This document shows, one piece after another, positions 1 to 64,000 of a stretch of 64,000 bases of DNA. The stretch spans positions 682,001-746,000 of the forward strand of contig NZ_JNIF01000003.1 of NCBI RefSeq assembly GCF_000702445.1, given 5' to 3'. Position numbers and translations under genes: made by a program. The number at the start of each line of letters is the position of its first letter. Position 1 is the stretch's first letter. The notes below the pieces were generated by a model. The model saw only the letters and a program-made list of their open reading frames with translations. It had not been told where the DNA came from and searched no databases. Source of the DNA: Bryobacter aggregatus MPL3. GTDB lineage: Bacteria; Acidobacteriota; Terriglobia; Bryobacterales; Bryobacteraceae.

Positions 1-303
1 AAGAGAATCTGCAAGCGCATTCTGGCGCAGCACATCGAGTTTCAGGCGGACAACTTCGCGCTGTGTGTGCAGCATCGCGGAGAGCTGGGATGCTTTGTGA
101 CGGCGATGGCGCAGCTTGTGGCCCTGACCGTGGCTTGCCTCTTTGTCTATCCGCTGTACCGGAAGGTATTTCGCGCCGCTTCGATGTCGCCGCTGCGCTT
201 CTGGACGATGGCGGTGGATGCGCATCGCCCGGTAATGCGGGTGTTGTCAGCGGGCAAGAAGCGCTCCCTGCTAGCGCCGGAGCAGCGAAGCTTCGTAAGA
301 TAA
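1..303 (+). CDS. C-terminal fragment of an unknown protein
   Basis: The reading frame is open from the first base of the window to a TAA at 301-303, so this is the last 100 residues of a gene that begins upstream. One hydrophobic stretch (about residues 33-52) could be a membrane segment; it is flanked by basic residues. The tail is rich in Arg and Lys. I do not recognise the family. The next gene starts about 20 nt downstream on the same strand, so the two may be cotranscribed. Another frame over the same DNA is also open and continuous with the next gene, but this frame reads to a clean stop and the other gives unlikely composition here. The choice rests on composition only. Confidence 0.45.
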   Translation, partial: KRICKRILAQHIEFQADNFALCVQHRGELGCFVTAMAQLVALTVACLFVYPLYRKVFRAASMSPLRFWTMAVDAHRPVMRVLSAGKKRSLLAPEQRSFVR

Positions 304-323
304 AGCAATTGCTGACAGGTCTT

Positions 324-2921
324 TTGTTCAACCGCCGCTGTTCTTCCTTGCATTCTCAAACACTATTCTTCCTCTTGCTCGCCGCTGGGTGGGCTCGCGC
401 GCAGGAAACCCCTGCGGTGAAAGCCCCACCCGTTGCCGCCGCTCCCAGCTCCGAGAAAACAGCGGATCTCAATCTGCTGGGCAAAGTGGATGCGCAAGCG
501 GGAGAAGCCCGGCGTAACGAGAATATCTTCATCACGGCGCTCGACAACAACGCACAGAAGGAATCCAATACACGCCTGGGGACGACGGCCACGCCGCTGG
601 TGGAAGTGCAATCCGGTGGCCGGTATTTTGGTGCGGAACTCGGACTGAGCACGTCTGGCCCGGTTCATCTGTCAGCGCAAAGGGGCGGCAAAGGCGTGCA
701 TGGCAATGTGAGCTGGACGCATTCGAATTCGCTGTTTGCGGCGCGTAGCTTCTTTCAAGCAGGTGGGATACGTCCGGCGCGGCAGAATGTGTTTGGAGCC
801 CGGATCTCGGCCCCTTTGTGGCGCAATGGCTTCTTCTCCTTCGATGGTGGCAGCGACGCGAAGCACGGCTATGTGAATGGCAACATCCTGATTCCCCGCC
901 CGGAGGAACGCAGCTGCCTTTCGGCCGATCCGCAGATTTGCGCGCTCATCAATCGCTTTTTCCGCGCCTGGCCAGCGGCTGTTCCGAATGTCGAAAACCG
1001 CTCGCTAAACACAAACGCAGCCCAGGCCATCGATACCTGGAACACGACCACGCGCCTCGATCAGGCACTCGGCAAGCATCGTCTTTCTGCCCGGCACACC
1101 TGGACGGATCAGAAGGTGGACGCCTTCCAACTGGTAGCGGGCCAGAATCCGGATACGACCACCAAAGCTCACGATGCGCGCCTGACCTGGAGCTATGCAC
1201 CCGATGCCAAAAGTGTGTGGGATACGACAGTGGGCTTTGCGCGCAATCGTACGTTGCTGGTGCCGGAGCCGAACGCGGTGGGCCCACAGGTGCAAGTGGG
1301 GACGGCGTTTGAGAAGTTGGGACCGGGTTCGTCAATTCCAGTCGACCGCGTGCAGAACCGCTTTCGCGTTTCGAGCCGCTTCCAACACAATTTCACGAAG
1401 CATACGCTCTCGGCAGGCGTCGAGATTGCCCGCCTGCAATTCAATGGGCGCGAGGCGTCTTCGAATCGCGGCAACATCTACTTCCGCAATGATTTTGGCA
1501 ACGATGCGATCACGAACTTCCGCCTGGGTCTGGTGAGCCGCTATTCGTTTGGCGTGGGCGAGCTGGCGCGCGGCTTTCGACGCAATGAGCAGAGCTTCTT
1601 CGTGCAGGATGTGTGGCGCATCTCGAAGACCTTCCAAGCCAGTGCCGGACTGCGCTACCAACCCCAGCGGGGCATCAGCGAAGTGAACCACCTCACCACG
1701 ATCCCCTTTGATTGCGACTGCAATAACTTTGCACCCAGCCTCGGGATCAGTTGGCAGTTGCCGCGCAAGCTCGGCGTAGTCCGGACTGCGTACTCGCTGC
1801 AGTATGGCGAAATTCTTCCAGCTACGCTGCAGCAGCTTCGCTGGAATCCGCCGGGCTTTCAGAAGATCGAGAATCAAGCGCCACCGCTGCTCGACCTCTT
1901 ACAGGGAGTCCAGTTTGAGCCCAATGGGCGGGCGATTGTCTTTCACTTTCCGCGGGATCTGCAGACGCCGTACTCGCATCAATACACCTTCCTTTGGGAA
2001 GTCCCCTTGCCCAAGAGCTGGGGGAAAGTGGAAACCGCCTATGTCGGCAGCCGTACCTGGAAGCTGTTGTACATGCAGTATCTGAATCGAGCGGCGCCTG
2101 TGGCAGGCATCGCGCAAACCACAGCGACGATCAATCAGCGGCGGCCGGACCCACACTATTACGACTATCGCGAGATCACCAACTCTTCACGCGCTTACTA
2201 CGATGCGGCGAAGTTGAGCTACCGGTTGCAAACAAGGAGCGGCTTGACGGTAGATAGTGCATATTGGCTCTCGAAGGCAATCGATACGGGCGCCTCGATT
2301 CTAAACATTGCAGCGGGCGACGATGCCAATCAAGGGCAGTCGCAGAGTGCAGCCAATGTGGCATCCGATTTGAAGGGCGTGAGCAACTTCCATCAGAAGC
2401 ATGCCTTCCTGGGACGCATTTCTTATCAACATGGGACACGGCAACGCTTCTGGAAAGATTGGCGGTTGTCGACCGTGTTTGTCGCGAAGTCCGGGCTGCC
2501 TTTTAACGTGATTACGGGTTCCGATGCACCGGGCTATGGCAATGTCGATGGCGTCAGCGGTGACCGCCCGAATCTGCTGGACCCCAGCGTGCTGGGCCGC
2601 ACTATTTCGCATCCCGACGGAGCGACACAGTTGCTGCCGCGTACGGCTTTTGCCTTTCTGCAGCCAACCGATGTGCGTGGGAATCTGGGCAACAATGCTT
2701 TTCGCCGTGCGGGCTTCCGGAATCTGAATGCGGCAATCGAGAGGCGTTTTGCGATGCGCCAGGATCGGGCGATTCTGTTTCGTGCCGAATCGATCAACGC
2801 CCTGAATACGCCGCAGTTTGCCGAGCCGATCGGCGACCTGTCGAATCCGTCGTTTGGAAAGATCACCAATACGCTGAATGATGGCCGGGCTTTCCGATTC
2901 CTGCTCAGTTTCGAATTTTAA
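324..2921 (+). CDS. TonB-dependent receptor, Oar-like, without the usual N-terminal regulatory domain
   Basis: Outer-membrane beta-barrel receptor, probably for uptake of large or complex substrates. About 865 residues from the chosen TTG start. That start gives an N-region with two arginines, a hydrophobic core (FFLLLAAGW) and an ARA-Q signal peptidase site. TTG at 309 or 348 are alternatives, and no start has a strong ribosome-binding site. The barrel has many alternating aromatic strands. The end (RAESINALNTPQF, then a closing strand ending in SFEF) is typical of acidobacterial Oar-type receptors and matches the end of the receptor at 41.7 kb. Unlike that one, it has no carboxypeptidase-regulatory-like domain after the signal peptide, and the plug region is short. 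Family confident, substrate unknown. Confidence 0.82.
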   Translation: MFNRRCSSLHSQTLFFLLLAAGWARAQETPAVKAPPVAAAPSSEKTADLNLLGKVDAQAGEARRNENIFITALDNNAQKESNTRLGTTATPLVEVQSGGRYFGAELGLSTSGPVHLSAQRGGKGVHGNVSWTHSNSLFAARSFFQAGGIRPARQNVFGARISAPLWRNGFFSFDGGSDAKHGYVNGNILIPRPEERSCLSADPQICALINRFFRAWPAAVPNVENRSLNTNAAQAIDTWNTTTRLDQALGKHRLSARHTWTDQKVDAFQLVAGQNPDTTTKAHDARLTWSYAPDAKSVWDTTVGFARNRTLLVPEPNAVGPQVQVGTAFEKLGPGSSIPVDRVQNRFRVSSRFQHNFTKHTLSAGVEIARLQFNGREASSNRGNIYFRNDFGNDAITNFRLGLVSRYSFGVGELARGFRRNEQSFFVQDVWRISKTFQASAGLRYQPQRGISEVNHLTTIPFDCDCNNFAPSLGISWQLPRKLGVVRTAYSLQYGEILPATLQQLRWNPPGFQKIENQAPPLLDLLQGVQFEPNGRAIVFHFPRDLQTPYSHQYTFLWEVPLPKSWGKVETAYVGSRTWKLLYMQYLNRAAPVAGIAQTTATINQRRPDPHYYDYREITNSSRAYYDAAKLSYRLQTRSGLTVDSAYWLSKAIDTGASILNIAAGDDANQGQSQSAANVASDLKGVSNFHQKHAFLGRISYQHGTRQRFWKDWRLSTVFVAKSGLPFNVITGSDAPGYGNVDGVSGDRPNLLDPSVLGRTISHPDGATQLLPRTAFAFLQPTDVRGNLGNNAFRRAGFRNLNAAIERRFAMRQDRAILFRAESINALNTPQFAEPIGDLSNPSFGKITNTLNDGRAFRFLLSFEF

Positions 2922-2933
2922 GAAGTTGTTTGC

Positions 2934-2939
2934 TAAGCT
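2934..2939 (+). promoter_or_regulatory. -10-like hexamer, possible leaderless start for the M20 peptidase
   Basis: TAAGCT ends exactly 7 nt before the ATG at 2947 and no Shine-Dalgarno sequence is present. The same spacing recurs before several other operon-first genes in the window. No clear -35 box is visible. Confidence 0.3.
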
Positions 2940-2946
2940 ATCGCGC

Positions 2947-4359
2947 ATGATTCGCGCGCTTCTGCTCCTTTTGGGTGGCCTGCTCAGTGCCCAGACCCAG
3001 TCGATCGATTGGAAGAAGGTGGATGAGGAAACGCTGAAGCACTTCACCACACTGGTACAGATCAACAGCACAGACCCGGGCGGGAGCGAGAAGCCGGTGG
3101 TCGATTATTTGAAATCGGTGTTGGACAAGGAAGGGATTGAGGCAAAGGTTTTTCAGACCGATCACTTGGCGAATCCGGAGATCCAACGGCCGAATCTGAT
3201 TGCCCGCATCAAGGGCAATGGCAAGAAGAAGCCGATTCTGATCGTAGGCCACACGGATACCGTCAATATCGACCCCAAGAAGTGGACTCATGGACCGTTC
3301 TCCGCGCATCGCGAAGGCGGCTACATCTATGGGCGGGGCACGGTGGACGACAAGGACAATCTGGTGGCAAGTTTGATGTCGATGCTGCTGGTGAAGCGGC
3401 AGAAGCTGGCGCTCGACCGCGATGTGATTTTTCTGGCCGAGGCCGGCGAAGAGGGTGCGGTGCAGATGGGGATCGCGTTTCTAACGCGCGAACACTATCC
3501 GGAGATCGATGCGGAGTATTGCTTTGCCGAAGGAGGTTCGGTTGTACGCACCGACGGGCGGATGCGCTATGTGTCCGTACAGACGACCGAGAAGATTCCT
3601 TCCGGGGTGAAGCTGGTGGCAGAAGGTCCGGCGGGGCATGGGTCCGTTCCGCTGCGGACAAATGCGGTGGTGCATCTGGCGCAGGCCGTGGCCCGGGTGG
3701 CTGCTTGGAACCCGCCGATGCGATTGAACGATACGACGCGCGCTTACTTCGAGCGTCTGGCGACAGTATCGTCTCCTGAAGAGAAGGAACGCTACAACGG
3801 GATTCTGAATCCAGACAAGACCGATGCGATCCAGGAGTATCTGGCAATTCATGAGCCACGGAACAACTCGATGCTGCGCACTTCGGTGTCGCCGAACATC
3901 ATCCGCGCCGGCTATCGCTCGAATGTGATTCCGTCGGAGGCAGAGGCGACGCTCGACATCCGCGCGCTACCCGATGAGGACCTGTCGAAATTCTACGAGA
4001 CGCTAAAGAGCGTGATCAACGATCCGCAGGTGAAGATCGTGCGCGAAGCACGGGCAGGGCGTCCGGGTGCGGCGCCCTCCCGCATCGACAATGAAGCGTT
4101 CCGGACCATTGAGAGTGTCGCGAAGCAAATCTATCCCGGGGTGCCAGCGATTCCCACTATGTCGACGGGGGCGACCGATATGGCTTTTCTGCGCGCCAAA
4201 GGCATGCAGTGCTATGGGTTGGGACCGATGATCGATACCGAAGACGGGCCAAAGGGCTTTGGCGCACACAGCGACCAGGAACGGATTCTCGAATCGGAGC
4301 TATATCGTTTTGTGAAATTTCAGTACGGGATCGTGGAGCAAATGGCGAAAGCCAATTAA
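2947..4359 (+). CDS. Secreted M20/M25/M40-family metallopeptidase
   Basis: Dinuclear zinc aminoacylase/carboxypeptidase-type hydrolase, about 470 residues. The ATG at 2947 is chosen because a signal peptide (MIRALLLLLGGLLSAQ) follows at once; an upstream in-frame ATG at 2878 lies inside the receptor gene. M20 motifs in order: VGHTDTV (first zinc ligand), GRGTVDDKDN (bridging Asp), EAGEEG (catalytic Glu pair), then a lid/dimerisation domain and a late GAHSDQER motif supplying the last His ligand. All expected metal and catalytic residues are present. With its signal peptide it probably works on peptides or N-acyl amino acids in the periplasm, feeding on material imported by the upstream receptor. 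That link is inferred from adjacency only. Confidence 0.88.
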   Translation: MIRALLLLLGGLLSAQTQSIDWKKVDEETLKHFTTLVQINSTDPGGSEKPVVDYLKSVLDKEGIEAKVFQTDHLANPEIQRPNLIARIKGNGKKKPILIVGHTDTVNIDPKKWTHGPFSAHREGGYIYGRGTVDDKDNLVASLMSMLLVKRQKLALDRDVIFLAEAGEEGAVQMGIAFLTREHYPEIDAEYCFAEGGSVVRTDGRMRYVSVQTTEKIPSGVKLVAEGPAGHGSVPLRTNAVVHLAQAVARVAAWNPPMRLNDTTRAYFERLATVSSPEEKERYNGILNPDKTDAIQEYLAIHEPRNNSMLRTSVSPNIIRAGYRSNVIPSEAEATLDIRALPDEDLSKFYETLKSVINDPQVKIVREARAGRPGAAPSRIDNEAFRTIESVAKQIYPGVPAIPTMSTGATDMAFLRAKGMQCYGLGPMIDTEDGPKGFGAHSDQERILESELYRFVKFQYGIVEQMAKAN

Positions 4360-4406
4360 GCCTGAGGCGCTTTTCTTCCGTTTGACGCTGCTTTCGATAG
4401 CAGCAT

Positions 4407-5816
4407 ATGAAACCTCTCTTGTCCACCGTGCTTTGGATGTCAGCCACATCGATGGCGCTTGCCGATGGCTTTACCGTGAAGGCGCCGCCGGGATGGAAAG
4501 TGGAACAAAACAACGGCCGGATTCTTGTCTCCTCAGGCACCGGCGAGTTTGTTGCAATCGAAGCCATCGCCAATCCGCGTGGACTCAAACCAGCGCAACT
4601 TTTGCAATCGCTCGCACAGACAGGAGCCGTGGGGCTGCTCAAGCGGCCGGTCCTCGCGCTCGCCCGCGACACCGATTCGAGACTGGCCGCAGCACAGTTG
4701 TCCACCGCAGACCTGCGGGCTCGGGTCCTGCTCGCCGCCGGAGGCTCTGTGGCCACGCTGATGACGGCAGCCGCACCAAGCGCGGTCTTCGCCAAACGAT
4801 TGCCCCAATTGATCGAGGTGCTGCAATCTTTCCGGTTTACGCCGGCAAGTGGGTCGAAACCGCCATCGATCGCTTTCCAGCGTGTTGCGGATGTCCGGGA
4901 GCAGGCCTTCTCCACAGAGATGCCGGTGGGCTGGCAGAACGAGGCGGGAACTTACCGGCCGACGGTCGGGGACTACCGGCATGAGGCGCGCACCCAGTCG
5001 CCGGACGGCAAGATCGCCGTATTCCAGGGAGATCGAAATATCGGCCGCTTTTTGACACCGACCCCACAGATGGCCCAGTTTGGCGTTCGCGAAGGCGGCA
5101 CCTACAATCCCTCGGGAGCAACGGTTTTCTCCGTTTTGCGCTATCTGCCGGGTGCGGAGTTTGCAAAGTATTATGTCGGCCGGCGCTTCCCGGGCGCCCG
5201 GATGAGCAGTGCCCAGAACTTGCCGCAGATGACGGCAAAAACTGCAGAGCTGCGTTATCGCAATGGCAACCCAAATCGTGCGCGGGTGGACTGCGGTGAG
5301 GTGGAGTTTGAATATCAGGGGAAGCAAGGCTACGTCGTAGTGACGACCGAGATGAGTGGAGGCATGATGGGGGCGTCCTTCTGGAATGTCATCTCGCTCA
5401 CAGGCTATCTCAGCCCTGCCGAAAGCACGGGGACCGCAGCCATGGTGGCCCAGCAGATGGTGAATTCCAACCGGGCCAATTCACAATGGGTGATGCGCGA
5501 GTACCGGATGCAGGCCATCGAAGCCAAGCAAGGAATGGATGCCCTCCACGCGATCCAGGATGTTTGGGCTAAGACGCTGCAGGAACGTTCGGAATCAAAT
5601 GCGCGCCATTCGCGGCTGGTGGGCGACAATCTCGCAGGGCAGTACCGGATGCAGGATCCCACAACCGGGCAGCAGGTGAATGTGCAGGCGCAGTCGAACT
5701 ATTTTTACCGGGTCAATGGCACGGATCAGGTGGTGGGAACGAATCACGAATTGGGCGACAACACCCCGATTGATGTCACTCGCCTGCTACGGCTCGATGT
5801 CGATATCAAGCCTTAA
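4407..5816 (+). CDS. Secreted protein of unknown function
   Basis: 469 residues with a signal peptide ending near ALA-D (residues 18-20). The first 150 residues resemble the compact alpha/beta domains that start FTVKAPPGW..., seen in many exported bacterial proteins. A second domain (about residues 155-330) starts with a similar PVGWQNEAG motif, so the protein may contain two copies of one fold. The last third holds a helical part and a short C-terminal module with repeated YRM and NYFYRVNG strands. No catalytic motif is recognisable. It lies 47 nt after the M20 peptidase with no terminator between them, so cotranscription is possible. Confidence 0.7.
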   Translation: MKPLLSTVLWMSATSMALADGFTVKAPPGWKVEQNNGRILVSSGTGEFVAIEAIANPRGLKPAQLLQSLAQTGAVGLLKRPVLALARDTDSRLAAAQLSTADLRARVLLAAGGSVATLMTAAAPSAVFAKRLPQLIEVLQSFRFTPASGSKPPSIAFQRVADVREQAFSTEMPVGWQNEAGTYRPTVGDYRHEARTQSPDGKIAVFQGDRNIGRFLTPTPQMAQFGVREGGTYNPSGATVFSVLRYLPGAEFAKYYVGRRFPGARMSSAQNLPQMTAKTAELRYRNGNPNRARVDCGEVEFEYQGKQGYVVVTTEMSGGMMGASFWNVISLTGYLSPAESTGTAAMVAQQMVNSNRANSQWVMREYRMQAIEAKQGMDALHAIQDVWAKTLQERSESNARHSRLVGDNLAGQYRMQDPTTGQQVNVQAQSNYFYRVNGTDQVVGTNHELGDNTPIDVTRLLRLDVDIKP

Positions 5817-5847
5817 GCCAGGCTTGCGTTTCTCCGGTCACGGATTT

Positions 5848-5876
5848 TTGAGAAAAATTTTATCGATTTAACTCAT
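5848..5876 (+). promoter_or_regulatory. Possible promoter for the structured leader
   Basis: TTGAGA (5848-5853), a 17 nt AT-rich spacer, then ACTCAT (5871-5876). The -35 is good and the -10 poor. Transcription from it would start near 5883, just before the outer stem of the RNA described next. Inferred by eye. Confidence 0.3.
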
Positions 5877-5887
5877 TCCTTATCAAG

Positions 5888-6018
5888 GACTTGCCAGAAA
5901 GGAGGTAAGAAAGGGTGGTTCGAATGCAGGGGAGAGCATTCCTAAACTAACAAGCAAGTCGAGGTAGAGCTTGAATCGAAGTGGCGGTCGCTGGAATGCG
6001 GCCGCCATCTTTCTTTTT
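5888..6018 (+). ncRNA. Structured leader or small RNA ending in a terminator-like hairpin
   Basis: The 230 bp gap before the tail-fibre-like gene holds nested and sequential inverted repeats. An outer 7 bp stem pairs GACTTGC (5888-5894) with GCAAGTC (5954-5960). Inside it, GAATGC (5922-5927) pairs with GCATTC (5936-5941). After the outer stem, TGGCGGTCGC (5982-5991) pairs with GCGGCCGCCA (5998-6007) with one G-T wobble, and a U-rich run (6008-6018) follows, which is the form of an intrinsic terminator. The RNA would be about 135 nt and end 30 nt before the next start codon. It could be a riboswitch or attenuator leader, or a separate small RNA. It does not match the c-di-GMP, cobalamin or SAM aptamer cores that I know. 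Confidence 0.45.
5915..5950 (+). CDS. Possible 11-codon upstream open reading frame in the leader
   Basis: A near-perfect Shine-Dalgarno sequence, AAAGGAGGT (5898-5906), stands 9 nt before a GTG that opens an 11-codon frame ending in TAA at 5948-5950. It lies inside the outer stem of the structured leader and runs through the inner hairpin, so translating it would break both stems. Such a strong ribosome site with no large gene behind it is what suggests a leader peptide. The peptide has no run of one amino acid, so it does not look like a classical amino-acid attenuator. Confidence 0.3.
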   Translation: MVRMQGRAFLN

Positions 6019-6047
6019 GGCCGCCTTACCGGAAGGAAGAAAAATGT

Positions 6048-7814
6048 ATGAGTTTGGGTTTCATTCGATTTGAGCGGTTTCGAGTGGCTGTTGTGGTGCT
6101 TGCTGCATTGTTCGCGTGGTGTGGAGTGAGCCCTGCACAGCCGAGTTTGACGTCGATTCAAGACATGGTTTATCTCGCCGATGGCACACGATTCAACGGG
6201 ATGGCCTATGTGGAGTGGAAAAGTTTCGATGCGCCGAATGGGTCGGTGATTGGACAGTACGACAAGGTGGTGCGGATTGTGGATGGGCTATTGCAGGTGA
6301 AGCTGGTGCCCACTTCAGCCGCCAGCCGCGCTTATTACTCAGTGAAGTACGTGAGCGGGGGCCGGGTGCTGTTTACGGAGGTTTGGAATATCCCTCCTTC
6401 CACCAGCAATCTGAAGTTGCGCGAGATTCGTGCGGTGTTGCTCCCGGGTGGCTATGTGTCCAATACCAGCACAGGTGGAGAGGGTACAGGCGGAGAAGGA
6501 AGTGTCGGGTCCGATACGGCCGGATCCTTTGTCGATGGAGAAACGCCCGCCGGAACAATCAACGGGAGTAATCAGACCTTTACACTGGCGGGAACCCCGT
6601 CGCCCGCGACGGCCCTATCGATTTACCTCAACGGAATCCTGTTAAGCCCGGGCGTGGATTATTCGCTCAGCACCTCCACCATTACCTTTCTGTCAGGGGT
6701 GGCGCCTCAGGCTGGAGATACACTGCGGGCCTACTACCGGACTGGCTCCGTGGGCACCGCACCGCACAATCTCCTGAGTGGAACGCATCCCGATACCTTC
6801 GCCGAAAGCGTACAGCGAGGTGATCTTCTGGTGGGTCAAGGAGCAACCACAAAGTGGATGCGGCTTCCATTGGGAGCGGCCAATCGCTGTCTGGTCTCGA
6901 ATGGCGTCGACGCAGTTTGGAATACCTGCCTCTTCACAGGCCTGACCAGCGGTTCGATTCCGTTTGTGAATTCCGGCCAGGCGCTGTCGCAGGACAATGC
7001 CTCGTTGTTCTGGGATGCGAACAATAAGCGTCTGGGCATCGGGTCTGCCGCACCGGGTGCAAGCCTGACCATTCAGGGGAACGCCGCACAGACGTCCACT
7101 CCGTTGACGCGCTGGTTGAGCGCGGCGGGAAGCCAGGTTGCCAATATGGCATCAGATGGCACCCTGACCGTCGCCCGGCTGAAGACAGCGACAACGGCCA
7201 CCACCGCCTCCTGGAACGATCCTGGGATCTCGCCCGATCCGACAGCACCGGCGAATGGAGACTTCTGGTACAACAGCTCACAGCGAGCGAGAAAGTCCTA
7301 CGAAGCATTCCAGACACATGTGCTGCCACAAGTGCTTTGCAGTGTGAGCGGCGGCTCCACTACAGCGACGGCCACCGCCGAGCTGGGCTCCTATACGATT
7401 CCACCCGCATTCTTCGATTCCGGGGACCGCTTGGAGATTGCCTTCAACTTCGAGCATACCGGCACAGCGAGAGACTTTACAATTGAGGTACGCGTGGGAA
7501 CGAACGTCACTCCGATCTGGACGCGGACCTTTACAGCCAGCGAAACAGCGGGACAGGTGCAGATGTTTGCGACCCTATACCCAACCGGGGTGGGTGGCGA
7601 TATCACGCACGCCAAAACGTCGTGGACTGCGACTAGTTTTGGCTCTGCTTCTCCCATTAAGGGTGAGGTGATCAGTGTTCCACCCGTGCTCACTTTGGAT
7701 GCGAGCACGAAGATTTCGCTGCGGGGATATCTGGCGTCGAGCCCAAGCGGCACCGATTCCGTGTCGATCCGGCATCTGACCATGCTGCGTTATCCGGCGC
7801 AATACAATCCCTAA
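6048..7814 (+). CDS. Secreted tail-fibre-like protein
   Basis: 588 residues with a signal peptide ending SPAQP (about residue 29) and a good ribosome site (GGAAGGA, 6033-6039). Residues about 30-140 form a conserved N-terminal module. A Gly/Ser/Thr linker (about 140-165) leads to an 80-residue module of the type GTINGSNQTFTLA ... LYLNG ... VDY ... ITF, which I know from phage tail and receptor-binding proteins. A part with GIGSAAPGASLTIQG and ANGDFWYNSS motifs follows, typical of tail-fibre tips and collagen-like proteins, and then a C-terminal beta domain. No phage genes flank it, so this is probably a host surface or secreted adhesin built from tail-fibre modules. It is monocistronic, followed by a strong hairpin. 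Confidence 0.65.
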   Translation: MSLGFIRFERFRVAVVVLAALFAWCGVSPAQPSLTSIQDMVYLADGTRFNGMAYVEWKSFDAPNGSVIGQYDKVVRIVDGLLQVKLVPTSAASRAYYSVKYVSGGRVLFTEVWNIPPSTSNLKLREIRAVLLPGGYVSNTSTGGEGTGGEGSVGSDTAGSFVDGETPAGTINGSNQTFTLAGTPSPATALSIYLNGILLSPGVDYSLSTSTITFLSGVAPQAGDTLRAYYRTGSVGTAPHNLLSGTHPDTFAESVQRGDLLVGQGATTKWMRLPLGAANRCLVSNGVDAVWNTCLFTGLTSGSIPFVNSGQALSQDNASLFWDANNKRLGIGSAAPGASLTIQGNAAQTSTPLTRWLSAAGSQVANMASDGTLTVARLKTATTATTASWNDPGISPDPTAPANGDFWYNSSQRARKSYEAFQTHVLPQVLCSVSGGSTTATATAELGSYTIPPAFFDSGDRLEIAFNFEHTGTARDFTIEVRVGTNVTPIWTRTFTASETAGQVQMFATLYPTGVGGDITHAKTSWTATSFGSASPIKGEVISVPPVLTLDASTKISLRGYLASSPSGTDSVSIRHLTMLRYPAQYNP

Positions 7815-7826
7815 AAAGCCGGGCGT

Positions 7827-7870
7827 GGCGTGGTGGAAAACTTCGCTTTTGGAGAGGGTTCCGCCACGCC
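7827..7870. terminator. Long hairpin after the tail-fibre-like gene
   Basis: GGCGTGGTGGAA (7827-7838) pairs with TTCCGCCACGCC (7859-7870), 12 bp with one G-T wobble. A shifted register, GGCGTGGCG (7822-7830), can pair with the same right arm. No U-run follows on the plus strand; on the minus strand a T5 run follows. It probably ends or stabilises the upstream transcript. Confidence 0.5.
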
Positions 7871-7881
7871 GCCCCCAAATC

Positions 7882-7907
7882 ATAGTATTCTCGATGGAGA
7901 ATAGTAT
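7882..7907. promoter_or_regulatory. Palindromic operator overlapping the nirA ribosome-binding site
   Basis: ATAgTATTCTC and GAGAATAgTAT form two 11 bp arms around GATG, matching at 10 of 11 positions. The centre is about 15 bp upstream of the nirA ATG. The only Shine-Dalgarno-like sequence (GGAGA, 7896-7900) lies in the spacer and right arm. A dimeric repressor could bind here, or the mRNA could fold and hide the ribosome site. I cannot name the regulator. Confidence 0.55.
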
Positions 7908-7909
7908 TT

Positions 7910-9658
7910 ATGGAAGTTCTCTCGCCCGTCGAAGTTCAGTTTGACCAGACCGTCCAGGCTGACATCGAATTATTCCGTACCCAGGTCAACGACTATCTCG
8001 CTGGCAAATACACCGATGACGAATTTCGGGCGTTCCGACTTCGTCGCGGCGTCTATGGTCAGCGGCAGCCGAATACGCAGATGATCCGCACCAAGGTTCC
8101 CGGTGGATTGGCCACCTCAGAACAAATGGAGCGCATGGCAGACATTGCCGACAAGTATGCCGCTGGAAAAGGTCATCTCACGACGCGGCAGAATATGCAG
8201 TTCCACTTCATCCCACTGCCGGAAGTGCCGGATTTACTGAGTGAGTTGGCCGCCGTCCGCTTGACGACGCGAGAGGCCTGCTACAACACGGTGCGCAACA
8301 TCACGGGCTGTTCGCTGACTGGGATCAGTGTGGACGAGGTCTTCGACATCTCGCCGTATCTGCGCCAGGCAGCCTTCGCGTTTCTGCATCAGGAATTGAC
8401 CGACAACATGCCGCGCAAGTTCAAGATTGCGTTCTGCGGTTGCGGCAAGGATTGCGCAATGGGCGGAATTCATGATCTGGGCTTTACGGCGCAGATTCGC
8501 GATGGCAAGCGCGGCTTCCGCGTTGTGGCCGCTGGTGGTCTTGGCCCGCTGCCGAGCGAGGCTCAGGTTCTTGATGAATTTCTGCCGGTAGAACGCCTGG
8601 TGAATCGCTGCGAGGCGGTGCTTCGCGTGTTTGGCAAGTATGGCAATCGCAAGAACAAGCACAAGGCGCGGCTGAAGTTTATCGTTCGCGAACGGACTTG
8701 GGATTGGTTCCAGGAACAGGTGGAGAAGGAATACGCCGACATTCTCGCCAATGGTGGCATTACGCCGCCCGAGTCTGTCCCGGAAGGCTTTGGTGCGTTT
8801 TCCAGCACACCCCGCGCGCTGGGCCGCGAATCGCTGCTGACCGTGTTGCCCGACCTTCCTCCCGATTACGAGCGCTTCCTCCGCACCAATGTCATGCCCC
8901 AGCGGCAGACCGGAAATGTGGTTGTCACCGTGAAGGTGCCGCAGGGCAATATGAGCTCGGCGCAAATGCGCGCGGTGGCTCAGATTGCACGCGCTGCCGG
9001 AGATGGCGTGATTCGGATCACGATCGATCAGAATCTACAGATTGCCTGGGTACAACAGAATCGCCTTCGCGAAGTGTATGCGCTGCTCCAGCAGGCAAAA
9101 CTGGCGGAAGCCGGTGCAGACGAGATCGACGACGTCGTCACCTGTCCGGGTGCCTGGAGCTGCAATCTCGGCATCACGAAGACCATGAATCTGGGCGAAG
9201 CCATTCGCCAGGCTTTCTCGAATCATCCGGATGCGCTGGTGCGCAAGCTGCACATCAAGGCCAGTGGCTGCCCGAATTCCTGTGGCCAGCATTGGCTCGG
9301 CGACATCGGATTCTTTGGGAACGTTCGCAAGATTGCCGGCCGGGAAGTGCCTTATTACCAGATGCTGCTCGGCGGCGGAAAAGATCGTGACGGCATGCTG
9401 AAGTATGGCTTTACGATCCAGAGCCTTCCGGCGAAATCCATCCCTGAGGCCATCAACCGGACGCTGAATCACTACATCGCGAATCGCGAAGCGAATGAGA
9501 GCTTCCGCGAATACGTGATTCGTCAGAAGGTGGAAACCTTCCGTGCCCTTACCGCCGATCTGGCCAAGCCGATGGAGCTCGAACCCGACATGTACCTCGA
9601 CTGGGGCGACAGCGACGCGTTTAGCCTCCAGTTGGGCCGCGCCGAGTGCGCCGCCTAA
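7910..9658 (+). CDS. nirA: Ferredoxin-type assimilatory nitrite/sulfite reductase
   Basis: Siroheme and [4Fe-4S] enzyme that reduces nitrite to ammonia or sulfite to sulfide with six electrons. 582 residues, the normal length for the ferredoxin-dependent family, with the two-fold repeat of ferredoxin-like and siroheme domains. The cluster/siroheme cysteines are intact: CPGAWSC (Cys412, Cys418) and CPNSC (Cys454, Cys458). The first half also has conserved GRGHLTTRQN-like residues (GKGHLTTRQN, about 85-94). Motifs do not separate nitrite from sulfite as substrate, so the symbol is tentative. The heme/siroheme operon 1.3 kb downstream includes a uroporphyrinogen methyltransferase domain, which makes the siroheme precursor. 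Its stop overlaps the convergent ATPase gene by 4 bp. Confidence 0.88.
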   Translation: MEVLSPVEVQFDQTVQADIELFRTQVNDYLAGKYTDDEFRAFRLRRGVYGQRQPNTQMIRTKVPGGLATSEQMERMADIADKYAAGKGHLTTRQNMQFHFIPLPEVPDLLSELAAVRLTTREACYNTVRNITGCSLTGISVDEVFDISPYLRQAAFAFLHQELTDNMPRKFKIAFCGCGKDCAMGGIHDLGFTAQIRDGKRGFRVVAAGGLGPLPSEAQVLDEFLPVERLVNRCEAVLRVFGKYGNRKNKHKARLKFIVRERTWDWFQEQVEKEYADILANGGITPPESVPEGFGAFSSTPRALGRESLLTVLPDLPPDYERFLRTNVMPQRQTGNVVVTVKVPQGNMSSAQMRAVAQIARAAGDGVIRITIDQNLQIAWVQQNRLREVYALLQQAKLAEAGADEIDDVVTCPGAWSCNLGITKTMNLGEAIRQAFSNHPDALVRKLHIKASGCPNSCGQHWLGDIGFFGNVRKIAGREVPYYQMLLGGGKDRDGMLKYGFTIQSLPAKSIPEAINRTLNHYIANREANESFREYVIRQKVETFRALTADLAKPMELEPDMYLDWGDSDAFSLQLGRAECAA

Positions 9659-10956
9659 GTTCGGGATCGTTGTTTTTGCATTGCGGCAGCCGAAGAGTAC
9701 TTCGGCTGCTCATTTGCGACTGCGGCCGCCAGAGTCCCAAGTTGCACCGGTACGCTGGTGTCGATCATGTCGAACATCGTGCCGATCGGTAGACCTTCTG
9801 CTTCTTTGGTAAAGGTGAGTTCGCGCTCCAGAGGATCGTAGTCGATGCGCAGACAGTCGCCGTCTTCAATCTGTTGCGTGGCCAGCAGGTTCGACAAGGG
9901 TTGGACCAGCAAGCGTTCCATACTTCGCTTCAGATGCCTGGCGCCGTAACGGGGGTCCAGCCCCTGCTCCAAGAGGAAGGCCTTCGCTTCGTCAGAGACC
10001 CCGAATACGAATTTTTTCTGGTTCACCCCGGCCAGCAGGCGATGCTGGAAGATCGCCAATTCAATGTCGAGAATCCGCCGCAGGTCCTTGTCCGACAGAC
10101 TCTTGAAGACCACCACCTTGTCCAGACGATTCATAAACTCCGGGGTGAATTTACGCCGGGCGGCCTCAAGTCCGGTCCGGTTTCGCTTTTCGTCCTGCAC
10201 CGCCGCGTCGAGAGACTGGCCGGTAAAGGCTTGCGCAAATCCCATTTTAGGATTCCCAATCTGGTTCATTTCGTGAGCCCCCAGATTGCTGGTCATGAAG
10301 ATCATGGCCCGGGAAAAGTCCACTTTCCGATTGTCCCCCAGCGTCATAACCCCCTTATCGAGAATGCCGAGCAGCAGATTCCAGAGGGAATCGCTCGCCT
10401 TCTCAATCTCATCGAAGAGAACAAAACTGAGCTTCACCTCATCGGTCCAGTACTGATTCAGCACTTCCTGGCTGAGAATGGGGTGGGTTTCGCGATGCCC
10501 AAGATAGCCAGGAGGGCTCCCGATCAACTTGGCGATCTCGTGGCTGTGCTGGAATTCCGCGCAATCAATCTTGATAATCGGGCTGGGCCGGCGAAGTAAG
10601 CACTCTGCCGCAGCCTCAACCAAACGGGTTTTGCCCGTTCCAGTGGGCCCGAGAAACAAGAAGCTGCCGATGGGCCGGCCCGGCGCATTGAGCCCGGTGG
10701 TAAACATCTGGAACATGTTTACGATCTGGCTGATGGCGTCCTCTTGCCCGGCGACCAACTGGCGTAAGCGGTATTCCAAATAAGAAGCGTCTTTGCCGGT
10801 GCGCTTGGGGTCAAGGGCGGTTCGCATGGATCGCGGCTCCATGGTCAAACCCAGGATCCGGCGGCCATAGTTGAGAGGATGCAAGGTCACTTTGTCCTCA
10901 AGTGCACGTTCGCTGCCATTTTCAATTTGAACTTCTGGTTTCATCCCTGCACTCAA
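9655..10956 (-). CDS. ClpB/ClpA D2-like AAA+ ATPase with a single ATPase domain
   Basis: 433 residues. Residues about 60-380 form one HSP100-type AAA+ domain followed by the ClpB D2 small domain. Seen: Walker A GPTGTGKT, Walker B FVLFDEIEKA, sensor 1 FMTSNLGA, a pore-loop PPGYLGH, and DPRYGARHLKR in the small domain. There is no ClpA/B N domain, no first ATPase domain and no clear ClpP-binding loop. The TTG start is supported by GGGGAG about 8 nt upstream; an ATG four codons later is too far from it. The ends (about 1-55 and 390-433) are not conserved to my eye. Probably an unfoldase or remodelling ATPase with an unknown partner. It is divergent from the heme operon. Confidence 0.75.
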   Translation of the reverse strand: MSAGMKPEVQIENGSERALEDKVTLHPLNYGRRILGLTMEPRSMRTALDPKRTGKDASYLEYRLRQLVAGQEDAISQIVNMFQMFTTGLNAPGRPIGSFLFLGPTGTGKTRLVEAAAECLLRRPSPIIKIDCAEFQHSHEIAKLIGSPPGYLGHRETHPILSQEVLNQYWTDEVKLSFVLFDEIEKASDSLWNLLLGILDKGVMTLGDNRKVDFSRAMIFMTSNLGAHEMNQIGNPKMGFAQAFTGQSLDAAVQDEKRNRTGLEAARRKFTPEFMNRLDKVVVFKSLSDKDLRRILDIELAIFQHRLLAGVNQKKFVFGVSDEAKAFLLEQGLDPRYGARHLKRSMERLLVQPLSNLLATQQIEDGDCLRIDYDPLERELTFTKEAEGLPIGTMFDMIDTSVPVQLGTLAAAVANEQPKYSSAAAMQKQRSRT

Positions 10957-11014
10957 AACAAGCTCCCCTCTTTCTTATTCGGCCCAGGTTCGGGAATCTT
11001 TAGGAACGGAACCT

Positions 11015-11020
11015 TATACT
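11015..11020 (+). promoter_or_regulatory. -10 hexamer of the heme operon, likely leaderless
   Basis: TATACT ends 7 nt before the ATG at 11028. The GAAGG at 11021-11025 is too close to the ATG (2 nt) to act as a normal ribosome site. Transcription would start at or next to the A of ATG. Confidence 0.45.
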
Positions 11021-11027
11021 GAAGGTA

Positions 11028-11858
11028 ATGCCGGACTTGAGCTTATTCTGGCTGCGAATCGCGGCAATTCTCTACGCCGCGGGGCTGTTCCGCACCCTCT
11101 GGCCATTCCTCCGGACTCGCCAGGCAGACGCTCCGCTCGCCCCCGGCTTGGCCGTGCTGGGCAGTTTTGCCGTCGGCACCGTTCTCCACATGGTTTCGAT
11201 CGTGGAGCGGAGCATCCGTGTCGGCCATCTTCCGGTGGATAATTTCTTTGAGTCGGTGAGCATGTTCGCTTTTCTGCTCGCGCTTCTCTACCTGTTCGTC
11301 TACTGGCGGTATAGCTTTTTCTCGCTGGGAATCCTGTTGTTTCCCGTTGTTTCGCTGCTCACCGGAATCGCTTCGACGGAAAGCCCGATCACCGTTTGGG
11401 CCAACGCGCGGGTCCGCGATGCCTGGCTCATCATCCACGTGACGCTGATCCTGTTCGGAATCGCCAGTGTCTGCATTACCGCCGGAGCCTCCATTTTCTA
11501 CCTCATTCAGGAGCGCAAGTTGAAACAAAAGGACCTTGCCGGGGTCTCGCGATTGCCTGCCCTGCGCACGCTGGACAGCCTGATCAACCGGGCCATGGGC
11601 CTGGGCTTCGTCTTTACGACGCTCGGCGTCATGGCGGGAGCAGGATGGGCCTATGTCGAAAGCGGAACCCGCTGGATGAGCAATGCGAATGTCCAACTGG
11701 GACTCTTCACCTGGCTGTTCTATCTGAGCATGATTTTTCTGCAAACCAGCCAAGGTTGGCGCGGGCGTAAGACGGCGTTCATGGCGCTGAGCCTGCTTGG
11801 CTTCTCGGCGGTCACCTGGGCAGCCCACATCGGTCTGAGGACGACCCTCGAACGATGA
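11028..11858 (+). CDS. CcsA/HemX-type cytochrome c assembly membrane protein
   Basis: 276 residues with about eight membrane helices and the order of the CcsA/HemX family. A conserved stretch around residues 70-85 (GHLPVDNFFESVSMFAF) corresponds to the heme-handling part of CcsA-like proteins, and His residues sit near the ends of helices (HMVS, IIHVT, AAHIG). In many bacteria a hemX gene directly precedes hemA and affects glutamyl-tRNA reductase levels or heme delivery. Here the stop overlaps the hemA ATG by 4 bp (ATGA), so the two are translationally coupled. It lacks the extended WWD motif of longer CcsA proteins, so HemX may be the better name. Confidence 0.78.
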   Translation: MPDLSLFWLRIAAILYAAGLFRTLWPFLRTRQADAPLAPGLAVLGSFAVGTVLHMVSIVERSIRVGHLPVDNFFESVSMFAFLLALLYLFVYWRYSFFSLGILLFPVVSLLTGIASTESPITVWANARVRDAWLIIHVTLILFGIASVCITAGASIFYLIQERKLKQKDLAGVSRLPALRTLDSLINRAMGLGFVFTTLGVMAGAGWAYVESGTRWMSNANVQLGLFTWLFYLSMIFLQTSQGWRGRKTAFMALSLLGFSAVTWAAHIGLRTTLER

Positions 11859-13129
11859 GCCGCTTTGCTATTTGTGGATTGAGCCATCGCACGGCGCCTG
11901 TCGAGGTACGGGAGAAATTCGCGCTCTCCGCCCCGGCACTGCCTGCGGCGCTCACCGACCTGAATCACCAGCAGGGGGTACAGGAAAGCCTCATTCTTTC
12001 CACCTGCAACCGCGTGGAACTGGCGCTATCGCTCGATGAATCAGCGGATCTCAATGGCGCGCTGCATCACTTTCTCGAAAAGCAGAGCAGCATGAGCCTC
12101 GAGACCGTCGACCCCTACCTCTATAAGCTGGAAGGCCGGGACGCCGTACGGCATCTGTTCCGTGTCGCGGCCAGCCTCGATTCGATGGTGGTGGGCGAGC
12201 CCCAGATTCTCGGACAACTGAAGGACGCCTATTCGCTGGCCAAAGAACTCGGCACCGTGAATAGCAATCTCGAGCAAGTGGTCACCCGCGCCTTTCATGT
12301 GGCCAAGCGGGTGCGCTCGGAGACAGAGATCGGCGAAAGCGCGGTCAGCGTCAGCTATGCCGCCGTCGAACTGGCGCGCGAGATCTTCGGCAATCTGGCC
12401 GGCAGCAAAGTGATGCTGATCGGAGCCGGCAAGATGAGCGAGCTGGCGGCCCGCCATCTGCGCAATACCGGCGCGAAGCAAATCTATGTCACGAATCGGA
12501 CCTATGACCGGGCCGTCGAACTGGCTCGCCTCTTCGACGGGTGGATCATCGACTTTGCGGCGTTCAAACAAACGCTGCCGACCGTCGATATCGTGATCAC
12601 TTCCACCGGTTCCCGGGACGCGATTCTCACCCACGAAGACATGCAGATTGTGATGAAGGCACGGCGCAACAAGCCGATGTTCATTGTCGATATCGCAGTC
12701 CCCCGTAACGTGGAACCGAATGTCAACGAGATCGACAACGTCTTTCTCTATGACATCGACGACCTGCAGAAGGTGGTTGACCGGAACGTCAAAGGCCGCG
12801 AGGTAGCGGCCGAACATGCCGCGCGCATCATTGAAGAAGAGATTTCCTGGCTTGAGAGCCGCATGAGAGAACGGGAAGTTTCGCCCGCCATTGTCGCACT
12901 GCAGGGACGTCTCGAAGAAGTACGCGCCGCGGAATTCGAGCGCTACCGCTCGAAGCTGGGCCCCATGAGCGGCGCCCAGGAGGAAGCCATCGAAGCCATC
13001 ACGCGTGGCATTATCAACAAGGTGGCGCATGGGGCGATCACGGAACTTCGCCGCCAAGGCGCGCAAGGGGACCCGACCGCGCTGATCGAAACGCTGCGCC
13101 GCGTCTTCCGTCTGGAGACACACGAATGA
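11855..13129 (+). CDS. hemA: Glutamyl-tRNA reductase
   Basis: First committed step of C5-pathway tetrapyrrole synthesis: reduces glutamyl-tRNA to glutamate-1-semialdehyde with NADPH. 424 residues, normal length. Seen: the N-terminal catalytic motif STCNRVE with the nucleophile Cys51, GEPQILGQLKDAY, an NADPH-binding Rossmann motif GAGKMSELAARHL (about 190-202), and a C-terminal dimerisation helix domain. The start overlaps the upstream stop by 4 bp and its own stop overlaps hemC by 4 bp, so the operon is tightly coupled. Confidence 0.96.
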   Translation: MSRFAICGLSHRTAPVEVREKFALSAPALPAALTDLNHQQGVQESLILSTCNRVELALSLDESADLNGALHHFLEKQSSMSLETVDPYLYKLEGRDAVRHLFRVAASLDSMVVGEPQILGQLKDAYSLAKELGTVNSNLEQVVTRAFHVAKRVRSETEIGESAVSVSYAAVELAREIFGNLAGSKVMLIGAGKMSELAARHLRNTGAKQIYVTNRTYDRAVELARLFDGWIIDFAAFKQTLPTVDIVITSTGSRDAILTHEDMQIVMKARRNKPMFIVDIAVPRNVEPNVNEIDNVFLYDIDDLQKVVDRNVKGREVAAEHAARIIEEEISWLESRMREREVSPAIVALQGRLEEVRAAEFERYRSKLGPMSGAQEEAIEAITRGIINKVAHGAITELRRQGAQGDPTALIETLRRVFRLETHE

Positions 13130-14007
13130 TTACCATCGGATCCCGGGGATCCATGCTCGCACTGTGGCAGGCACGCCACGTGCAGAGCTTATTGAAGGCG
13201 CATGGCCATGAGTCGAAGATTGAAGTGATCCAGACCACGGGCGACAAGATCACCGATGTCCCGCTGGCAAAGCTGGGCGCCGAAACCTCGACCAAGGGTT
13301 TGTTCACCAAAGAACTGGAAGACGCGCTCTTGCAGAACCGGATCGATCTTGCGGTTCATAGCCTGAAGGACATGCCGACAGTGCTGCCTCCGGGACTGGA
13401 GATTGTGGCAGTGCCAGAGCGGGAAGATCCTTTCGATGCCATCGTCGGCATGCTCTTTGATGAACTGCCCTACGGAGCGGTGCTCGGCACCAGTTCTCTG
13501 CGCAGGCAATCCCAATTGAAAGCGCTGCGGCCCGATCTGAACATCCAATCGATTCGCGGCAATCTCGACACGCGCTTGCGCAAGCTGGATGAAGGCCAAT
13601 ACCAGGCCATCGTGCTCGCCTGTGCCGGATTGAAGCGATTGGGCTGGTCCTCACGCATCGCAGAGCGGCTCGATGCTTCGCGCCTCTGTCCCGCCGTTGG
13701 CCAAGGTGCGCTCGCCATTGAAGCGCGCGCCGGAGACCGGCTCACCTCGATTCTGACGCACGTCCCGACCTTCACAGCCGTCAGTGCCGAACGGGCCTGC
13801 CTGCGGGAGTTTGGCGGCGGCTGCCAGATTCCATTGGGAGCCTATGCCTCCTGGCGTGGCGAGCAGTTGCATCTGGAAGCCGTAGTGGCTTCCCCCGACG
13901 GACAAGTGCTGATCCGCCATGCGGAAAGCGGCATGGAGCCCGAAAGCCTCGGCCGCTCGGTGGCCGCCGCTCTAATCGAGCGCGGTGCACGCGAGGTGCT
14001 CGGTTGA
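13126..14007 (+). CDS. hemC: Hydroxymethylbilane synthase (porphobilinogen deaminase)
   Basis: Condenses four porphobilinogens into hydroxymethylbilane. 293 residues, slightly short of the usual 300-320. Seen: TIGSRGSMLALWQA at the N-terminus, the substrate/cofactor-binding HSLKDMPT, and GGGCQIPLGA carrying Cys233, the attachment site of the dipyrromethane cofactor. Coupled by 4 bp overlaps to hemA upstream and the cobA/hemD fusion downstream. Confidence 0.96.
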   Translation: MITIGSRGSMLALWQARHVQSLLKAHGHESKIEVIQTTGDKITDVPLAKLGAETSTKGLFTKELEDALLQNRIDLAVHSLKDMPTVLPPGLEIVAVPEREDPFDAIVGMLFDELPYGAVLGTSSLRRQSQLKALRPDLNIQSIRGNLDTRLRKLDEGQYQAIVLACAGLKRLGWSSRIAERLDASRLCPAVGQGALAIEARAGDRLTSILTHVPTFTAVSAERACLREFGGGCQIPLGAYASWRGEQLHLEAVVASPDGQVLIRHAESGMEPESLGRSVAAALIERGAREVLG

Positions 14008-15449
14008 AGGTTTATCTCGTAGGGAGCGGCCCCGGAGATCCAGAGTTGCTCACTGTGAAGGCCAAACGCCTTCTGGAATCGGCCGACATCGTCCTCTATG
14101 ACCATCTCTCCAGCCCAGAAGCGCTGCGCTTAGCGAGGGGTGCGGAAAAGATCTATGTCGGCAAGCGCCGCGACGATCATAGCTTTCCGCAGGATGAAAT
14201 CGGGCAGATGCTGATCGAGCATTGGAAGACGGGCAAACACGTCGTCCGGCTGAAGGGCGGCGACCCTTACGTGTTTGGCCGTGGTGGCGAGGAATGCGAA
14301 GCACTAGCTGCGGCCGGAGTGCCCTTTGAAGTGGTGCCGGGGATTTCTGCGGCCATTGGCGCGGCTGCCTATGCCGGCATTCCGTTGACGCATCGCGACT
14401 ATGCGAGCAGCGTCGCGTTTGTGACCGGCCATCATCCGGCAGCGATCGATTGGCCCAAGGTGGCCGGGGTCGATACGCTGGTGATCTTCATGGGTGCATT
14501 CCATTTTCCGGAACTGGCCGCCGCCTTGATTGCGGCAGGCCGCGCGGCAGACACACCCGCGGCAGCAGTGAGCTGGGCCACCCGAGGCGAGCAACGGACC
14601 GTCACTGGCACCATCGCAAGCCTGGCCGCACAGAAGATTGCATCGCCCGCCATCCTTTACATCGGCGGCGTCGCGGCCTTGAGCGAACGCTTGAATTGGT
14701 TTGAAAAGTTGCCGCTGCATGGCGTCAGCGTTGCGTTGACGCGGCCATTGGCGCAATCGCCAGACACGGCGCAGAAGTTTGCCGCACTCGGAGCGAAGGT
14801 TATCGAATACCCAACCATCGAGATTTCCGATCCGTTCTCTTTTGACCCGCTCGACCGGGCTATCGGAGAACTGGAGAAGTTCGACTGGTTGATCTTTACC
14901 AGCGCCAATGCCGTGCAGGCATTTGCCAAGCGGCTGGCGGTCTCGCCACACGATCTGCGCAGCCTGCGCGCGAAGCTCTGCGCCGTGGGCCCCATGACGC
15001 GGAAGGCGCTCACAGACATGCATCTGAAGGTGGACGTGTTGCCGGCGGAGTACGTCGCTGAAAGTATTGCCGCCGCACTCGCATCCCATCCGATGCAGGG
15101 CCAGCAAGTGCTGATTCCGCGTGCTGCGATTGCCCGCGACACGGTACCAGACGCGCTCCGCGCGATGGGAGCCATCGTCACCATTGTCGAGGCCTATCGC
15201 ACGATCGTGCCCGCATCCGGACCCGCTCCCGAGGCAGATTGGATCACCTTCACCAGTTCCTCTACCGTCAAGAACTTCCTGGCGCTGAACGAGCCGGACG
15301 TGATCTCGCGATACAAAACGGCAAGCATTGGTCCGATCACAACCGAGACGATGCGCATGCACGGCATCGAGCCGACGGTAGAAGCGAATCCTCACACAAC
15401 CCAAGGAGTTCTCGATGCCATCCTCCACTACCACCATCCGCAAGGCTAA
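14004..15449 (+). CDS. Fused uroporphyrinogen-III C-methyltransferase / uroporphyrinogen-III synthase
   Basis: 481 residues, two enzymes in one chain. Residues 1-240 are the CobA/SUMT type methyltransferase: VGSGPGDPELLTVKA at the start, VVRLKGGDPYVFGRGGEE, and PGISAAIGAAAYAGIPLTHR. Residues about 245-475 are HemD-like (VALTRPLAQSPDTAQKF, DWLIFTSANAV, AVGPMTRKAL, DWITFTSSSTVKNF). The protein therefore makes uroporphyrinogen III and methylates it to precorrin-2, the branch point to siroheme. The siroheme-dependent nirA is nearby. The TTG start overlaps the hemC TGA (TTGA). No precorrin-2 dehydrogenase/ferrochelatase is seen in the window. Fusions of this kind are known in Firmicutes and acidobacteria. 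Confidence 0.93.
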   Translation: MKVYLVGSGPGDPELLTVKAKRLLESADIVLYDHLSSPEALRLARGAEKIYVGKRRDDHSFPQDEIGQMLIEHWKTGKHVVRLKGGDPYVFGRGGEECEALAAAGVPFEVVPGISAAIGAAAYAGIPLTHRDYASSVAFVTGHHPAAIDWPKVAGVDTLVIFMGAFHFPELAAALIAAGRAADTPAAAVSWATRGEQRTVTGTIASLAAQKIASPAILYIGGVAALSERLNWFEKLPLHGVSVALTRPLAQSPDTAQKFAALGAKVIEYPTIEISDPFSFDPLDRAIGELEKFDWLIFTSANAVQAFAKRLAVSPHDLRSLRAKLCAVGPMTRKALTDMHLKVDVLPAEYVAESIAAALASHPMQGQQVLIPRAAIARDTVPDALRAMGAIVTIVEAYRTIVPASGPAPEADWITFTSSSTVKNFLALNEPDVISRYKTASIGPITTETMRMHGIEPTVEANPHTTQGVLDAILHYHHPQG

Positions 15450-15879
15450 AGCAGCAGACGCTCCATCCCTGGTCCAGTTCAACGTCGCGATGGCCTGGGA
15501 AACCGAGCAACTGCAGCTCGATGAGGCGAAGATCCGCGCAGGCGTCGAGGGACTCTTTGCCCAGCCCCAATATGGCTTCTATGTAATGGCCGAGCGCGCG
15601 GGAGAAGTGACTGGCGGCCTCATGATCACCTACGAGTGGAGTGACTGGCGGAACCAGGTGTTCTGGTGGATCCAGAGCGTGTATGTGCTGCCGGAGCATC
15701 GCGGGCAGGGTGTCTACCGGGCGCTCTATGAAGAGGTCAAAGAGCTAGCCCGTGCGGAGGGGAACTGCTGCGGCTTCCGCCTCTATGTCGAGAAAACAAA
15801 CGCGGCGGCACAAGAGGTGTATCGCAAGCTCGGGATGGAAGAGAGCCATTACGCGATGTTTGAGGATCACCAGATATAG
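15415..15879 (+). CDS. GNAT-family N-acetyltransferase
   Basis: 154 residues. Acetyl-CoA-binding motif A is YVLPEHRGQGVYRALYEE (about residues 83-100), followed by the characteristic FRLYVEKTNAAAQEVYRKLGM, which covers motif B. The substrate is unknown. The ATG lies 35 nt inside the end of the cobA/hemD gene in another frame, so it is probably the last gene of the heme operon. The 3' end overlaps the convergent 614-residue gene by 13 bp. Confidence 0.85.
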   Translation: MPSSTTTIRKAKAADAPSLVQFNVAMAWETEQLQLDEAKIRAGVEGLFAQPQYGFYVMAERAGEVTGGLMITYEWSDWRNQVFWWIQSVYVLPEHRGQGVYRALYEEVKELARAEGNCCGFRLYVEKTNAAAQEVYRKLGMEESHYAMFEDHQI

Positions 15880-17711
15880 TCTTTTGCCGTGTCCCGCCGC
15901 TCGTAGCCGTCGAGGACATGGACCACGCGCAGCTTCCGGATCCGGGTGGGCGACATCTGACCCAGGGGGATGTAGAGAATCTGGCGTCGGAGCTGGTTGC
16001 TGATCGACCGGAAGATCGAGCGCGGAGGCTTGGGGGCAACATAGACGACGTAACGGCTGGTGGAGTAGTCGAGAGCCGCCATCAGCAGGCGTTCTGCCTT
16101 CGATTCGGTGAAGTCGTAGTCCGGGTCGTTCCAGACATCCCAAAGCCGCCGGGAGGGCAGCGTCATCATATAGCCACCATACTCGGCGCGGCCAATTCCC
16201 GGCCCCACCAGATGAGCGAAGGGTTCGGTGGAATAGAACGCCATGTCACTTTCATTCTGGTGTTCGCCGAGCCAAGTGGTGAGATAGCCGTAGCGGCCAT
16301 CGGAATCCTCATCAAAGATCACCACAATGCTGTTGACGTCGCCCGCGGCACGCTCCAACTTCCGAACGTAAATCGTTTTCTGGTGCCAATTGCGCAAGGT
16401 CTCGCGCAGATCGATGCCGTCGAGCAGAGAAGACTGGAAGGGCTCGATGCGCGAGCGCTCTTCGGTCAGAATCGAATGGGCCTTCTTCTTGAGCATCCGC
16501 CCGAAGTCCTCGATGACGAGATCTTCCGGGGGATAGGAACAGATCGAATTGCCATTCAACTGCCGCGCCCATTCGCCGGGCTTGTCCTCCTTGCGATGCT
16601 CCTTGAGGCCGCGCGGCTTCAGCCGCTGCTTGGGCCGGGGTAGTCTGCGCCGCAGCTTCAACTTGCGCGTACGAAAGAACACTTCATCACCGCTCAGCCG
16701 CAGCGTTTCCGGCGTGGAGGTCTGGCGCTGGAAACCATAGCGGCTGCCCACCTGCCACAACTCCCAGGCATAGTTGTCATCGACAATCGCCCGCGCGGCA
16801 ATCGTCATCTCATAGAGCGTCGCCACCAGGGCCCCCGAAACATGCGCCAGGTTCCGGGTGAACTTTGCGATCAGCTTCCGTTGATAGGGCAGCACCTTAT
16901 CGCCCGTGTTCTTCTCGTAATCCACTTCGGCGGCACGGAAGGTTTCATACTGCGCCACAGGCCGGTCCACCAGCCGGACATCGGACATCTGCTTGCGCCA
17001 ATACTCGTAGCGCTGCTGCAATGCAGCGTATTCGACCAGCACTTCGCCGAGCGAATCCGGATGCACGTTGACTAACTCCACAAACTCAATCGGCATCCGC
17101 TGGCGGGGTGGTTCCTGAGGAAGCTCCATCGCATCGAGTAGGGGGTCCAGCATGTTCAAGGAGACCACCACAAAGACGTCGCGAAGCGGGTCGGCGCCTT
17201 GCAGTTTCCAGGCGATGCTCGAGGCAAAGTCAGTCACTTCATCATTCCGACTTTGCGGAAAGAGCCGGTAGCTTTCGATGTAACGCTCAAGGCCGATCTT
17301 CTGGATGGCGAGAGTATCGGGATAGTCGTCCGGCAGATGAGGACGCTCTCCGACCGCCGGATCGATCAACAAGATCTCGGCGCCAATCTCATAAGCCGTA
17401 CGGTAAGCCTCGACAAAGGCATCGCAAGGCTCGATAACAAAGTAGATCGCGGAACCGGAATCGTCTTTCTCGCTCAGACGGTCGGGATAGACCAGAGCAC
17501 TGATCTCAGGAAGACGCGCCGCGCCTTCGTGCAGCTTCTGTGCAAAGAAAGACGGTAACTCGATGGCGACAATCGGGGGCCGTTCGCGTAGCAGCGCCCG
17601 GCGTACCTCCATGGCAAATTCCATGCGGCCGGGAGCAACAGGGAAATAGCGAAATCGCCCCCGCTGCAGGCTGCTGAAATCGAAGGGGAACTCTTCAGGC
17701 GCCGCGGACAT
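15867..17711 (-). CDS. Unknown 614-residue protein coupled to a MoxR ATPase
   Basis: No named family recognised with confidence. The first 270 residues look like a TraB/ChaN/EreA-type alpha/beta domain: an early [12 protein letters not shown] segment, then [15 protein letters not shown] and later [11 protein letters not shown], resembling the E-rich strand-loop motifs of that superfamily. The middle (about 330-400) is strongly basic ([19 protein letters not shown]) and may be a linker or bind nucleic acid. The C-terminal 200 residues contain a conserved-looking block ([46 protein letters not shown]). No membrane segment or signal peptide. The ATG overlaps the end of the moxR-like gene by 17 nt, so the two are made together and probably act together. 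Confidence 0.6.
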
Positions 17712-18537
17712 AGCGCATGGCTTCCATGCCGAGGATGGTCTTTACCGCCAGAGGGAGCGCAATGCGCGCCTCCAACTCCGACGCACTCGCACTCCGGAGC
17801 TTCAGCGCATAGCGAATGATGTTGATGCCATCGCGAATGGAGAAGCGCTCTTCGGCACTGTGGGCCTGCTGCAGAAAGTCCGTGACGTACTCGAGAATCT
17901 GCGAGTCTGCGTAGGGGAGGTTCTCGCGGAGAATGGCCAGTTCTTCTTCGCGTTCCGGAAAATCGAGCAGGATCTGCGGCTGCAAACGGCTCTGGATGTA
18001 CTCGGGTAAGTCAAAGGTGCTCGCGTCATCGTTCATTGTCGCGACAAAGCGAAACAGGGGATGCGCTTTGATTTTGATTCCGGCAATGATTGATTCGACG
18101 TAACGCCGGGTGTCGAGCAAGGGAGCAAGGCTGGCCCAACTCTTCTCGCTCATGCGATTGCCTTCGTCAAGAATCGCAACCCCGCCGCGAATCATGGCAG
18201 TGACCAGCGGAGAGGCGACATAGCGCAACTGACCCTGCCCTTCGAGCACTGGAGTTACGATCAGGTCCTCCGGCCGGGTGTCGACCGTGGCCTGCATGAT
18301 ATAAACATCCTGCCCCAGGCGCTCGGCCGCAGCCCAGGCGAGCGAGGTTTTGCCCACGCCCGGCTTGCCAATCAGCCGCGGGCTCATCGGGAGGTCATGC
18401 TCGTCCAGCACCAGCCAGGCCGCAAGCAATTGGCGCATGGCTTCTTCCTGGCCAACCCAGCTCACGTTGAGTTCGTCCGGCATGCCGAGGTGCAATTCCA
18501 CACCGCTGATTCGTACTAAGTCCGGTTTTCGATCCAT
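17695..18537 (-). CDS. MoxR-family AAA+ ATPase
   Basis: 280 residues. Walker [10 protein letters not shown] (57-65), Walker [12 protein letters not shown] (Asp124, Glu125), sensor 1 RFVATMND (Asn169), and a short C-terminal lid. MoxR proteins act as chaperone-like ATPases, normally with a von Willebrand A partner. Here no VWA gene is adjacent; the only partner is the 614-residue protein whose start lies in the 3' end of this gene. The start region has no strong ribosome site, and the sequence upstream has three ATTC repeats. Promoter uncertain. Confidence 0.88.
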
Positions 18538-18585
18538 GAATGAATGAAAATCCAGCTTAACGTCTCGCGCGGCTGGTTACCATGA

Positions 18586-19935
<1,350 letters not shown>

Positions 19936-19955
19936 CAAATAGTGCCTTCTCATAC

Positions 19956-19993
19956 AAAAGACCCCATCGGAACAAGAACCGATGGGGTCTTTT
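19956..19993. terminator. Bidirectional terminator between argG and the ECF sigma gene
   Basis: GACCCCATCGG (19960-19970) pairs perfectly with CCGATGGGGTC (19979-19989) around an 8 nt loop. AAAA lies on the left and TTTT on the right, so the hairpin can end transcription from both sides. Confidence 0.95.
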
Positions 19994-19996
19994 GCA

Positions 19997-20629
19997 TTAA
20001 GCCACAAAGCGGCGCAATGCCTCGGAGGCGGGCGTAGTCAATCGCTTGGCCATCCAAGCTCGCGCCATTCCCCACTCGCGCTTCACCGTACGCACTTCCA
20101 CTCCAATGGACTGCGCCACTTCTTCCTGTGTCAGTCCGTCGAAGTACATCATTCCGACAATCTCTGCCTGACGGGTGTCCAGTCTCGAAAGTTGGGCGAG
20201 CACCTGCTTCACGGAGAGGATCAGATCGAGATCTCTGGCATCCACCAGATGCGATTCCTGGAGTTCGACCGGCTCAAGGCCATTCCCCCGTTTGAGTGCA
20301 TTGCGGCGCCTGGCGTAGTCGATCAAAATCTGCCGCATGACGCGAGAAGCGACAGCCAGAAAATGGATCTCATCCTGCCATTTCTGACTGCGGCTGCTCA
20401 GCATCTTCTCATAGGCTTCGCTAATCAGCTCTGTCGGCTGCAAGGAGCCCGGCCGTTCGGCCCCCAAACGTTTTCGAGCAATCGATTTCAACTTGCCATT
20501 CACCACTTGAAACAAGCGGTGTTCGGGGATTGAGTTGTCTTGGCGATAAGCAGAGAGAAGCTCTGTCGACGCGGCAGAATGCAATTCACTTTCAATGCTA
20601 TTTTTTATGATTACTTTCTCCGGCGACAA
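19997..20629 (-). CDS. ECF sigma factor, TIGR02999-like
   Basis: 210 residues. Region 2 spans about 50-115 (SLQPTELISEAYEKML, FLAVASRVMRQILIDYARRRNA), the pattern of the TIGR02999 ECF group common in Acidobacteria and Planctomycetes. Region 4 (about 140-200) has the helix-turn-helix GLTQEEVAQSIGVEVRTVKREW. The TTG start is supported by AGGAG about 8 nt upstream. In other acidobacteria this group often sits beside a Ser/Thr kinase gene; none is adjacent here and no anti-sigma factor is visible, so its signal input is unknown. Confidence 0.9.
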   Translation of the reverse strand: MSPEKVIIKNSIESELHSAASTELLSAYRQDNSIPEHRLFQVVNGKLKSIARKRLGAERPGSLQPTELISEAYEKMLSSRSQKWQDEIHFLAVASRVMRQILIDYARRRNALKRGNGLEPVELQESHLVDARDLDLILSVKQVLAQLSRLDTRQAEIVGMMYFDGLTQEEVAQSIGVEVRTVKREWGMARAWMAKRLTTPASEALRRFVA

Positions 20630-20680
20630 GAATTTCTCCTACTTCGTCGAATTGTCGCTCAAGTATCTGGAGTGCGTCAA

Positions 20681-21304
20681 TTACTCTTTGAGATTTCTCG
20701 ATGGCCGAAGTAGGTCGAATCTATTCCGGGTATCACAATAAGTGGAACCGCCCATTCTGCCTACCGCAGCCAGCATTGCCGGGTCAACTCTAAAATTATG
20801 AACCAAGCCTTCCGCGAAATGGAAACAAACAACGTCACCTAATACAAGAACACCACTAGTAGGTCGATCGCCTAAGGGGAGGATGGAGCGTACACGGCAT
20901 TCCATTTTTGCAAGAGCTTCTCGCACCATTGGTGATTTTACAAGGGTTGCGAGTTCTGAGCTTACTCCAGCAAGCGGAAACTCATCCACATCTTCGGGAA
21001 CTTCTTCGGAAGATCGATTCATCGCTTCGGCCAAATGCTCACTAACGATGTTCACCACAAAGTCTCTAGAGAATTCGAGATTGCGCAGGGTATCTTTTTT
21101 ACTGTCGCCAATAGGGCGGCGGGATGGCGAAAAACATACAACAGGTGGATCCCCAGATAGGGCGTTAAAGAAACTAAAAGGCGCAAGATTCGGAACGCCA
21201 CGTTCGCTAATTGTGGAAACCCAGGCGATGGGACGAGGAACCACCATTCCAATCATGAGCTTATAAATATCGCGCGGATTTTCCTCTTCGGGATAAATTG
21301 TCAT
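20681..21304 (-). CDS. Flavin reductase-like, FMN-binding split-barrel protein
   Basis: 207 residues. The N-terminal pattern YKLMIGMVVPRPIAWVST followed by NLAPFSFFNALSGDPPVV and later KKDTLRN ... DFVVNIVSE is that of the flavin reductase-like domain, which binds FMN and often works as flavin oxidoreductase or supplies reduced flavin. Upstream GGAGG supports the ATG. The coding sequence is visibly richer in A+T than its neighbours and uses less biased codons, which suggests recent acquisition. The 51 bp between it and the sigma-factor gene show no terminator. Confidence 0.85.
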   Translation of the reverse strand: MTIYPEEENPRDIYKLMIGMVVPRPIAWVSTISERGVPNLAPFSFFNALSGDPPVVCFSPSRRPIGDSKKDTLRNLEFSRDFVVNIVSEHLAEAMNRSSEEVPEDVDEFPLAGVSSELATLVKSPMVREALAKMECRVRSILPLGDRPTSGVLVLGDVVCFHFAEGLVHNFRVDPAMLAAVGRMGGSTYCDTRNRFDLLRPSRNLKE

Positions 21305-21324
21305 AGCTGCCTCCAGACTACCGC

Positions 21325-21330
21325 TACAGT
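21325..21330 (+). promoter_or_regulatory. -10-like hexamer before the AcpH-like gene
   Basis: TACAGT ends 6 nt before the TTG at 21337. No normally spaced ribosome site exists (AGAGG lies directly against the start codon). A leaderless TTG start would be unusual, so this is tentative. Confidence 0.25.
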
Positions 21331-21336
21331 AGAGGA

Positions 21337-21963
21337 TTGAACTATCTCGGCCATCTGATTTTGCTCCCGGACGCGGGCCTCAGTTCGCTGGGGAACCTTC
21401 TTGGAGATTTCTTCAAGGGGCGTGTGGACGCGATCGCCGCTGTGGACCTCCGTATCGGCGTGGCGCTGCATCGTCAAATTGACCGATTCACAGACACACA
21501 TCCAGCCGTGCTCCGCAGCAAAGCGCGCATGAGTCCCTTGCGCCAGCGCGTCGCCGGGGTGCTAGTTGATATCTTCTACGATCATTTCCTCGCGCAAGAT
21601 GTAGCCCTGGAACCCATTCGCGAGCGGCTCCTGCCCCATGCCGTTCATTTGCCCGAGCCGCTGCGGGAGTTTCCAGGGCGGATGATCTCACCCCACTGGC
21701 TGGGCAGTTATCGAGATATCAGCAGCATCGCCCATGTCCTCATTCGCATGGAAGAGCGCCGCCCCCGCATCACCGGACTGGCCGGAGCAGAAACAGAACT
21801 CCGCCAGCACTATGAAGCACTGGCGGAGGATCTTCGGGAATTCTATCCACAGGCTGCCATCTTTACCAGAGACGCATTTCTTCGTCTCCAATCGGCATCC
21901 CAGGCGGCGGCTCCTGGGGACGAGGCAGCGGCAACTGCTTCGGATCCTCCTCAAAGCGCTTGA
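21337..21963 (+). CDS. AcpH-like (DUF479) acyl-carrier-protein phosphodiesterase homologue
   Basis: 208 residues. The N-terminal NYLGHLILL, GNLLGDFFKG, ALHRQIDRFTDTHP and DIFYDHFLA segments match the ACP phosphodiesterase family, a helical HD-like metal-dependent hydrolase that removes 4'-phosphopantetheine from ACP. Metal-ligand His and Asp residues of those motifs are present. The TTG start is set by homology because the family begins M-N-Y-L. The last 101 bp overlap the convergent metalloprotease gene, so the Ala/Gln-rich C-terminal 30 residues may be a read-through tail rather than conserved sequence. Confidence 0.78.
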   Translation: MNYLGHLILLPDAGLSSLGNLLGDFFKGRVDAIAAVDLRIGVALHRQIDRFTDTHPAVLRSKARMSPLRQRVAGVLVDIFYDHFLAQDVALEPIRERLLPHAVHLPEPLREFPGRMISPHWLGSYRDISSIAHVLIRMEERRPRITGLAGAETELRQHYEALAEDLREFYPQAAIFTRDAFLRLQSASQAAAPGDEAAATASDPPQSA

Positions 21964-24247
21964 TCTGCCCGGCAAGCCAGGCGTCGTGCAATCCCGCGTT
22001 TATTTCCAGAAGCTTTGCGTAGGCAATCGACCTGGCTCGCGGAGCAGCTTGCGCATCGCTGGCCAAGGCCATCAGGTGATAGAGGAATGAGACGTTGAGA
22101 GCGTACTGGGTCTCGCGCAGCATCCCGCTGAGAGGCTTTGCTTTCCAGGTTGCAGCCGCCAACTGGTCAATCACTTCTTCGAGCGAAGGATTCTTCGGGT
22201 CCCGCGCGTTGTGCTGCACCAACCGGGAAGCCCGCTGGGGATGGAGGAGAAGGCCAAAGCTCAGGTTTGCCGCACTCTCCACCGGAGCCAGCGCGTCGAA
22301 GCTAACCCCGGTGCGGCCCCGGAAACTTTCGCGCGTGCGCGGGTAGCCAAGAGCTGGAGGCGGCATGAGGGCGAGCAGACGCTCCGGCAACGTGAGAAGC
22401 TCCGGCTTCAAGGTGTCGATCAGGCCTTGCAAGGCGCGCCGTTGTTCGTCGGGAGCCAGGATCGGTGCCACCGGCTGGTTGTCGCCACGCAGGGCATAGC
22501 GATAGTCCAGGCCGCCCACCAGTTTCGCCGCAGCCTCCACCTGATAGCGATGGCTCAGGTAGATCGGCACCAATTTATTCTCGATCTCCGACATCGGGGT
22601 TCCAATTGGAATCACCTTTTCCCCGAAGGTCTCGAGCGCCTTTGCCCTCACCTTCATCATGCGAGCCAGTTCATCAACGGCATTGGGGCCATTGTCCCAG
22701 AGATGTCCGACAGGATGAGCGCCGCCGGGAGCGCGCGAATCGGAGTCAGAGATCAAATAGAGGCCCTTCTTCTGGGCGCGCTCCATCACCTTGCGGAGCT
22801 CTGCCGCCTCGTCCGAGCCAGCAGGGTAATGCTGGTAGCCGTACTCAATTGCAACCTTGTCCCACTCCCCTGCCCCGACAGCATAGGCATCGCTCAGATC
22901 GAGCGACCCGTCGCTCTTGATCGTGATCAACGGATGCGGGTAATCCATCACACTGGCCCGGCCAAAGCTGCTGGCGGCGTAGTTATGGACAAGCCCGAGG
23001 GTGTGTCCAATCTCGTGGGTCGACAATTGCCGGATGCGCGCGACGCTCATGTCGAGCATCCGCTTGGTGGAGTTGTCTTTGCCTAGGTAGGGAGCGAGAA
23101 GCCCTTCCGCAATCATGAAGTCCTGGCGAATGCGCAGGCTGCCCAATGTCACATGTCCTTTGATGATCTCGCCGGTCCGGGGATCGGCGACACTGTTTCC
23201 ATAGCTCCACCCGCGCGTCGAACGGTGCACCCACTGCACCAGGTTGTAGCGGGCATCCATCGGGTCCGCGTCCTCAGGGAGCAACTCGACACGGAAGGCA
23301 TTCCGATAACCGATTGCTTCAAAGGCTTGGTTCCACCAGCGCCCGCCTTCGAGGAGCGCGCTGCGAATTGGCTCGGGCGCACCGGGATCGATGTAGTAAA
23401 TAATCGGCTTGACCGGATCGCTGATTTTCGCCGCCGGGTCCTTTTTCTCTAAGCGATGGCGCAGAATGAAGCGTTTCTCGATCGATTGCTCGACCGGCGT
23501 TGCGTAATCCATGTACTTCAACTGGATGTAGCCGGAACGCGGGTCATAGAGACGCGGGGTATAGCCAGGAGGCGGCAATTCAAGGAAGCTCATGTGGACG
23601 CGCAGGGTGATCGCGTCTGCACTGGGGGTGACGCTCGAAACGAGATTTCCGGCGCCTTCTCCCGCGAAGGTGACGGTCGCTTCCACTTCGGTGTTCTTTG
23701 GAAAGGCCTTCGTACGGCTCATGAAAATCGCGCTTCGTGCCGGATCGAGACGGAAGCTGCCTTGATTCTGCTGCTTGAGGCGGCCGGCGACATTCATCGA
23801 GTCGCGCAACGCGAAGTTTGTGATGTCGATGAGGGCTTTGGCGCCGTCTTCCGCCTCCACCGCAAAACCGGCAATGGTGCTCCTCGCGAAGCTGTCAGCA
23901 ACGGCCTTCCGTTCAAGCGGATCGTTTGAAACAGCGCGATAGTCCTGATTCTCTTGGACCAGCAGGACTTTCGCCCCGGCGCGTTCAAAATGAACCACTT
24001 TCTCTTGCCCGATCAGGCCACGATCGAGACCGATGTCATTGGAGCCGAGACCGGCAGGCAGACTGTCGTAGAACAGGAAGTCGGTGTCAAACTTGTCGAC
24101 CAGGAGGTAGAGCTTTCCGGTCTTGCCATCGTAGAAGAGAGGAAAGTAGCCGTCGAGTTTCTGAAAATTGGCTGTTTTCGGGCCCAAAGTCCCTTGAGCG
24201 AAAACTTGCAGAGCGACAAGAAAACTGAGGATCAGCACACGCGTCAT
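21863..24247 (-). CDS. Secreted zinc metalloprotease, DUF5117/DUF5118 type
   Basis: 794 residues with a signal peptide (MTRVLILSFLVALQVFA-Q). Residues about 30-310 form the DUF5117-like N-terminal region (GYFPLFYDGKTGKLYLLV, IGLDRGLIGQ). The metzincin signature THEIGHTLGLVHN is near residue 408, with all three His ligands and the Glu. A Met-turn-like VMDYPHP follows about 15 residues later. The C-terminal third is the alpha-helical DUF4953-like region. Exported endopeptidase, target unknown. The ATG stands only 10 bp from the divergent ATG at 24258. Confidence 0.88.
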   Translation of the reverse strand: MTRVLILSFLVALQVFAQGTLGPKTANFQKLDGYFPLFYDGKTGKLYLLVDKFDTDFLFYDSLPAGLGSNDIGLDRGLIGQEKVVHFERAGAKVLLVQENQDYRAVSNDPLERKAVADSFARSTIAGFAVEAEDGAKALIDITNFALRDSMNVAGRLKQQNQGSFRLDPARSAIFMSRTKAFPKNTEVEATVTFAGEGAGNLVSSVTPSADAITLRVHMSFLELPPPGYTPRLYDPRSGYIQLKYMDYATPVEQSIEKRFILRHRLEKKDPAAKISDPVKPIIYYIDPGAPEPIRSALLEGGRWWNQAFEAIGYRNAFRVELLPEDADPMDARYNLVQWVHRSTRGWSYGNSVADPRTGEIIKGHVTLGSLRIRQDFMIAEGLLAPYLGKDNSTKRMLDMSVARIRQLSTHEIGHTLGLVHNYAASSFGRASVMDYPHPLITIKSDGSLDLSDAYAVGAGEWDKVAIEYGYQHYPAGSDEAAELRKVMERAQKKGLYLISDSDSRAPGGAHPVGHLWDNGPNAVDELARMMKVRAKALETFGEKVIPIGTPMSEIENKLVPIYLSHRYQVEAAAKLVGGLDYRYALRGDNQPVAPILAPDEQRRALQGLIDTLKPELLTLPERLLALMPPPALGYPRTRESFRGRTGVSFDALAPVESAANLSFGLLLHPQRASRLVQHNARDPKNPSLEEVIDQLAAATWKAKPLSGMLRETQYALNVSFLYHLMALASDAQAAPRARSIAYAKLLEINAGLHDAWLAGQIKRFEEDPKQLPLPRPQEPPPGMPIGDEEMRLW

Positions 24248-24260
24248 ACTGGCTATTATG
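24245..24260. promoter_or_regulatory. Interlocked divergent promoters of two leaderless genes
   Basis: Only 10 bp separate the start codons at 24247 (minus) and 24258 (plus). On the plus strand CATACT (24245-24250) ends 7 nt before the ATG; on the minus strand CATAAT (24260-24255) ends 7 nt before the other ATG. Each -10 lies over the start codon of the opposite gene. Neither gene has room for a leader or ribosome site between them. Confidence 0.4.
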
Positions 24261-25910
24261 CGGGCCGGATTGACCCTTTTGTTTCTTGGCGTCTCTGCAT
24301 GGGCTCAGAGTCCATGTGCCGACACGCCTGTCTTCCAGACTTGTGACATCACCTTTGAGTTGAGCGGCGCGGAGACCTGGCAGGGCACACAGATTACAGC
24401 GGAGGTGAAGAGTCCGCGCTTTCGCACCTTTTTGGCGGAAGCATTCTGGGCGGGCGGGAAGAAGATGGTGCTTCGCTTCACTCCCACCGACGATGGGCTC
24501 TGGGAATTGAAGCTGACCAGCAATCTTGCACGCTTCGACAAGCAGAATTTGCGGGTGACCGCGACGGCCAGCGACGCGCCAGGATTCATCCAACGTGCGA
24601 ATGTGCACCATTGGCGTTATACAGGGTCGCTGAAGGCGCATCTCTGGCTTGGGATGGAGATCTGGGATCTGCCGACCGCCTCGGACGAGAGTCTTCTGAC
24701 CGCCAAGAATCAGAAAGCCACTCATGTGCGTACGCTGTTTGAGCCGCAGTGGCCCCCGGACCCGGCACGCTTCGATGCGCTTGAGAAACAGATCCGCCGC
24801 CTGAATGCGGACGGCATTCTGGTGGACCTCGTGCTGGCGGGACCGGATGGCGCCCTGACCAAGGCGCTGCCTGATGGGAACCAACGCGAAAAGTATTTCC
24901 GCTATGCGGTCGCGCGCCTGGCACCCTTCAATGTCACCTGGGAATTGGTGAAGGATTGGGAAACCTATCGCGAGGCCCGTACCCTGCTCAAGGATGTGGG
25001 GACCTTGATCAAGCGCTGGGACCCTTACGATCACCCCCGGAGCGCCTATCCGGTGGGCAGCACCGGAGCCTTTGTCAAAGACGGGTGGATGACTCACATC
25101 CTGTGCAACGGAGAAGACCCGGCAGTGCCGGCGCTCGAGCACCAGAGCTATCCGCTACCTACGATCAGCATCGGCAAGCGCATGAGCACCAAGGTGCTCT
25201 GGAACGCGATCGCCTCAGGCAGCTATCTCGGCTATGGAGCCACGAGAGCGATCGGAGAGGTGATGGAGAGTACGCGGTTTTGGGAGCTGGAACCGTATTT
25301 TGACGTCTCCAATGGCAAGGCGCTGAGCCTTGAGGGCACGGATTATCTGCTGGTCGTCGACCGTCCTGGAATTGTCGAGGTGGAAGTGGAAAAGCATGGT
25401 TATGACGCAGCCTGGATCAACGCCTCGACAGGCGAACGCACTCCGCTGAAGGAATACAAGGGAGAGCACTTCATTGGAGAGCCTCCAACCAAGACCGGCG
25501 AATGGCTGCTGCAACTGTCCCGCGAAGGCCGCAAGGAAGGCATGCTGAAGAGCTACAAGTTCGAGAGCCAGCCTTTCCTGATGCAGGAAGCGGAGGTCGA
25601 CCCCAAGCGCGTCCCTTTCACGATCAATCTTAAGGATGCAATGGACCTCAAGGCCGACACGCCAATTCCTTTTGAAATCAAGATTACGAAAGACTCGCGG
25701 GCCACTCGCTTTATGCAGTATTTAATTACCGCCGATGTCCCGACCGAAGCGCAGGGCATGCGTGTGATCGGAACCCAGGCCAAGGGCAGCATCACACTGC
25801 CGCGTGAGTTGGCGACCAAGTTTCCGGCGGTGCTGAATCTGCGCATCGCTGGAATGAACGCAAACGGAAAGATCTACTATATTGACCGGGTGGTCAGCCT
25901 CATCCCATGA
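24258..25910 (+). CDS. Secreted glycosidase-like protein with DUF5060 N-domain
   Basis: 550 residues, signal peptide cut near AWA-Q (residue 16). Residues about 20-110 are a beta-sandwich typical of DUF5060 (CDITFELSGAETWQGTQITAEV, FTPTDDGLWELKL). Residues 110-360 look like a TIM barrel of the DUF4038/GH family (RFDALEKQIRRLNADGILVDLVL, FRYAVARLAPFNVTWELVKDWE). The usual acid/base N-E pair of clan A enzymes is represented by NVTWEL; I cannot confirm the nucleophile. The last 190 residues are beta-rich. Probably acts on a polysaccharide outside the cytoplasm. Its stop overlaps tsaB by 4 bp. Confidence 0.72.
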   Translation: MRAGLTLLFLGVSAWAQSPCADTPVFQTCDITFELSGAETWQGTQITAEVKSPRFRTFLAEAFWAGGKKMVLRFTPTDDGLWELKLTSNLARFDKQNLRVTATASDAPGFIQRANVHHWRYTGSLKAHLWLGMEIWDLPTASDESLLTAKNQKATHVRTLFEPQWPPDPARFDALEKQIRRLNADGILVDLVLAGPDGALTKALPDGNQREKYFRYAVARLAPFNVTWELVKDWETYREARTLLKDVGTLIKRWDPYDHPRSAYPVGSTGAFVKDGWMTHILCNGEDPAVPALEHQSYPLPTISIGKRMSTKVLWNAIASGSYLGYGATRAIGEVMESTRFWELEPYFDVSNGKALSLEGTDYLLVVDRPGIVEVEVEKHGYDAAWINASTGERTPLKEYKGEHFIGEPPTKTGEWLLQLSREGRKEGMLKSYKFESQPFLMQEAEVDPKRVPFTINLKDAMDLKADTPIPFEIKITKDSRATRFMQYLITADVPTEAQGMRVIGTQAKGSITLPRELATKFPAVLNLRIAGMNANGKIYYIDRVVSLIP

Positions 25911-26506
25911 TTCTCGCGATTGACACGACACACGACGACGGCAGCATTGCACTGGTCCATAACGGCGCTGTACTGGAAGAAGTTGCGCTCCATGCCGAGG
26001 ACGGGTTCTCCAGTTTCCTGTTCACCGCGGTCCAGCAGCTTCTGGACCGCCATCAGTTGAGCCTGGAGGATATTGATGCGTTTGCCGCCGCAGCGGGTCC
26101 GGGCACCTTTACCGGAATTCGGATTGGATTGACGGCAGCCAAGGGCTTTGGCGAAGCGATGGCAAAACCGGTTTTTGGCATCAGCAATCTGGAGGCAGTG
26201 GCCAGCTACGGGCCACCCGATGCGATTCCGTTCTATGACGCCCGCCGCGGCGACGTCTATGCGCTGCTCGGGGGGCAGGAAGTGGTGATTCCTTATGCCC
26301 AGCTTCCCCGCGATCAGGCCTATGTCACCTTCGACCCGGCACAGTATCCAGAGACTCCCGCCAGTTCTGCGCCACGTGCGCTGGCGGCCACGATTGCCCA
26401 ACTTGCAGAACGGCAATACCAACAGGGAGCTCGTCCCGATGCGGCATCGCTCGATGCGAATTATGTGCGCCGGTCGGATGCCGAGTTGAATCTTAAGGCG
26501 AACTGA
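25907..26506 (+). CDS. tsaB: TsaB, tRNA threonylcarbamoyladenosine complex subunit
   Basis: 199 residues. ASKHA-fold paralogue of TsaD that scaffolds the TsaD-TsaB-TsaE complex for t6A modification at position 37 of ANN-decoding tRNAs. Seen: ILAIDTTHDDGSIAL at the start, then AAAAGPGTFTGIRIGLTAAKGF (about 60-81), the family signature. Slightly shorter than E. coli TsaB (231). ATG overlaps the upstream stop (ATGA). The 3' end overlaps the convergent ThuA gene by 14 bp. Confidence 0.92.
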   Translation: MILAIDTTHDDGSIALVHNGAVLEEVALHAEDGFSSFLFTAVQQLLDRHQLSLEDIDAFAAAAGPGTFTGIRIGLTAAKGFGEAMAKPVFGISNLEAVASYGPPDAIPFYDARRGDVYALLGGQEVVIPYAQLPRDQAYVTFDPAQYPETPASSAPRALAATIAQLAERQYQQGARPDAASLDANYVRRSDAELNLKAN

Positions 26507-27317
26507 CTCGCCCGGTAGCCGCCCACTCCACCCCCTGCACCAGTAACTGCTGGAATTCAGGAACCAGGAAATTGGGGTTCGCTTCGTTTTTCCAGGTGTG
26601 TCCCAGCATGGTGGTGTAGACCCGGCCGCGGCCATAGCGGCGCACCCAATCGAGAGGCTCGTTGCGTTGTGAATCTTTGCTCCAGGCATAGGTCAATACA
26701 TGCAACTCACCCATCGAGCCGGGCGGGCCATGCTGCCCATGAGTCAGTTGTTCTCCCCGATGCTGCCAGAAGGCAGGCAGCGACCGCGTAATTGGATGCT
26801 TTCTATCGAGCACATTGATGCGGAAATCGTGCCGCGGGCCATGGCCCGGCTGGGGACCTTGCCCGGCCGGCACCACCATCACTTTGCGCTGGACATCGAC
26901 CACCAGCCCCGGACCAAAGTTCTTGTCGCGCCAGAGTAAGCCGACGATCTCCTGATACTCCGGCCAGAGCAGAAAGGCATTATTCGCCGCGTGGTAGTTG
27001 ACTAAGCCTCCGCCTTGACGGAGATAGCGCACGAGGTCTTCTTCCACTACACGCGGCCAACGGACGCCATCCTGCAGATGGCCGCCATTGAAGTTATTGA
27101 TGACAACGCGATAGGCAGAGAAGTCTGGACGCCAGCCGGTGAAAGGAGGCGTCGCGGTGGAGACATCCACCCGGAACTTGCCGGTCTTCTCCAGCGTGCG
27201 GCGCAAAAAGTCCGTAGCCGCGCGCCAGTCGTGATTGTTGACTCCGTCGACGATCAGAACGGGAATGGGCTGCGCAAAGAGAGCACAGCACAGCAGGAAG
27301 CCGGCCAGCAGTCTCAA
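26493..27317 (-). CDS. ThuA-domain secreted protein
   Basis: About 274 residues. A signal peptide (MRLLAGFLLCCALFAQ) precedes a ThuA domain of the class I glutamine amidotransferase-like fold: PVLIVDGVNNHDW, then RQGGGLVNYHAANNAF, PITRSLPAFW and RVYTTMLGHTW, all expected for ThuA. TTG at 27317 is preferred because it overlaps the preceding stop (TTGA), has AGGAAGAG upstream and gives a compact signal peptide; ATG at 27347 is an alternative that would overlap the GNAT gene by 34 bp. ThuA proteins are linked to sugar utilisation, but the reaction is unknown. Confidence 0.85.
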   Translation of the reverse strand: MRLLAGFLLCCALFAQPIPVLIVDGVNNHDWRAATDFLRRTLEKTGKFRVDVSTATPPFTGWRPDFSAYRVVINNFNGGHLQDGVRWPRVVEEDLVRYLRQGGGLVNYHAANNAFLLWPEYQEIVGLLWRDKNFGPGLVVDVQRKVMVVPAGQGPQPGHGPRHDFRINVLDRKHPITRSLPAFWQHRGEQLTHGQHGPPGSMGELHVLTYAWSKDSQRNEPLDWVRRYGRGRVYTTMLGHTWKNEANPNFLVPEFQQLLVQGVEWAATGRVSSP

Positions 27318-27727
27318 TCGATCTCTCTTCCTACGCGCAGCATCCACGCGGAGTCGTGCCGGTCGAAGCCAATGTGCGGGTAATATTCGACAGCTTTGGG
27401 CGCAGCCAAAAGAATCAGATTTGCAGGCTTCGCCTCCGCCTGCGTACGGCGAATGAGTTCCTTGCCGATGCCCTGGCGCTGGTGAGATTCTCGGACGGCA
27501 AGATCAGCCAGATAGGTGGCATAGACAAAGTCGGTTAAGGCGCGGGAGATGCCCACAAGGAGTGCGCCGTCCCAGGCAGTCACGACCAGATTTGCGTTCG
27601 CCGCCATGGCTCGCATGCGCTCGCGATCGTCGACAGGCCGCCGTTCCCCTAAAGTGGAAGCCCGATACAACTCAATCAGCTGGTCCAGATCCAGCGCATT
27701 TCCGACACGGTATGAAATCGTTCCCAC
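27314..27727 (-). CDS. GNAT-family N-acetyltransferase
   Basis: About 137 residues from a GTG at 27727. The acetyl-CoA signature DLAVRESHQRQGIGKELI and the late YYPHIGFDRHDSAW motif identify a small GNAT of the YhbS/AAC kind. An in-frame ATG at 27760 lies inside the terminator of the upstream gene, so it is not used. Its stop overlaps the ThuA start, making a two-gene unit. Substrate unknown. Confidence 0.85.
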   Translation of the reverse strand: MGTISYRVGNALDLDQLIELYRASTLGERRPVDDRERMRAMAANANLVVTAWDGALLVGISRALTDFVYATYLADLAVRESHQRQGIGKELIRRTQAEAKPANLILLAAPKAVEYYPHIGFDRHDSAWMLRVGREID

Positions 27728-27741
27728 GTCTCTAACGATAC

Positions 27742-27776
27742 AAAAAAAGAAATCCGCCATCCCGGAGGATGGCGGA
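27742..27776 (-). terminator. Intrinsic terminator of the Gly/Tyr-rich secreted protein gene
   Basis: On the minus strand TCCGCCATCC (27776-27767) pairs perfectly with GGATGGCGGA (27762-27753) around a 4 nt loop. A T7 run follows at 27748-27742. It separates the gene at 27.8-28.25 kb from the GNAT/ThuA pair. Confidence 0.92.
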
Positions 27777-27792
27777 CTCTGTTGCTGCAGTC

Positions 27793-28251
27793 TTAACGAC
27801 CCCAGTAACCGTTATAGTAGTTGCGGTTTGCGTAGTGCGGTGCGATCCAACGGGCGCCCGCATACGGAGGCCGTGCCCAATAACCGGGGTGCCAACTATA
27901 GTGGCCACCGACGAAGCCCCAAGAACCCGCAATGAACGCGAAGCCTGGACCCGGGCTAGGCGGTATGTAGGCATAGCCTAAAGGGAAGGCAGGCGGGGGC
28001 GGCGCAAGGAAGCCTACCGGGCCACGGTAGCCGTATCCGCCGCCGTAGCGGTAACCGTTTGAATAAACGCGCGGAGCCGCATAAAAATGTCCACCACCGC
28101 CACGTTGGGTAAAACCATGACCGCCGCGATAGGACTGTGACGGACCTCTGTGTCCACCACCATGACCCCCACCCGGTCCGTGTTGTGCGAAGAGGGTAGA
28201 ACCAGCCAATGTCCCCATCAAAAGCGCGATTGCCAGCAATTTGGATTTCAT
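27793..28251 (-). CDS. Small secreted Gly/Tyr/Trp/His-rich protein
   Basis: 152 residues. The second ATG (28251) is chosen because AAGGAGG sits 6 nt before it; the first ATG, at 28257, abuts the ribosome site. Signal peptide ends STLFA-Q. The mature part starts with GGHGGGHRGP-type low-complexity sequence, then has Tyr/Gly repeats, and ends with WGFVGGHYSWHPGYWARPPY, close to the YXWGXW repeat motif of small exported proteins. Likely a cell-surface or matrix protein. Strong ribosome site and own terminator suggest high expression. Confidence 0.75.
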   Translation of the reverse strand: MKSKLLAIALLMGTLAGSTLFAQHGPGGGHGGGHRGPSQSYRGGHGFTQRGGGGHFYAAPRVYSNGYRYGGGYGYRGPVGFLAPPPPAFPLGYAYIPPSPGPGFAFIAGSWGFVGGHYSWHPGYWARPPYAGARWIAPHYANRNYYNGYWGR

Positions 28252-28340
28252 ATTCATCCTCCTTTGGATACTCTTTCTATTGCAACCACCATGCCAAAGT
28301 TAAGCTATTGATTCTACGAAGCAATGATGGCGACGGGGCC

Positions 28341-28375
28341 GGTGGAAGTCCACCGATTGGTGCTTTTGCACCACC
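28341..28375 (+). repeat. Tandem hairpins with alternative pairings before the FMN oxidase gene
   Basis: GGTGG (28341-28345) can pair with CCACC (28350-28354). GGTGC (28359-28363) can pair with GCACC (28368-28372). The first GGTGG can equally pair with CCACC at 28371-28375, excluding the second hairpin. The likely promoter lies just downstream, so this is more likely DNA-level structure or part of the divergent minus-strand leader than a leader of the plus-strand gene. Confidence 0.35.
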
Positions 28376-28380
28376 GCTGA

Positions 28381-28386
28381 TACAAT
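28381..28386 (+). promoter_or_regulatory. -10 hexamer of the FMN oxidase gene, likely leaderless
   Basis: TACAAT, with TGA directly in front, ends 7 nt before the ATG at 28394. TTGGTG at 28357-28362 is a possible -35 with an 18 nt spacer. No ribosome site is present in CCCACCC. Confidence 0.45.
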
Positions 28387-28393
28387 CCCACCC

Positions 28394-29551
28394 ATGACAC
28401 AGGCTCTCTTTCGCCGGGAATTCCTTCGCTTTCTTGCGGCCAGCCCGCTGTTGAGTCAAAGTCTGGAATCGCCGCTGGCCGCGCTGAATGTCATGGATTT
28501 CGAAGAAAAGGCAAAACAAACCATCCCGCCCGCTCATTTTGGCTATCTCTCGACGGGAGTGGATGACGACCGGACGCTGCGGGCGAACCGCTCGGGTTTT
28601 GATCGCCTTTACTTGCGCCCTCGCCGCATGGTGGATGTTTCGCAGATCGACACCTCGATTCAGCTCTTTGGAGAGTCGTGGAAGACGCCGATTCTGCTTG
28701 CTCCAGCTGGCAGCCAGAAGGCTTATCATCCGGAAGGCGAAATCGCGGTCGCCAGGGCTGCTCATGCTGCAGGTCATTTGCAAATTCTGTCAACCATGAC
28801 GTCGAGCCCGATTGAGGATGTCGCCAAGGAGCACACCCGGAAGATCTGGTATCAGCTCTACCCGACCTCGAAGTGGGAGGTGACCGAAAAGTTGGTGCGG
28901 CATGCCGAACAAGTGGGTGCCCCTGTCCTGGTGGTGACCGTGGATACGCAGGGCGGCCGGAATACGGAGACCGAAGCCCGTTATCGCTTGCACGACGCGC
29001 GGCCCTGCAATAGTTGTCATCCGATGAGCAACGGCAAATCGACCTTGCGGCCGAAGCCGATGTTCCAAGGGATTGATATGAGCGACGTGACCTTGCACAA
29101 CCCGGCGCAGACCTGGTCCCAGATCGAGAGATATCGCAAGCTGACCAAGATGAAGCTGCTGATCAAAGGACTCGAGACCGGCGAGGATGCGCGGCTGGCG
29201 GTGGAGCACGGCGTGGATGGCATCATTGTGTCCAACCATGGGGCCCGGGCGGCTGAATCGGGCCGTGGCACGATTGATGCGCTTCCGGAGGTGGTGGACG
29301 CGGTGAACCGGCGAGTACCGGTTTTGATCGATGGAGGGTTTCGCCGTGGCACGGATATCTTCAAGGCGCTGGCATTAGGCGCAACGGCGGTGTGCATCGG
29401 ACGGCCTTATCTGTGGGCGCTCGGAGCGTTTGGAGAGGCGGGAGTCAGCCGCTGCCTGGAGATTCTTCGGGCTGAGTTCCATCTGGCGATGCGCCAGTGC
29501 GGGACGCCCAAGATTGACGCCATCAACAAGTCGTATGTCGGACGAGTTTGA
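28394..29551 (+). CDS. FMN-dependent alpha-hydroxy-acid oxidase/dehydrogenase with a CxxCH motif
   Basis: 385 residues. TIM-barrel FMN enzyme of the lactate/glycolate oxidase family. Catalytic His282 lies in IIVSNHGAR, Lys258 in LLIKGL, and the phosphate-binding VLIDGGFRRGTDIFKAL is present. Residues 205-209 (CNSCH) form a CxxCH sequence in the loop after the fourth barrel strand; I recall a similar D-x-R-x-C-x-x-C-H in some bacterial members but cannot check it. The N-terminus (RREFLRFLAASPLL) resembles a Tat signal without an ideal twin-arginine consensus. The usual substrate-binding Arg region GGRQLD reads GARAAESG, so the substrate may differ from lactate. Confidence 0.85.
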   Translation: MTQALFRREFLRFLAASPLLSQSLESPLAALNVMDFEEKAKQTIPPAHFGYLSTGVDDDRTLRANRSGFDRLYLRPRRMVDVSQIDTSIQLFGESWKTPILLAPAGSQKAYHPEGEIAVARAAHAAGHLQILSTMTSSPIEDVAKEHTRKIWYQLYPTSKWEVTEKLVRHAEQVGAPVLVVTVDTQGGRNTETEARYRLHDARPCNSCHPMSNGKSTLRPKPMFQGIDMSDVTLHNPAQTWSQIERYRKLTKMKLLIKGLETGEDARLAVEHGVDGIIVSNHGARAAESGRGTIDALPEVVDAVNRRVPVLIDGGFRRGTDIFKALALGATAVCIGRPYLWALGAFGEAGVSRCLEILRAEFHLAMRQCGTPKIDAINKSYVGRV

Positions 29552-31274
29552 GCGCACGACGCCTCGATCCCCGGAGGTCGCGGGTCCGCGAACAAAGTCT
29601 CGATTCGACATTGCGATCTTTCGCGCCAAGGTGCTGGCCTTGCAGGGCTTGCGTTGCGTACGAGACTGGCGGCAACAGATTCCGCTCCATAAACGCCAGC
29701 CGCTCGAATGGACACATGCCGTCTGTGAGAATCGCTCTCCGCTGTGGTCCGCGGCAGACCTGGCGGAAGAACGGTTGCAACTCGGCAAGGTGCAAAACTT
29801 GCGGCTGGCAGCACGAAAGCTCGATGGCGTTTTGATTCCGGCAGGCGAGGTCTTCAGCTTCTGGCGGCAAGTGGGCCGGGCCACAGCGCAACGCGGCTTT
29901 GCCGAAGGCCGCATGCTCGAACAGGGCTGTATCGTACCGAGCGTTGGTGGCGGTTTGTGCCAGCTTTCCAACGCACTCTACCAGGTGGCGCTCGCAGCCC
30001 AGTGCGAGATTGTCGAGCGGCACACGCATTCACGGATCGTACCGGGATCGGCTGCCGAGATGGGAGAGGACGCCACCATTGCCTGGAACTATGTCGACCT
30101 CCGATTCCGGCCTCGGCGCCCATTCCAGTTGCGCGTCCGATTGAGTGAAGAGGAACTAGTGCTGACAGCTTACTCCGACCAACCGCAGAGTCTGGCAGTC
30201 CTCGTGCCACAAGCGACTGCGCTCAATCGTGCGAACAACTGCTTTGACTGTGGCCAGCAACAATGCCATCGCCACGCGCAGGCACGGCGGCTGGAGAAGA
30301 CCACGGCCCGGCGGGCCTTTCTGGTGGACGAGAATTGGCCGGAGTTCCAGGACTGGCTCCGCGCGCAAGACACGGCGGCGGATGAACTCTTTCTGCCACT
30401 CAACGGTGGGAAGTGGAAAATGGATCGCTACCGTTGGCCAACAGAAAGATTTCATGCGATCCACACGGCGACACTGCCGGCATTGCAGCGATCCTGGCAG
30501 GCGCGCCGTTTGGCGCAGCAGGGAGCAGGCCGGCAGATGGCGCTGTTCGAGGGTGCCGAAGCACTCGCCAAGAGCTATGCGCGGCAGCTCCAGGCGCGGC
30601 ATGCTGAGATCGTAGTGGCGCAGTCGTTGCTGCCCTTTTTGTGGCGCGACGGCGCACTCGGGGGACGCCGCTTTTCGGTCTGGATGACGCGGCTGCCGAT
30701 TGCGAGACTGGAAGCACAGCTGAATGCGGCGCAGCTTCGCTATCCGGAGCAACGCACGCTATCGGACTTTCGTGCGCCAGCCTGGATTCGCGAGGCGGAG
30801 TCGGAAGCGTTGGCCGCTGCCAGCAAATGGGTCACACCACATCTTGGCATCGCGGCCCTGGCCCCGCAGCAGACGCAAATGCTGCCCTGGATCTTGCCGA
30901 AGCTGCCTGCGGCGGCGGGCTCCTCCATCGTATTTCCGGGGCCTGCGATCGCACGCCGGGGTGCGTTTCTGGTGCGGGAGGCGGCGCGCAAACTGAATCT
31001 GAAGATTCTGACGACAGGCCCGAGCCTCGAAGGCGCTGGCTATTGGCAGGGCTTGGCGGCAGCCGCTGATCCGCAGACGGCCTGGTACACACAGGCTTGC
31101 GCAGTGGTCTTGCCCGCCTTTGTCGAACACCAGCCCCGCGCCTTACTGACGGCGCGGGCGGCAGGGATTCCGGTTTATTGCACTCCAGAGTGCGGCCTAC
31201 TGGCAGGCGATGGAGTCACTTTCATTCACGATGCGGCAGAGCTGGAGTTTGCTCTGCAGCAAAGGAGCCGCTGA
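29535..31274 (+). CDS. VanW-domain protein fused to a large C-terminal domain
   Basis: 579 residues from the ATG at 29535, which overlaps the upstream stop by 17 nt. A VanW domain occupies about residues 50-215: NLRLAARKLDGVLIPAGEVFSFWRQVG, GGGLCQLSNALYQVAL, and IVERHTHSR are its conserved blocks. A Cys/His-rich segment (NCFDCGQQQCHRHA) follows. The remaining 340 residues contain TLPALQRSWQAR, FSVWMTRLPIARLE and a glycosyltransferase-like end (SSIVFPGPAIARRGA, LKILTTGPSLE, CAVVLPAFVEHQPRALLTARAAGIPVYCT) that resembles GT-B fold C-domains. VanW proteins are linked to cell-wall glycopeptide resistance, but their reaction is unknown. Cytoplasmic by sequence. Confidence 0.75.
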   Translation: MSDEFERTTPRSPEVAGPRTKSRFDIAIFRAKVLALQGLRCVRDWRQQIPLHKRQPLEWTHAVCENRSPLWSAADLAEERLQLGKVQNLRLAARKLDGVLIPAGEVFSFWRQVGRATAQRGFAEGRMLEQGCIVPSVGGGLCQLSNALYQVALAAQCEIVERHTHSRIVPGSAAEMGEDATIAWNYVDLRFRPRRPFQLRVRLSEEELVLTAYSDQPQSLAVLVPQATALNRANNCFDCGQQQCHRHAQARRLEKTTARRAFLVDENWPEFQDWLRAQDTAADELFLPLNGGKWKMDRYRWPTERFHAIHTATLPALQRSWQARRLAQQGAGRQMALFEGAEALAKSYARQLQARHAEIVVAQSLLPFLWRDGALGGRRFSVWMTRLPIARLEAQLNAAQLRYPEQRTLSDFRAPAWIREAESEALAAASKWVTPHLGIAALAPQQTQMLPWILPKLPAAAGSSIVFPGPAIARRGAFLVREAARKLNLKILTTGPSLEGAGYWQGLAAAADPQTAWYTQACAVVLPAFVEHQPRALLTARAAGIPVYCTPECGLLAGDGVTFIHDAAELEFALQQRSR

Positions 31275-31278
31275 GGAC

Positions 31279-32199
31279 TCAATAGAGGCGGCATTGGCAA
31301 TCGGAGGAGTCGCCTGTTTCCAGTTGGAGCGTGGCGTGTTCAATCCCAAAGCGATGATGGAGTTCCTGTTCCACCTGCCGTAAGAAGGCGTTATCGCAGA
31401 CCGGCTCCGCCATTACGAGATGAGCGGTCAAGGCCGCTTCTGTCGTGCTCATCCCCCAGACATGAAGATCGTGGACGCCAACCACGTTCGGCAACGAGAG
31501 CAGATAGGCATCCACTGCGTGCAGGTCGATGCCTTCAGGGACACCGTCGAGAGCAAGATTGAGGGAGTCCCGGAGCAAGCCCCAGGTGCTGACAACGATG
31601 ATGCCGCAGATCAATAGGCTGACCGCAGGATCGAGCCAGAACCATCCGGTCTTGAGAACCAGGTAGCCACTGACGACCACGCCTGCCGACACCGCAGCAT
31701 CCGCAACCATGTGAAGAAAGGCGCCACGGATGTTCATGTCGCCACTGCTGCCGGAAAAGAAAAACATGGCGGTGACGGCATTGATCACCATTCCAATCGC
31801 CGCCACCCACATCACGGTCTGTTCCGCGACCGGCGCAGGATTTCCCAGGCGGTGGAAAGCCTCCCAAGCGATGGTTCCGAGAGCAATCAACAAGACAACT
31901 GCGTTGATCAGAGCGGCGAGGATGGAAGAGCGCCGCATGCCATACGTGCGGCTTGGGGTTGGCCGCTGGCGGGAGAGCACCGCCGCGCCCCAGGCGAGAG
32001 CAAGGCCAAAAACATCGCTCAAGTTATGGCCCGCATCGGCGATCAGGGCGAGGGAGTTCGAGAGTTGCCCGTAGAAAAACTCAGCGCCAACGAAGGCGAG
32101 ATTTAAGAAGATGCCGACGCCGAAGGCCCAAGTGTAGCTCTTGGGCGCATGGCTGTGTCCGTGGCTATGACTGTGTGAGTGACTGTGTCCGTGGCTCAT
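31279..32199 (-). CDS. Cation diffusion facilitator (zinc-type) exporter
   Basis: 306 residues, ZitB/CzcD subfamily. A His/Ser-rich N-terminus (seven His in the first 17 residues) is a metal-binding tail. Six membrane helices with the transport-site ligands in place: ADAGHNLSD (Asp55, His58, Asp62) and HMVADAAVS (His163, Asp167). The C-terminal cytoplasmic domain has HDLHVWGMS and ends in Cys residues (CQCRLY). Exports Zn2+, possibly Cd2+ or Co2+, against protons. An 18 bp palindrome stands 20 bp upstream. Confidence 0.92.
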   Translation of the reverse strand: MSHGHSHSHSHSHGHSHAPKSYTWAFGVGIFLNLAFVGAEFFYGQLSNSLALIADAGHNLSDVFGLALAWGAAVLSRQRPTPSRTYGMRRSSILAALINAVVLLIALGTIAWEAFHRLGNPAPVAEQTVMWVAAIGMVINAVTAMFFFSGSSGDMNIRGAFLHMVADAAVSAGVVVSGYLVLKTGWFWLDPAVSLLICGIIVVSTWGLLRDSLNLALDGVPEGIDLHAVDAYLLSLPNVVGVHDLHVWGMSTTEAALTAHLVMAEPVCDNAFLRQVEQELHHRFGIEHATLQLETGDSSDCQCRLY

Positions 32200-32218
32200 T
32201 CCGATCGCCCCACCCTAA

Positions 32219-32236
32219 GCTCAGGTTAACCTGAGC
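32219..32236. promoter_or_regulatory. Perfect 18 bp palindrome upstream of the CDF exporter
   Basis: GCTCAGGTT is followed directly by its exact reverse complement AACCTGAGC. The centre is 28 bp before the start codon of the metal exporter and inside the 52 bp gap to the preceding gene. No U-run follows and there is no loop, so an operator for a dimeric regulator is more likely than a terminator. Confidence 0.55.
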
Positions 32237-32251
32237 CGTAGTTGCGGGCGA

Positions 32252-32680
32252 TTACTTGTCCTGATAGACCGTGTGGTAAGGAGAGGACAAAAATCCCAGA
32301 GCGCCCACGGCAGCACCTGCCGCAACAGAGGGACCGACAAATTTCGCGCCAGATCCTTCATTCGCGCAGCCAGGACACATCGCGATCCCCAAGCCGACGC
32401 CCACACCAGCCCCGACCGCAGTCCAGAGCAACCCACGCCGCACGCGGCGCATCGGATCCGACACTTTCAGCTTTCGAATCTCTGCCTTTGCGACAGAACG
32501 CTCACCGGCCGTCTCGCGGAACCGCAGAGAGTCCGGACCCGCGGAGAGGAAGATCGCCCGCGTGCGGACACCATCCTTTGTCGTGAGTTCTACTTTCTGA
32601 TCAGTGGGAATTCTCCGTACCAGTTCCCAGTCTCCAGCGAAAACAAGATGTGCGATCAGCAGGCATACGATTTGTTTCAT
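32252..32680 (-). CDS. Small exported protein of unknown function
   Basis: About 142 residues from the ATG at 32680. Signal peptide MKQIVCLLIAHLVFA. Residues 20-75 form a strand-rich domain (KVELTTKDGVRTRAIFLSAGPDSLRFR) like the small SH3/SMr-like domains of exported proteins that handle lipids. Then comes a glycine-rich hydrophobic stretch (AVGAGVGVGLGIAM) with CPGC, a glycine-zipper-like membrane segment, and a second one near the end. Possible envelope-associated protein. Cotranscription with the downstream CDF gene is possible. Confidence 0.6.
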   Translation of the reverse strand: MKQIVCLLIAHLVFAGDWELVRRIPTDQKVELTTKDGVRTRAIFLSAGPDSLRFRETAGERSVAKAEIRKLKVSDPMRRVRRGLLWTAVGAGVGVGLGIAMCPGCANEGSGAKFVGPSVAAGAAVGALGFLSSPYHTVYQDK

Positions 32681-32731
32681 CCGTTCATTACGCGCCGTAT
32701 GGCAGCAGATTAGCTCACAGCCCCCCAAAGG

Positions 32732-32758
32732 AAAAGGGGCGCTCTACGCGCCCCTTTT
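32732..32758. terminator. Bidirectional-type terminator after the Gfo/Idh/MocA gene
   Basis: AAAAGGGGCGC (32732-32742) and GCGCCCCTTTT (32748-32758) form an 11 bp perfect stem with a 5 nt loop and A/U-runs built into its base. It ends the minus-strand oxidoreductase transcript. Confidence 0.93.
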
Positions 32759-32778
32759 GTTCTCACTTACAAATGGCC

Positions 32779-34284
32779 TTAGCCGATGGTGAAGCCCTTG
32801 CGGAGCTTCGGCTTCAGGTATTGGTTCGCTTCGTTGTTGTTGGTGAAGCGCATCTTCGCCGCATCCCATTCCAGCTTGCCATCGACGCGCAAGGCAATGA
32901 CGCCGAGCAACATCCATTCGACAAAAGGAGCGGCCACGTTGAAGTTGGAGCAGGCAGAATCGCCACCCTTGCAGGCGCGGATCCAATCCCGGTAGTGACC
33001 GGGGGAACGCGTCAGCAGCGGCTCCGGCATGTGATAGTCGGCCATCTTGTCGGTGGGCAGCAGACGGGTATTTTCGCCATAAGTGCCGGTGGTGAGCATG
33101 CCCTTATCGCCGACGAAGAGGCTTCCGTTCGGGGAGGCCTGGCGGAGGTCGGGAGTGGCTTTCAACTCTTTGTAAGCTTCGTAATTGAAAACGCGTCCCA
33201 CCATTCCGTTATAGGCAGGCTCACGCTGCGGGCCCTGTGCCTGGCCTTGGGGCCGCGGCTTGTTGGGTAGATCGCCCAGCCATTCGCCACTGGGAACGCC
33301 GTCGATCTTCGGGCTCGCTTCCATGCCGTCATACCAGAAGATGCTGACCGGCCCCATGTTGCCGCGAGCGGCAAAATCAAAGCGGGTCACAGACTTCTTG
33401 GGGAACTGGAAGGAACTGGTGCCCTCTTTCTTGATGCACTCCACGCTGACCGGAGAACCGAGCTTGAGCGCCATATTGGGAGCACCGAGGATGTGGCAGG
33501 CCATGTCGCCCAGCGCGCCGCAACCAAAATCAAAGAAACCGCGCCAGTTGAAGGGCTGGTAGAACCCACCATAAGGCGATTTGAAATCTTTGCCGCCCGA
33601 GGTGTAGGGGCGCTTCTCAGCCGAGCCGAGCCAGAGATCCCATTCGAGAGTGCTGGGAACTTCATCGGGAGGCGGAATCACCGTGGTGCCCTGCGGCCAC
33701 CAGGGGCGGTCCGTCCAGGCATGCACTTCTTTGACTTGACCGATCTCTCCAGACCAGACGATTTCGGCAACCTGCCGCGTGCCCTCGTTCGAATAGCCCT
33801 GGTTCCCCATCTGAGTGGCCACCTTATGCTTGTTGGCGGTTTCCATCATCTGGCGGGCTTCCCAGACCGTACGCGTGAGCGGCTTCTGGCAATAGACATG
33901 TTTGCCGCGTTCCATGGCAGCAATCGAGACCACGGCGTGCATATGGTCCGGAACAGAAACGGTGACGGCATCGATGTCTTTGCCGACCTCATCCAGCATC
34001 TTGCGGTAGTCTTTGAACTTCGGCGCCTTCTCGTATTGCTTGAACTTGACAGCAGCACGCTTCTCATCGACGTCGCACAACGCAACAATGTTTTCCGAGG
34101 CGCAGCCGTTGAGATCGCTGTTCCCCTTGCCACCAGCGCCAATGCCGGCAATATTCAGTTTTTCGTTCGGGCTCTTGTAGCCCAACATTTTCAGAGACGC
34201 CACGCTACTGTAGCCGCTGGCTGGCACAGCGCCAGCCAGGAGCGGGCCATAGAAGAAGAATCGTCGATTGATCTGCGAAGACAT
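32779..34284 (-). CDS. Exported Gfo/Idh/MocA-family oxidoreductase
   Basis: 501 residues. The N-terminus (NRRFFFYGPLLAGAVPASG) is a Tat-type signal. Rossmann motif IAGIGAGGKGNSDL (about 45-58), then VPDHMHA and KHVYCQKPLTR, where Gln-Lys-Pro stands in for the usual Glu-Lys-Pro; the Lys-Pro pair is kept. The C-terminal alpha/beta domain has PFNWRGFFDFGCGALGDMACH. This is the long, Tat-exported clade abundant in Planctomycetes and Acidobacteria; the reaction is an NAD(P)-linked oxidation or reduction of a sugar-like compound. TAGGAT near 34309 and GGAGG near 34298 give a plausible promoter and ribosome site. Confidence 0.87.
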   Translation of the reverse strand: MSSQINRRFFFYGPLLAGAVPASGYSSVASLKMLGYKSPNEKLNIAGIGAGGKGNSDLNGCASENIVALCDVDEKRAAVKFKQYEKAPKFKDYRKMLDEVGKDIDAVTVSVPDHMHAVVSIAAMERGKHVYCQKPLTRTVWEARQMMETANKHKVATQMGNQGYSNEGTRQVAEIVWSGEIGQVKEVHAWTDRPWWPQGTTVIPPPDEVPSTLEWDLWLGSAEKRPYTSGGKDFKSPYGGFYQPFNWRGFFDFGCGALGDMACHILGAPNMALKLGSPVSVECIKKEGTSSFQFPKKSVTRFDFAARGNMGPVSIFWYDGMEASPKIDGVPSGEWLGDLPNKPRPQGQAQGPQREPAYNGMVGRVFNYEAYKELKATPDLRQASPNGSLFVGDKGMLTTGTYGENTRLLPTDKMADYHMPEPLLTRSPGHYRDWIRACKGGDSACSNFNVAAPFVEWMLLGVIALRVDGKLEWDAAKMRFTNNNEANQYLKPKLRKGFTIG

Positions 34285-34312
34285 GGGGAGCAGATACCTC
34301 CAGTGTCATCCT

Positions 34313-34341
34313 AGCGCCTCCTGAGCTTTCGTGGAGGCGCT
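34313..34341. repeat. Intergenic hairpin upstream of the oxidoreductase gene
   Basis: AGCGCCTCC (34313-34321) pairs perfectly with GGAGGCGCT (34333-34341) over an 11 nt loop. No U-run follows on either side. It lies between the stop of the small LTxxQ-like gene and the oxidoreductase start and could be a weak terminator or a leader element. Confidence 0.45.
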
Positions 34342-34359
34342 CCATGCCGGCAAGAACAG

Positions 34360-34830
34360 TTATTTGTGCGGACCACCACCCCGCGGACCATGATCACCGG
34401 GCGGATTGCCATGCAGGCCGGAGGCCAGGAGTTCCTGATAAATGGTGCGCTGAGTGGCCGTAAGACTCAGGTAAAAAGTGGCTTCCGCAGAAGCTTCGGC
34501 TTGTACTCTCTGCGCCGTTAGGGTACCTGTCTGGGTGGCGGCAGAAGCGATGCCGCTGCCGTTGTTGGTTTCAATGGCGGTGGTGAGTGCCGTCTTCACC
34601 GTCGCCAGATTCGTTCGAATGGCAGAGACAGTGGTTTCTTCGATGGTAAAGGTGGATGTGGCCGCTGCCGCCTGAGCGCTGGTCAGCGTGAGGAGCTTAG
34701 TTAGCCTGGCTACGCGTGCCGCGACGAGCTCAGTGATGGTGGGAGCGGTGTGTGTCGAGGAGGGCTGCTGCGCAGGAACCAGGGAGCAACTGAGTAAGGT
34801 GAGGGTAATCCAGCCGGATAAAGCCTTCAT
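34360..34830 (-). CDS. Small periplasmic helical protein, Spy/CpxP-like
   Basis: 156 residues from the ATG at 34830, which has AAGGAG about 10 nt upstream. Signal peptide ends LVPA-Q. The mature protein is helical and Ala/Thr-rich, with KLLTLTSAQ and later SLTATQRTIYQELL, both of LTxxQ type as in Spy/CpxP periplasmic chaperones. It ends with a Gly/His/Pro tail (GDHGPRGGGPHK) that could bind metal. Probably an envelope stress or metal-handling protein; the family match is by motif only. Confidence 0.6.
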   Translation of the reverse strand: MKALSGWITLTLLSCSLVPAQQPSSTHTAPTITELVAARVARLTKLLTLTSAQAAAATSTFTIEETTVSAIRTNLATVKTALTTAIETNNGSGIASAATQTGTLTAQRVQAEASAEATFYLSLTATQRTIYQELLASGLHGNPPGDHGPRGGGPHK

Positions 34831-34959
34831 TGGGTACAACTCCTTTGTGAATCCGACCGAATGTCTGCACCCGGTCAGCAACTGCATCCACCTAGACGGC
34901 TTCCTGCCGGGAGAGGTTGACACGAGTGGGCGGGCTTAATCCTCTGTTAACGCGTGGCG

Positions 34960-36690
34960 CTACTCCACCAGTTCTGCGGTGAAACGGAAGTCAGCCGCCC
35001 GGTGCAGCAGCCACTCGCTCTCTGATTTCAATTCGAGCACCTGCGAGTGATACCTCACAAGACCCGGATGATGGCTCACGCTGATCAGCGTTGTCTGGAT
35101 CTCGCTCAGCTTGCCGTATAAGAACGCTTCATTCTCGCGATCGAGTGCACTCGTCGCTTCGTCCAGCAAAACATAGCGCGGACGCTTCAAGAGAACACGC
35201 GCAAACGCGAGACGTTGGCGCTCCCCGACTGACAGCACCTTCTCAAAATCCAGTTCATCATCTAAGCCTCCGCAGCGTTCCACCAGGCCTGGGAGATTGA
35301 CTGCCTCCAGAACGGCCCGAATCTCCTCTTCTGAAATGTCCCGTTCCAGATTCGGATAGTTGAGTTGATCGCGCAGACTTCCTAGAACCATGTACGCATG
35401 CTGGGGAAGAAACAACATATCTTCCGCCTTGGGACGGTGCAATGTTCCGTGCCCCGCGTCCCAGAGGCCGGCCATCGCACGCAGCAAAGAACTCTTGCCC
35501 AAGCCGCTGGCTCCGACAATCAGAAGGCCTTCTCCCGCCGGGATCATGACACTGAGCCCTTTGACAAGAGTGCGTTCGCGATTGGGAGTATGCAGCGTGA
35601 CATTGTCAAAGCCGAGATGTTCGCCTTCTTTCGCCAGGATTCTGGTGGGCGCCGGATCGCCTTCCTTGGGAAGTGGATCGAGGGTGTGTGCGATGAGTCC
35701 CTGGGAGAAATTCTCGAGGCGTCCGACGCTGGCAGCGAAACGGCTGAGGTCTTCGAGATTATCGAGCAGAAGCGTGAGTGCACCGAGAATGGCAGAGAAA
35801 GCACCTGTCGCCTGTACAATGCTGCCGACCTCCAGCTCTCCGGCAAGAACGCGTGGCGCAATCACCAGCGTGGGCAGCACCATAGTGAGAAAGCTGTTGC
35901 CGTAATAGAAGAAGTTCAGGCGTAAAGACCATCCGATCAATTGGGTTCGATTGGCAAAGAGCTTGGCGAAGAACTTGAGGACCTGGTTCTCTTCCTGCCG
36001 TTCCCCGTGATACAGCGCAATCGCTTCGGCGTTCTCCCGGATGCGCACGAGACCGAAGCGGAAGTCGGCTTCGCGCCGCCGCTGCATGTAATAGAGCGAC
36101 ACCATCTTTTCGCCAAAGAGGCCGAAGGTGACCCCGGTCGCAATTGCGGCATAGAGAAAGAGGACGAGCAGCAGCAGGCTCGAAATCGACCATAACACCC
36201 AACTAAAGGCGATCAACTGGAAAAAAGCGCCTGCAAAGACCAGCAGGAAGCTAATGGACTGCGTGGTGAAGGAGCCGATATCATCGGCAATCCGCTGGTC
36301 CGGATTGTCGACTTCAGGATGGGAGACGAGATGGTAATAGCCGCGATCTGTAAAATAGCGGTTCAGAAATCGGTGCGTGAGCCAACGCCGCCAGCGCAGG
36401 GCGAGGGAATCGCGCACATAGTTGTAGTAAGCATAAACGGGCACCCCGACAACAAGAATCATGAAGAACTCACGGATGGACTTCCAGAACCGAGGTGGAT
36501 CCTTCGCGGCCAGCGCCGAAGTGAACTCGCCGGACTGCTGGTTGAAGAGCACGTCCAGTTGCGTACTGGCCACCAACAAGATGAGGAGCAAGAACAGAAA
36601 CCAGCCTGCTTTGCGCTTTTCGTCTGAGATCCAATAGGGCTTCGCAAGCTGAAAAGTGCGCTTCAGGAGCTTGAGATTGAGTTTGTGCAT
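34960..36690 (-). CDS. SbmA/YddA-like ABC transporter, fused permease and ATPase
   Basis: 576 residues. An SbmA/BacA-like membrane domain (about 1-340; LALRWRRWLTHRFLNRYF and the NPDQRIADDI motif in the first cytoplasmic part) is fused to an ABC ATPase. ATPase motifs: VGASGLGKSSLLRA (Walker A), LSVGERQRLAFARVLL (signature), YVLLDEATSALD (Walker B), SVSHHPGLV (H-loop). Relatives transport peptides, vitamin B12 or very-long-chain fatty acids, so the substrate is open. The ATG is followed by a basic N-terminus. No nearby ribosome site is obvious. Confidence 0.9.
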   Translation of the reverse strand: MHKLNLKLLKRTFQLAKPYWISDEKRKAGWFLFLLLILLVASTQLDVLFNQQSGEFTSALAAKDPPRFWKSIREFFMILVVGVPVYAYYNYVRDSLALRWRRWLTHRFLNRYFTDRGYYHLVSHPEVDNPDQRIADDIGSFTTQSISFLLVFAGAFFQLIAFSWVLWSISSLLLLVLFLYAAIATGVTFGLFGEKMVSLYYMQRRREADFRFGLVRIRENAEAIALYHGERQEENQVLKFFAKLFANRTQLIGWSLRLNFFYYGNSFLTMVLPTLVIAPRVLAGELEVGSIVQATGAFSAILGALTLLLDNLEDLSRFAASVGRLENFSQGLIAHTLDPLPKEGDPAPTRILAKEGEHLGFDNVTLHTPNRERTLVKGLSVMIPAGEGLLIVGASGLGKSSLLRAMAGLWDAGHGTLHRPKAEDMLFLPQHAYMVLGSLRDQLNYPNLERDISEEEIRAVLEAVNLPGLVERCGGLDDELDFEKVLSVGERQRLAFARVLLKRPRYVLLDEATSALDRENEAFLYGKLSEIQTTLISVSHHPGLVRYHSQVLELKSESEWLLHRAADFRFTAELVE

Positions 36691-36780
36691 GAAGGCCGGT
36701 TGCTGCCCCTAAGTGACGAAATGCCGGGGAGCTTTGTTTCGCCGGCGATTGAATTTGGCGCGCACGCATCATCATCGACA

Positions 36781-37263
36781 ATGAACAAAGAAGCGAAATC
36801 TATGTTGAACCTTGAAGAGCTCCGAAAGAACCTGACCCAACTCGCCGATAAGTCGCTGCTCGAGGTGGATCCGGAAGGATTGACCGATGCAGCACGTTCC
36901 GTCTATGAAGCCGAGATGCAGAGCCGTGGCATCCAATGGCCGTCCGCCGAGCCCGAAGAGCAGGCCGAGACAGCTCCGGCCGCGGAGCCCGGAGCCGATC
37001 TTGTCCTCATCGACAAGTATGAATCGCTGGACGAAGCTCGTCTTGCAGCAGCCCTGCTCCGCAATGAAGGAATTCCCGTTTGGCTGGCGGGGGCACTCAA
37101 CTCCCAGAAACGGCTTGTCGACGCCAACGCCCCCCTCCAATTGGTGACGCAACCAGACTTTCTGGAGCACGCCAGACTCGTGCTCGCCTCCGAGGTATCG
37201 GAAGAAGAACTCGCCCGGCAAGCCGAAGAAGCGGGAGCCTTTGACGAGGAAGAAGACAACTAG
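36781..37263 (+). CDS. DUF2007-domain protein
   Basis: About 160 residues. An acidic linker (EPEEQAETAPAAEPGA) separates a short helical N-terminus from a DUF2007 domain (about 85-140: VLIDKYESLDEARLAAALLRNEGIPVWL ... LVTQPDFLEHARLVL), named a putative signal-transducing domain and related to PII-like ferredoxin folds. The C-terminus is Glu/Asp-rich. ATG at 36781 is chosen; ATG at 36802 is a possible alternative. The first start has no ribosome site. Function unknown. Confidence 0.75.
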   Translation: MNKEAKSMLNLEELRKNLTQLADKSLLEVDPEGLTDAARSVYEAEMQSRGIQWPSAEPEEQAETAPAAEPGADLVLIDKYESLDEARLAAALLRNEGIPVWLAGALNSQKRLVDANAPLQLVTQPDFLEHARLVLASEVSEEELARQAEEAGAFDEEEDN

Positions 37264-37301
37264 CGAGTGAGCGAGGCTTCGTCGATAGGCTTCCCGGATC
37301 T

Positions 37302-38315
37302 TTAGTTGAAAAACTCCATCGCAAAGGGCAGCGCAATCAATGCGCAGCCGATGCAACCGGCAATGAGACACAGCTTCTCAAACCCACTCAGTTGGCCGTA
37401 GATCGGAAAGACGGCAAGGCCTGCATAGAGAAGACCCAGGCCAGCGGGAATGATCGCAACGAAGTCGAGCAAATGAGTCTGAGCAGGAGTCCTGCCGCGG
37501 CCGCCCTGCGGGTGATAACTCCACGCCAGAACGAAAAAAGCCCAAATGATCTGCGCGATCGCGGCAAGAAGCGGCACATAGGGTACGAGGGCCCTGGGTC
37601 CCCAACTCAGCGTCGATGCCACCGCAACAGCGGGCACAGCCAGGAATGGAGTGATGGGCCCTTGGCCTTTCTGCAGCCGTTCGATCGATTGCTTTGCAAG
37701 GTCCCGGATGTATAGCATCGGGCCATGATTATCGACCGGCCAGGCCTCGGAGGCATCGCCGAGCAGGGCCTCGAGAGCCGGGATGACACGAGGATCGCCC
37801 AGATCGCCAAGAGCCTCCACCGTATGGGCCCGCAGTTGGGGGTCCGCGAGTTGTTCCACCAGCTTCGGCGCAACCGAGGGATCTTTCGTCCGGCCGAGAG
37901 CCCGAATCAAGTTCTCCCGGACCTCACGGCCCGGGAGCCGATCCAGAGCCGCAATCATGGCCGGGACGTAAGCGGGATCGCGCAGAGCCATTGCGGCCTG
38001 CCCAACAATCTTGGGGTCTTCATGTCGCAATAGCGATAACCAGACAGGTCTTGCCTCATGAGCGCCTAGGATGGTTTCAATGCCATGGGCCGCACGAATG
38101 ATCGGCCAAGCCTGCGTTTCTGTTCGCAGAGAAGACCGAAAGATTTGCAGCGCCTCCGCATGAATCAGAGGATCGTGCTTCACACGAATCGACAACGATT
38201 GCATCGCAAGTCCGCGCACATCGGAATCTGGAGATTGCAGATTCCGCTTGAGTTGCTCGATATCAAAAGTAGGTAAGGACAAAGGGCTGATCCGATCCGA
38301 GCGCGATCCAGCCAC
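37302..38315 (-). CDS. HEAT-repeat protein with C-terminal membrane domain
   Basis: 337 residues. Residues about 15-215 contain five or six HEAT-like repeats (for example REVRENLIRALGRTKDPSVAPKLVEQL and QLRAHTVEALGDLGDPRVIPALEALL). The last 110 residues carry three or four membrane segments (LVPYVPLLAAIAQIIWAFFVL, FVAIIPAGLGLLYAGLAVF, LCLIAGCIGCALIALPFAM). The repeats probably face the cytoplasm and bind a partner. GTG start. The short AxxAL repeats resemble those of PBS-lyase HEAT proteins. Function unknown; convergent with the DUF2007 gene. Confidence 0.72.
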   Translation of the reverse strand: MAGSRSDRISPLSLPTFDIEQLKRNLQSPDSDVRGLAMQSLSIRVKHDPLIHAEALQIFRSSLRTETQAWPIIRAAHGIETILGAHEARPVWLSLLRHEDPKIVGQAAMALRDPAYVPAMIAALDRLPGREVRENLIRALGRTKDPSVAPKLVEQLADPQLRAHTVEALGDLGDPRVIPALEALLGDASEAWPVDNHGPMLYIRDLAKQSIERLQKGQGPITPFLAVPAVAVASTLSWGPRALVPYVPLLAAIAQIIWAFFVLAWSYHPQGGRGRTPAQTHLLDFVAIIPAGLGLLYAGLAVFPIYGQLSGFEKLCLIAGCIGCALIALPFAMEFFN

Positions 38316-38371
38316 ACTCTGACCTCTGAAAGTCTAGCTCGGATCAGGACTGCCGTCGGCAACATCATTTA

Positions 38372-38412
38372 GTCATGAAGTTGTCACCCAATTGCGATTC
38401 CGCATTCATGAC
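38372..38412. promoter_or_regulatory. Inverted repeat overlapping the promoter of the broken TonB receptor
   Basis: GTCATGAA (38372-38379) and TTCATGAC (38405-38412) are exact inverted copies, centred 33 bp apart, or about three helical turns. Between them TTGTCA (38381-38386) is a good -35 with a 17 nt spacer to ATTCAT (38404-38409), a weak -10 within the right copy. A repressor bound at both would block the promoter. Confidence 0.45.
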
Positions 38413-38432
38413 CATTTGCAAGAGTCAGAAGA

Positions 38433-41400
38433 ATGTCCCGCTTCGCATTGCTTCTCCTCAATCTGAGTCTGCTAGTCTTCGCTCAAACTGACACTGCCAC
38501 TTTAAGTGGCACGGTTTTTGACACAGCCTCAGCCGTTGTTCCGAATGCCACCTTGACGGTCGTCAATCGAGCAACGCGTCTGGAACGGACGACGCAATCT
38601 GGAGCCGAAGGACGCTACCAGTTCAATCTTCTGCCTCCCGGCTCCTACGAGTTGAAAGTAAATGCAAGCGGCTTTAAGCTCTTTGCGGATTCTGAAGTCC
38701 GCCTGCAAGTGGCACAGAACGCCGTGCTGAACCCGACGCTTGCCGTCGGCGCCACCAGCGAGATGATCGAAGTCTCCGGCAGCGCTTCGCTTCTCAATAC
38801 GGAGTCAGCGGCCTCCGGGACAAACATCACACAGGAAAAGATTGTCTCGCTGCCTCTGAATGGGCGGCAGTTCATTCAGCTCGCGTTGCTGGTACCGGGC
38901 GCGAACTCCGGTGGGCGCCAGGTGCAGCAGAACACGGCGCGCCTCAATCAAACCGGTGGTTTTTCTTCCTCCGGGGCCGTACCAACAACAATCTTTTTCT
39001 CTTTGACGGAGCGTCCAATACCGACCCCGATTACAATGGCCTCAGCTATTCGCCTATCATCGATTCGCTGCAGGAATTTCAGGTGCAGTCGGCTCAATAT
39101 GGCGCCCAGTATGGCCGCGCTTCCGGTTCTCAGATCAATGTCGTGTCGAAGTCTGGTTCTAATGCCTTTCATGGCACCGCCTGGGAGTTTCTGAGGAATC
39201 AGAAGCTGGACGCACGTCCCTTCAACTCGGTCACCTCGACGCTGCCGAAGAATCAGCGCAATCAGTTTGGCGCAACCGTAGGCGGCCCGATCCTCAAAAA
39301 CCGTTTGTTCTTTTTTGGCGCCTATGAACGGCTAACGCTGCGGCAGGCTGGGGTCGGACTGACGACGGTCCTGGTGCCAACGGCGGCACAGCGCAAGGGA
39401 GATTTCTCGAGCACACCCAATCTTGTTTTTGATCCGGATACCCTCACGAACGGAACGCGCACCCCCTTTCCGAATGACATCATTCCGACTACCCGGCTGA
39501 ACGGGCTCACCCAGGCCGCGATGAACGCCCTTCCCTTGCCCAACGTCGGCACAAACCAGTACGTCAACTCCAACGGCATCGTGAAGCAGGACGGCAATAA
39601 CTACTCGGGCCGCATCGATTACAACCTTTCGCAGACCTCCACTTTGTTTGGCCGCTATTCGGCATCCACAGAGGACAGCATCACCCCAGACGTCGTTCCC
39701 GGACGGGACCGCGTGGGCTATGTCCGGCCGCAGAACGTTTCCATCGGCTGGAATCGAGTCTTCACTGCCAATGCAGTGAACGAGTTGCGGCTCGGCTATA
39801 ACAGGCTCCTGTTTCAGGACGGTCTCCCGGAGCCCACATTTAACGTGGGTGGCACACAGCAGTTGCTGCCACGCTTCCGCCCCACTGGCTATGCCGTCAT
39901 GGGCGGGGCCGGCGCCTTCACAGGAACCACTGGTGGAGGAACTGTCCTCACGCGCAACAATACCTACCAGATCTACGACAACTTCACCTGGACCCGTGGC
40001 CGTCATACGATCCGCATCGGAGGCGAGATCATGCGCCTGGACTACAATCGCGCCGAGGCCGCCTCTCCCCTGGGAGACTTTCAGTTCTCGCAGGGCTACA
40101 CCAGCCGAACCGCCGCCAATGATGGAACCGGAAATGTACTCGCTACGATGATTCTGGGCCTGCCCAACCAGGGAAATCGCCAACTCGTGCCCACACGCCT
40201 GGATGCGCGCCAGACTTCCGGTGGACTCTACGTGCAGGACGACTGGAAGATCCTTCCCAAGCTGACGCTCAATCTCGGCCTGCGCTATGAACTGGCGGAA
40301 CCGCTTTGGGATCGTCGCGGGCAGATGTCCAGCGTTGACTACTCTAAGGTACCTTGGCCCACCGACATCTTCGCCACCGGCGCCATCGGTGTCTACCGTC
40401 CCACGCTCTTCACCTGCGGACTGGGCGGCTATGCGCGTGGTTGCGCCGAGATCGATCGCAATAACTTTGCACCCCGCGTTGGCCTGGCCTGGAATGTGCT
40501 GCCCAAGACGGTGATCCGCGCCGGCGGCGGCCTCTTCTATGCGAATACCGACTTCAACGGCCTGCTGCAATTGGCTCGCAGCCTACCCACCAACATCTCG
40601 CAGAATCTGAGCGCGGCATCGGCCTTTGTTCCTTCGTTCCGGAACTTCGATATCTTCGGCAACAGCGCAAGTGTCGGGGGAACAGCGCTGACTCAGGCCG
40701 GCATCGATCTGCACCAGCGGTCGAGCTACTCGCCGCAAGTCTCCTTCGCCATCCAGCGTGAGATCTCGTCGAACTCCGTGTTTGAAGTGAGCTATCTCGG
40801 TACCTTTGGCATCAAGCTGCAGCAGAATGTGCAGCCGAACAATGCGCAGCCCGGCCCAGGCAATGTGGACGCGAAGCGGCCATATGCAGGACTGGTCTTT
40901 GACCCAGGCATGGTCTTCCCCAGCTATGTCAAACCGATCTCGAACACCGTGCCGGTGACGCAGGTGAATATGTACGCGCTGTCCGCACAGTCGAACTATC
41001 ATGCGCTACTCGCTCGCTTTGAGCGGCGCTACTCAAAAGGCTTCTCCTGGCTCAGCTCTTACACCTACGCAAAGGCCATCACAAACGCACCGCAGTTTCG
41101 CAATGCGGGCGGCGCCAACGGCAGTGAGAACTCGCCGCCACAGGATTCCTACAACCTACGTGCCGAACGTGGACTGGCCAGCTTTGATCTGCGCCAGCGC
41201 TGGGTCAACACGGTGGTCTACGACTTGCCGTTCAAGGGCTTGCTCTTTGGTGGCTGGCAGATCTCCGGCATCACGCAACTACAGGGCGGCTTCCCCTTCA
41301 CGATCAACATCAGCGGAGATACGGCGGGGATTGGCGGCGGCACCGGTGGCATTCTGATCCGGGCCAATGCGGTTCCTGGCAAGACTTCCTATCTGGACCC

Positions 41401-41710
41401 CTCGCAGCGCTCCACACAGCAGTTCTTCAACACCAGCGCCTTTGCACTGACGCCCGCCTTCCAGTTTGGAAACGTTGGCCGCAACACCGTGACCGGGCCG
41501 GGACTCTTCAACGTCGATACGACAGTCGCCCGCAACTTCAAGATTCGGGAAGGCATGGGCCTGCAGTTCCGTGCGGAGTTCTTCAACCTACTCAACACCC
41601 CGAACCATTTGATTGTTGGGCGGCTCATCAATGTGCCCGATCAGTTTGGCAAGGTGCTGAATCAGCTGGACCCACGGCAGATCCAGTTTGCGCTGAAGTT
41701 GAACTTCTAG
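38433..41710 (+). pseudogene. TonB-dependent receptor (Oar-like) interrupted by a single-base frameshift
   Basis: Both halves are clearly one receptor. The 5' frame (38433 to about 38977) holds a signal peptide, a carboxypeptidase-regulatory-like domain (ATLSGTVFDTASAVVPNATLTV, YQFNLLPPGSYEL) and the start of the plug (LPLNGRQFIQLALLVPG). At the G4 run 38974-38977 the expected frame shifts; the continuation RTNNNLFLFDGASNTDPDYNG, QVQSAQYGAQYGRASG and the whole barrel are in another frame, to 41710. One extra G would restore a protein of about 1090 residues. The rest of the gene is intact, so the defect is recent, a sequencing error in a homopolymer, or a switchable tract. Confidence 0.85.
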
Positions 41711-42204
41711 ATCACGCCAGACAACCACTCCCAAACCACGAGGTGCTCCTCGGTTTCCGCATCGAAACGGAGGAGCACTCGAATGCCGAATCCATCCACG
41801 TCGGCGACTGCTCCTTTGTCGCTGTTTGCGGGTGCAATCTTGCGGGTGACAACCAGCCGTTTTCCTTGGGAGGCAAAGGTCATCGCTTTCACAATCGGCA
41901 ATAGGCCTGGATTGATCACAAAGCCAAGCACCTTCTCTTCATTCGCAAAGCGGTCCATTCCACGGTAGGGCTGGGAGGTGCGCTGGAGTTTCAGACGCAG
42001 GTCGCCGAAAGTGGTTGCGGTGATGGCTCCGTCGCGGCCTGGAGTTTCGTCATAGAGATGTGGCACCTTCAGCTTCAGCAGTTCAAGCAGCCGCGGCTTC
42101 GCTTTGCGCGCAAACAGATCCACCATTTCCTGCGGCGTCAACAGTTCCGGCGCAACCGCTGGCAGGTCCGATTCGGGATCGTCAAAGTCGAATTCGAAGT
42201 CCAT
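41707..42204 (-). CDS. Conserved-looking hypothetical protein
   Basis: 165 residues, no signal peptide. Starts with an acidic stretch (MDFEFDFDDPESDLP), then a helical part (TPQEMVDLFARKAKPRLLELLKLKVP) and a beta-rich C-terminal half ending HLVVWEWLSGVI. No family recognised. Its stop overlaps the receptor stop by 4 bp on the other strand, so the two are convergent. Codon use fits a real gene. Confidence 0.6.
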   Translation of the reverse strand: MDFEFDFDDPESDLPAVAPELLTPQEMVDLFARKAKPRLLELLKLKVPHLYDETPGRDGAITATTFGDLRLKLQRTSQPYRGMDRFANEEKVLGFVINPGLLPIVKAMTFASQGKRLVVTRKIAPANSDKGAVADVDGFGIRVLLRFDAETEEHLVVWEWLSGVI

Positions 42205-42271
42205 GGCCCAATCATGGCAGTTCGCACCGCAAAAGTAAGCACGACCGCGAGATCAGCGAAAATGACGGGAA

Positions 42272-43384
42272 ATGCCTCACTGGACCCAGAGCTTTCTTCT
42301 CCTCGTTGTCCTCGGCAGTTCCGCCGCGGAAGTACAAGAGTCCTTCGAGGCGATGGTGATCGAGGCTCCAGCCCCCATCACCGTGGCAGGAAGAACCCAA
42401 CTCTACTACGAGTTGCATCTGACAAACTTCAGTTCGAAGCCGCTACAACTCGAGACGGTTCGCGTGCACAATGCGGACAACGGCGCGGTGTTGCAAGAGA
42501 TTGGGGGTGCGGCGCTCGCGGCACGGACCAGCATCCTTGGCGCAGTTGCCGGCCCTGTGGCGCCAGGGCGCAGGGCGATTCTATATCTCGAGTTAGATCT
42601 TGGCACGGCGGCGCCCCGTGCAATTGAGCATGAGATTGCCTATCTGTCCAACGGGGAGCGCAGCAGCTATCGGCTGCGCGGCGGGCGAAGTGAGGTGAGT
42701 TCCCGACAAGCGATCGTTGTCGGGATGCCGGTCAGTGGCGGGCCGTGGGTGGCCGTTCATCATCCAGACTGGGCTCGCGGCCATCGCCGTGTGGTCTATA
42801 CCGTGGAGGGCCGCCCACGCATCCCCGGACGCTTTGCCATTGACTGGGTGAAGGTAGATGCACTTGGCCGGACCATCGCAAAAGATTCCGATCGGGTGGA
42901 CGCTGCCTTTGGCTATGATGCAGCGGCGCTGGCGGTCGCAGATGCAGTGGTGGTGGCCATTCGCAACGACTTTGCAGAGAGCAGTCTCGTGTCGCAGAAT
43001 CCGAAGCACGCACTCGGCGAAGGATCAGGCAACTATGTGGTGCTGCAGTTGACCAAGGATCGATTTGCGATCTATGAGCACTTGCGTCCGGGCAGCGCCA
43101 CAGTGGCGGTAGGAGATCGAGTGCGCCTGGGGCAGAAGATTGGCGCCTTGGGTTTTACGGGAGACTCCACCGGACCGCATCTGCACTTTCATATGGCAGA
43201 CGGCGCGAATGATCTGAATGCCGAAGGAGTGCCTTTCGCGTTTGACCGGTTCACGGTGCTGGGCCATTACAGGGACATCTCGAAGTTGGGATCGGCGCCT
43301 TGGGAGCCAGCGGAGAAAATAGAACGGAAGAAGGAATGGCCGGCCCCGAATGCCGTTCTACAAGTCGAGGCGGCTCATCGTTGA
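42272..43384 (+). CDS. Secreted M23-family (LytM-like) peptidase homologue
   Basis: 370 residues with a signal peptide (LLLVVLGSSAA). Residues about 25-130 are a beta-sandwich domain. The C-terminal LytM domain (about 175-330) has GNYVVLQL, YEHLRPGS, VGDRVRLGQKIGALGFTGDSTGPHLHFHM, with the HxH zinc ligands in place. The first zinc-ligand motif HxGxD is replaced by RFAIDW, so one canonical His is missing; the protein could be a degenerate activator-type LytM or use another His (GHRR). Exported, presumably acting at peptidoglycan. Confidence 0.8.
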   Translation: MPHWTQSFLLLVVLGSSAAEVQESFEAMVIEAPAPITVAGRTQLYYELHLTNFSSKPLQLETVRVHNADNGAVLQEIGGAALAARTSILGAVAGPVAPGRRAILYLELDLGTAAPRAIEHEIAYLSNGERSSYRLRGGRSEVSSRQAIVVGMPVSGGPWVAVHHPDWARGHRRVVYTVEGRPRIPGRFAIDWVKVDALGRTIAKDSDRVDAAFGYDAAALAVADAVVVAIRNDFAESSLVSQNPKHALGEGSGNYVVLQLTKDRFAIYEHLRPGSATVAVGDRVRLGQKIGALGFTGDSTGPHLHFHMADGANDLNAEGVPFAFDRFTVLGHYRDISKLGSAPWEPAEKIERKKEWPAPNAVLQVEAAHR

Positions 43385-43390
43385 AGAAAC

Positions 43391-44212
43391 TGGTTATGGC
43401 AGTTCCCCCGCGAACAGGCTGCCTGCGCGCGCATCCCGGAACAGAACATGCAGGCGCTTGACGCCAGCCCTGGGTGAAACTGGAGCGGAGAGCACGTAGT
43501 AGTCTGCGCATTCGAGCACTTCTAAGACCAGCCACAAGCCCATGCGATCTGTCGGATCGAGCACCGCAAAAAGATGATGAGAGAGGAAGAGTCCAAAGGT
43601 GGCCAGGCGCAACGCAAACACGAGAGCGCATAGCAGCACCGGCAGAACGAAGCATTGGAGGATCGTTACTGCGGCATTGGCGCCGATTGCAGAGATGTTG
43701 CCTGCTGGCCAGGGGCAGAGAGAAGAATACTAAAGCAAGCGCCATTGCCCATAGTCCCTGCGCTTGCGACGGGGCATCAGAAGCGTGGCGGCGAGCGTCA
43801 TCGCAATGGCGGAGAAAACGGCAGTGAGATTTGCTGCCACCGCGAAGCCGAGCGAGGCCGGCTGCAAGTAGCCCTTGAACAAAAAGTACATCGCCCAGAC
43901 CAGGAAGGCGATGCTCATGCCATAGCCGCATGCGGGCGATTGAGAAATCGAGCAGGAACGGGTGCAGCAGAATCACGTCATAAGCCAGCCAGCGGAACAC
44001 AGGCGAGCCGAGTTGCTGCGCCATCCCGAGTTGCCCAGGCCCCAGGCAGACAAGCGGCAAAGCAGGCTGTAGAGGATGTGGTTGCTGGCATCGAAATCGC
44101 AGTAGAGCTGCGAGAAGGGCCCACTGACGGAGTGCAGATCAATGAACGCCTTATCGTGCACCAGCGATTGTGGGACCGCGTGGTCGCCCTTCAGATCCAA
44201 CAGGAGGGAACA
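43391..44212 (-). pseudogene. Decayed polytopic membrane glycosyltransferase (GT-C/ArnT-like)
   Basis: This 0.8 kb stretch has no intact gene, but minus-strand fragments in several frames line up as one membrane protein. In order: LYCDFDASNHILYSLLCRLSAWGLG (about 44110-44040; the D-x-D and NH are typical of GT-C first loops); WLAYDVILLHPFLLDF-SIA in the next frame; then, after a 1 nt shift, ACGYGMSIAFLVWAMYFLFKG and AVAANLTAVFSAIAMTLAATLL to a stop near 43730; then LVFALRLATFGLFLSHHLFAVLD to a stop at 43394. FLLDF-SIA-RGYGM is the pattern of these enzymes. It is much shorter than an intact one (450-600 residues), so segments have also been lost. The 5' end abuts the his leader. Confidence 0.55.
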
Positions 44213-44255
44213 GCACCAAGAAGATTCATTGTAGATCGCAGGCTGGGGGCTGTGA

Positions 44256-44261
44256 TAAACT
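44256..44261 (+). promoter_or_regulatory. -10-like hexamer of the his operon
   Basis: TAAACT, preceded by TGA, ends 8 nt before the leader-peptide ATG (44270). TTGTAG at 44229-44234 is a possible -35, though the spacer (21 nt) is long. No ribosome site precedes the leader ATG, so the leader transcript may begin at its start codon. Confidence 0.35.
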
Positions 44262-44269
44262 TTGGTTTC

Positions 44270-44344
44270 ATGGCTCTTGGGCTCCACCATCGTCGGCACC
44301 ATCATCATCATTTCTCGGTGAACCGGCCGGCTCATATGCTGTGA
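44270..44344 (+). CDS. hisL: His operon leader peptide
   Basis: A 24-codon frame with His codons at positions 6, 7, 10-14 and 22: seven His in nine codons (44285-44311), interrupted only by two Arg. It ends at TGA 44342-44344, 26 nt before a strong terminator hairpin and 80 nt before hisI. Ribosome stalling at the His codons when charged tRNA-His is scarce would leave the downstream CGGCCGGCT free to form the antiterminator. The arrangement is that of the enterobacterial hisL, whose peptide has seven consecutive His, but the sequence is unrelated. Too short for ordinary gene finders. Confidence 0.85.
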   Translation: MALGLHHRRHHHHHFSVNRPAHML

Positions 44345-44379
44345 TCGTTTGCGATCTACTTCTCCTTCATAGCCCGCCG
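44324..44379 (+). promoter_or_regulatory. His antiterminator pairing
   Basis: CGGCCGGCT (44324-44332, at the end of the leader peptide) pairs with AGCCCGCCG (44371-44379) at 8 of 9 positions. The second strand is the 5' arm of the terminator, so the two structures exclude each other. A 5 bp hairpin, GATCG/CGATC (44343-44356), lies in the loop. A ribosome that reaches the leader stop would cover the first strand and allow termination. Confidence 0.75.
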
Positions 44380-44413
44380 CGCTGAGACTCAGCCCGGCGG
44401 GCTTTCTGTTTTT
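44371..44413 (+). terminator. His operon attenuator terminator
   Basis: AGCCCGCCG (44371-44379) pairs with CGGCGGGCT (44395-44403), and inside it GCTGA (44381-44385) pairs with TCAGC (44389-44393). A U-rich run TTTCTGTTTTT (44403-44413) follows. It lies 10 nt before hisI and downstream of the leader peptide, so in the conducting state RNA polymerase must read through it. Confidence 0.92.
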
Positions 44414-44423
44414 AGGATCTCCC

Positions 44424-44810
44424 TTGTCAATACCAAAACTCGATTACTCAAAACTCGACGGCCTCATCACTGCCGTCATCCAGGATTGGAAATCGCAGCG
44501 CGTCCTCATGGTTGGATTCATGAATGAAGACGCCTTTGCGAAGACGCTTGAAAGCGGCAAGTGCTGTTTCTATTCGCGCAGCCGCAACAAGCTTTGGCTG
44601 AAGGGAGAATCCTCAGGTCACTTCCTCAATGTGAAAGAGATCCGTACCGACTGCGACAATGACACCTTGCTCATCTTTGCGGAAGCCGTCGGGCCCGGTG
44701 TCTGCCACGAAGGGTTCGAATCCTGCTTCGCCAAGAAGCTCAACGCAGAGAATGTCTTCGAGTACGTTGACTCCAAAACTTATAACGCCGACGAGGTCTA
44801 CAAACACTAG
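44424..44810 (+). CDS. hisI: Phosphoribosyl-AMP cyclohydrolase
   Basis: Third step of histidine synthesis: opens the adenine ring of PR-AMP. 128 residues, a stand-alone cyclohydrolase without the HisE domain. Metal ligands are visible: TDCDND (Asp76, Cys77, Asp78, Asp80) and the Cys pair [11 protein letters not shown] (Cys94, Cys101). TTG start, supported by AGGA 6 nt upstream and by the family's N-terminus. First structural gene behind the attenuator. No hisE (PR-ATP pyrophosphohydrolase) is in the operon, so it must be elsewhere. Confidence 0.94.
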
Positions 44811-44812
44811 CC

Positions 44813-45682
44813 ATGAAGCTGAAACTTGGTATCCCAAAAGGCTCGCTCGAAAGCGCGACCATCGACATCTTCCGCCGCGCCGGATTCCAGATCACCACCA
44901 GTTCGCGCAGCTACTTTCCTTCGATTGACGACCCCGAGATCGAGTGCATGCTGATCCGCGCCCAAGAGATGGCCCGCTATGTCGAGGACGGGATTCTCGA
45001 TGCCGGCCTGACGGGCCGCGACTGGGTGGAAGAGAACGATTCGCAAGTGGTTGCCGTCGCCGATCTCATCTATAGCCGCGCCAGCTTTACCAAGGTGCGC
45101 TGGGTGCTGGCGGTGCCGGAGAATTCCGACATCCAGTCGGTGAAGGACCTCGAAGGCAAGATCATCGCCACCGAACTGGTGGGGGCCACCAAGCGCTACC
45201 TCGCGCGCAATGGTGTCACCGCAAAGGTGGAGTTCTCCTGGGGCGCAACCGAAGTGAAGCCACCGATCCTGGCCGACGCGATTGTGGAAGTCACCGAGAC
45301 CGGCAATTCTCTGCGCGCCAATAAGCTACGCATTGTCGAAACGATTCTCGAGTCGAACACGCAGCTCATTGCCAACCAGAAGTCGTATGAGGATCCGGAG
45401 AAGCGCCGGAAGCTGGCGGACATCAAGCTGCTGCTCGATGGCGCGATTGCGGCGCTGGGCAAAGTAGGGTTGATCCTCAATGTCGAGAAGGCCAATCTCG
45501 ATCGGGTGCTCGCGGTGCTGCCGGCGTTGAAGATGCCCACCATCTCGCATCTCTCCGATGAAAAATGGGTTGCCGTGCATACGATTCTCGATGAGACCAC
45601 GGTGCGCACGATCATCCCGCGCCTGAAGGAAGCAGGCGGTCAGGGCATTGTCGAATATCCGTTGAACAAAGTCATCCTCTAA
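44813..45682 (+). CDS. hisG: ATP phosphoribosyltransferase, long form
   Basis: First step of histidine synthesis. 289 residues, the HisG long form, with a C-terminal ferredoxin-like regulatory domain (after about residue 215: [43 protein letters not shown]) that binds histidine for feedback inhibition, and therefore no need of HisZ. N-terminal [21 protein letters not shown] and [17 protein letters not shown] are conserved substrate residues. Starts 2 nt after hisI and overlaps hisD by 1 nt. Confidence 0.96.
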
Positions 45683-46929
45683 TGCCACTCCTCCGCATCC
45701 TCCCTCGCACAAAGGCGGCCAGCCTGCTCAAGCGGCGCCAGGTCCAACTGGACGACGCCATTGCGGTGGTTCGTCCGATTTTGGAAGCAGTCCGGAAGAA
45801 CGGCGACAAGGCACTGCTGCAGTATGCGCGCAAGTTTGACAACTTTGATCGCAAGTCGCCACGGGTGACACCGCAGGAATGCGCAGAGGCGGCAAAGTCC
45901 TTGTCGCCCGCCTTTGTCAAAGCAGTGAAAGTGGCGGCGGCAAACATCCGCAACTTTGCGAAGCTGCAGATTCCGAAGCCGGCCAATATCGAGATCGCCC
46001 CGGGTCTGAACGCGGGCTACATTGTCCGTCCGCTCGATACGGTGGCGGCCTACATTCCGTCGGGCCGCTATCCCCTGCCCTCGACGCTGCTGATGACCAC
46101 ACAACCGGCGCAGGTTGCGGGCGTGCCCAATATCTGCGTAACCTCGCCGCGCTTTGTGCCGGAGATCTTTGGCACGGCGCACTTGCTGGGCGTCGAGCAG
46201 ACTTATCTTTTGGGCGGTGCGCACGCGATTGCCGCCTTTGCGTATGGCACCAAAACGGTACCGAAGGCAGACCGCATTGTCGGCCCTGGCAACATCTATG
46301 TCGCGGCCGCAAAGAAACTGCTGGCGGGTGAAGTGGGCATCGACTTTGTCGCTGGGCCCACCGAGATTCTGATCATCGCCGCGACAGGTAACCCGAAGTG
46401 GATTGCCGCCGACATGCTGGCCCAGGCCGAGCATGATACGGATGCGGCAGCAATTCTGCTGACCACTTCGGCGAAGCTCGCCGAGGCCGTCGCAGCAGCG
46501 GTGGAACTGCAACTGAAGACGCTGCCCACGGCCGCAGTCGCTAAGCAAGCCTTGCGCCGCAACTCCGCGATTCTCATGGTAGATTCGCTCGAGGAAGCCT
46601 GTGAGCTGTCGAATCAGTTTGCGCCGGAACACCTTTCGATCCCCAGCGCGAGTCTATTGAAGCACCTGAAGCACGCGGGCGGCATCTTCATTGGCGGCAA
46701 CTCCCCCGAGGCGGCTGGCGACTACGCCTCCGGCCCGAATCATGTGCTGCCCACCAGCGGCGCTGCCCGCCTGCGCGGAGGACTGTCCGCAGCCGACTAT
46801 GTCAAGGTCATCACGACGCAGCAACTGACCCCCGAGGCGCTGGCCAAGCTGGCTCCCACCATCACGACGCTGGCCCGGGCCGAAGGGCTGGAGGCACACG
46901 CGCGTTCTATCGAAGCGAGGCTCGACTAA
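45682..46929 (+). CDS. hisD: Histidinol dehydrogenase
   Basis: Last two oxidations, histidinol to histidine with NAD and zinc. 415 residues, normal. Seen: YIPSGRYPLPSTLLM, GGAHAIAAFAYGTKTVPKAD, KIVGPGN-like DRIVGPGNIYVAAAKKLL, DMLAQAEHD (zinc-ligand His region) and NHVLPTSGAARLRGGLSAADY. ATG shares one base with the hisG stop and its own stop shares one base with hisC. Confidence 0.96.
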   Translation: MPLLRILPRTKAASLLKRRQVQLDDAIAVVRPILEAVRKNGDKALLQYARKFDNFDRKSPRVTPQECAEAAKSLSPAFVKAVKVAAANIRNFAKLQIPKPANIEIAPGLNAGYIVRPLDTVAAYIPSGRYPLPSTLLMTTQPAQVAGVPNICVTSPRFVPEIFGTAHLLGVEQTYLLGGAHAIAAFAYGTKTVPKADRIVGPGNIYVAAAKKLLAGEVGIDFVAGPTEILIIAATGNPKWIAADMLAQAEHDTDAAAILLTTSAKLAEAVAAAVELQLKTLPTAAVAKQALRRNSAILMVDSLEEACELSNQFAPEHLSIPSASLLKHLKHAGGIFIGGNSPEAAGDYASGPNHVLPTSGAARLRGGLSAADYVKVITTQQLTPEALAKLAPTITTLARAEGLEAHARSIEARLD

Positions 46930-48002
46930 TGGACTTTCCTGAACTCAAACCCCGCGCCGCCATCGATCGCATGGCCGCCTATCATCCGCCAAGTGCGGGC
47001 CGCGCCGGCAAGCTGCGGCTGGACTTCAACGAGAATACCCAAGGCGCGAGCCCGAAGGTCCTGGCGAAGATCCAGGAGGTGCTGACCGCCGACGCGCTCA
47101 CGATCTATCCGGAATACACCACCGTGCTGCCCACGCTCGCCAAGTTCTTCGAGGTGGGCGAGGATGAGCTGGTCATGACGAATGGCACCGACGAGGCGAT
47201 CCAGATACTGATCAATGCCTTTGTCGAGGATGACGACGATGTCGTGATCCTCACACCGAGCTATGCGATGTACCGCTTTTATGCTGAGGTGGCGGGCGCG
47301 AAAGTGCGCACGCTGCCCTATCGCAAGGACACGCTCAAGTTTCCTCTCGAGGAGTTACTCGAAACGATCCGGCCAGAGACGAAGGCGATTCTGATCTCGA
47401 ATCCGAATAACCCCACCGGCACGGCAATCAAGCGGGAAGGCATGGAGCGTATTCTCGACGCCGCGCCGCAGGCCGCCGTATTGATCGATGAGGCTTACTA
47501 CGAGTTCTGCGGCATCACGATGCTGCCCTATCTGAACGAGTATCCGAACCTGTTTGTCAGCCGCACCTTCTCGAAGGTTTACGGCATGGCCGCCCTGCGT
47601 GTCGGCTGTCTGTTCTCAAACTCGAAGAACATGGCGGCGATTCACAAATCGCACTCGCCGTATTCCGTCAACTACCTGGCCGCCATCGCGGCCAAGACAG
47701 CCGTCGAGGACACCAGCTTCCTGCGCAACACGGTGACCGAGGTGTTGGCCGCGCGCGAAGTATTGACGGCCGGCCTCGAGAAGATCGGCGTCCCCTATGT
47801 GCCGAGCCAGGCGAATTTCGTGCTGCTGCACATTGGCCCGAAGGCGCAGGAGGTCTGCGACCAGCTCAAGGCCGCAGGCATCCTGGTGCGCAACCGCAGT
47901 TATGAGATTCCAGGCTGCGTGCGTGTCACGGTAGGGTCGCAGGAGCAGACTCGCCGCTTTCTTACAACATTTGAACCGCTTTGGAAGGAGATCCAGAAGT
48001 GA
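46929..48002 (+). CDS. hisC: Histidinol-phosphate aminotransferase
   Basis: PLP-dependent class I/II aminotransferase converting imidazole acetol phosphate to histidinol phosphate. 357 residues. Seen: LDFNENTQGASPKVL, LISNPNNPTGTAIKREG (PLP-contacting Asn), VLIDEAYYEF (Asp and Tyr), and RTFSKVYGMAALRVG with the Schiff-base Lys. The stop (TGA) overlaps the GTG start of the phosphatase gene. Confidence 0.95.
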   Translation: MDFPELKPRAAIDRMAAYHPPSAGRAGKLRLDFNENTQGASPKVLAKIQEVLTADALTIYPEYTTVLPTLAKFFEVGEDELVMTNGTDEAIQILINAFVEDDDDVVILTPSYAMYRFYAEVAGAKVRTLPYRKDTLKFPLEELLETIRPETKAILISNPNNPTGTAIKREGMERILDAAPQAAVLIDEAYYEFCGITMLPYLNEYPNLFVSRTFSKVYGMAALRVGCLFSNSKNMAAIHKSHSPYSVNYLAAIAAKTAVEDTSFLRNTVTEVLAAREVLTAGLEKIGVPYVPSQANFVLLHIGPKAQEVCDQLKAAGILVRNRSYEIPGCVRVTVGSQEQTRRFLTTFEPLWKEIQK

Positions 48003-48643
48003 AGCCGCTTCTTGTATTCGATATGGACGGCGTGCTCGTCGAAGTGAAGGAATCCTACCGGGAGACCATTCGCGTCACCGTGCAGCACTTCACGGAATCC
48101 GCGCCCTCGCATGAGATCATCCAGCACTACAAGAATGAGGGAGGCTGGAACAACGACTGGAAGTTGAGCCATGAGTTGATCCGCGTCGCGGGCAAGGACA
48201 TTCCTTACGAGACCGTCGTGCGCGTGTTCAACCAGTTCTTCTTCGGGCACAACGGCGAGCCGGGCCTGATTCTGCGCGAGCGCTGGATCGACAACAGCCA
48301 GATCCTCAAGCGCTTGTCCGAGAAGTACGATTTCGCGATCTTCACCGGACGTCTGCATGAGGAAGCGCAGATCACCTTGCGCCGCTTTGGCAGCGATTAC
48401 TCGTGGTTCGCGGTGCTGGGGGACGACAACGTTGCGCACTCGAAACCACACCCCGATGGACTGAACCAACTGAAGGCAAAGCGTGAGATCGCCTGGTATC
48501 TCGGCGACACCATCGACGATGCCCGTGCGGCGCGCGACGCTCAGGTGCCCTTTATTGCCATCACCGCGCCCGGCGGCGACTTCCAAGACCTACCAGTGGC
48601 CCTTGCGGTCCACTCCATCAACGAACTGGAGAGCATCCTCTAA
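47999..48643 (+). CDS. HAD-family phosphatase, likely histidinol-phosphatase
   Basis: 214 residues from a GTG that overlaps the hisC stop, with AAGGAG about 10 nt upstream. All four HAD motifs are intact: VFDMDGVL (nucleophile Asp8, Asp10), FAIFTGR, SKPHPDG (Lys) and [13 protein letters not shown]. HisB here is only the dehydratase, so the pathway still needs a histidinol-phosphate phosphatase, and this gene sits exactly between hisC and hisB. I recall a HAD subfamily (TIGR01548) tied to histidine synthesis in cyanobacteria and archaea; this protein resembles it in motif spacing. The function is inferred, strongly from context. Confidence 0.85.
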
Positions 48644-48644
48644 C

Positions 48645-49232
48645 ATGCGCAGTGCAACGATCGAACGCATTACGAAAGAAACGCAGATTCGCGGCAGCCT
48701 CAAAATCGAGGGCAAGGGGAAGTACACCATCTCGACCGGTGTCCGCTTTCTCGATCACATGCTCGAGCTGTTCACCCGCCATGGCGGCTTTGATCTGAAG
48801 CTGGAGGTGACCGGCGATCTCGACGTCGACCAGCACCACAGCGTGGAGGACGCGGGCATTGTGCTCGGGCAGCTCTTCTCACAGGCGCTTGGAGACCGCA
48901 AGGGCATCAACCGCGCCGGCTACTTTGTGCAGACCATGGACGAGACGCTGGCCGTGTGCGCCGTCGACCTTGGCGGCCGTCCGGCGCTGGTCTACAAGGA
49001 TCTGGTGAAGGTGGTGCATGTGGGCGACCTGCAGACCGAGTTGCTGATCGATTTCTTCGATGGCTTTACGCAGCATGCCAAGGCGAACTTCCACGCGAAG
49101 GTGCTCTATGGCCGCTCGAACCATCACAAGATCGAAGCCATCTTCAAGTGCTTTGCCCGCGCGATGAAGTATGCCTGCTCGAAGGATGCGCGGATGAAAG
49201 ATCAGCTTCCGTCTACGAAAGAGCTTTTATGA
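48645..49232 (+). CDS. hisB: Imidazoleglycerol-phosphate dehydratase
   Basis: Dehydrates IGP to imidazole acetol phosphate. 195 residues, monofunctional, without the N-terminal phosphatase domain of E. coli HisB. Seen: [21 protein letters not shown], the metal-binding [10 protein letters not shown], and the second half copy [21 protein letters not shown] at 48645, 2 nt after the previous stop. The ATG of hisH overlaps its stop (ATGA). Confidence 0.95.
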
Positions 49233-49825
49233 TTTCGATCATCGACTACGGGGCGGGCAATCTGCGCTCTGTACAGAACACACTTGCGGAATTGGGTGCC
49301 AGCTACAAGCTGATCGATACGCCAGAGGCCGTGCTGGCCGCCGAGAAGCTGGTGCTGCCGGGCGTGGGCCACTTTGGCCAGTTAATGGTGGCGCTCGATG
49401 TGCTGCGTCTGCGCGAGGCGATTCTCGAGAAGATCCGCGCCGGCAACCCCTTCTTTGGCATCTGCCTGGGCATGCAGGCATTGTTTTCGGGCTCCGGCGA
49501 GGCTCCCGATCAGAAGGGGCTCGCGCTCTATCCCGAACGTATCGAGCGCTTCCCCAACACGGCGCGTGTGCCGCACATGGGATGGAATTCGCTCACACCG
49601 CGCCCCGATAGCAAGCTGCTGCGCGGGCTGCCTGATCCGATCTACGTATACTTTGCCAATAGCTATTACGCGCCGCCTGTTGCCGCGACAGCGGCGACCT
49701 GCGACTACCAGTTCCCCTTCTCCGCTGTGGTGGAAGAAAACAACGTCTATGGCGTGCAGTTTCATCCGGAGAAGTCCGGCGCCACTGGCCTCAAGATCAT
49801 GAGCAATTTTCTGGAGCTGGCCTAA
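49229..49825 (+). CDS. hisH: Imidazole glycerol phosphate synthase, glutaminase subunit
   Basis: Class I glutamine amidotransferase that gives ammonia to HisF. 198 residues. Catalytic Cys79 in FFGICLGMQ, and the His-Glu pair in [22 protein letters not shown] at the N-terminus and LPGVGHFG are family marks. It ends one base before the hisF ATG. Confidence 0.95.
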
Positions 49826-50586
<761 letters not shown>

Positions 50587-50590
<4 letters not shown>

Positions 50591-51264
50591 TCATTCCTTG
50601 TATTGACCTCCAGGACGGCAAAGTCGTTCAGCTTGTCCAGGGCCGCGAAAAGGCTTTGGAGGGAGAAGCTCCGCTGGTGATGCTGGAGCGCTTTGCCGGC
50701 TTCCCGGAGATTCAGGTGATTGACCTGGACGCGGCCATGGGCCGGGGCGCCAACGATGCGATCGTCGAGATGCTGGCGGCGCGCGCGAAATGCCGCGTCG
50801 GCGGCGGCGTGCGCACTCCCGCGCGCGCAGAGGCGCTGGTGCGGCAAGGAGCCCATCAGGTGATTGTCGGCACGGCTGCCTTCACGCCGGCGCTGGCAGA
50901 CATTGCCGCTGCCGTCGGCAAGGAGCGGATTCTGGTCGCGCTCGATTCGAAGTTCGGCAAGATCGTGGTGAAGGGTTGGCAGGAGACAACAGACCTCACC
51001 GCCGTCGATGTCATCCAGCAACTGGAGCCCTATTGCGGCGGCTTTCTCTGCACCTATGTCGACAAGGAAGGGATGCTGCAAGGCACGGACCTCGACTGGT
51101 TTGCGCAACTGCGCGCCGCCACCAGCTTGCCGATTACCGCCGCCGGCGGCATCACCACCATCGACGACATCCGGGCCCTGAGCGCCTTGCAGATCGATTC
51201 GGCGCTCGGCATGGCGATCTACACCGGACGCCTGCAGCTCGACGAATTGCGTCAAATGCTCTAA
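50587..51264 (+). CDS. hisA: ProFAR isomerase
   Basis: Fourth step of histidine synthesis, an Amadori rearrangement of ProFAR. 225 residues, TIM barrel. Begins [19 protein letters not shown] with catalytic Asp7; [41 protein letters not shown] and [14 protein letters not shown] follow the expected order. Somewhat shorter than HisA of E. coli (245). The AICAR by-product returns to purine synthesis. Last canonical his gene of the operon. Confidence 0.93.
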
Positions 51265-51305
51265 AGCCGTCCGCCCTCGCCGATAAGGTTGTTGAGCACC
51301 GAGCA

Positions 51306-52289
51306 GTGAGCAGAATCAGCAACCTTTTTCAATCCGGCCCCGCAGAGAAGTCCAACTCTCTTTCGGATCAATTGACCGTACTCGACAGGATCGAGCAGGC
51401 CAGAGATGCAGCGCTGCAGCTTTGGCGCAGGAGTTTGCTGGTCATGGCGGAATCCATCCCTCTGGCGCCCAAGCAGATCTGCGAACCTCACCGGCGGAGT
51501 CTGCTGCAGATCGTCGATGAAATGCCGGGCAAGCCGTCGGCAGAACACTTGGTGCAACGCACCGAGAAAACCACTGAGGTACTGAAGAGCTATGGGGCCC
51601 AGATTGGCAACTATCTGGAGTCGCAAGAGCGGGAAGCCAAAGCGGTGATTGGCGCAGTGGCACAGTTTACCGAAAAGCTTTCAGGTTATGACCAACGCTA
51701 CGCCGTTCGCCTGCAGGGCATCACGAAGAAGCTCAAACTGCTGGCAGGCTGTCACGATCTGGGAGAGATGCGCGCCCGCCTGAACACAGAAGTATCGCAG
51801 TTGGAAGCCTGCATGGAAGAGCGGCAGCGGGAGAGCCAAAGTCTGGTGAGCAGCTTGCATGAGGACGTCAACGGAAGCGAACTCCGCAAGCAACGCGGTC
51901 TTCCGGGCCCGGGCTCGCAACATGCCTCCGACAGCCTCCTCACGCTGGACCGCGCGATCCGGGGCTGGGACCGCTTTTGCCTGGTCCGTTACGATTTTCG
52001 AGACCGGACCGGAAAGCTGCCCGATCTAAAATCGTGGAGAACCCTCGAAACCGGAGTCCAAGAGGCGCTTCCCGAGCGCTTGGGCCACCCCGTCCGGGTG
52101 GTTGTCGCCAAGCCCGGCATCGTCCTCGCCGCAGTGCAGTGCCAACTTCTGGAATATGCCGGTCAGGCAGAAGCGATGGAGCAAACGCTCACCCAAAGCA
52201 GCGGACTGGTCTGCACCTCGCGCGTGGTCGAACCCCTGCTCGGCGAAGCGATGCGGGAGGCGATGGCACGGCTCGAAAAAGCAGGATAG
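51306..52289 (+). CDS. Coiled-coil protein of unknown function at the end of the his operon
   Basis: 327 residues from a GTG at 51306. No membrane segment or signal peptide. Residues about 20-200 are helical with coiled-coil heptads (AVIGAVAQFTEKLSGYDQRYAV, LNTEVSQLEACMEERQRESQSLVSSL). The last 120 residues are alpha/beta (GWDRFCLVRYDFRDRTGKLPDL, HPVRVVVAKPGIVLAAVQC, YAGQAEAMEQTL). The layout is like a diguanylate-cyclase-type helical sensor plus a non-GGDEF domain, but no GGDEF motif is present. It is 41 nt after hisA with no terminator. Convergent with the next gene, 3 nt apart. Confidence 0.6.
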   Translation: MSRISNLFQSGPAEKSNSLSDQLTVLDRIEQARDAALQLWRRSLLVMAESIPLAPKQICEPHRRSLLQIVDEMPGKPSAEHLVQRTEKTTEVLKSYGAQIGNYLESQEREAKAVIGAVAQFTEKLSGYDQRYAVRLQGITKKLKLLAGCHDLGEMRARLNTEVSQLEACMEERQRESQSLVSSLHEDVNGSELRKQRGLPGPGSQHASDSLLTLDRAIRGWDRFCLVRYDFRDRTGKLPDLKSWRTLETGVQEALPERLGHPVRVVVAKPGIVLAAVQCQLLEYAGQAEAMEQTLTQSSGLVCTSRVVEPLLGEAMREAMARLEKAG

Positions 52290-52292
52290 CCC

Positions 52293-53261
52293 TTAGTCAG
52301 GAGCGCTGAGTTCCGCGTAACCGATTTGCCCATTCAGACGCTCATCGGGCTTCGGCAAATCCCCACCGCCAAACCAGATGCGGGCTCGATTGCCTTCCAC
52401 CAACACCGTCGCATCACAAACAACAGCCGCGTTCCACGGCTGGTCTCCACGTAAGACCGGCTCTTTCTGCTTCTCCCAGTGATGCCCGTCTGTGGACACC
52501 GCATAGCCCATTGCCCGCTTCTCTTTGCGATCCCGACCGGTATAGAGCATCACCCATTTCCCGTTTGCAGAAAAGACCGCGGGCTCGCCGAGTCCATTCT
52601 CGTCAAAATCTCCAGCCCCGCCGAGTTCCAACAGTGCCGCCCGCTGCTTGGTCCATTGGACTCCATCTTTGCTGCGGGCCACGCCCAGGCGCTGCCGCCG
52701 GGCCCGGTCTTCTCCGAGATAGAACAGGTAAAATTCCCCACCAGCTTCAATCAGATAAGGATCGCCGAGACTGACTTCATCCCAGCTCATCCTGGGCCCT
52801 TGGGTGAGCACCGGCCCCGCATGTTTCTTCCAATTCCGGCCATCACTTGAACGTGCGATTCCGATGACGGTCTTGCCCTTCTCACCCGCCTGGTAGGCAT
52901 AGAGAAGCTCTTTACCCGCCGCCACGACACCACCGTTCGCAGCGATATAATCCCCTTCCCAAGCTTCGGTCAGACCCAACACTTTGCCTTGCGGAGCCCA
53001 GCGCAGCCCGTCCGGCGAGAGCGCCAGCGCCGTATACCAGACCTTGCCATCAAAGACCGAGTAGAGATTCCAATACTGGCCTTGCCATTGGGCCACGGAA
53101 GGATTCAGCACATCGACGGCATCGCCACGCACCAGCACTGGCGCCGCCTGCGTCTTCCAGTCGAGTTTTAGCGCAGGACCAGCCGTTGGCTTTGGGAGAC
53201 CGAAGTCCGCATACGGCGCGCAGGAACTCAGCAGCACGCACAGCAGCAATACAGGCCTCAT
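52293..53261 (-). CDS. Lipoprotein with GH43/GH130-like beta-propeller
   Basis: 322 residues. Lipobox LLSSC gives Cys14 as the lipidation site. The rest is a five-bladed propeller with repeated patterns NPSVAQWQGQYWNLYSVFDG, IARSSDGRNWKKHAGPVLTQ, LGDPYLIEAGGEFYLFYLGED, VARSKDGVQWTKQ, VFSANGKWVMLYTGRD and YAVSTDGHHWEKQKEPVL. These are the repeats of GH43/GH62/GH130-type sucrase-like folds. I cannot assign a substrate or catalytic acids. Start overlaps the kinase stop by 4 bp. Confidence 0.72.
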   Translation of the reverse strand: MRPVLLLCVLLSSCAPYADFGLPKPTAGPALKLDWKTQAAPVLVRGDAVDVLNPSVAQWQGQYWNLYSVFDGKVWYTALALSPDGLRWAPQGKVLGLTEAWEGDYIAANGGVVAAGKELLYAYQAGEKGKTVIGIARSSDGRNWKKHAGPVLTQGPRMSWDEVSLGDPYLIEAGGEFYLFYLGEDRARRQRLGVARSKDGVQWTKQRAALLELGGAGDFDENGLGEPAVFSANGKWVMLYTGRDRKEKRAMGYAVSTDGHHWEKQKEPVLRGDQPWNAAVVCDATVLVEGNRARIWFGGGDLPKPDERLNGQIGYAELSAPD

Positions 53262-54418
53262 AGCGGGACGCGAACTCGCAACGTCGCTCCGTGGCCCGGC
53301 CGGCTACTCACCACCACATCCCCACCCAAACTCCTCACCCGGCGCTTGATACTGCCGGGCCCCACACGCAAAGATTCCATCTCTCCTAAATCGTAACTCC
53401 CACTGAAAGGAAAGCCGGTGCCATCGTCTTCGATCTCGATATGCAGCATCTCCCCCTGCTTGGTCAGCGAGATCGCCACCCGCGAGGCCTTGGAGTGCTT
53501 GTGCACGTTATTCAAAGATTCCCGCACAATCTGCAGCACCTCCAGAAAGCTCTCTGGCTCTCCGGTCACTTCCTGGCTCGAATAGCTGGCCGAAATCCCT
53601 GTGTCTTTTCTGAAATTCTCTACCAAACGGCGAATCGCGGTAGACAGGCTCTCGCCCTCCACTTCAATCGGCCGCATGCTGCGGACAAAGGCGCGCAGTT
53701 CGGCCACCTGCGTGCGGCAAATCGTCTGCAGATCCTGCAATTCTTTCAGTCCGTTGGCAAGGTCGCGGCTCAACATCTGTTGCACCACGTTCAGACGCAT
53801 CTGGAAGCTGATGAAACTCTGGAGCGGACCGTCATGGAAGTCATCGGCGATGCGTTGCCGCTCGATCTCGCGGATCTTTTCGGCCTCACCACGCAAGAGG
53901 CCAATCTGGAACAGGGCATCGTCAAGGCGGTCGCCCAGCACACGCTTCTCGAGCGCCAAGGTGCAGGCCAGGATTCCGGCCAGCATCACCAGCGGTTGCA
54001 GCACGTCCCCATGCGGCGGACGAATCAGCAGAAAGCAACCCTGGCATAGGACGAGCACCGCAAACACCTCGCGCCAGGTATGAACAATCGCCGCCTCGAG
54101 CAGCAGATAGACGTAGAAAAGAGAGTGGAACCACAGGGACTGGTCGGCCGAGTAGTGCGCAAAGATCAGGAAGATGATGACGTCAATCCCCAGACTCAGC
54201 ATCGGAGGCCAGTATTGCTCCACGTCCCTCCAGAGCAAGGCCAGCAGGCTATAGATCGTGAAAGCAGAAGCGATGGCGAGCACGAGCCAAGGCAAGGTGC
54301 GTGTCGCAGCGCTGCCCACCGCCAGAAAGGCGAGAGCCAGAATGGTCCGGATGACAGCCAGGCTCTGCCACCACAACGGCGACAGATACTTTGGTTCCGA
54401 TGCACCCCTGACGTTCAT
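53258..54418 (-). CDS. NarX/DesK-type sensor histidine kinase
   Basis: 386 residues. About five membrane helices in residues 15-155 with little periplasmic sequence, so it may sense within the membrane. HisKA_3 dimerisation motif ERQRIADDFHDGPLQSFISF with phospho-acceptor His195. ATPase region: QIVRESLNNVHKHSKASR (N-box), IEIEDDGTGFPF (G1), then GPGSIKRRVRSLGGDVVVSSRPGHGATL (G2). No LuxR-type response regulator lies next to it, so the partner is elsewhere. It is within the uppS-containing minus-strand run. Confidence 0.9.
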   Translation of the reverse strand: MNVRGASEPKYLSPLWWQSLAVIRTILALAFLAVGSAATRTLPWLVLAIASAFTIYSLLALLWRDVEQYWPPMLSLGIDVIIFLIFAHYSADQSLWFHSLFYVYLLLEAAIVHTWREVFAVLVLCQGCFLLIRPPHGDVLQPLVMLAGILACTLALEKRVLGDRLDDALFQIGLLRGEAEKIREIERQRIADDFHDGPLQSFISFQMRLNVVQQMLSRDLANGLKELQDLQTICRTQVAELRAFVRSMRPIEVEGESLSTAIRRLVENFRKDTGISASYSSQEVTGEPESFLEVLQIVRESLNNVHKHSKASRVAISLTKQGEMLHIEIEDDGTGFPFSGSYDLGEMESLRVGPGSIKRRVRSLGGDVVVSSRPGHGATLRVRVPL

Positions 54419-54429
54419 GATGTCCTTTT

Positions 54430-54951
54430 CTATCGGCGGTAGAGAAAGAGCGTGTGACTTCGCCCCTCATTATCTTCGATGGTCTCAGTCTTTTCAGGCT
54501 TCCATTCGGTGAACTCAAAGTCGTGGCAGACCACACGAGCCCCCTTCTTCAGCTTCTTTTCGAGTACCGGAGAGAGACGAATGTTTGTCACAGGAAGGAG
54601 GTAGACCGTAATCAGGTCGGCGTCGGAATAGTCCTGCTCAAAGAGATCGCCTTCCATGATCTGCGCAGCCGGGTGGAGCTTCAGCTTCGCAATCGACGCC
54701 CGGCTTTGTTGCACCAGCCCATGATCCAACTCCACCCCCACGGCCTTTGCGCCGAATTTCGCCGCGCCCAGCATCACGATGCGGCCATCGCCGGAACCGA
54801 GATCATAAAGCTTCTCGCCCCGCCGCAATCCCCCCAGCTTGAGCATCTGCTCCACCACCACCTGAGGAGTCGGATAATAAGGCGCGGCTCGTTCCGGTGC
54901 TTTATCGTGATCCTGAAAGGAAAGAAGAAAAAGACAGAAGAGCATCCACAT
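54430..54951 (-). CDS. SAM-dependent methyltransferase with N-terminal signal sequence
   Basis: 173 residues. Motif I is KLYDLGSGDGRIVMLGA (about 47-63), then GVELDHGLVQQSR (acidic end of strand 2) and DADLITVYLLP. The N-terminal part PYYPTPQVVVEQMLKLGGLRRGEKLYDLG is the common start of a class I methyltransferase family related to DOT1-like folds. The first 13 residues (MWMLFCLFLLSFQ) are a hydrophobic leader, odd for a cytosolic SAM enzyme. The target is unknown. Confidence 0.78.
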   Translation of the reverse strand: MWMLFCLFLLSFQDHDKAPERAAPYYPTPQVVVEQMLKLGGLRRGEKLYDLGSGDGRIVMLGAAKFGAKAVGVELDHGLVQQSRASIAKLKLHPAAQIMEGDLFEQDYSDADLITVYLLPVTNIRLSPVLEKKLKKGARVVCHDFEFTEWKPEKTETIEDNEGRSHTLFLYRR

Positions 54952-54960
54952 GGTGATTGT

Positions 54961-55692
54961 CTATTTGATCGGTGAGTAGGCGAGTGGGTTCAGCATGGAA
55001 TTCGAAATGTTGGAAACAATCTCGGCATCGCTCAAGCCGGGGGTGGACTTCAGCCTGTCCCACTCCGGATGCGTCACGAACTTCTTCCAATTCGCTTCAC
55101 GGGCCGCCAGACTGTCGTACCACAGCATATAGGTGAGATTCGGCTGATTGGCGCCGAAGATCGTTTCTCCAAAGAAGACCGGATTCAGTCCGGTCTTGCG
55201 GAAGATCGCAATCTCGCCGTTGTTGAACATCCCCGCCTTCTTGCCGAGCGTGCGGAAGTTATTCGATTCGTAAGTGCGCAACTCAAACACGCGCGGCGCG
55301 CGCCCGGCCTCCACAGCCGGCATCTCGAGCGCCGGCAGCCCGTCAAAGCTGCGCAACAGACTGGTTTCCATGCGCACATAATCGAGAGCGGCGGCAATCT
55401 CCCAACTCGCTTCCAACTGCGCCAGATTCTTGAACTCCGTCACCTGCAGGACATAGGGACTGGCAGCGCCAATCAGATTCCCGAAGAACCCCACTTGCTT
55501 GATGCCTTGCTTCTGGAGTGCGGGCAGATAACGGTTGGCCAAGTCATCGTTCAGACGCTTGGGCATCCCATCGCTGGTATTGCGCAATTTGTAGTAGCGC
55601 AACTCAATCAGACTATTTGTTTTCTTCTGCGTGGTTTCAAATGCAGATGCGGTTGCCGTAGCGCCAGCGGCCAGAAAGAGACGTCGGTTCAT
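54961..55692 (-). CDS. NIPSNAP-family exported protein
   Basis: 243 residues. Starts with MNRRLFLAAGATATASA, a Tat-like leader. Two NIPSNAP-type alpha/beta barrels follow: LIELRYYKLRNTSDGMPKRL with ASPYVLQVTEFKNLAQLEASW, then RVFELRTYESNNFRTLGKKAGMF with LTYMLWYDSLAAREANWKKFV. Such proteins are dimeric alpha-beta barrels of unknown substrate and are common in acidobacteria with this export signal. TACGAT ends 8 nt before the ATG, so a separate promoter inside the uppS-NIPSNAP gap is possible. Confidence 0.82.
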   Translation of the reverse strand: MNRRLFLAAGATATASAFETTQKKTNSLIELRYYKLRNTSDGMPKRLNDDLANRYLPALQKQGIKQVGFFGNLIGAASPYVLQVTEFKNLAQLEASWEIAAALDYVRMETSLLRSFDGLPALEMPAVEAGRAPRVFELRTYESNNFRTLGKKAGMFNNGEIAIFRKTGLNPVFFGETIFGANQPNLTYMLWYDSLAAREANWKKFVTHPEWDRLKSTPGLSDAEIVSNISNSMLNPLAYSPIK

Positions 55693-55712
55693 TCATGCCA
55701 ATCGTACAACGG

Positions 55713-56366
55713 CTAGGCGGCACTGGGATCCAACACTTCGCCAAAGCGGCGTTCGCGGCGACGAAACTCAGCCACCGCCCCCTCCAGATCACTCTCGGTG
55801 AAATCGGGCCAGGAGACCGGCGTAAAGTGAAACTCCGCGTAGGCACATTCCCACAGAAGAAAGTCGCTCAAGCGCTTCTCGCCGCCCGTGCGAATCAGAA
55901 GATCTACATCCGGCCCCAGCTTCTGGCTGAGTTCTTCGCGGCAGATACCGGGACGCATCGAAGCCAGCAGCATGTCGCGCGAGGAATAGTCGATGGCAAT
56001 ACGAACCCGGACGCGCCGTCCCGTCGCCGTCTGCCGCTCCGCGGCTTCCATCGCAGGCACCAGAGTCGCCGGCAAGCGGTCGCGGCGGCCAATGAACTCG
56101 AGACGAACTCCGTTCGCACAACACTCGGGCACTTCGCGCTCGATGAAATGCGCGAGCAGCCGCATCAAGCCGGAGATCTCCTCCTGGGGCCGCTTCCAGT
56201 TGTCGCTCGAAAAGGCATAGAGCGTGAGCGTATCGATACCGGCCAACGGGGCATGGCGAATCACCCGCCGGACACTCTCCGCCCCCTGCTTGTGGCCCGC
56301 CAGGCGCGGCCAGCCAAAGCGCTTGGCCCAGCGTCCATTGCCGTCCATAATGATGGCGACGTGCAA
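55713..56366 (-). CDS. uppS: Isoprenyl (undecaprenyl) diphosphate synthase
   Basis: Makes the C55 lipid carrier for peptidoglycan from IPP and FPP, cis-prenyltransferase fold. 217 residues, shorter than the E. coli enzyme (253). Catalytic Asp in IIMDGNGRWAKRFGWPRLAGHKQG, then TLYAFSSDNWKRP, and C-terminal LLIRTGGEKRLSDFLLWECAYAEFHF, all expected. The usual region between these is trimmed. Directly follows the HTH regulator gene (4 nt gap). The missing residues lie at the C-terminus and loops, so the product chain length may differ. Confidence 0.93.
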   Translation of the reverse strand: MHVAIIMDGNGRWAKRFGWPRLAGHKQGAESVRRVIRHAPLAGIDTLTLYAFSSDNWKRPQEEISGLMRLLAHFIEREVPECCANGVRLEFIGRRDRLPATLVPAMEAAERQTATGRRVRVRIAIDYSSRDMLLASMRPGICREELSQKLGPDVDLLIRTGGEKRLSDFLLWECAYAEFHFTPVSWPDFTESDLEGAVAEFRRRERRFGEVLDPSAA

Positions 56367-56370
56367 AACT

Positions 56371-56682
56371 CTACTTCTCCTTCGGCTTCATCGCCCGGAT
56401 CAGCGCTTCCATGTGATTGACGTACTTCTCGAAGGCCTTGCGGCCCACCGCAGTCAGTTCATAGGCCGTCTGCGGACGGCGCCCCTCAAAATACTTGCGC
56501 ACCGAGACATAGCCGGCATCTTCCAGCTTCCGCGCGTGAATGCTCAGATTTCCGTCGGTCAGTTCCAGAATCTCCTTCAGTTCCCCGAAGGTTAAACTCT
56601 TGCTCGCCGCGAGCGCGCTGACGATGCCCAGACGCACCCGCTCGTGGATCAACTGATCGAGATTCATCGCGGGCTCGATCAT
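56371..56682 (-). CDS. Winged-helix transcriptional regulator, PadR/MarR-like small type
   Basis: About 103 residues from an ATG at 56682 (an ATG at 56667 is also possible). LIHERVRLGIVSALAASKSLTFGELKEILELTDGNLSIHARKLEDAGYVSVRK is a winged helix of the HTH_27 type, followed by a wing RRPQTAYELTAVGRKAFEKYVNHMEALI. It is placed 16 nt after a small membrane protein and directly before uppS. Such a regulator/membrane protein pair is common in acidobacteria; the ligand is unknown. Confidence 0.86.
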   Translation of the reverse strand: MIEPAMNLDQLIHERVRLGIVSALAASKSLTFGELKEILELTDGNLSIHARKLEDAGYVSVRKYFEGRRPQTAYELTAVGRKAFEKYVNHMEALIRAMKPKEK

Positions 56683-56698
56683 CCGCACTGCATTCCCT

Positions 56699-57283
56699 CT
56701 AACCGCCATGCTTCCTCGCAATCCACAACCCAAACCCAAGATGGAACCCACCAAATCCGAGCCCCAGAATCAGATTCCTGAACTCATAGGGCAGAAAGAG
56801 CGCAATCGCACCGAGCGCCATGAAACAGAGCCCCATGATCGGCACGGCTTTGACACTGAAGGTGCCGCCAGTGCTCACACCCGCGCCGTAGAGCAAGAGC
56901 CACATCCCCGGCACCTCTCCGTAATGATTCACACGCGCAGCAGCCGCAGTGAGAGCAGCTCCCGCCAGCAGTGGCGGGGCAAAACCCAGTGCAAAGCGCC
57001 GGGCCGGTTGCGACAGCAGCGACATCCCCGATTGCCCTGCTTTGAAGATCATCGCGAGAAAGCCCAGCAGGATGGCGGCCATTCCTTCGGCAGTCCACAC
57101 CGCAAGCCAGCCTTCGTCGGTTTGGGTTCTGCCACTCAGCCAGGCGGCCACCAAAGCAGAGAGACCAACCACAGCCATCCCGTAGCCCGGAAGCGCAGTG
57201 AAAGCGGTCGCGTTCTCCATCGTCGAACGGATGAATTTGATGTTGTCGAGCGCGTGCTCGTGCATATCGGCGCGTAGGCCCAT
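56699..57283 (-). CDS. Small polytopic membrane protein
   Basis: 194 residues with about five membrane helices. N-terminus: MHEHALDNIKFIRSTMENATAFTALPGYGMA, a soluble helix and a Pro-Gly-rich motif that recurs in acidobacterial proteins found next to a winged-helix regulator. Glycine-rich helices (LLYGAGVSTGGTFSVKAVPIMGLCFMALGAIAL). TATTAT ends 6 nt before the ATG and no ribosome site is present, so this is probably the first, leaderless, gene of the uppS run. Function unknown. Confidence 0.7.
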   Translation of the reverse strand: MGLRADMHEHALDNIKFIRSTMENATAFTALPGYGMAVVGLSALVAAWLSGRTQTDEGWLAVWTAEGMAAILLGFLAMIFKAGQSGMSLLSQPARRFALGFAPPLLAGAALTAAAARVNHYGEVPGMWLLLYGAGVSTGGTFSVKAVPIMGLCFMALGAIALFLPYEFRNLILGLGFGGFHLGFGLWIARKHGG

Positions 57284-57289
57284 AGGCAG

Positions 57290-57295
57290 ATAATA
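57290..57295 (-). promoter_or_regulatory. -10 hexamer of the membrane protein/uppS operon, likely leaderless
   Basis: On the minus strand TATTAT ends 6 nt before the ATG at 57283, which would put the transcription start on the A of the ATG. Confidence 0.4.
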
Positions 57296-57307
57296 GAGTA
57301 CTTTACG

Positions 57308-58288
57308 CTACAAAGCAAGACTCATCTGGCTGCCTTGCTCCCAATCGGGAGGCAAGTAAGGCGTCGCTTTGCGGCTCAATCCGGTCGCGCGGCGGATCCG
57401 ATCAAACTGTTCTTCGATTTGCTGGTGGTACTCCGCTGTCGGCCGGGCATTGGCGAAGTAAGTGGCCTCATAGCGACCCGCCAGCGCGGGAAACTTCCGC
57501 CGCAGGTAATCGAAAAACACTTCCCGCGTCGGGCTCCGTAAGAACAGAACGCCGCCGCCGAACCAGTGCGCGCCTGCGTCCTTTGCCTGCTCGGCCACAG
57601 CCAGCAAGGCACTCTCCTGGTCATTGATGCCAGGCAGCACAGGCGAGGCCATCGCACCGCAGCGGACGCCCAGCATCGTCAGTTCTTTCATCGCAGCCAG
57701 TCTCAAATCAGGGCGGGGCGCTTTGGGTTCCAAGCCGCGTGCGAGTTCCGCATCGAGGGTAGTGATCGTGAAGTTCACATAAAGGACATTGCGCATCGCG
57801 ACACGCTGCAGTAGTTCGGCATCTCTGGCCGGAAGATCGCTCTTGGTGGTGATCCAGAGCTTGCGGCCATTCTCGTTGGCGAAAACTTCCAACATCTGCC
57901 GCATCACTTCGTAGCGCCGTTCAGCATGTTGATAAGGATCTGTCGCGGTGCCTATTGCAATGGCCTGCGACTTCGGAACCCGCGCCAACTCCCGGCGAAA
58001 CTCGCTCGCATTCCAGACCTTCGCAAAGATGCGCGTCTCAAAATCTTCTGGCTCCCGTAGTTCCATAAACTCATGGGTATACCGGGCATAGCAGTACTGG
58101 CAAGCCATCTCGCAACCCCGGTAAGGATTGATCGACCACTGGAAGGGCAACCGCTCCCCGCTCACGCGATTGATCCACTTGCCGGTCGCGAGGTGGCTGT
58201 AGGTGACTGTGCGTTTGGATTCCAAAAGCGGAGCCACCGCAGCCGCCTTCGCGATACCGACGAGTTGCATAGGGAGAATTAGCCCCAT
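57308..58288 (-). CDS. Radical SAM protein, spore photoproduct lyase-like (PA0069 type)
   Basis: 326 residues. The [4Fe-4S] motif CEMACQYCYARY (Cys59, Cys63, Cys66) follows SINPYRGC. Later GTATDPYQHAERRYEVMRQML and the TTKSDLPARDAELLQRVA motif are typical of a DNA-repair-photolyase-like radical SAM family. The exact reaction is unknown. ATG at 58288 and 58270 are both possible; the second removes a short hydrophobic extension (GLILP). Divergent from ispD, with about 40 bp between. Confidence 0.86.
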   Translation of the reverse strand: MGLILPMQLVGIAKAAAVAPLLESKRTVTYSHLATGKWINRVSGERLPFQWSINPYRGCEMACQYCYARYTHEFMELREPEDFETRIFAKVWNASEFRRELARVPKSQAIAIGTATDPYQHAERRYEVMRQMLEVFANENGRKLWITTKSDLPARDAELLQRVAMRNVLYVNFTITTLDAELARGLEPKAPRPDLRLAAMKELTMLGVRCGAMASPVLPGINDQESALLAVAEQAKDAGAHWFGGGVLFLRSPTREVFFDYLRRKFPALAGRYEATYFANARPTAEYHQQIEEQFDRIRRATGLSRKATPYLPPDWEQGSQMSLAL

Positions 58289-58341
58289 TTTCGCCTTTTA
58301 TTCGCCATACGTCAACTACTACAATAAGAATGGTTGAAACT

Positions 58342-59031
58342 ATGAGAGTTAGCGTCATCTTACCGGCGGCAGGGCTCGGTACGCGTATGGGAAAAAGCGC
58401 GAAGAAACAGTTTTTGCAACTCGACGGAACGCCGATCCTGATCCATACTTTGCGCCGCTTTGCGAACATCAGCAGCATCAATGAAATCATCGTTGCTTGC
58501 CGCGCAGAAGACATGGATGACGTCCGCGCCATGATTGCAGGAGTACCACTCCCCAAGCCGGTACGGCTAGTGGAAGGCGGCGATTCGCGGCATGAGAGCG
58601 TCGAACACGCCCTGGCGACCGTGGCCGATGACGTCGATCTGGTGGCGGTGCATGATGCGGTCCGTCCCTTTGCCGACGAGGCCATGATCCAGAAAGTGAT
58701 TGCCGAAGCGGCGGAATGCGGTGCGGCCATTGTTGGAATTGTGCCCGTCGACACCGTCAAGCAGGTGCACCTGAATAAGATCCAGACGACGATTTCCCGC
58801 GATCGCCTGGTGTTGGCACAAACGCCCCAGGTCTTCACGACACAGTTGCTCAAGCAGGCCTTTGCGAAAGCGAAGGAGGATGGCTTCAACGGCACCGACG
58901 AATCGAGCCTGGTGGAGCGCCTCGATCAGATCGAAGTGCGGGTTGTGCCCGGGAGCGATCGGAATATCAAGATTACGAAGCCAACCGATCTCACCCTCGC
59001 CCGGCACTTTTTAGCTGAGGAACAGCAGTGA
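58342..59031 (+). CDS. ispD: 2-C-methyl-D-erythritol 4-phosphate cytidylyltransferase
   Basis: Third step of the MEP isoprenoid pathway. About 229 residues. CTP-binding VILPAAGLGTRMGKSAKKQFLQL, then AVHDAVRPFADEAMI and PVDTVKQV are present. ATG at 58342 matches the family N-terminus; ATG at 58330 would add four residues. TACAAT at 58320-58325 looks like a -10, too close to 58330 for that start to be used from it. Overlaps ispF by 4 bp; the two act two steps apart, and ispE is not here. Confidence 0.94.
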   Translation: MRVSVILPAAGLGTRMGKSAKKQFLQLDGTPILIHTLRRFANISSINEIIVACRAEDMDDVRAMIAGVPLPKPVRLVEGGDSRHESVEHALATVADDVDLVAVHDAVRPFADEAMIQKVIAEAAECGAAIVGIVPVDTVKQVHLNKIQTTISRDRLVLAQTPQVFTTQLLKQAFAKAKEDGFNGTDESSLVERLDQIEVRVVPGSDRNIKITKPTDLTLARHFLAEEQQ

Positions 59032-59534
59032 GCTACGAGTACCGCAGCGGACTCGGTTGGGACTCCCATCGCACCGCCTCCGGGCGGGCCTTGATCCTTG
59101 GTGGAGTCACCATTCCGAGCGAGTTTGGACTCGATGGACACTCGGACGCCGACATCCTGCTGCATGCGATTACCGATGCTCTTTTGGGTGCAGCCGCCTT
59201 AGGCGATATCGGCATGCACTTCTCGGACACAGACCCGCGATGGAAAGGCGCCGAAAGCATGCAGTTTCTACTGCACGCCAAGAGTCTGCTCGCGGAAAAG
59301 GGTTTTGAGTTGGTGCATCTCGATACAACCGTGATTCTCGAGAAGCCGAAACTGAAAGACTTCCGGACCGCCATTCGCGAAAACATCGCAAAACATCTGG
59401 GGCTCAGTCTGGAGTTGGTGTCCGTGAAGTTCAAGACCGCAGAAAAAGTAGGCCCGGTAGGCGAGGGCCGGAGCGCCGAAGCGCAAGCAGTGGTCACGGT
59501 GCGGAGGAAAGTACCTGAGTATGCAGGAGTTTAA
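59028..59534 (+). CDS. ispF: 2-C-methyl-D-erythritol 2,4-cyclodiphosphate synthase
   Basis: Makes the cyclodiphosphate of the MEP pathway; trimeric zinc enzyme. 168 residues. GLGWDSHRT (Asp12, His14) and GHSDADILLHAITDALLGAAALGDIGMHFSDTD carry the metal and substrate residues; VKFKTAEKVGPVGEG is the conserved end. GTG start overlapping the ispD stop. Ends inside the start of the response regulator gene (14 nt overlap). Confidence 0.95.
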   Translation: MSYEYRSGLGWDSHRTASGRALILGGVTIPSEFGLDGHSDADILLHAITDALLGAAALGDIGMHFSDTDPRWKGAESMQFLLHAKSLLAEKGFELVHLDTTVILEKPKLKDFRTAIRENIAKHLGLSLELVSVKFKTAEKVGPVGEGRSAEAQAVVTVRRKVPEYAGV

Positions 59535-60903
59535 GGCGCGCGTCCTCGTCGTCGACGACGAAGAGAATCAACGGCGGGGTTTATCCTCGCTGATCGGAGC
59601 CTGGGGCTATGAAGTCCGTCAGGCGCAGCACGGGGAAGAGGCGCTGGAGATCCTCGAGGTCTGGCCCGCACAGTTGGTGGTCTCCGACATGATGATGCCG
59701 GTCATGGACGGCCCCGGTCTGCTCGCGCGATTGCGGGAACAGCCGAATCCGCCGCAATCAATTGTGGTGACCGCATTTGGGAGCCTCGAAACCGCGCTCA
59801 AAACCATTCACGAACTCGGGGCCTTCTGGTTCCTCGAAAAACCCCTCGATACCCAGGCCCTCAAACTACTGCTGGACCGCGCGCTCACCGCAAGGCGATT
59901 GAGCGAGGACAAGGAAGTTCTCGAGCGGCAGCTCAGCTACGACGGACGCCTGGGCGGCCTGGTTGGCCAGACTCCGGTGATGCAGGAGCTCTACCGCATC
60001 ATCCAGCAGGTAGCCCCCACTAAGGCATCCGTGCTGATCACCGGCGAAAGCGGTACCGGTAAAGAAGTAGTAGCTCGCGCCATTCATGGCTTGAGCTCCC
60101 GCACGAAAGAACAGTTTGTGGCGTTAAACTGCGCCGCGCTCCCCGAGAGCCTGATCGAAAGTGAGCTCTTTGGGCATGAGAAGGGCGCCTTTACAGGCGC
60201 GCTTGAGCGGAGGGCCGGTTGTTTCGAACTTGCGCATCGCGGCACTTTGCTGCTGGACGAAATCGGGGAGATGCCCGTGTCGACGCAGGCCAAACTCCTG
60301 CGCGTCTTAGAAGATGGGCGAGTGAGGCGGCTCGGAGGCAAGAGCGAAATGGAAGTGGATGTCCGCATTCTCGCGGCCACCAATCGCAAGCTCGAGGACG
60401 CCATCAGCAAAGGCACCTTCCGGGAGGACCTGTTTTACCGTCTGAATGTGTTCCGCATGGAATTAGCGCCGTTGCGGGAGCGCATGGACGATTTGCCGAT
60501 CCTCTGCGAGACGCTGATCCAGCAACTCAACCACAAGCATGAGGTGAGGGTTTCAGGCATCGAGGAAACAGCCATGCTGGCGTTGCGCCGCAGGCAATGG
60601 CAGGGCAACATCCGGGAGCTGCGCAATGTCATCGAGCGCGCCGTGATCCTGGCCGGGGAGGGCTTGATTCGCGTTTCCCATCTGCCCACGCCGCCCGGAA
60701 CAGAAGCCCCGCCCGTTGCATCCAATGATCCTGAGACCATCGTCATGCGCGTGGGCACCACCGTCGACGATGCCGAAAAAGCATTGATTTTCAAGACGCT
60801 GGAGCATACCAAGCAGAACAAGACTCGTGCGGCCGAGATCCTGGCGATCAGTCTCAAGACGCTTCACAACAAGCTGAAGCAGTACGGAGCCGATGACACT
60901 TAA
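59521..60903 (+). CDS. NtrC-family sigma-54-dependent response regulator
   Basis: 460 residues: receiver (1-120, phospho-acceptor Asp56 in VVSDMMMPVMDGPG), AAA+ sigma-54 interaction domain (GESGTGKEVVARAIHG for Walker A, GHEKGAFTGALER for the sigma-54 contact loop, LLDEIGEMP for Walker B), and a Fis-type helix-turn-helix (NKTRAAEILAISLKTLHNKLKQYG). It activates sigma-54 promoters when phosphorylated, presumably by the kinase encoded next, whose ATG overlaps its end by 11 bp. Confidence 0.93.
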   Translation: MQEFKARVLVVDDEENQRRGLSSLIGAWGYEVRQAQHGEEALEILEVWPAQLVVSDMMMPVMDGPGLLARLREQPNPPQSIVVTAFGSLETALKTIHELGAFWFLEKPLDTQALKLLLDRALTARRLSEDKEVLERQLSYDGRLGGLVGQTPVMQELYRIIQQVAPTKASVLITGESGTGKEVVARAIHGLSSRTKEQFVALNCAALPESLIESELFGHEKGAFTGALERRAGCFELAHRGTLLLDEIGEMPVSTQAKLLRVLEDGRVRRLGGKSEMEVDVRILAATNRKLEDAISKGTFREDLFYRLNVFRMELAPLRERMDDLPILCETLIQQLNHKHEVRVSGIEETAMLALRRRQWQGNIRELRNVIERAVILAGEGLIRVSHLPTPPGTEAPPVASNDPETIVMRVGTTVDDAEKALIFKTLEHTKQNKTRAAEILAISLKTLHNKLKQYGADDT

Positions 60904-62713
60904 AAGCCGGTTGCGGCTGACCATCTTGCTCCCGCTCATGGCGGTTGCAGTGGGCTATTCCCTGCTCAGCCTCTTTACCGTCGCCTCTGTTCTCTTTCGC
61001 GAAGCCACCGAGCGATCGATGCTCCTCGCCAGCCAGGCGCAAACCCTGCTGGTGCAGCGCGTGACGGAATATTCCAAGCTGAGTCCGCCCTCTTCTTCTC
61101 TGGAGGAAACCGAGACCCAGTGGAGGCGGATGGCCGCAGAAGACAAAGCGCTGTCGAGCTTGTTGCGCGACACCATGGCTTCCACGCGCACCGTGGTCGA
61201 GATCGACATCAAAGGGCAGGACGGCATCATCGTCGCCAGCTCAAATCCGAATAGCGTTGGCAAAGTAGCCCGCCGGGCCATGGCCGTCACGGACTGGGAA
61301 AAGATGGGCCGCGCCCGCCAGATCTGGCATGTGGTGATGCGTCGCGATGAGTACGAAACCATCATTCCGCTGGGCCTCCAGGGAAGCGACAAGCCACTCT
61401 TCGAGGTGCGGGTACTGCTGTCGAGTGAGTTATTGAACAATACGCTCGAACCGGAAGTCGAGAATCTGTTCTTTGCCCTGGGAATCTCGCTGCTGGTGGC
61501 GTTGGGAATCGCAGTGCTCACCGGCAATCTCGCATTTCTCCCCTTGCGGCGCCTGAGTGAGGCCATTGATAAGGTGAGCCGCGGGGAAGCCTTGAGCCAG
61601 CCGCAAGTGCAGGAGTCCCAAGAAGTACAGGTGGTGGAGAGTAAGTTGAGCCTTTTGGGCGAACAGGTACGCGGAGCCCGTGAGGATCTCGCCCAGGCGC
61701 GAGGCAATGTCCGGGACCTGATCGGGCGTATGGAAGACGCGGTTCTGCTCTTCGACGCCGAGCAGAACCTGGTGAATGCTGGAAGAGCGGTGGAAAAGTT
61801 TTTGGGACGGGGCCGCTGGGAGATTGCCGGCGAGCCGCTCAGCGAACTCTTTGCGCCGGGGACCCCTGCAGGCGATCTGATCCAGAGCGCGATGACCTTA
61901 AAACAAGGCATCAATGGTGCGGAAGTGATGCTCGAAGGCAAGCGCATCCATCTCGACCTCGACGTCCTGGAGGCGAAGGGCTATTTGTTGACCATTCGCG
62001 ACGCCGACGCCAAGCTCAGCATCTCCAACCAACTCGATGTTTCCCAGCGCCTGAGTGCGTTGAACCGGCTAACCGGCGGAGTAGCCCATGAAATTAAGAA
62101 TCCTTTGAACTCGATTGGCCTCCATCTTGAGATTCTGAAGGAGCGCATCGGCACTCACGATGAGGAGGCAGCAGAGGAAATCCGCGTTCTGCGGGATGAG
62201 ACCCGCCGGCTCGACCGGGTGGTAAAGACATTTCTCGACTTCACCAAGCCGGTAGAATTGAAGTTAGCCCCTCTCGACTTGTTTGAGCTCATCACCGGAA
62301 TGACACAGTTCCTGATGCCAGAGGCGCAAAAGAATCGCGTGAATCTCGTAGTCGACTGGGACCAGGCACCGGCCAAGATCCAGGGAGACCCCGATCTGCT
62401 CAAGCAGGCGTTTTTGAACCTGCTCCGCAACGGGATGGATGCCATGCCCGAAGGGGGCGACCAGGTTGTCAAAATCCACAAAGGAGTGGATGAGATCATC
62501 GTGGAACTCTCGGATCAAGGCGTCGGCATCCCTCCAGAGAGCCGGGAGAAGATTTTTCAACTTTACTTTACGACCAAGTCGAAAGGAAGCGGAATCGGAC
62601 TGGCGGTTACATATCGCGTCGTACAGTTGCACAATGGAAGTATCGATTTCCGCAGCACGCCTGGAGTCGGGACGACTTTCGAGCTGCGATTCCCAGAATT
62701 GGTGGAGGATTAA
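60893..62713 (+). CDS. NtrB-type sensor histidine kinase with periplasmic sensor
   Basis: 606 residues. Membrane helix (about 12-32), a periplasmic double-Cache-like region (about 33-190; QDGIIVASSNPNSVGK, IIPLGLQG), a second helix (about 195-220), a HAMP-like linker, a PAS-like domain (VRDLIGRMEDAVLLFDAEQNLVNAG) and a HisKA domain with GGVAHEIKNPLNSIGLHLEIL (His about 399). ATPase motifs: NLLRNGMDAMPEGG (N), DQGVGIPPESREKIFQLYFTTKSKGSGIGLAV (G1/F/G2). Cognate of the preceding sigma-54 activator. Signal unknown. Confidence 0.93.
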   Translation: MTLKSRLRLTILLPLMAVAVGYSLLSLFTVASVLFREATERSMLLASQAQTLLVQRVTEYSKLSPPSSSLEETETQWRRMAAEDKALSSLLRDTMASTRTVVEIDIKGQDGIIVASSNPNSVGKVARRAMAVTDWEKMGRARQIWHVVMRRDEYETIIPLGLQGSDKPLFEVRVLLSSELLNNTLEPEVENLFFALGISLLVALGIAVLTGNLAFLPLRRLSEAIDKVSRGEALSQPQVQESQEVQVVESKLSLLGEQVRGAREDLAQARGNVRDLIGRMEDAVLLFDAEQNLVNAGRAVEKFLGRGRWEIAGEPLSELFAPGTPAGDLIQSAMTLKQGINGAEVMLEGKRIHLDLDVLEAKGYLLTIRDADAKLSISNQLDVSQRLSALNRLTGGVAHEIKNPLNSIGLHLEILKERIGTHDEEAAEEIRVLRDETRRLDRVVKTFLDFTKPVELKLAPLDLFELITGMTQFLMPEAQKNRVNLVVDWDQAPAKIQGDPDLLKQAFLNLLRNGMDAMPEGGDQVVKIHKGVDEIIVELSDQGVGIPPESREKIFQLYFTTKSKGSGIGLAVTYRVVQLHNGSIDFRSTPGVGTTFELRFPELVED

Positions 62714-63327
62714 TGCGTAGGTGGTGGCGGATCAAAGGCGGCTTGGCTCTGGCAGCAAGTCTGCTAGTGGAGCAGGGCTGTAGTTTTAAGCGAGAGCCGC
62801 GAAAAGCGTCAATCGTGATCCCCCCTGCGCCGCAGCCGGGCCCGCCGCAGCCCTTGCCAGCCCCGCCGCAACTGACTCCCGGCGCAGTGCGTCAGCCACC
62901 AGAAACGGCAACCCAGGAGATGCCGACGCTGCCCCCCCCAGTTGAGGCTCCCAAGCCCGCAAAACCGGCCCGGACACGTCGCCCAACGGGGAATGCCGCC
63001 CTGCCGCAAGAGCAGCCCAGCACCACGCCCAGCCCGGAAACACCTGCAGCTACCGTGCCCGCACCGGCACCTGCTCTGACCCTCCAGCCGATTTTAGGCA
63101 ACCAGGAGATTGCGGAGCGCAATCGACGGATCAAGCAGTATCTCGATAAGGCGATGCTGATCGTTTCCCGCGCCGAGAAGCTGAGCCCCGATGGGGCCCA
63201 AAGAGAACTCATTGAACAAGTGAAAACCTTTGCGCAGCAGGCCGAAGAGGCCCGCAAGGTCGACTTGGTGCGTGCCGAGAATTTGGCCGAACGAGCCGAA
63301 GTCCTTTCCCGCGCCTTGATCAAATAA
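62713..63327 (+). CDS. Proline-rich envelope protein of unknown function
   Basis: 204 residues; ATG shares one base with the kinase stop. N-terminus MRRWWRIKGGLALAASLLVEQGC is a signal-like sequence ending in Cys23; EQG before the Cys is a poor lipobox, so lipidation is uncertain. Residues 35-135 are Pro/Ala-rich (periplasm-spanning linker), then a helical domain (EIAERNRRIKQYLDKAMLIVSRAEKL, AEEARKVDLVRAENLAERAEVL). It could connect the envelope to the two-component system. Ends before a strong hairpin. Confidence 0.65.
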   Translation: MRRWWRIKGGLALAASLLVEQGCSFKREPRKASIVIPPAPQPGPPQPLPAPPQLTPGAVRQPPETATQEMPTLPPPVEAPKPAKPARTRRPTGNAALPQEQPSTTPSPETPAATVPAPAPALTLQPILGNQEIAERNRRIKQYLDKAMLIVSRAEKLSPDGAQRELIEQVKTFAQQAEEARKVDLVRAENLAERAEVLSRALIK

Positions 63328-63362
63328 AAGCACGCCCAACGCATGGTTGCGTTGGGCGTGCT
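63326..63362. terminator. Terminator between the proline-rich protein and the OmpA-family gene
   Basis: AGCACGCCCAACGC (63329-63342) pairs perfectly with GCGTTGGGCGTGCT (63349-63362), 14 bp with a 6 nt loop. On the minus strand the stem is followed by TTTTATTTG, so it ends the minus-strand transcript; the plus strand lacks a U-run but the stem is very strong. Confidence 0.93.
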
Positions 63363-63407
63363 CACTGCGTCCAGAAGTGGAGAGGGTGGGTGTGCAGCGA
63401 GAGGAAA

Positions 63408-64000
63408 CTAGTTCGCGGAAGCCGTCGTCTGCGTGCCGGCCTGATCGGCAGAAACGAAGACCTTCATCTCGACGCGGCGATTCTGCTTGCGGCCATCGCG
63501 TGTCTTGTTGTCGGCAACGCCATTTTCAGCTCCGTAGCCGGCCACAAAGATCCGGTGCAGCGGAATGTTGTGCTTGGTGGTCAAGTAACGGACCACGGCG
63601 TCAGCGCGCTTCTTGCTGAGTTCGATATTGGCAGCCTTATTCCCGGTGCTATCGGTAAAGCCCTGGATTTCGACCACGTAGTTCTTCTTTTCCGTGACCT
63701 TGCCGATGGAGTTGTCGATCGACGCCATTCCATCCTTATCCAGTTCGGACTGGTTGATCCGGAAGAGCACCTGATCGGTGTTGGCGAGCTTAAAGTTCTG
63801 CATGTTCTCGAAGCGCGTGTTCATGGTGGAATTCATCGCGTTCATGTCCTTGCCTAACTGATCGGCCCGTGTCAGCCCTTGCTCTGCAAGAGCACGGCCA
63901 TCGGCAGCTTCTTTGCGAGCCAGAGTGGCGTCCTTTTGAGCTGCATCGGCCTTGCCTTCGGCGCCCTGAGCGCGTTCGTCAGCCCGAGCGATCCCTCGCT
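63408..64000 (-). CDS. OmpA-family peptidoglycan-binding protein, N-terminally truncated by the window
   Basis: The frame stays open to the edge at 64000, so the N-terminus lies outside. The visible C-terminal 197 residues start with an Ala/Gln/Glu-rich stretch (heptad-like AQKDATLARKEAADGRAL, a likely coiled coil), followed by an OmpA/MotB domain: LANTDQVLFRINQSELDKDGMASID, VEIQGFTDSTGNKAANIELSKKRADAVVRYL, HRIFVAGYGAE, KTRDGRKQNRRVEMKVF. The Asp and Arg that bind diaminopimelate are present in the FTDS and NRRVE segments. Envelope anchor to peptidoglycan. Ends in the strong terminator at 63.3 kb. Confidence 0.88.
   Translation of the reverse strand, partial: RGIARADERAQGAEGKADAAQKDATLARKEAADGRALAEQGLTRADQLGKDMNAMNSTMNTRFENMQNFKLANTDQVLFRINQSELDKDGMASIDNSIGKVTEKKNYVVEIQGFTDSTGNKAANIELSKKRADAVVRYLTTKHNIPLHRIFVAGYGAENGVADNKTRDGRKQNRRVEMKVFVSADQAGTQTTASAN

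Follow-up and report, generated by a model that had tools for sequence, protein, structure and literature searches.

What is a 24-codon reading frame with eight histidine codons doing directly in front of hisI, the first gene of the his operon in the acidobacterium Bryobacter aggregatus MPL3? The original prediction, drawn from the 64-kb window (the whole stretch of DNA that was analysed), was that this frame and the RNA behind it control the operon by ribosome-mediated attenuation, a reading supported by the relatives, by conservation of the terminator, by tests of the antiterminator strand and by RNA folds. The locus combines the features of this class, namely a His-rich short frame, an intrinsic terminator and an alternative antiterminator placed for control by a ribosome, and from its sequence and from comparison we put the probability that transcription of the his operon is attenuated here by a translating ribosome at about 0.9. 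Leader and terminator would very likely let the host sense its own histidine supply, by the principle used in E. coli and with unrelated sequence.

The frame, which translates as MALGLHHRRHHHHHFSVNRPAHML, has seven of its eight His codons in codons 6-14, exactly to the base as predicted, and it is the sole place in the six frames of the window with at least seven His in nine codons. When the 350 nt preceding hisI were randomised 2000 times under a first-order Markov model, seven His in nine codons never arose and five were reached four times. The terminator was likewise located where it had been placed, its outer stem and an inner 5-pair stem together amounting to -26.7 kcal/mol ahead of a U-run, and the proposed antiterminator strand (strand 2) indeed pairs with the terminator 5' arm (strand 3) at 8 of 9 positions, a complementarity that taken alone is only moderately unusual (equalled by 54 of 2000 randomisations). 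Folding of 44250-44425, which had been suggested as a check, gave -57.8 kcal/mol versus -47 +/- 3.6 for shuffles (z -3.0), with 2 of 200 shuffles folding as well. The features are collected in Table 1.

Table 1. Features of the predicted his attenuator and the operon behind it, in window coordinates.
Feature	Position	Strand	Basis
Extended -10-like box TGA-TAAACT, 8 nt before leader ATG	44253..44261	+	sequence, relatives
Leader peptide frame (hisL-like), ATG to TGA, 24 codons, 8 His	44270..44344	+	sequence, relatives, chance test
Strand 1 (protector), pairs with 44317-44320 and 44323-44327 when ribosome absent	44292..44300	+	minimum-energy fold of window only
Strand 2 (antiterminator strand) CGGCCGGCT, inside end of leader frame	44324..44332	+	pairing, folds, relatives
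Small hairpin GATCG-TTTG-CGATC at leader stop codon, possible pause hairpin (inferred)	44343..44356	+	folds
Strand 3, terminator 5' arm, AGCCCGCCG	44371..44379	+	fold, relatives
Strand 4, terminator 3' arm, CGGCGGGCT	44395..44403	+	fold, relatives
U-rich tail TTCTGTTTTT	44404..44413	+	sequence
hisI, first structural gene, TTG start, AGGA at 44414-44417	44424..44810	+	NF000768, 141.9 bits, cut-off 126
hisG, hisD, hisC, HAD hydrolase, hisB, hisH, hisF, hisA	44813..51264	+	NCBIfam
HAD hydrolase gene between hisC and hisB	47981-48643		best model TIGR01548, below cut-off

How the locus might respond to histidine is suggested by folds of the window sequence in which a ribosome masks part of the RNA, under the assumption that its footprint extends 11 nt past the A-site codon in the downstream direction; these folds give the three states expected. 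A ribosome placed on codon 6, 7, 10, 11, 12, 13 or 14, before synthesis of strand 4, leaves a minimum-energy fold that includes the helix between strands 2 and 3; with the ribosome at codon 22 or at the stop codon this helix is missing and the terminator forms; and in the absence of a ribosome the terminator forms too, strand 2 being paired with strand 1. All of these folds go to the terminator once strand 4 is included, and the switch must therefore be a matter of timing, as is commonly accepted for known attenuators. We propose that transcription would start at the leader AUG itself or no more than a few bases ahead of it, and that the first ribosome would load on this near-5'-terminal codon. 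Given enough charged His-tRNA, the ribosome would reach the stop codon and cover strand 2, strands 3 and 4 would form the terminator, and RNA polymerase would stop before hisI. Were charged His-tRNA short, the ribosome would stall on codons 6-14 and cover strand 1, and strand 2, left free, would pair with strand 3 before strand 4 is made, so that no terminator would form and hisI to hisA would be transcribed. If no ribosome were present, pairing of strand 1 with strand 2 would make termination the default. The small hairpin at the leader stop codon is a possible pause hairpin.

The proposed start of the leader mRNA rests on the spacing of a promoter-like box. At 52 of 61 loci the motif TAnnnT stands 5-12 nt ahead of the leader start, usually at a distance of 8 or 9 nt, as against 12% in shuffles; the box often reads TGnTATACT, the TG extension is present at 33 loci, and in L069 and L070 the box lies farther from the chosen ATG. 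A strict consensus scan finds no promoter on the + strand at the leader, where a good -35 element is also absent. Shine-Dalgarno-like 4-mers precede the leader AUG at about the chance level (8 of 61 loci, shuffled rate 11%); before a candidate hisI start they occur at 32 of 61 loci, a count raised by trying several candidate starts per locus. Because the -10-like box stands 8-9 nt before the AUG and a Shine-Dalgarno sequence is lacking, the leader mRNA is probably leaderless, with transcription probably starting around 44267-44270, about 7 nt behind the box and 0-3 nt before the AUG. A genome survey describes TANNNT signals about 12 bp before gene starts and leaderless genes in all three Acidobacteria genomes covered, at an average of 13.3% of genes (PMC3160421). 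The -10-like box, the absent Shine-Dalgarno sequence, the strand 1 protector and a similar leader at ilvB had all escaped the original prediction.

The arrangement recurs among relatives. A search of 101 genomes gave 97 hisI matches in 96 of them, and 90 loci were fetched, the seven left out being those of G086, G087, G090, G094, G095 and G097 and one of G076, its second match. Upstream of hisI, 67 of the 90 loci have a short frame with four or more His in 10 residues (1 of 90 when shuffled), and 59 have one with at least five (0 of 90), while the next commonest amino acid in upstream frames, Ala, reaches 33 of 90 versus 15 in shuffles; these controls, and those for the terminator below, were single-base shuffles, one per locus. 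The 23 loci without a His-dense frame at the four-in-10 threshold include all 11 of one genus. Within the window's own genus, five of seven genomes gave a hisI match, and all five loci carry a His-rich frame, ending R-P/S-A-H-M/V-L, with a terminator behind it; the conservation in close relatives on which the original prediction had been made to depend is thus present. Among relatives that carry a name, the nearest are metagenome bins labelled Acidobacteria and Bryobacterales, the order belonging to Terriglobia.

Conservation extends to the terminator. A hairpin of -8 kcal/mol or lower followed by T-rich sequence was found at 68 of the 74 loci with a candidate frame, here one with at least three His in 10, versus 13 of 74 shuffles. 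Such a T-rich tail argues against the reading in which these elements chiefly control translation of hisI, through reinitiation or by occluding a ribosome binding site, and not termination. That reading, which we consider improbable, draws on the hairpin's position close before hisI and on published discussions of leader frames with reinitiation at short distance (PMC4833913) and of translational variants of attenuators (PMC9413887), yet the window's stem leaves out the AGGA before hisI, and the leader stop lies 79 nt before hisI as against the 10-11 bp linked to reinitiation in PMC4833913.

Covariation was assessed in an alignment of 57 sequences, drawn from 61 loci whose frame has four or more His in 10 and whose terminator is at or below -8 kcal/mol, after four loci with irregular terminator calls (L013, L028, L059 and L082) had been removed by hand; all four were later found by the search model described below. 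The terminator is paired in 95.2% of cells and 4 of its 8 pairs vary on both sides; none of 500 shuffles reaches the observed value on any of five measures, and an unconstrained consensus fold yields seven pairs, all within the terminator. We regard as very improbable that the terminator is always active, or serves an upstream gene, and stands beside a chance His-rich frame with no sensing: frame and terminator are conserved jointly, no other amino acid is comparably enriched, and strand 2 tracks the terminator arm, although three loci that keep the box and terminator with a degraded frame indicate that a terminator without sensing can exist. The variant with an upstream gene is rejected on distance and conservation, the nearest clear upstream gene on the + strand (peptidase-like) ending at 43384, 885 nt before the leader. 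Least probable of all is that the leader peptide, or the leader RNA left by termination, works chiefly in trans. The leader RNA and peptide of Sinorhizobium meliloti trpL do act in trans (PMC7298713), but here the peptide varies outside the His run and its C-terminal codons shift reading frame although the RNA is conserved, even if an additional trans role may exist beside attenuation.

Strand 2, on which the attenuator reading further depends, has the consensus GCGRCGGGC and can pair with the 5' arm of the terminator. Pairing of strands 2 and 3 is formed in 74.6% of cells of the 57-sequence alignment versus 32-49% when the strands are slid, a comparison in which the 2:3 structure, taken from one perfectly paired locus (L031), was favoured over its slid versions. 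Antiterminator covariation in this alignment is weak: its score is equalled by 14 of 500 shuffles, its pairs with double change by 62 of 500 and its pair types by 412 of 500. In a swap test over 86 loci, other families and classes included, strand 2 scored 21.4 with its own arm and 19.1 +/- 0.3 with others' arms (0 of 5000), and 80 loci without close kin gave 21.3 versus 19.0 +/- 0.3 (0 of 5000), differences to which shared ancestry and base composition may contribute; the loci included 25 of 30 model hits, L118, L135 and L143 being duplicates, L116 the window itself and L115 being left out. A strict strand 2 core, present in 21 loci, is read in three frames (16, 3 and 2 loci), so that the RNA, not the peptide, is conserved there; together with the swap test this places the RNA under selection. 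Locus by locus, strand 2 is better than 95% of shuffles (p <= 0.05) at only 34 of 68 loci; at these 34 its start falls a median of 8 nt past the cluster's final His codon, and its centre lies 14 nt upstream of where the stop codon ends. The order and spacing of leader frame, strand 2 and terminator, which had been judged to fit attenuation, and their place ahead of hisI are borne out both in the window and in the relatives.

To follow the element further we used a search model built from the 57-sequence alignment, whose E-values are rough and whose filters are strict, leaving weak hits uncertain. Matches at E <= 0.001 occur in 85 of 396 genomes of the phylum and 52 of 211 genera, and 17 genomes from five families outside the window's class match at E < 1e-6. 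At the best 30 model loci, four of which repeat earlier loci (L116, L118, L135 and L143), hisI and hisG follow the match in every case, and most loci outside the training set that were given to the model match it. A genus of another family of the order (g56) stands apart: none of its 11 fetched loci (L025, L045, L055, L056, L061, L062, L064, L067, L073, L076 and L077) matches the model up to E 5, and at most two His in 10 occur upstream of hisI. Judged by these searches, the leader is lost from, or absent in, this clade, and the model search likewise finds no leader in L035 and L048. In L012, L038 and L041, most or all of the His frame is lost and the -10-like box and terminator are kept.

Beyond Acidobacteriota, a His-rich frame and a matching terminator precede hisI in two bins that bear the names Actinobacteria and Acidimicrobium (L095:1660-2010 and L096:1690-2010). 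In the order of L096's genome only that genome matches the model and 58 of 59 do not, which speaks for the specificity of the model, and so the element in these two bins may reflect transfer, a misbinned contig or convergence. A locus from Armatimonadota (L098) reaches only 12.8 bits (E 0.22).

How does the element relate to known systems? No Rfam family has a gathering match in the 64 kb, and so there is no match to a T-box or other known riboswitch; a relaxed scan of 44150-44550 returned a single match, of a CRISPR-repeat model to the terminator stem (E 3.3). Membership of the enterobacterial family His_leader (RF00514) was considered and rejected: the model has no match in the window and exceeds its cut-off in 0 of 119 genomes of the phylum, in a search that detected the controls E. 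coli and Corynebacterium glutamicum and was over cut-off in one of the two. Below threshold it matches one genome of the phylum (G201, locus L114; E 8.2e-4), which our own model does not match. With no genome of the phylum over the cut-off, kinship to the enterobacterial element cannot be detected, and the claim that the sequence is unrelated to the enterobacterial leader stands, neither sequence nor structure matching RF00514. The enterobacterial his leader has seven His codons in a short frame and protector, antiterminator and terminator strands, and the E. coli his operon begins with hisG. The acidobacterial element has the same run of seven His and the same strand order before a his operon, but its operon begins with hisI and its leader mRNA is probably leaderless. 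The original prediction had called the occurrence independent or widely spread; wide spread holds within Acidobacteriota, and from the sequence comparison an origin independent of the enterobacterial his leader is only likely.

Attenuators outside the Rfam model have precedents. His-leader attenuators have been predicted in Firmicutes, where the Rfam His_leader model likewise finds nothing (PMC9413887; see also PMC2965389), and unrelated lineages of the same logic are therefore already known. They share with the present element a His-codon frame, a terminator and an antiterminator, but belong to another phylum and have other target genes, and we liken them by their published description. The S. 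meliloti trpL leader also has its frame at the RNA 5' end and also acts by transcription attenuation, but it concerns Trp in an alphaproteobacterium and its start site was found by experiment (PMC7298713), whereas here leaderlessness is deduced from the -10 box. Leader peptides have further been predicted for trp, ilv, cys and leu genes of Actinobacteria (PMC1262725). Titles and abstract openings, an incomplete coverage that does not imply absence from print, contained no published report of a his attenuator in Acidobacteria. The element is a new lineage of a known mechanism, ribosome-mediated transcription attenuation.

The window's genome offers a candidate second case. Upstream of its ilvB (L145, G000:C4, upstream of 889632) lies an Ile/Val/Leu-rich leader stretch, VPIVITIIGVLIVGVGVV, with TAGACT 7 nt before the ATG and a -32 kcal/mol fold before a T-run, similar to the his leader. 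Four congeners (L146, L148, L151 and L152) have a similar ilvB frame, with a stem recognised by eye and a weaker T-run unflagged by the scan, and a locus from another genus (L150) has an Ile/Leu/Val-rich frame and a flagged hairpin. Among the loci examined in 12 relatives and the window's genome, the regions upstream of leuA and pheA have no comparable leader, and the anthranilate synthase model PF04715 matches in five of these 13 genomes, none of the window's genus.

We tentatively raise the possibility that leaderless leader-peptide attenuation is old and widespread in Acidobacteriota, of an origin independent of the enterobacterial his leader, and serves two pathways or more, his and ilv among them. 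If this were true, a leader AUG at the 5' end would need leaderless initiation, and histidine control would thus be tied to conditions that favour leaderless translation. The leader offers a clear signal, target and mechanism, together with a search model whose best 30 hits all lie at hisI-hisG and clade losses available for comparison, and would provide a compact way to ask whether attenuation can operate when the leader frame is leaderless, and a further case for repeated origin of the same regulatory logic.

Some smaller points concern the operon and its surroundings. No hisE was found among the operon genes scanned, hisA falls below the curated cut-off of its best model (TIGR00007), and the HAD hydrolase gene is, by its position, a candidate histidinol-phosphate phosphatase. 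Upstream of the leader, 43394-44060 contains only overlapping frames on both strands, some of which, on the minus strand, give the impression of a decayed gene.
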